A DNA stretch of 22,785 nt, taken from NCBI GenBank assembly GCA_000467715.1, contig AJFK01000602.1:1-22785 (forward strand), written 5' to 3'. The DNA comes from Hysterium pulicare CBS 123377 (Eukaryota; Ascomycota; Dothideomycetes; Hysteriales; Hysteriaceae). The translations under genes were made by a program, and so were the position numbers. The notes under the pieces are model-generated. The model ran no database searches. It saw nothing but the letters and a program-made list of their open reading frames with translations, and had not been told where the DNA came from. Shown here piece by piece: positions 1 through 22,785 of the stretch (position 1 is its first letter; the number at the start of each line of letters is the position of its first letter).

Positions 1-39
1 AACTGGAGATGATGCCATCAAGTGACGCGAAAAGTGCAG

Positions 40-345
40 CTAATCCTTGGCAGGTGTTTTGAGAAGCTTGGGAAGAGCTCTCGTTGGGATTGCCGTAATT
101 TCTTTTGGTCCTGGATTAATGAAACGGACCCCGACGATCATCGGATGGTCTTCAATATGCGGACGCCACCCGCACTCTCCATGTTCCCTTCCTCTATACA
201 AAGTCCTGGTATGCTGGCTGGCCGCCTTTGTAAAGTAGGGCGCGTGGGTAACTGGAGACGCCACACAAGGCAATGATTTCGGCTCATAAGACGTACCTAA
301 GAATGCAATGTCAGTTCTCAGGTCCAATGACAACTTCGGCTTCCA
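40..345 (-). CDS. Possible 3' exon of an unidentified gene
   Basis: The minus strand is open for about 100 codons to a stop at 40-42, with no in-frame ATG near the 5' end. If genic, it is therefore a last exon entered through an acceptor such as the CAG ending at 346. The peptide contains PYFTKAASQHTRTLYRGREHG and HPMIVGVRFINPGPKEITAI, with a balanced mix of charged and hydrophobic residues. I do not recognise a family. A GTACGT/CTCCAG pair inside it could be a 45-nt intron, which would change the reading. The plus strand has a shorter overlapping frame. No promoter or upstream exon is secure, and it may be chance. Confidence 0.2.
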   Translation of the reverse strand, partial: WKPKLSLDLRTDIAFLGTSYEPKSLPCVASPVTHAPYFTKAASQHTRTLYRGREHGECGWRPHIEDHPMIVGVRFINPGPKEITAIPTRALPKLLKTPAKD

Positions 346-1231
346 CTGATAGGCTTGATAAGTCTAATCTTCCACATTCCCACTAAGATGTAGACTGCGA
401 AATTTCTAATAAAAGTGAGTCATTGAAATTGTAGCCCCGTCTTCATATACTTCAGTGGCGCCTGTTCAGATTTCAAGGTCCTAATTGAAGAAGACGGGAC
501 GTGACTTGAATGCATGCCTAGCAAAAAGTAGCGCGCACTCAAACATAGTGTTGCTAGCGCAATGTAGATAGGCTGAAACGGACAGCTTGTTTCCTTCGTG
601 CCAATATTCGTTTTTCTAAGATCTTTAGTTGTACCTGCCGGCGGCTAATCATGATACCCTCCCGTTACATTCAACGATGTGTTTCCCATATTGGACTGTG
701 CAAGGGGCGATGATAAGATTGCGAAAAGAGAATAGTAGAGTAAATAGTGTGAAGGCGAGAGTACGAAAACGGGATACGTCAGTGCAAAGGGAGGAGATGA
801 GAGTGCAAGAGCAGAACATGAAGGTGCAGTGCCTCATTCCGTCCGGCCTCCTTTCCCTCCTCTGCAATGTATACTTAATTTCCTTCTTCTAGCTATCTTG
901 TCAGCATCCTGACTATGCCAAAGTTGCCAAAGTAGTGGGGTATGTGTCTGAGTGTGTTACCAAATTTGGCTCGAAAAGTTCTCTGCTGCAGCAAAACACC
1001 AAGTGGGGGTGGAATGCCACCCACAAAGAAGCAATGCAAACTCAATCTTATCTCCATCAGGTCTCTTCGGTCAGGAAATGGTATTCCCAACGAACTGATG
1101 ATCTAACGCAAAAGCGATAGAGGTTCGTGTCGTTGTGTCCGACCTTGAAGATCTTCGGGGAGTGCTTCCTTGCAGTCTCAGTAATTTCCGACATCAAGTC
1201 TGCCTGACTTTTCGTCGTTTGGGATATGGTG
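346..1231. other. No gene seen
   Basis: Frames on both strands are short and mutually overlapping. None has a start context, splice pair or motif I can support. Near 720-830 there is a purine-rich plus-strand stretch (repeated GAGAGTACGAAAAC/GAGAGTGCAAGAG-like words) with no visible function. Confidence 0.5.
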
Positions 1232-1711
1232 TTAAATTTTGATGGAAAGACCGTTAGGCCTTTTCTTGTTCGATTCGGAGGTATTGAGATGGCTAGTGGT
1301 ACTTCGCTTGGTGTTGATGTGTGGTATCGTGTACATGATTAAGGATGTTGTGTTGAATGCTTGGTGTTTCGGTGACGCAACGCCAAGGGTTTTATGCAAT
1401 GTCAACCATTCAATCTTCACCAGTGCTGGTGTAAGATCCCGCCAAGACATATATTGGCCGGCTTCAACTTTCGATAGTTGGGAGGAATCCAAATGGATTT
1501 CGACAAGATCAGTTGCACGAATAATATATACCCGAGAATAACCGAGCCTATTTGCGCTGTTCCAGGGATACGAGTCGCCAATGTCGAGCATTCGATTCGC
1601 TATCTGGTACGCCCTCCTGTCGAGAAACCGCAGGCAAAATTTACTTTTGACTAAAGAGTCTAAGTCGGAAGAGAGAATGGTTCCCGTCGCCTTTAAGGAA
1701 TCTACTGGTCT
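1232..1711 (-). pseudogene. Unassigned open exon or relic; weak FAD-domain-like stretch
   Basis: The minus strand is open for 160 codons after a TAA, with an internal ATG at 1591 and a stop at 1232-1234. The section at about 1361-1534 reads ...VYIIRATDLVEIHL...KVEAGQYMSW...KIEW...HKTLGVASP. NADPH oxidases and ferric reductases have a comparable order in their FAD-binding domain: a (V/L)EI/L strand, then (V/P)GQY, then an EW/HPFT-like block and SAP. The diagnostic HPFT motif is not intact and no transmembrane part or NADPH domain is visible nearby. Upstream, the triplet DSL is followed by a helix-like stretch that could equally recall a carrier protein. The assignment is a guess. What is visible is a long, coding-like frame with no partner exons. 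Confidence 0.25.
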
Positions 1712-1980
1712 TTATACGTTATCATTACGCCTTCCCCTCAAGCATTTTCAGCTATGGAACAAAGCGGAATACTGTTGAGGACCTGGTTGAGGTGCGAGCA
1801 ACAGGAAGAGGAGGGTTAATGGGAATAGAATGGGGAGCGTGCATAAAGGAGAAAGGGAGGGAGAGGTGGATGGTGTAGAAGAGAATGATTGGGAAGGCTT
1901 CAGGATTGAGGTCGTCCGGAATAGAGAGTGGAATTCTGGCGTACGGAATAGCGCGCAGTATTCATCGGGGATCTGGCTGA

Positions 1981-2184
1981 TCATGCTGGATTTTGGATGA
2001 GCAATTGATAGCGAGCAATCATCGACTCAACATAAGATGCAATAGGGATGCCTTGTAAGACACATCCAAAAATCAGGTCTTTATCATTTACAATATCACG
2101 TACATACAGTAGTCCCGCGCTTCCCGCACCCCTACGATGTTGATTAGTCAAAGCCAATGTATAGCATGAAGGCAGCAAACCTGG
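1981..2184 (-). pseudogene. Possible NRPS condensation-domain fragment
   Basis: A minus-strand frame of about 68 codons ends at 1981-1983. It has the order L..CYTLAL (about 2150), then KDLIFGCVLQGIPI and YVESMI (2017-2079). In NRPS condensation domains a helix resembling TLL.AAWALVLA is followed by DVVFG.V.SGR..P..GVES(M/I)VG. The FG, V-x-G, IP and VESM(I) positions coincide with that order, although the expected N(T)(V/L)P segment is not clear. No ATG lies in frame, a TGA precedes it directly and nothing recognisable flanks it. If the match is right this is a scrap of a lost NRPS or PKS-NRPS gene. Confidence 0.35.
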
Positions 2185-5100
2185 AACAGGGTATCACTAC
2201 CATGGCCGACCTCTGGTTCTTCTCAACGCATTGGGCGGATTTAGTGGGCGAGTGACATGGGGTGTCAGAGCTGCCCTTCATTTATATGAGGCAAAGTCCT
2301 TCGAAAAACTTATCCGGTGTGAGGCTGTTAAGAAACAACAGGTTTACCCTATCATGAAACATTGTTTTATGAAAAACGTCTTTGAATTCGTGGGGAGAGA
2401 AGTGGTGAGGGTGAGGGCGAGGAGAGGCGAGCAACGGTAGCCCGGCTAGTGTGCCGGTTCCAGCTAGTTTTAGGCTGAGCTAGGTCTAGTAGCTATTTTA
2501 AGCTTAACTTAAAATTATTTCAGCATCTTCTACTTTCCCAACTTCGCTATCTATGTAATCACATCTTGAAATCATAGGTCGGGATGATCGCTAGGTAGTC
2601 GAAGAATAGCAACCATGCGGCAGCATAGTGAAGATGCATGTAAGTGGCAGCCTCATGTCTCTCTCCCCCCAATGGCTGAAACGAAGAGATAAAGTTAAGA
2701 GACGAACTTTCTCGAGAAATGGTTGACAAGATCTGGGTATTGGGAAATCTCTAGTGACGCTTCAGTTAAGAAAAGAGCTCTCGAGGTTTCTATGTGCCTC
2801 ACTGAATATACAGTTTTGATGTAGAAGGCCGTTTTCAATCTGTCTTGAACGCTCCAGCTTTTCTGAGATTGAAGAAACGTCTCCAGAGTAAGGCTAAAGA
2901 TACTATCGCCAGCCGTAAGAACCCTGAGTCATCTCTTTGGGTCTTCGTCGCCGGCTCAAGGCTTTGACAAGCTTCCTATCAATCCTTTTCGTACAACGGT
3001 GCGCCTTTTATCGCAGGAAGCGTGTCAGCGAACATATACCGGCCTCATGTCTCTGGCACTTCTTTTCTTCGTCTTCATTTCGCCCTGCGCGAGTGTCTGG
3101 AGGTATTATCATTTCTCTCTCACCAGACTCTATTTCTGCAGTCATCATTTTGACCTCTGTCGGATGTCTTGTAGTGCATAGAAAGGAATAAGGTTCTAGG
3201 AAGTATGGTAGTAAGTAGAAGATCGAGAATCTCCCTAGGATCTGGACGTGTATCTTGAGATCTGGTTTAGAGGCTACATGGACCAGCAAATAGAACGCGA
3301 GAAAACAAATGTCTTATAGCACTTTGCCATCATTAGCGAAGCTAGATCTCGATCCAAACAAGTTTACGTGCCTTAGCCTTGTACCAACTGATCTAGTATA
3401 CCCAAGCCCCTGCCATCTTGCCTAACCATGGATGATGAAATCGATAGTGGTACTGTTTTCTATGCAGGTATGTGTGATTGTAGGATTCGTAGCTTGTAAG
3501 AATGATGCTGGTATTGTGCCTTGGGGCACCGAATGAATTGGAGTGAAAATAACGAGCGTGCTCGGTCGATGGTTGGATTTGAGGGGTTAATTGATCGATC
3601 GATGCATCACCGATTTAAAGTTTGTCCATGATTTGGGTACGCTGAAGTAAGATTTTGGCTATATTGTGGACGCTGCCGGAGATCTGCGGATTGGTCCGCA
3701 AGCTTGCATGCCCGTGCCTGTAAATAAGGGATAATGCCATAGCTACAGTAGACTCTTAACGCGGTCGACTTATATAAGCTTAGTTGCTGGAATTACGTTG
3801 AAAACGCTGGGAAGGTAAGACAAGATATAATGCTTCGGAATGATTGGCAGCCATCTTTAGGGGGTGATATAGATTAATCTCTCTAATCCAGAGAAAAGAT
3901 ATACCAGGTCGACGCTTATATTAGCTAGAGTAGTGTGCTTTTGGTAAGAAGGAGAGCATATGTCTGATTTACGTAGAGGTATGCGATAGGTGCGCCATTG
4001 ACCGCCGTGGAACGGCCGTCATGACAAATGTAGTGACTTCTCGTATGAGCATCACAAGGTCATTCCTACTATTTCATTATCTCATGCCGGTCTGCTCGTT
4101 TTCCATGGTTGAGGGTAGAAAGCATAGATGATGCAGTTGTCTCCTCGAGCTAGAAGGCCCCTGCTCAAACTCCTTCTTCGCTACTTTTGTTACTCCGCCA
4201 ATCTTTTTGGATTGCTCGCTCGGCCTGCTCTTTGATGTATTGCCAACTCATAGCATAATTGGATCGCCGTCGGCGTAATGCATCGCAGCTCTTTGCTGCA
4301 TGCATAAGGGGGCAGAATAGCTCATCGTCTCGACGCCTGCGATCTGTGCGTGGCAATAGCTATCCCATGCACTCGCGTACGGGGAGCGATATACGGTGTC
4401 TCCATGACAGTGGCATCGTTTGCATTGTTACTCCGAAGAACCAGTCCACCTATCAACATTCCCTCCCTTTATACGTATTTGATTCCTCCAGTTGCGCTCG
4501 TAGCTTGGCGGCGATGCGGGACAATATGAGGAGGAGCAGTTTAGGGCAACGAAGGAGGCGGCGATCACATCGAGAGGACTCTTCGGGGGCGCTGTAAGGT
4601 AGGATGATCTGGAGGATCGAGAAGTTGTAGGAAGTGGAGTCTGGCGAAAGTTAGAATTGTGAGAGATTAGATTCCGTTGTTGGAGAAGTGGTGCATGCCG
4701 GATGCGGGACCGTAGGATGCGCGCTATTTCCACGCAGGTGCGGGACAAGATGGAATTAATTCTTCACACTTGGAGAGAAAAGAAAAAGAAGAGTTCGGTT
4801 CTCTCCTTGTTGTTGAAGCGCAGTTGTAGAGAGGCGGCATTCCCTATACTTCGTAGTCAAGCGAGATCGCTGAGGAATGACGTCAACTTCAGCAACGCGC
4901 TCCACGAAATTTCGCTTCCGTCCAGTCCATACAGCGCGAGATAAGATATTCAACGAAGTCCACATAGTGAAAGGGGGAATGCGAAGAAGATTACGAGCAT
5001 CTGCAAGAGCTGGAGGTTGACGCCGCTACCGGAGGCATTCCACCGCGCAAGCCCACCGCCGATTATCCCTCGAGAAGCACTCCTCCATTCTTGACTACGA

Positions 5101-6362
5101 ACCTCAAGCGACTCAAGGTATTCCAGACCCCTCGCAGCCTCTTCTATACAACCTTTATATGGATGAGTGATGGACACGGAGAACTTCTCCGCTTCTTCGA
5201 GACAATCCGCAGCTAGTGGACCGACCAGAAAACCCACCAATCAAGATTCCAACGGCCAGCCTTTGCCAACTTCTTCTCATATTGGGCTCTATGGGTTCAG
5301 TGCCTTTGGTTGGAGTCGACATCAAAACCCATATGTTTGGGAGTTAGGCTTGGTAGAGAGCGATTCGGTAGACATGGTTCGGCGCATCCGAGATAATGGA
5401 AAGCCAATGGAGAATGGGCTCAAGTTCATGCCCATTTATCGAACGAGATCCAATCATACCGGGACGCCATTGTGCAGGGATGCTTTAGGCATATAGACTC
5501 TTCAGTCGGAGAGCCGAGAAAGACCATTCGATATACTTCTCAGGTACTTGAAAGCAATACACCATTTAACCCCACGGTGATCCACCAACCCCATAACGCC
5601 ACCCAGCAACCAGCCCCAAGAGCACACAACTGGGATTTCAGCAAAAGGCATGACTACGTTAACCCCATCCCAATTCGGAACTCGTCGAATCGACTCTAAA
5701 TCTGACCTTCCCGAGATCTGAAGCTCAGCCAAGCGATGTTTTCGATTCTAGGGTTTACAACTGCGAGGACATTCCTCTGCAGGCGGTCTCAAGAAGAAGC
5801 AAATGCGCATTAATTCTCGAAGACGATGCATGCATGCGCCATAATGCTGGCATGTTAAGCCAATGAATGCGGCAAGCCTCTGCTGAAGACGATGCTATCA
5901 AGCTCACACACAGCGTCCTCAATTGACGCATTGGTTTTGCACAACCTCCACGTTATTTTTATTGGATCCAATTTTCCACAGGAATACCTCTTTCTTAAAA
6001 TGCATTTGATGGTATGCAGCCAACGATAATGATCTCGGTATCATGTCGTCTTTCTACACTTGTTAGCGTGTAGGACCTATGCAGCAACCCGAACCACGTC
6101 ACCGCGCAATTTCCATGAACAAAGACCCAAAGGTCTCTCCCCTTAATCCATATTGCTGCTCTTTCACATACTTTCCTCTTCAAACGCCGATAGACAATTC
6201 CACAACCCACTCGATCAACCACGCGGATTGCGGAAGAACTGGAATAGTAGAAGCAAACTTCTTATTTTCCCTATAATAGACGGGGCTTGCTCTCGTTTAA
6301 AGATCCAGCATTTGGTAACGATCCAATTTTCCCCGCGGATCAGTCCCAGTTCCCACCACAAT
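2185..6362. other. About 4.2 kb without a gene I can support
   Basis: Several frames of 60-110 codons occur on both strands. Minus-strand examples are 4165-4356, 4428-4748, 4950-5240 and 5502-5732. A plus-strand example is 5167-5496. The 4165-4356 frame ends in a charged helix (MSWQYIKEQAERAIQKDW). The 4950-5240 frame contains CLEEAEKFSVSITHPYKG. Either could be the last exon of a diverged gene, but neither has a clean splice pair or recognisable fold. The last 200 bp before 6363 should contain the promoter and 5' UTR of the TB2/DP1 gene. I see no unambiguous TATA box there. Confidence 0.4.
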
Positions 6363-6913
6363 ATGCTTCCGTTGTACGTTCGGCGTATGCTGGCCCCAGC
6401 CATATCGAACCCCCATGCTAGCGGCATCGCAGTACTCTACATCATACTGGTTGGTCTCGACTTCAACGCGAGATTTCTGGTTGACTTGGCCGCATTCGTT
6501 CTTGGGTGCAAGCCTACTTTGGCCGTGATGTTCAGCTCTGGTAGCGACAAGATGCCGAATCAGCGCAAATGGGTCTCATACTTTCTCATGCTCGTCCTTC
6601 TTACTGTCCTTGAAAGCCTAGTCCGCCTTCTCAGTCTCGCGGAGAGAATGCCTCTCTGGTACACTTTCAAATTCATTGGATTGCTTGTCTTGACTCAATA
6701 CGGGTGAGTTTGCTCAACGATAAGTGCTACTACTGGCGAGAAATCTGACTTCATCATTGCAGCTGGCTCGATTACGTCTCTGATTCGCTCCTGACGCCAA
6801 TAGTCACCAGGAATCTCCCGAAGTCACGTCCGACCGTACCCCCGAAACCTCAGAAGTTCGACAAACTACGACCGGCTTTCGGATCACAGCAAGCCCCTCG
6901 AATGGATGCATAA
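6363..6913 (+). CDS. TB2/DP1/HVA22 (Yop1/REEP-type) membrane-shaping protein
   Basis: Two exons, 6363-6703 and 6763-6913, give 163 residues. The intron (6704-6762, 59 nt) has GTGAGT, a CTGAC branch at 6745-6749 and a CAG acceptor, and it splits a Gly codon. The ATG at 6363 is the first in frame. Residues 21-56 and 70-112 form two hydrophobic hairpins. Between them lies W70, then E84, then the family signature block P97-L-W-Y100..K103..GLLVL and a short C-terminal amphipathic stretch (residues 115-128). The segment LVDLAAFVLG (residues 39-48) matches the conserved first hairpin of the family. Members shape tubular ER by wedging hairpins into the bilayer and oligomerising. This one is a little shorter than yeast Yop1 (about 180 residues), with a proline- and basic-rich tail. 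Divergence at the usual YYS(L/I)KA block (here KPTLAVM) suggests a paralogue rather than the canonical Yop1. Confidence 0.93.
6704..6762 (+). other. Intron of the TB2/DP1 gene
   Basis: 59 nt with a GTGAGT donor, CTGAC branch 13 nt before the acceptor and a CAG end. The spliced frame restores the conserved family reading across the junction, so this intron is secure. It serves as the reference for splice signals elsewhere in the window. Confidence 0.95.
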
Positions 6914-7066
6914 TTCAGACTATACGTAGGGTAACTGGCACTCAAATTGATGGTGGTATTGTCGATATTGATACAACAATTCGGGAAAATGGCAGTTTTG
7001 ACTTTACTATGTTGACATGATGGAGAATTCAATGATGATGATTTTGGGCTTCTCTCTGTGATCACG

Positions 7067-7616
7067 ATGGAAGTTTTTATGGGCCGGCAGGATAGTCTTT
7101 CTCTATGTCATTATGATGGATTCCAAAGGGGAAAGCTAGATGGTGGCGTTTCATTACCGCGCGGCTTGGTAGAACTTTCCTCGCCCAATGCAATTGTGTT
7201 TGTCGTTCAAAATTGGGGTATCCTTTTGTCAACATCGGTCTTTCAAATTCGGTTACATGCAGTACTGTCTACTTCAGGTCCCAGACCGGTAGATCTGGCG
7301 CACTCTTTCTCGCTCGGGGAACGACATCATCTCAGCCTTTCTTTCGAGCCAGGTTGTTCCGGAGCCTGATTGCAAAGGGTATACTGCCTCATAACTCTTC
7401 GCCTCTAGCAGCACGGGAAGAAGCGCTGAAATTGCGGAATTATCTGGAAGCGTCCAACACTTCTCCAAAGAGGCATTCCGAGTCACCATGGTATGTTGAC
7501 TTCACCTGCTTTAATGAACAACCGCTCGTTCACGATTGTTAACGAAAAGCAGGCTGCTTCCATTTCGCTACCGGCGAACTTGTTCCGCGGTCATCCGACT
7601 TCATCATGAACCCTAG
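7067..7616 (+). CDS. Small orphan gene, probably three exons
   Basis: The firm part is the last intron, 7491-7552 (62 nt). It has GTATGT, a GTTAAC branch at 7538-7543 and an AAAAGCAG end. It joins a coding-like helix (EEALKLRNYLEASN) to a short basic tail ending at the TAG 7614-7616. The upstream exon has no ATG in frame. The likely start is ATG 7067 (MEVFMGRQDSL...) in another frame, linked by an intron ending at the TCTAG at 7408 or the overlapping CAG at 7411. Phase-compatible donors exist at 7218 (GTATCC) or 7353 (GTTGTT), and neither is strong. I recognise no family. The start lies 154 bp downstream of the TB2/DP1 stop on the same strand. Confidence 0.35.
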
Positions 7617-8622
7617 GCCCGGGTCCTCCCTTTGACGGCGAAGGTAAATATTGCTCTTATTTTACCCAAGACCTCAAATGGAAATGCAATATCTTTCTTG
7701 AAGAGAGACTCTTCGGTTATACTGTCTCACCTGCCCGAATTTGCGCACGCCCCGAGTCATCAACCGCGAAGTGAGACCCTTGGCCAAGACCACCTCCGAA
7801 TCACTACAAAGGACAGTTATGGTTTCGACAAATCGACGTCGTCGTCTCCTTCCTCAACACAAAGCTCGAAGCGGACGAAACCTGTATGTTCAGCTGCCTT
7901 CATTGCGCTATAAGCATAATGCGAAGGTGGTTGGATTTCTGAGCAACTTCGCGGTTCGTAATGCTCAGTTGGGCTTTGGCTTGGGGAACAGGCTGGGAAG
8001 GAGAAGCCAGAGAGCCCTTGCCTAACTCCCTCTCGACCTTGTGTCTTTGTTCGCACTTAAAATGAGAGAAGAGATAGACATTGACGGCCTCAAACAGAGC
8101 CTCCCTCTGTCTCTAGTTCTATCTCTCAGATGGATGGGACTTTCGATCACATGCAGGTTCGCCAACCCCCCCAATGGCTGCCATCCACGAGGTTGTTGCG
8201 TGACATCTTCACCTGTGGTTTCCTTCAGAGCCAGATTCCGAGAATGAGCAGACCAGACCACCGCCCAACAGCAATGAGTCCGGCTCGCCAACCTGGACAC
8301 TGGAACTCATTGATTTCCTTCTTGCGACTTTACGATGTACTCACATCTCACAGTAGATGGACGTCCCACCCGTCGCAACCGCCATTCCCTGACCTCCGGG
8401 GGTACTTCTTTCGCCATGCCGCCTACTATGTGGAGCAGCCACGAGTAGAATACTGAAACCAGAAGTCTCGTAACTCCACCAGTCCAGCTCTGGTGTTTTG
8501 GGGCAATATGAGGAGTTTCGGGTTTTGCACAGGGCTTGCGTGGGGAAAGTGCGTCGGGAGTTGGACCTCCTCCAATAACGGATCAAAGAATGACAAGGGG
8601 CTACCACGGAACTACGTCGTAA

Positions 8623-9016
8623 TCATCGCAAGAAGCTACAGATGATAGGAAAAAGCGATCAGTCCGCATATCAATAGATGATGTCGCAGAGTTCTCCGTG
8701 ACCTCACATACGATCCCCGCCCGATACCTTCTCCATCAACTCTACTCGCGCTACAATCTCGCGACTCCGACAACACTGCCCGAGAGCTGCCGCAGAAGCG
8801 TTGCCAATGTCGACAACCATTATACCCGTCGTTGTGCGTTCGCGTCGATATTTCTAGGGCTTCTGGCTCCTGGTAAGAGTGCATCGCCGAGGCTTCTGCC
8901 TCCGGGTAAGGATGCAACTCACTTTGGAGAGACATTATTTTCCTCGAAGGATTATAGAGGCGTAGGCCCCAGGCTTGGCTCCCAGCCTGAAGAGAGTATC
9001 CGCCGCAGATCTGTGA
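8623..9016 (+). CDS. Candidate 3' end of an unidentified gene
   Basis: A coding-like frame at 8623-8905 reads ATDDRKKRSVRISIDDVAEF and later TIPARYLLHQLYSRYN. It joins through a GTAAGG...CCCCAG intron (8906-8972, 67 nt) in matching phase to a short tail with stop 9014-9016. No in-frame ATG is present, so earlier exons would be needed. Coding-like pieces exist upstream (around 8236-8340 and 8485-8575, the latter with YEEFRVLHRACVGKVRREL) but I could not connect them with consistent splice phases. A short internal duplication (LLAPGK/LLPPGK) lies at 8860-8910. The locus may be a real multi-exon gene or a decayed one. Confidence 0.25.
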
Positions 9017-9907
9017 GTAATGCTACCGAACAGCACATTGGCGTTTGTTTGACTTACGATACTGCAAAGGAATGAATCACCATGCGATGGATAAGCTTGC
9101 TTGCCTACCGAACATGCAGAATTGGACTTCCGCTGTTCGGAACCGCTTTCCGAAATACCAACATCACATCAACATCTATGCCATGATACTCTTCTATCTA
9201 GTCAGACCTGCATACATAGCAGATCTCACAGATCTCAGCCCTAGCATAACACATGGAGAGCTAATCAATAGTATCATGCCATAAAGCTTCGTCCCTCCTC
9301 AGCCATCTCCCTTTTCAACTTTCCAAGGCTGCGCCAAGAAGGACCCTCCGGGCTGGGAACACCCTATTCTCCATTTCTTCGTCCTCTATATTCTCAAATC
9401 CACGCTCGACCTAAGCAACTACCTATTCCTCCATTATACACAGGGTCTCTTAATCTTCTATTTCTCGTCGTGGTGAGGCTTGGACACGAGGGGGTTCGAC
9501 TATACTCTTCGACTTATCTCCGTTGACTTCTGGGACACCGGAATGCCGTGATATTGCAATTGATACCTTCTTTGGAGGGCTATTAGGGGTCAAATAAGGA
9601 TTCAAGGTCCTCTGCAGGATGGAGGAAGTTAGGCGCTGCCGGTCGAGAGTTGAGGGTTATTGTAGGGATTTCCCTGGATATCCTTTGCCTGGTCGTCATT
9701 CTTTCGGGAGGTGGTTTCCCTCTTCATTTCCAACGGTTGGGGATCTTGCAGCTGGAAATTGAGCGAAGTCGGGTTCACACTACCTGCCATCACTCGCTGC
9801 TTATCGATTACGTGTGAGGCGCTATTTGTGAGGGACTGTCATATTGGCTTTATTGCTTTTCCATGGTTCCTGCCGGCCTCATCAGAGCTTTTCAATTCGG
9901 TTTGCTT
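9017..9907. other. No gene seen
   Basis: A plus-strand frame continues to about 9475 only across a stop and without an ATG (...HPILHFFVLYILKSTLDLSNYL...). It could be a decayed membrane-protein exon but has nothing diagnostic. Confidence 0.4.
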
Positions 9908-10258
9908 TTAGGTAGAGATCAACACCATCAGGGAATAGAGGGCCAATAAAGCTTGCTTGATCGTGGTAAGAGCCTGAAAAGGGGATATGGAGACGTTTCT
10001 TGGTCTTTGTATGCTGGCCTCTTTGGAATAATGTAGCCCTCTATCACTGAATTTCGGATCAACTGACCGGAGCGAAAGCTTGCCAGGGTGGATGCCCTCA
10101 TTTAGGAAAATAAAAGGAACAATGCGGTTCTCCATCTCTTCCAATCTTATTCTTCCGCTGACAGCGTTGAAGGATAGTTTTTTTCTATCTATTGAAAAGT
10201 GTCGGAGGGTAGTTTCCTTTTCTATCCATTGAACACGTGACTGACCCTTCATTCCCAT
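9908..10258 (-). CDS. Uncharacterised 116-codon open frame
   Basis: An ATG at 10258 opens 116 uninterrupted codons to a TAA at 9908-9910. The product is basic near its N-terminus (IDRKKLSF, GRIRLEEMENRIV) and ends in a hydrophobic stretch (ALLALYSLMVLIST). A direct repeat near the 5' end (plus-strand CTATC-C/T-ATTGAA words at 10185-10196 and 10222-10233, 37 bp apart) duplicates part of the frame. No splice signals, domain or homologue is apparent. A chance frame of this length is possible in a window of this size. Confidence 0.25.
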   Translation of the reverse strand: MGMKGQSRVQWIEKETTLRHFSIDRKKLSFNAVSGRIRLEEMENRIVPFIFLNEGIHPGKLSLRSVDPKFSDRGLHYSKEASIQRPRNVSISPFQALTTIKQALLALYSLMVLIST

Positions 10259-10902
10259 TAATTGACATCGTTATTCTTCCTTCCCCTCCTGCTTTGTCCC
10301 ACCTCCGGCAGTCTTCAACATTCTATTCTTTACTGGTTCTCTGTATCACCCCTCGTGACTGCTAAAGATGGTCAAAGAGGGTCTTAGCTATCTTCACGTT
10401 CTATTCATAGCATTATAGGTAGGCCGGATTGGTGATGTCGTGGACATGGCCGGGAATTGAGTCAGATTTTGTCAGGGTGAAATCATTATCTCCTCTCCAA
10501 TGAGCTATTGAATACTGTAAATGGCCCACCTGAACAGAACGGGCTGTTTGAGTTGGTCTGTACTAATTGTTCGTAAGCTTATACAGTAGTTGAGGTTACT
10601 GTATGGTCTTTATGTTTGGGATTTGACAGCTAGGGTACGTAGCACCAAGATTCATACCCTGTAGCGATCATGCAGTATTCCAAGTGCCCTATTATTCATC
10701 GAATACATTTGTGGTAAGACTTTCCCACTTCTTTTCGCCACAACAAGGGACAAGTTAGTCCCCAAACATCCAATAGAGGCGCCTATCCACGCTCTGAAGT
10801 CGACATTGCAGCGCCAGCAGCACAAACCAGCTTTGGGTTCGTTATGAATTTGGAATGCTTCTCGAGCTTTGGACCTGACATATCATCAGCTTATTGCTGA
10901 TG
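10259..10902. other. No gene seen
   Basis: Frames are short on both strands. The stretch directly left of 10903 is the 3' side of the coiled-coil orphan and may hold its poly(A) region. Confidence 0.5.
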
Positions 10903-11261
10903 TTATATGAAGAGTTGTCTCAGCGGCGGTAGTGCTCGTGGGACTGTTGTGATTTTGGAAGAAGAGGAAGAACTTGTTGGAACTTTCAAAAGAGCTTTAA
11001 CTTCTGCTGAAACTCTCTCTCATCTAATGCTTTGCCCTATGCCACTGTCATGGCTATTTGGGACGCTTTCTATCTTACCATCCTTCTCTTTTAGAAGTCG
11101 AAGAGCTAATCTATCCAAATCAGTTATCCTCTCCGCGGCGATCTTCTCCAACCTCTTACGAAGATAACTGTTCAACAAGAGACTGTATACTCAGGGTTCC
11201 TAGGGTTCTAGAAGCGCAAACAAAATAGATACAGAAGCATAAGATGGAAGTTTGAGACCAT
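10903..11261 (-). CDS. Small coiled-coil orphan protein
   Basis: The last two exons are well supported: 11182-11079 and 11006-10903. They are joined in phase 1 by intron 11078-11007 (72 nt, GTAAGA...TTTCAG). The encoded piece is a clear amphipathic helix (RKRLEKIAAERITDLDRLAL, then RLLKEKD) followed after the junction by EVKALLKVP, a run of six serines and PPLRQLF. The acceptor is a TTTCAGCAG tandem site, so AE or E at the junction are both possible. The first exon (ATG 11261, to 11233, donor GTATCT, 50-nt intron) is a weaker guess and gives 78 residues in total. I recognise no family. A small nuclear or scaffold coiled-coil protein is inference only. Confidence 0.45.
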
Positions 11262-11499
11262 AGCTTAGCAATACACGCGCAACAGCCGAAAAGGCTCTGG
11301 AGATGCTCACAGAAAAGTCCGGCACCAAATGGGCCATCAGTAAGCCCAAAGGTGGAGAGAGATGATTTGGAAAGTAAGGAAGATAATCCTCTCCCGATCT
11401 TTCCCAGGTATGCTGCCAACCTCAAGAGCGAACCTCCATTTGCGAGGATGAGAAAACCAGGGGGACGAAGAGACCGAGCATGTAGAAAAGTGAGAAACC

Positions 11500-11511
11500 G
11501 AGGGGCTGAGA
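11500..11511 (+). repeat. 12-bp direct repeat flanking the short element (distal copy)
   Basis: GAGGGGCTGAGA, identical to 11632-11643. The two copies bracket the repeated element and look like a target-site duplication. Confidence 0.7.
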
Positions 11512-11631
11512 GGAGGAGTTTGAATAAGCTCAACCACGCGCAAGCGGCTATTATATTTAAAGCTCTCATTCATGGTTGATTTCATTCAATGATGTAACGA
11601 TGTTGCTTTGATTTTGCGTTGAGTTCTCATT
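11512..11631 (-). mobile_element. Short SINE-like or retroposed element, longest copy (120 bp)
   Basis: The 120 bp between two identical 12-bp repeats contains two segments found elsewhere in the window. Its 3' part (11574-11516, minus) matches 21249-21307 at 54 of 59 positions. Its 5' part (11619-11562) matches 14760-14816 at 51 of 58 aligned positions. The 3' boundary against the direct repeat coincides with that of the 21-kb copy. I see no terminal inverted repeats, so a classical MITE is less likely. There is no poly(A) tail and only a poor B-box-like word (TGGTTGAGCTT), so tRNA-type SINE ancestry is unproven. Element plus one flanking repeat is 132 bp, a multiple of three. A frame starting at ATG 11585 runs through it into the flanking DNA. 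Confidence 0.6.
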
Positions 11632-11643
11632 GAGGGGCTGAGA
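11632..11643 (+). repeat. 12-bp direct repeat flanking the short element (proximal copy)
   Basis: Second copy of GAGGGGCTGAGA; see 11500-11511. The bases just outside differ, so the match is exactly 12 bp. Confidence 0.7.
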
Positions 11644-12968
11644 ACGGCAATACCAAGTACCACTGCAATTAAGAATGGGATATACTTAACTAGATTAAAG
11701 GGTCGATGGGAGCAAGGGAAGCAAAACCAGGATTCCTGTAGATCTCGTTGAATAAAGCCATCAAGGAGCGGCGCTAATCAATGGGGGATGTTCATTATCT
11801 GGGAATCGTTACTTTCAGAGTAGACTCCATAAAGTTCAAAGAATAAAAAAGAAACTGACCATCCCGGAATCATCACATCATGATAAAAGTTTTAATTCGC
11901 ACCAATGGAGGTGAAAATCATCTCAGAAGCATGGCAAGCGCGACGGAAGCTATGAAGTTCAAAAAATGAAGGGGAAGTGAATTGTCGTATAGCTGCACTG
12001 CTTTTCGGCTCATGGATCCCAAGGTAGAGGATAAAGGTAAAGCTCAACGTAACAAAGACGGCTCTGGAGAAAGAAGAAAGGCAAAGACCGTGGCGTAATA
12101 TTTCTTTGAGATCTCTGGTACATTGGGTGCCTGGGTTCTTGAATGTGAGGTTGAGATGGTGATTCGGTGGAAGACATAGTTTGACGAACCTTTGGGCAAG
12201 ACTAAGTATTTTTAGATGGCCTCTGAAAGTCAACAATAAGTGCTCGATGTGTGCTGGGGTTGACACGCCATGACAAGCGACCCTCCTGCAGTCGCGGTCA
12301 TGCTCAAAGATTGGGTGCACAAGAGAAATTGAATTAATGTAAGACTGCCCCGCGGCAATCTCACAAGTTACTAAGTACTATGATCGCCAAAAGGATGAGG
12401 TCCCTCGTCTTCGACTTGTTATCCTAAGGGTTGGCAACGTGGAACTCTCTCAATCTGGACATGAGGTGACGAACCACCACGTATTCCATTCGGGAACTTG
12501 AGAAGCGCCTCGCCACACGCTACTTCCCCACATCATTTCGTTATCGAACATCCCACTACGACATATGCATTTCCATATGTGGGAAACGGCTAGCTCGTCA
12601 ATTAAGCAAGACGCATCTTCGTGGCATACAGCCATTGCCCCACACCTCACCGAGTATCCAGTGCTCGTCCCGAAGAGAGTACTGAAATATCGATGAACAC
12701 GCTGTGTATTGATGCTGTGAAATAATCACTCTGCGTTGAATATGCTAGAATGCACCAGAGTGGCAAACATCTTTGATTTCTATGTCTCACTTCCTTTGTT
12801 TGCGACTTCAATAGAACATTGACCCGAAGATTCAAGCAAAATCAAGACGGAGTCACCGTGATTCTACTAGATTGGAGACCCAAACTCACGAGTTAAAAGG
12901 ATAGTTGATCGCCTACAGGTTCTGTCAGCTAACGTGGATCTGCAACTACTTCAGCACAACCAACCAAC
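11644..12968. other. No gene seen; promoter region of the 444-residue protein at its right end
   Basis: A 142-codon minus-strand frame (11892-12320) starts at GTG and shows no motif. Another minus-strand ATG near 12184 begins MSSTESPSQP but closes after about 55 codons. Both are unsupported. The last 60 bp before 12969 are rich in CA/AAC words typical of a fungal 5' UTR (CAACCAACATG). Confidence 0.45.
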
Positions 12969-14303
12969 ATGACTCACCCGCCAACCGTGCTACACGACCG
13001 CGATGCCAGAAACCCAGATATCATCGCCCCAAAAGATCCTTTTCGTGGATGGAAGGTGTCTAGCCTTCGAGATTATTGCAGAAAAATGATGCCAAATCCG
13101 CCTGCATTCAACACATCGGATCTGGAGAGCCTACCCACAGCCCATCTGCTGTTCCTAGCGCAGCTATTGTATGAGGAAAAGACGCTCCCCAGCCTAGACC
13201 ACCTTCAAGAATCGATACAATCAACGGTTAATCCGGGAACCGCAGAGGTTAATAAGAAGAGTGATAAGGATGCCATCCGGACAGACGGGCTTCCATTGTA
13301 TCAAAAGCTCTTTAGGTTGCGATGTTTTCAGCTAGACAGATCATTACTTGTCGCCGACGATTTCAATAAGGCCAAATCAGTAACCCTTCAAACCGACAAG
13401 GAAGGTGCGAATCCTGCGTTGACAGAACACGCTCGTCCTACGCCTATGCCCATGGAGACAAACCATCCCTCCCCAGGTGAACCGGCGAAGCGTGAATCAT
13501 CGCAACCCGAACTCCCTCAACCAGAGCTTTCTCGTCAATCCCATGCGCCTGTGAAGGTAGAAGGTCATTCTCCGGTAGATGAACGCGCTGGAATTCAACC
13601 CTCGAAAGGCGGACACGCGCAAGATGCTGCCCCGAAAGAAGGACGGAAGAAAGGTGGACCCCACCGTGGGCCAAGGGCAGGGAAGAAGTGGTTCTGGATT
13701 ACCGCGGTGCTTATTATCGCAGTGATTGTTGTTCCGCTCTGCGTGCTCTTCAATGTCTCGGAATGGCTCTCCATGATGGCGGAATGGCTCTCCATGATGT
13801 CGGAATGGCTCCGCACAAGTCGGGAATGGCTCCGCGCCATCTGGGAGAACCTTCGCATCATCGGGCAATGGGTCTTTCGCCTTCCAGAGATTCTGATGCG
13901 CGTACGGGACTTCTCCCTTCGGATGTGGAGGGAAAGCGAGGCGATACGTCGAGTTGTGGCCAGCATCGCCTCGTTCGTTTGGTCGGCGGTGGTAAGCTCC
14001 TGTCAGGCCATCCTGTGGGCAAAAGACAACGCCAGGATCCTATGGCGTGAGCTACTTGGGTTCGTGAAGGTTGTAGTCGCGTCTTGGAAAGCTACTGGTT
14101 TCGCCAACGCAACGGCGAACGGGTCAAGCTCTTGCCAAGAAAATACTGAGTTGGCCAGGAACCTCTCCTCGAAATTAGCAGAAGCCTTGGCTGCAAATTC
14201 GGAGATTATGGCTACAAATCAGGACACACTAGCCGCAAATAAGGAGCTTATCAACTCAGTTGCCAGCCTGTTGAACAAGACTTGTACCGAGGGAGTCTGC
14301 TGA
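12969..14303 (+). CDS. Single-pass (or two-pass) membrane protein with heptad repeat, 444 aa
   Basis: An intronless frame of 444 codons with a good start context (CAACCAACATG); chance cannot explain its length. Residues 1-70 look globular (FRGWKVSSLRDYCRKM, LLFLAQLLYEE). Residues 150-225 are low-complexity, rich in Pro, Glu, Ser and Lys. A basic patch (KKGGPHRGPRAGKK, 227-240) precedes a transmembrane helix at 241-261. Five heptads beginning EWL or ENL follow at 265-299. A second hydrophobic stretch lies at 329-351. The tail 385-435 is a coiled-coil-like A/N/L-rich helix bracketed by cysteines (C389, C439, C444). Five N-glycosylation sequons lie after the transmembrane segment (N262, N380, N384, N398, N436) and one before it (N48). 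With the basic patch this favours cytosolic N and lumenal or outside C, unless 329-351 crosses back. I do not recognise the family. A tether or surface sensor is inference. Confidence 0.9.
   Translation: MTHPPTVLHDRDARNPDIIAPKDPFRGWKVSSLRDYCRKMMPNPPAFNTSDLESLPTAHLLFLAQLLYEEKTLPSLDHLQESIQSTVNPGTAEVNKKSDKDAIRTDGLPLYQKLFRLRCFQLDRSLLVADDFNKAKSVTLQTDKEGANPALTEHARPTPMPMETNHPSPGEPAKRESSQPELPQPELSRQSHAPVKVEGHSPVDERAGIQPSKGGHAQDAAPKEGRKKGGPHRGPRAGKKWFWITAVLIIAVIVVPLCVLFNVSEWLSMMAEWLSMMSEWLRTSREWLRAIWENLRIIGQWVFRLPEILMRVRDFSLRMWRESEAIRRVVASIASFVWSAVVSSCQAILWAKDNARILWRELLGFVKVVVASWKATGFANATANGSSSCQENTELARNLSSKLAEALAANSEIMATNQDTLAANKELINSVASLLNKTCTEGVC
13761..13865 (+). repeat. 21-bp tandem repeat encoding heptads
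   Basis: Five in-frame 21-bp units, the first two nearly identical (GAATGGCTCTCCATGATG plus a GCG/TCG codon), decaying through the third to fifth. The unit encodes E-W-L-(S/R)-x-x-x. It lies immediately C-terminal to the transmembrane segment of the 444-residue protein. Confidence 0.9.
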
Positions 14304-15035
14304 AGTTCAGAGAACAATGTGCTACCAAGAAGAGGCATAAAGACGGAATAGGTGTGGAAGTGTGTTGCCGTTTGTTAGGGGTAAGATCCGGATTTTGTTG
14401 GGAACTGACACTCGGGGAGAGGAAATCCGGAATGGCGAGTGCGTGATTCTTAAGGCTAATAGAGTGGCTGACTTATTGCAAAATTGTGTCTTAAAGTGTG
14501 CTTTTGATCTGAGGGTAGGTGGGATAGATCGCAGCTTTCAAGTATTGAGATTTTTTCGGGATTCCTTCTTGTGTACAGTTGCAAATATCGTGATGTGCCG
14601 CAGTTATTCCAACGAACACGGATGATATCAACTAGACTATAATATTACCGCCGGACGTACATAGAGGATTGCAAACATAAACCGGTGATACAGACCAATA
14701 GCTGATTCCAAATCTGCTGATTTTAGGCAGAAGATCCTTGACTCTTCTCCAACACGTAGACGAAAAGCAAAGCAACACCGTTACATTATTCAATGAAATC
14801 AGCCGTGAATGAGAGCAGGCCACACCACAGGACATGAGCGTCGGAGATATTGAAGTCCAAGTCTCGAGCCGCTCGGAAACGCTCCTGCCGCGTACGGGTT
14901 TCTAAGCGGCCAGTGAGAACAAGATCATTGGGGGATATTGGGCGACTTACATGCTGCTGAGTGTAAGATTAGAAATCTCGAAGACGAGGGAAAATGCAAG
15001 GGAAACAAGCTATCCTCAGTGACATGACACCTTGC
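14304..15035. other. No gene seen; contains a partial repeat copy
   Basis: The 3' flank of the 444-residue gene. A plus-strand frame at 14362-14625 starts at an alternative codon or internal ATG and has no motif. A plus-strand reading around 14697-14810 (LLQHVDEKQSNTVTLFNEIS) looks coding but stops at TGA and overlaps the repeat copy at 14760-14816. Confidence 0.4.
14760..14816 (+). repeat. Partial copy of the short dispersed element
   Basis: 51 of 58 aligned positions, with one gap, match 11619-11562 on the minus strand. It covers only the 5' part of the element and shares just the 11-bp word TGAATGAGAGC with the 21-kb copy. I find no flanking direct repeat here, so it may be a fragment or part of the source sequence of the family. 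Confidence 0.6.
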
Positions 15036-15577
15036 TCAGCGATTGGTTACACAATCCCTCTTAGCCGAAGTCCATAGAACTTCGTCTAAGCGACGAGCCT
15101 TTCTCTCCAGCCTTTTGTGCCGCTTGTGGGAGATGACGCGCTGCAGCAACCGAGCGAAATATTCGTGTTTTAGGCTGAGTGTCCATAGAACAAAGTCGGC
15201 GGTGCCGTCGTCATGAACTGTCCAGTGGTAGTCGACCTTGTCCAGGACCCAGCCTTCAACTTGCGAGTCAGTCGCGATGGCATTCTGCAAAGTTCTGTGT
15301 CGCTCCGTGGACAAACCGAGAGCAAAGCATGGTCGAATTTGCGTCCTTAACATATACATACTATTCGGGTACGCGCGAGCGGCACATGCGAACTAAGATC
15401 ATCTCTGATCAGGATGGGGAAACGCTGCGGCGAAGGAAGAGTGGCTGGAAGCACAGTGCGAGGCGGTAACGGAGGCATGATGTCGTTCGGTTTGATAAAG
15501 GCTAACTCTGATCTGCTTCGTGAAGAGCCCTGGAGTCTTGAAAAAGTTGCAAAGGACAAGGAACCAGGAGCAGTCAT
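15036..15577 (-). CDS. Uncharacterised two-exon gene, 154 aa
   Basis: Exon 1 is 15577-15362 (ATG 15577) and exon 2 is 15284-15036. They are joined in phase 0 by intron 15361-15285 (77 nt, GTATGT...TTGCAG). No clear branch site is visible. Exon 1 is Ser/Pro/Arg-rich, possibly a targeting or disordered region. Exon 2 is acidic then basic: GWVLDKVDYHWTVHDDGTAD, then LLQRVISHKRHKRLERKARR. Without splicing, a second ATG at 15359 would give a 107-codon protein with the same C-terminus, so exon 2 is the more reliable part. I recognise no family. Confidence 0.35.
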
Positions 15578-15689
15578 AGGATGGAGTTATACTGCAGAAG
15601 GAATTGAAGGTAGCTCACCTCGGCATCGTGGGCTAGTTCCGCCTCAACTCTCGCCCGAGGAATCTTGTATGAGATACTCGAAACCCTCT

Positions 15690-15818
15690 ATGAATGCTAC
15701 AGTAGCTGCAACCGCGACAGTGGTCAAACTTGAGGTATTTGGAAATGTCAGTGACGCCACCGATGTCGAAATGTTGATATTCCAAGTTCAAGGCATCTTG
15801 GCACCGGCCAGTCGTTGA
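15690..15818 (+). pseudogene. Possible DH-domain end of a highly reducing PKS (relic)
   Basis: The end of a 134-codon plus frame reads VVKLEVF...VEML-IFQVQGILAP (last block 15777-15806). Dehydratase domains of highly reducing PKSs end in a strand pair of this kind, with a (F/I)QVEGL..xP signature. Nothing upstream in this frame shows the catalytic HxxxGxxxxP, so this rests on a short motif. It is on the same strand as the secure PKS relic at 19.7-21.2 kb and lies in the expected 5' direction. Confidence 0.25.
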
Positions 15819-16504
15819 TCGGCTCCGCTCCCATTACCATCAAGCTAGAAATTACGCAAAGTCCATGAATCCCGGAACATTTTCCAAGAGGAAAGCCTCG
15901 GCGCACTTGCAACACTACATACTACAGCTATGTAGTGATTTGCATTGGCTGTAAAGGTGTACCTACACCGTTAGTATAGTGCGATTTTGGCCGGCACCCA
16001 ACTCACCGAGACCTGAACGTAGATTATTGTACCGTCTTTCCGACTCCTTTCGCACTCGTATACGCATCGCAGTTCATACTTGTACCCATTCTGATAAAGT
16101 TCCCGGGATATCAACAGCTCTCACTTACAAATACCGAATTCTCCACGCACTCCTTCGCAAAGCCCTCTGAGGGTGGCATGCGGTGGACCCGCTCTCTCTG
16201 CTAAGGAATATCTGGTTGACGTGCGCTGACAGCTGCCATCTATTTTTGCGCCCCTTCCCTACCAAAAGTCGATCTAGATGCAGCAGGTCAAAAGTATAGG
16301 AGGACGAGACGGGTGCTATCGATGGAGCGTTGATCGATATTCAAAGTGATCAACCAGGGTGAATTGACGCGGACGTGACAATGGTACACTCACCGAAGCG
16401 ACTTTTACCTACTCTTCTTGAAGATGACTTAGGTCATTGTCTCTATGTACCTTAATATGAGATGATAGGATGCTGGTTTTGGACGGCGATACGTTCATGT
16501 TCCG
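15819..16504. other. No gene seen
   Basis: Only short frames. A weak inverted pairing (ACACTACATACTACAG / CTATGTAGTG) occurs near 15910-15935, without evidence for function. Confidence 0.45.
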
Positions 16505-16861
16505 ATGAGTGCTTCACGTCTGATTTTACATGAACCACAACCTCCGACCGCGGTAAACCTACCGGCATCGATATCAATGCCAGCATCTGACGTATCCGCA
16601 TCCGCATCCGCAAAGCCTACTTTCCGATTGACTCAGGCAGCCACAAATGATGCCGAGAAGATGGCGCGCGAAGGGGATCAACCGGTCATGGGCCCCAAGC
16701 TCAACATCAAATGCATCATGGTATGCACGAGAATTATTGTTACCCTGGGAAGGTACCTTTTCTTCTACCTCGATATCCAGACGAATACAATCCCTGCGTT
16801 TAGCTTCGGCTGCCGAGGAGCAACGCTCATGAAGGTCGCAAAATGTACGGAGTGGGCATGA
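16505..16861 (+). CDS. Orphan frame or methyltransferase-like PKS relic, 118 codons
   Basis: ATG 16505 opens 118 codons to the TGA at 16859-16861. An internal GTATGC...CCAG pair (16721-16780) is exactly 60 nt and in phase 0, so spliced (98 aa) and unspliced (118 aa) products share both ends. The start is Ser/Pro/Ala-rich with ASDVSASASAK from a short TCCGCA repeat. The end, LGRYLFFYLDI...FSFGCRGATLMKV, resembles the approach to motif I in HR-PKS C-methyltransferases (YLxLLAHKNP..ILEIGAGTGGAT), with the glycines partly lost. It lies about 1 kb after the DH-like scrap, the spacing expected in an intact synthase. The evidence does not separate an orphan from a relic. Confidence 0.3.
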   Translation: MSASRLILHEPQPPTAVNLPASISMPASDVSASASAKPTFRLTQAATNDAEKMAREGDQPVMGPKLNIKCIMVCTRIIVTLGRYLFFYLDIQTNTIPAFSFGCRGATLMKVAKCTEWA

Positions 16862-17411
16862 TCACGGGCGGGAGATGATGCAGAGTCTCGTTACTTGGTG
16901 AAGTTGGCAATGCAGAAAGATCCTAAAGTTAGGACACCACCGTTCATATCCGCTAGAATAGTGCTCCGTTTCGGCCCTATCGCGAAGTCTCTGATCAGAT
17001 CAACGTCCTTAGGTGTATGCGGAAATGCTTTGAATACCTCATCGTCGCTCGTCAGCCATTATCGCGGTGAGATTGAGAGTATATCCCTCTAGGCTTTTGT
17101 TCAACCCCATACTTCGCGAATCGGCCGGCAAAAAGGTCCCTCGACCAGTGTCAATCGCAGGCGGACCCCCATCCAGGTAGTATCTACACAGCTCCAACCC
17201 TCCACACCCTAGCTTGCCAGCGACCGCGTTCTTCTCTCGCAAGAAGGTCAACAGGTACAGATGCATCTGAATTTCAATATCTGAACCTGGGACGCACGAT
17301 CTAAAGCGGATTCGCAAAGGTGCCGTGGTCAAAGACAGCGTAGAAGGAAGGGTCGGTCGGGGTTTTCGGGGAGGGCAGTTGCAGCGCGCTCGAAGCTGGC
17401 AGAAGTGAGGA
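16862..17411. other. No secure gene
   Basis: A plus-strand stretch at 17305-17405 (KRIRKGAVVKDSVEGRVGRG...) and a 176-codon minus frame (17039-17569) compete for the same DNA. Neither has a recognisable motif. Confidence 0.4.
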
Positions 17412-17721
17412 ATGAAAGAAACTACATCGCTACCTGCAGGTGGGTACGTCAGTGGCATTTTCCCCGTGATAGTTACAGCTACTCGCCATACGCAGCTCTT
17501 GGAGCACGACCTGGCCGGTGCAGATTTCTTTTCCCGGGTCGAATGGATTGAGGAAGACGAGTACTGCAAAAGGCTTCACCAGCAAGCGAAACTGCAGCGA
17601 CAATACCGTTCTTCTGGCCTGCGGATGTGAGTTGCACAACTTGGCGACGACCTTGCTCCGCTTCAATGCTCTCCTGCGTAGATGCGCGTGGAAATGGCTG
17701 GGATTGATTAGTAAGCTTTAG
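17412..17721 (+). CDS. Candidate small gene with intron, 84 aa
   Basis: ATG 17412 leads through 71 codons with a strongly charged helix (VEWIEEDEYCKRLHQQAK). A GTGAGT donor follows at 17627, then a 55-nt intron ending CGTAG at 17681, and a 13-codon tail (CAWKWLGLISKL) closes at TAG 17719-17721. The phase is consistent across the junction, but no good branch site is visible. The opposite strand is also open here, with its own plausible intron (GTATGG...CTGAC...CAG on minus, about 17435-17492). Strand assignment is therefore uncertain. No family is recognised. Confidence 0.35.
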
Positions 17722-18297
17722 GACGATGGATGTCGTCATTGACTGTGGCTGGCACTCCAAAGGCTGTGTACGTCCAACAGCACGAACTCAATGGGAATCA
17801 AGTGGGAAGAGGGCGTGATAGCATTTTTCGATCTCTGCGCATATGCGAACAATGAGGCCTTCCACTTACCGAGGTAGGTAGCTCGCGACTTGTGAGTTTT
17901 GCTCCTGGGAACCGCGACCATCTCGTCCAAACGCCACCCAAGGCTGTTCCGCCACCCCACCAAGCGCGAGCAAGCACGAGTTGTGGAGTCATATCTCGGT
18001 TTCGCCCAACCTTCATATCTCCTATCCAAATCACCAAGCATCTTCACAACATACGGTCGCTCTGTTTTGAAATTTGATCGGGTTGTATAATCACACCTAA
18101 TACACTAGCGAGTCAAGGTTAGGCCCCTAAAACTCCATTATTGCTTGGGTGAAGTTATCTAGAGTCGGCCCTTTCGCCACCGCCCAGCAGACAAGCAGAT
18201 TTCTCACGACTACAAAAATGCCAACTTAGAGAGCGAGAAACAGAAGACACTACCATCATGAATGCGCCGCGCTGCGTAGCATCGTTGACTAAAACCA
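17722..18297. other. No gene seen; 3' flank of the H3-tail gene
   Basis: Short overlapping frames on both strands only. The right end should contain the 3' UTR of the minus-strand gene ending at 18298. Confidence 0.5.
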
Positions 18298-19417
18298 TCA
18301 AACCAGCAAACTCTCAAGATCATCTGCACATTCTCCCGCGACTCCGATTACCTCCCTCTTCTGGACAGCCGTCTTCTGCGGCAAGTTTTCCACGGCATTT
18401 GATAATTTTGACGCGATCTTCTTAGTCGCCTCCTTTAGGTCTTCGTACCGCTTTCCCTGGCCCGCAAGCATCTCCTCAAGGTTTTTGTTGCGCCGAGATA
18501 GCGCATCAAACTGCCGTTCCAGGTGTGTCGGATCGCGAACCCACAGTCCTTTCGTTGCATCTAAGGAGCGTGGGGCGTCTCCACTTGGGTGTAATCCTAC
18601 AGCCCCAGACTCTAAGGAAGAGATCTCAGGGCCCGACGATGGTTCTGCTTTGTATATGTTAGCATTTCAAAGCTAGCATTGGAAATATCGAGTTGAAACA
18701 GTCAAGAATACCTTACCTTCTGCTGAACTCTCCCTTACCGATGAAGCGCCTATCGGAGGGGTGGGGGTTAGAAATGGGGAATGGTTTAGCTCACTTGCGC
18801 TTCCAACCAGCTGCTTTCCCTTCGCTTTCTCTTTCAGGGGGGACATATCGGCCTGTTCAGAATCACCGTCAGCATATTTCTCATCCTTGCTTGGAGTGTC
18901 CCGCACTTTGACTACAGCCTGAATGGAGGATGATCGCCCAGTTAACTCCCTTTTCATCTTCAGAGGTATCTTCACTAGAGATATTCTCCTGTCCAGCACT
19001 ATCGTCAGCAGTGTCCTGGTTGTTGATTGGAGTAATCCAAACCTTCTTCAAAGCTTGCCTTGCTGCTGTCGCAGTGAGTTGGCGTCTTGGGGCTTTACCC
19101 CCAGTTGATTTTTTGGCCGCCTTCGTCTTGGGAGCGTATTCAGTTTATAAATTCACCTGTATGAAATTATCGTCAAAGAAGTCCCCATCTATTGCTGGAA
19201 GTGACCCAGTCCTCTTTCCATGTCCGTTGATGCATATTTCACCCAGCCGTTCTCTGGAAAGAGTGCGGTTCTTTTTCTATCTCGACTTTGGTGTAGAATA
19301 ACTCACATATGCTTCTCGTCTAGGTACCGCATCAGCACGAAGATCCTCGGGTTTTTGCTCCGGCCTTGGGTTCCCGCGACCCCTTTTACCTAGTGTTGCC
19401 TGCATCTTTGACGGCAT
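18298..19417 (-). CDS. Histone H3 tail-mimic protein, coiled-coil C-terminus, 267 aa
   Basis: Four exons: 19417-19307, 19126-18976, 18911-18717 and 18644-18298. ATG 19417 is the first ATG and has a good context (CAACAATGCC). Intron 1 is 180 nt (GTGAGT...CCCAAG). Intron 2 is 64 nt (GTGAAG...TGTAG, the weakest call). Intron 3 is 72 nt (GTAAGG, branch GCTAAC, tandem AAGCAG acceptor). The phases agree throughout. Residues 1-37 are basic (GKRGRGNPRPEQK). Residues 36-60 align with H3 residues 1-26, identical over KSTGGKAPR (43-51), then QL and AAR. Residues 60-152 are acidic, Ser-rich and disordered-looking. Residues 194-238 form a likely coiled coil (LERQFDALSRRNKNLEEML). There is no histone fold. 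By analogy with known H3-tail mimics it may recruit or decoy H3K9/K14 modifiers or readers in the nucleus; that role is inference. Confidence 0.85.
19058..19126 (-). other. H3-tail-like motif (residues 38-60)
   Basis: First 23 codons of exon 2. TK..KKSTGGKAPR.QL...AAR corresponds to H3 T3-K4, R8-R17, Q19-L20 and A24-R26, with one residue missing where H3 has Q5-T6. Lysines equal to K4, K9 and K14, Ser10 and Thr11 are kept. R2 is Tyr, K18 is Arg, K23 is Thr and K27 is Gln. The preceding exon supplies an Ala matching H3 A1. Codon choice is unlike a recent copy of a strongly biased H3 gene. Confidence 0.9.
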
Positions 19418-19655
19418 TGTTGAAGCTCGTACCGGTTGAGGCTCGGTGCAGACTCCTTCCGTATGAAACGAACAATAAGGATCCGAAAAGTAAGAGGCAA
19501 ACAGCGTGTCCGGCCTGAAGCCTTGTTTAACGGAATCTTTAGATAAGCGAATAACCAAAGCTGGGAAACGCTTTGGCGGTCTAATTGCAAAAGAACCCGT
19601 GACCTGAGGGCCGCAGCTTACCTAAGATATGGAAGGAAGTGCAGGCACAGGGTCA
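19418..19655. other. Upstream region of the H3-tail gene
   Basis: Probable promoter and 5' UTR of the minus-strand gene, squeezed between its start and the PKS relic. A GTAAGC donor-like site near 19620 (minus) could mark a 5' UTR intron, but no exon can be proved. Confidence 0.4.
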
Positions 19656-19712
19656 AGAACGAAGTTCGTACTTCCTCCTCTGCTGAGCAGCACGATCTAA
19701 TACGAGTCCACT

Positions 19713-19920
19713 AATATTTTGGAGGTATCCTTTGGAACAGGCCAAAGAGGAATTGACGCCTATACGAGGGCTGCTAGTATCTGCTATCGAACATTCAACC
19801 TCGATGGAACCGACGGATCATGGTTTCGAAGCTGCTAGCTACGACCTAGTTATCGTCGCTAGTACTATCCTTACTATCTTGACTCATTTTCATGTTGCCC
19901 TACGCAAGAAGGCCGATTGA
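19713..19920 (+). pseudogene. PKS C-methyltransferase domain remnant
   Basis: SAM-binding motif I survives as NILEVSFGTG in one frame. The downstream D-P...GFE..SYDLVI.AS segment is in another. Only about 90 nt separate them where an intact domain has over 200, so internal sequence is lost. The frame closes at TGA 19918-19920. Confidence 0.75.
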
Positions 19921-20161
19921 GCCAGGATGTAACTAGATACTGCAGTTTTTGATTTTACAAACAATCTATGCTATAAGTTGGCCTTTATATTCTCAACAGC
20001 CGTCAGACAGACTCTGCTCGTACCAACGAGGAAGAGAAGACACATACAAGCCGGTTCTACTATTAAAGTGGCCATCATGCCATGTTGGAATTATTCACAA
20101 AAGGTTGAGGTCATGCACTAGACAGTCCGCGTAGGTTCCATAACTTAACCACTGGTACATT

Positions 20162-20428
20162 GTGCTAGCAGAAGTCGAAAACCGTTTCCTACACAAGGTG
20201 ATAAAAGCTCAATTCATGGGTGTTAAGGCTGTTATTGCCCACAGAAATAGTGTTCCTTGGGTTTCTCAATCGAGCCGAAAATCGTATTCATATCCAGATT
20301 CTCGGATGGTCACAGGGTGTATGAGGGTCCTAAGATCCGAGAACCTGAATCCTCATCACCTTTGTAATGAGAATCCGAACAATGTTGCGTTGAACGCGAG
20401 GACAATATGCCAAATGTTTGCTGAATGA
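20162..20428 (+). pseudogene. PKS pseudo-ketoreductase/linker remnant
   Basis: An open 88-codon frame without a true start reads VPWVSQSS...DSRMVTGCMRVLRSEN, then a ...ARTICQMFAE end. HR-PKSs have a VLWVT...p..gMVTGL.RvlRsEN segment between CMeT and ER, followed by a helix ending in (I)xxVF. The order and spacing fit. Confidence 0.75.
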
Positions 20429-20635
20429 ATGCTACATTCCATTTCCTAGAAGCATTCTGAGCTTGGATACTTCGAACAAGATAGTATTTGAATTTCCGCA
20501 GGGTTGAGGAGGCCTATAAGCCGGCGTATCCAAGCCAAATTAGATCCTCAAGTAAAAGGGAAATCATTAGGCAACGCCGGGTCGTAGACCTTAACGGTAT
20601 GCAATCTAGGATACTTGATTCGCTTTTCCTTGGTG

Positions 20636-21217
20636 CTGGACTCTATGCACGATGCGCCCATGATGCGGGAGGACGTGGAAACCGAAATCCATGAAGTTGA
20701 GTTGAACTGTAGAGGCGTGCTGACAGCTACTAAGGAACTCCATGCTAAGAAACTAAACCACAAGTGTGTAGGCATCGTTACGATTGTCGTCACTCACGCG
20801 ACTGTCTGGAAAGGAGATGGGGGTTTGGTTGTGAACAAAGATTCAAGACATACTTGCGCTGCAATACTCAATATACAGGGGAGGTCGCTTTTTCTCTATC
20901 ATTTACCGAGGCCACATCGCTTCCACTCCCGAGTGCTACGATATATTACGGCATGATGGAAATGGGCCACGTTCAAAAAGAATATACCGTTTTGGTGCAT
21001 GGCCTGTCTATTCCAGTTTGAGATTGTATTACACAGTTTGCTAACTGGTTCTAAAAAGATTCAATGTTCTGCTTATGACTGCGACTCCGGGGCGAGATAT
21101 GTAATTGCTGGGGGCCTAGGCGAGACAGGGAATGGCGCTGCCAGATGGACAGCTTCGAAGGGAGAAGGTGTTGACCTTACATTTTCGATCCCGTCCGAAA
21201 CCACAGCAAGCGGGTGA
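20636..21217 (+). pseudogene. PKS enoylreductase domain remnant
   Basis: Medium-chain dehydrogenase-like ER in two alternating frames. EVELNCRGVL matches the GLNFRDV block, CVGIV the ECAGVV block, SFTEATSLP the SFEEAASLP block, YYG..EMGHVQKEYTVLVH the YY(A)L.+.ARLQKGE.VLIH block, and CITQFAN the AAIQLAK helix, with TGA and TAA interrupting. GEGVDLTF matches GRGVDVVLNS. The glycine-rich NADPH loop is lost. Confidence 0.8.
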
Positions 21218-21234
21218 GCTCATTCATGATATAC

Positions 21235-21247
21235 TCGAAATCGGTGT
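21235..21247 (+). repeat. 13-bp direct repeat, left of the element
   Basis: TCGAAATCGGTGT, exactly repeated at 21312-21324. It looks like a target-site duplication, or the ends of a 77-bp duplication. Confidence 0.65.
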
Positions 21248-21311
21248 GCATGAATGAGAGCTTCAAATATAATTACCGCTTACGCGTGGTTGAGCTTAAT
21301 CAAACTCTTCA
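21248..21311 (+). mobile_element. Short element, 5'-truncated copy (64 bp)
   Basis: Matches the 3' part of 11512-11631 (54 of 59 positions over 21249-21307, and continuing with two mismatches to the boundary). It is flanked by exact 13-bp direct repeats. It sits inside the polyketide synthase relic, just after the enoylreductase, and interrupts the ...LEIG.. reading expected at the ER-KR border. It lacks the first half of the 11-kb copy, as expected for 5' truncation of a retroposed sequence. Confidence 0.6.
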
Positions 21312-21324
21312 TCGAAATCGGTGT
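21312..21324 (+). repeat. 13-bp direct repeat, right of the element
   Basis: Second copy of TCGAAATCGGTGT; see 21235-21247. Confidence 0.65.
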
Positions 21325-22680
21325 TCATTATGAAGGCCCGCTCGTGGTACGGCTTTAGAGGAAAGCCTCTTTGGTGTTCATATGCAGCCTGCGACGAGAA
21401 TGCGGCTCATTCAAGGCTGTATTCAAGCTGAACATGCTCTTGTGGGTATGTTGCATTACTGCCCGAGAATTTCAAACGCGAAATGGCTAGAGTGCACTAC
21501 CGCCACCCATTCAACGACCAAAGCTTCGTGAAATTTAAATGAAGTGTGTCTCATCTGTACAGAGTCCGGGATTCGGATGATCCAAATGGCAAAAAGGGTT
21601 TGGGGTCATCCGACAAGAACGAGGTATCGCCGTGTGGAATCACTTGGAAGCGTAAATACAATACAAGCGGTGGTACAAGCTCATCCCAATGCAAAATCTA
21701 TTCCACCACTCTTAAGCTTATAGGAATATGGAGTTTCTTGCCACTACGCATATTCGTTACAAATTCCCACGCCATTAGACTAAGGAAACTTCGATCTGAC
21801 TCTTTGGATGAAAGACTTCACACGTCAACTACGAAAAAGCCATTGCCCTCGAACGACCTTCCACGTACTCACAAAAGCTCTAGGACAGTTGGGATGAGTA
21901 CATTGGAGATATAAGTGAGAGTACTGAAATAACGAAGTTGAACACGATGAGGGAGATATGAAGAATATATATGAATGAATACCAGAGGGGCGGTTTTGTT
22001 CGGGTAATAGCGAGCGTGGATGACTGGAAGATGAAGGAATTTGCATGCATCAGCGAAATTGGATCAACAGAACTCTCCGTGGACTGGATGGAGCAAAGCA
22101 GAGCCATCAGGAGTTATACCTAGACTTCCACATACCCGGCAGCGTGAAACCGACAATTGCTATGCATGCTCAAAGCCATCGCTTCACTCAAACGTTGCCA
22201 ATAATCCAGCATACTTGTTCGGTTACGATGGAACAGTCTTAGTGTGAGAGAAGAGTACCTTAGTTGGCAAGGCCAAAAGCAGCTGTAGAGGGTTTCCACC
22301 CCATCGACAGCACCGATGGATCACAGAATGAAAGAATGAAGGGCCTCATCCTACTCAACCTCTTCGGGGAAGAAGGACCCTGTGAAGCCGTCGATTAGCT
22401 ATTCGAGATGCACGCCCAAGAAGCAGTTCGTCGGGCTTTCGAGCGGTCAAGGCGTGGAAGAGCCAACCGGGGGTCAGCAAGAGCTCTGCAGTTTGGAAGA
22501 CGGAATGGCTTTTTTTCACTCGCCTCAACTGCGGTCCACGGGCGCTATGTTTGAGATTTGGGCTCAGTAAAAGTGGGCAGTTTGCGATTGACATGATGAA
22601 GCCGACACGACGTACGGGCTAGTCTATAACAGGCTTAGTGTCGTTGACCTGCGCTGAACGCGAAAGCTACACCACGGCTG
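21325..22680. other. No secure gene
   Basis: A plus frame of 122 codons (21546-21914) and shorter minus frames are present without motifs. The KR and carrier-protein domains expected after the PKS relic are not recognisable, although a stop-interrupted reading near 21430-21490 (LLWVCCITAREF) could be a very decayed nucleotide-binding start. Confidence 0.4.
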
Positions 22681-22687
22681 CCCTCAT

Positions 22688-22708
22688 GCCTCACGCCTCA
22701 CGCCTCAC
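22688..22708 (+). repeat. 7-bp tandem repeat (GCCTCAC) x3
   Basis: Three perfect GCCTCAC units preceded by one imperfect unit (CCCTCAT). Confidence 0.95.
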
Positions 22709-22755
22709 GCCATGAGCACCACAGCAAAGCACCTACTCACTCCCTTATCCCCTAC

Positions 22756-22785
22756 CCCATATCCCATATCCCATATCCCATATCC
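22756..22785 (+). repeat. 7-bp tandem repeat (CCCATAT), at least 4.3 units, runs off the window
   Basis: Perfect CCCATAT units up to the last base. The preceding bases (CCCTTATCCCCTAC) look like degenerate units. The true length is unknown because the window ends inside the array. It is not the canonical fungal telomere unit (TTAGGG/CCCTAA). Confidence 0.95.

Follow-up and report, generated by a model that had tools for sequence, protein, structure and literature searches.

Does a fungal gene with no histone fold carry an imitation of the histone H3 tail, and what might such an imitation do? The question is raised by contig AJFK01000602.1 (here C427) of Hysterium pulicare CBS 123377 (GCA_000467715.1), of which positions 1-22,785, all 22,785 nucleotides of the stretch presented here, were analysed as the window. 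On the minus strand, the frame that starts at 19126 encodes the segment TKAAKKSTGGKAPRRQLTATAARQALKK, in which KSTGGKAPR is an exact copy of H3 9-17, nine residues running, as a sequence-only reading of the window had claimed. The genome to which C427 belongs, and which was searched for comparison, comprises 37,200,777 bases in 596 contigs. The predicted features of the gene and four further H3-tail-like stretches found in the genome are listed in Table 1.

Table 1. Predicted features of the gene on C427 and H3-tail-like stretches on other contigs
Feature	Position	Strand	Description
Exon 1 (predicted)	19307..19417	-	MPSKMQATLGKRGRGNPRPEQKPEDLRADAVPRREAY; open frame, ATG 19417 to donor GTGAGT at 19306
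Intron 1 (predicted)	19127..19306	-	180 nt, GTGAGT...CCCAAG
H3-tail-like segment, first part of exon 2	19043..19126	-	TKAAKKSTGGKAPRRQLTATAARQALKK; Lys43 and Lys48 equivalent to H3K9 and H3K14
Acidic linker, remainder of exon 2 in the 267-residue model	18976..19042	-	VWITPINNQDTADDSAGQENIS; same open frame as the H3-like segment
Intron 2 (predicted, uncertain)	18912..18975	-	64 nt, GTGAAG...TGTAG
Exon 3 (predicted)	18717..18911	-	Open frame; charged, likely disordered
Intron 3 (predicted)	18645..18716	-	72 nt, GTAAGG...AAGCAG; one of several open joins, preferred because donor (GTAAGG) and acceptor (CAG) are good
Exon 4 (predicted)	18298..18644	-	Heptad pattern LERQFDALSRRNKNLEEML..., then stop
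C478 stretch	C478:44078-43956	-	41 residues, MARS start, near-complete H3 tail at a free N-terminus
C526 stretch	C526:60267-60350		RRTSAKAPRKQLASKAARKSAPSAGSV, within a 771-residue open frame reaching the contig end
C560:39957 stretch	C560:39957		MARTIQTAPRSAGGKAPRKQLGAMSAAPCRP, MARTIQT... start; followed downstream by a frame whose DUF7730 match scored 26.8 bits (cut-off 27 bits)
C560:38327 stretch	C560:38327		MARTGQTSRFSTTGKVPRGRLASK, MARTGQT... start; downstream of C560:37002-37565, a frame above the DUF7730 cut-off

Likeness of the segment to the H3 tail

With one gap allowed, 17 residues within exon 2 itself are identical to H3 1-26. The earlier count of 18 identities depends on the splice, because the eighteenth, Ala1, is supplied by the end of exon 1 (REAY/TK). 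The equivalence to K4 depends on the alignment gap, and an ungapped alignment gave 15 identities in 24 residues to H3 5-28. The equivalents of H3 A7, K9, S10 and T11 were retained in the segment. Local alignment of the segment with the H3 tail gave a top score of 80, compared with a maximum of 57 among 600 residue-shuffles of the open stretches of the window and a maximum of 59 in a separate set of 200 shuffles. The corresponding Gumbel p value was approximately 2e-7 per window, or approximately 3e-4 when multiplied by the roughly 1,630 genome windows of equal size. A phmmer search of PDB returned 135 sequences at E <= 10, and the best 60 of these 135 were all H3 or H3 variants, with a top E value of 2.6e-5. 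When the 28-residue segment was searched against the whole genome, the sole match returned was its own locus.

As a control, a prokaryote collection of 257 Gb was searched with a DNA pattern that encodes the nine residues and leaves the Ser position loose. Sixteen stretches were obtained, seven of which were true eukaryotic H3 genes (scores of 169-625) and nine of which were chance matches scoring 44-56 against full-length H3, four of the nine carrying the exact nine residues. None of the nine chance matches had H3-like flanks, whereas the flanks of the fungal segment are H3-like. Nine chance matches in 257 Gb therefore correspond to about 0.001 expected in 37 Mb. The seven eukaryotic H3 genes were found in contigs filed as bacterial genomes and represent contamination of the prokaryote collection. 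A pattern search of viral contigs gave 18 stretches and no relatives.

No histone match was found in Pfam at E <= 1 for the 279-residue version of the protein, which agrees with the earlier claim that the remainder of the protein has no histone fold, and a search of the genome with PF00125 returned 11 matches, none of them on C427. Seven weak matches to Pfam were obtained with the 279-residue version, all below the cut-off, including BRE1 (E 0.012) and OrfB_IS605, a 'probable transposase' (E 0.098). OrfB_IS605 and the other weak matches were read as coiled-coil noise. No DUF7730/2EXR domain was found in the predicted protein by Pfam, and C427 was absent from the 121 DUF7730 matches in the genome. 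When the remainder of the protein was used to look for paralogues in the genome, four matches were returned, all within the window itself. The description of an H3-tail-like segment in a non-histone gene frame is thus backed by a likeness far beyond chance and by the four further stretches in the genome. Judged by sequence, the predicted exon encodes a candidate histone mimic, since its likeness to the H3 tail exceeds chance and the protein is otherwise not a histone.

Other frames of the window were also inspected. No transposon domain was found by Pfam in the 10 of its 37 open frames that were searched, which gave one borderline match to TB2/DP1/HVA22 and one weak match to CTNNB1_binding. 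The borderline match, at 25.4 bits (cut-off 27.2; E 1.4e-5), was located at 6147-6704 on the plus strand. Also on the plus strand, one uninterrupted frame at 12933-14303 spans 456 residues. By eye it contains repeated EWLSMMSEWLR-like units and a stretch that looks membrane-like, and Pfam gave no match for it at E <= 0.1.

Gene model and splicing

The segment had been placed in a four-exon minus-strand gene encoding 267 residues. This length fits introns of 180, 64 and 72 nt, but intron 2 is uncertain, and joins that skip the H3-like segment are also open. The codon score of exon 1 was approximately neutral (+0.79 over 37 codons), and that of the H3-like segment was likewise neutral (+0.41 over 28 codons); the latter value counts against the explanation favoured below. 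The stretch taken as intron 1 contains stops, and its coding score was negative in all three frames. The linker scored +4.19 over 32 codons, a value computed on 19042-18947 and thus extending beyond the end of exon 2. Sliding codon scores in the frame of exon 3 were positive for starts at 18940-18820 and negative from 18790, and those in exon 4 were positive for starts at 18580-18400. The basic start, acidic middle and C-terminal coiled coil of the earlier description are reflected in the basic composition of exon 1 (9 K+R against 5 D+E), the acidic linker and the heptad pattern of exon 4. However, the heptad signal is modest, its score being matched by 5 of 500 shuffles. By eye, exon 1 showed no hydrophobic, signal-peptide-like start.

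Entry to the H3 frame from the ATG at 19417 was limited to 19126 and 19120, using donors at 19306 (GTGAGT) or 19327 (GTACCT), in a listing of introns of at least 40 nt that presupposed use of the H3 frame. Thirty-four GT-AG joins of 304-559 nt bypass the H3-like segment with the frame open, for example 19306-18919 (388 nt). Introns of 304-559 nt are long by fungal standards. Because these 34 skipping joins are also open, the case for use of the exon comes from the protein-level likeness to H3 and not from the frame alone. Exon-skipping introns would leave an H3-like protein sequence inside an intron without reason.

Exons 2 and 3 can also be joined across 28 nt (18946-18919), which gives 279 residues, or across 124 nt (19042-18919). 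The 28-nt join is unlikely because it is too short. The join between these exons is uncertain, and an indel or frame discontinuity in the assembly may be the alternative. Since either the modest donor GTGAAG or another join is needed at this point, the model may be wrong or the gene itself damaged.

Other H3-tail-like stretches in the genome

A query of 41 residues of the H3 tail matched five places in the genome, the window and four others, and all five were in non-histone frames. The reversed tail query gave no match in the genome, an empty answer that by itself shows nothing. Full-length H3 matched six places, comprising two exons on C565 of a gene that we judge to be CENP-A-like and four H3-tail-like stretches, and it missed the window. 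A query of H3 12-43 matched C526 only; sensitivity is therefore limited and the five mimics are a lower bound. The loci scanned for further mimics amounted, overlaps included, to 263,887 bases; in them the five mimics scored at least 76 and the next best stretch scored 55. Of the 121 DUF7730 matches, the scanned loci covered only 30, and thus further mimics may exist.

On C478, the stretch is followed by a frame jump and then, in another frame and by eye, by a KKPR nuclear-type motif and a heptad-like helix. The C526 frame encodes a vWA domain (VWA_3, E 3.1e-26) and carries AKAPRKQLASKAARKSAP, in which H3 K14, K18, K23 and K27 are retained, ahead of an acidic stretch. On C560, the sub-cut-off DUF7730 frame downstream of C560:39957 was absent from the list of 121 genome matches, and the part of C560:37002-37565 given to the Pfam scan had no DUF7730 match, though this frame was above the cut-off in the genome search. 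The two H3-like N-termini on C560 are near DUF7730/2EXR-like frames, and their splicing to DUF7730 proteins is putative. The 121 genome matches to DUF7730 (PF24864) were obtained at E <= 0.1 and include pieces of one and the same gene; they represent a large family expansion.

The pattern MARTxQT had five matches, namely one canonical H3, the two C560 mimics, C23 and C486, and the reversed pattern had one match. C23 and C486 were dropped, as their likeness to H3 was lost beyond the pattern. C22, one of three matches to the pattern GKAPRxQ, was dropped at a score of 45. A weak match to the tail of C560:39957 was found at C429 (E 0.013), with internal stops. The canonical H3 lies at C444:1-74, where it begins with MARTKQTA at C444:74 and enters an apparent intron before the contig ends; an H4 exon is located on the same contig at C444:875-979. 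No second canonical H3 was returned by the full-length H3 and H3-tail searches of the genome.

Residues and codons of the five mimics were compared in all ten pairs, which are not mutually independent, with codon usage calculated from 39 frames (for each locus the longest one with 220 residues or more). Over the ten pairs, residues coincided at 107 places; at 35 of these the codon was also identical, compared with 30.5 expected under independent draws. Codon sharing was uneven, with 6 of 10 between the window and C526 (2.8 expected) and 6 of 10 between C526 and C560:39957 (3.1 expected). Because the codons of shared residues agree about as often as under random choice, the likeness does not come from recent copying of H3 DNA, and protein-level retention of H3-like residues is suggested by the sequences. 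K14, R17 and L20 were common to all five mimics. The G-K-x-P core was kept in three of the five, the window and both C560 stretches, and was absent from C478 and C526; the five mimics therefore need not all depend on the same enzyme.

Possible explanations and known systems

The sites that histone modifiers could use in the segment are unequal. G-K-x-P is named as the Gcn5 recognition sequence in the available text of PMC3344931. This core is present in the segment, where GGKAPR is intact, and Lys48 (H3K14) is the most likely candidate for a Gcn5-type acetylation site. At the position of the ARKS-type H3K9 site, the segment reads AKKS, with Lys replacing R8. A Lys at R8 should weaken classical K9 methylation, and methylation of Lys43 (H3K9) is less likely because the preceding Arg is missing. 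H3K4 readers and writers that require the free H3 N-terminus, A-R-T-K, should not recognise an internal K4. In the gene model, TK is internal, behind the 37 residues of exon 1, a position that makes readout as H3K4 unlikely. The earlier proposal of H3-like acetylation or methylation in an oligomeric decoy, scaffold or recruiter therefore appears only partly plausible.

The mimics suggest that this fungus may employ imitations of histone tails to interact with chromatin enzymes of its own. For the gene in the window, we tentatively favour, at somewhat less than an even chance, a nuclear coiled-coil protein that probably self-associates and in which an internal, flexible H3-tail imitation would act as a docking and substrate site of the H3 tail machinery. 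Such a protein would present an epitope of H3 9-20, and a Gcn5/SAGA-type acetyltransferase would most likely act at Lys48. The acetylated segment could then be bound by bromodomains. A coiled-coil oligomer would display several H3-like tails and thus be multivalent, and the displayed tails might either recruit H3-modifying complexes or compete with nucleosomes for them, two outcomes that would look alike in sequence. A wider proposal is that unrelated proteins (the coiled-coil protein of C427, the probable coiled-coil protein of C478, the vWA protein of C526 and the C560 frames near DUF7730/2EXR-like genes) each acquired and kept an H3-tail portion of about 20-40 residues and together make up a lineage-specific network of imitation tails that titrates or steers H3 acetylation and its readers. 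We regard this network as doubtful.

The main rival explanation, to which we assign an appreciable chance well below even, is that a piece of an H3 gene was captured, spliced into an unrelated gene and left idle and drifting. Capture of this kind would account for the occurrence of H3 tail sequence in unrelated architectures and for the loss of key lysines in several mimics, and the C560:38327 stretch, which is short, may represent a remnant. However, drift should lose synonymous sites and residues alike, whereas the synonymous sites have turned over (35 of 107 against 30.5 expected) while residues such as K14, R17 and L20 were retained. That the exon is wrongly modelled, or that a basic, alanine-rich stretch resembles H3 by chance, would be in line with the neutral codon score of the H3 exon and with the 34 exon-skipping joins that are open in frame. 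Against this, no shuffle scored above 59 (maxima of 57 and 59) and no chance match to the pattern in the prokaryote collection above 56, compared with 80 for the segment, and a protein-level likeness to H3 over 24 residues is hard to explain within an intron. Chance origin was set aside on these scores, and the combined alternative of mis-modelling or chance is scarcely credible.

Two further alternatives give the segment a different role. It may serve autoinhibition or partner switching, in which it would occupy the reader domain of a partner or be freed by modification, and the fungal precedent of Swi6/HP1, as described in the available part of PMC7192584, favours this. The retained equivalents of H3 A7, K9, S10 and T11 are consistent with such a role, but Pfam finds no reader domain in the predicted protein. 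Moreover, a Lys at R8 should weaken chromodomain binding, and we consider autoinhibition unlikely. Export of the protein, to act on chromatin enzymes of a host or competitor, would be paralleled by viral proteins with H3 mimics. However, exon 1 is basic (9 K+R, 5 D+E) and by eye without a hydrophobic, signal-peptide-like stretch, and by eye C478 has a KKPR nuclear-type motif, which makes export very improbable.

Several long copies of the H3 tail in non-histone proteins of a single fungus, with different lysines kept or lost, would amount to a series of natural mutants with which H3 writers and readers could be compared. With such copies, H3 modifications assigned by antibody, such as K14ac, could partly belong to other proteins. 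In a largely open-access literature search, no H3-tail copies were found described in fungal coiled-coil, vWA or 2EXR proteins, nor long copies spread over several non-histone proteins of the same fungus; protein databases may contain unremarked copies.

Several known systems resemble the predicted protein in part. Fission yeast Swi6/HP1 is autoinhibited by an H3 mimic sequence, according to the excerpted text of PMC7192584. Like the predicted protein, it is a fungal non-histone protein with an internal H3-like sequence. Swi6 has its own chromodomain. Its mimic, as far as described there, serves autoinhibition, whereas the predicted protein has no detected reader domain and a likeness of 24-28 residues. 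In Shugoshin Sgo1, an N-terminal H3-like motif is bound by the BIR domain of Survivin (available text of PMC10987093). That motif is N-terminal, in contrast to the internal segment of the predicted protein, and the C478 and C560 stretches, which start with MARS or MART, are closer to the Sgo1 arrangement given in that text. Sgo1 also contains a coiled coil and thus, like the predicted protein, combines an H3-like tail with a coiled coil, the latter being predicted here. Substrates of EHMT such as WIZ and CDYL carry short H3K9-like motifs (PMC10611923, in the part available). They share with the predicted protein an H3K9-like sequence in a non-histone protein, but their motifs are analysed in that part as ten-residue segments, whereas the predicted protein has Lys in place of R8 and a likeness that extends to approximately H3 26.

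Known cellular histone mimics are mostly short motifs, and viral ones act on the host. The influenza NS1 tail and SARS-CoV-2 ORF8 are viral histone mimics and resemble the predicted protein in that a non-histone protein mimics a histone. NS1 and ORF8 are viral, short and host-directed, whereas the H3-tail-like stretches described here occupy a minimum of five reading frames within a single fungus.
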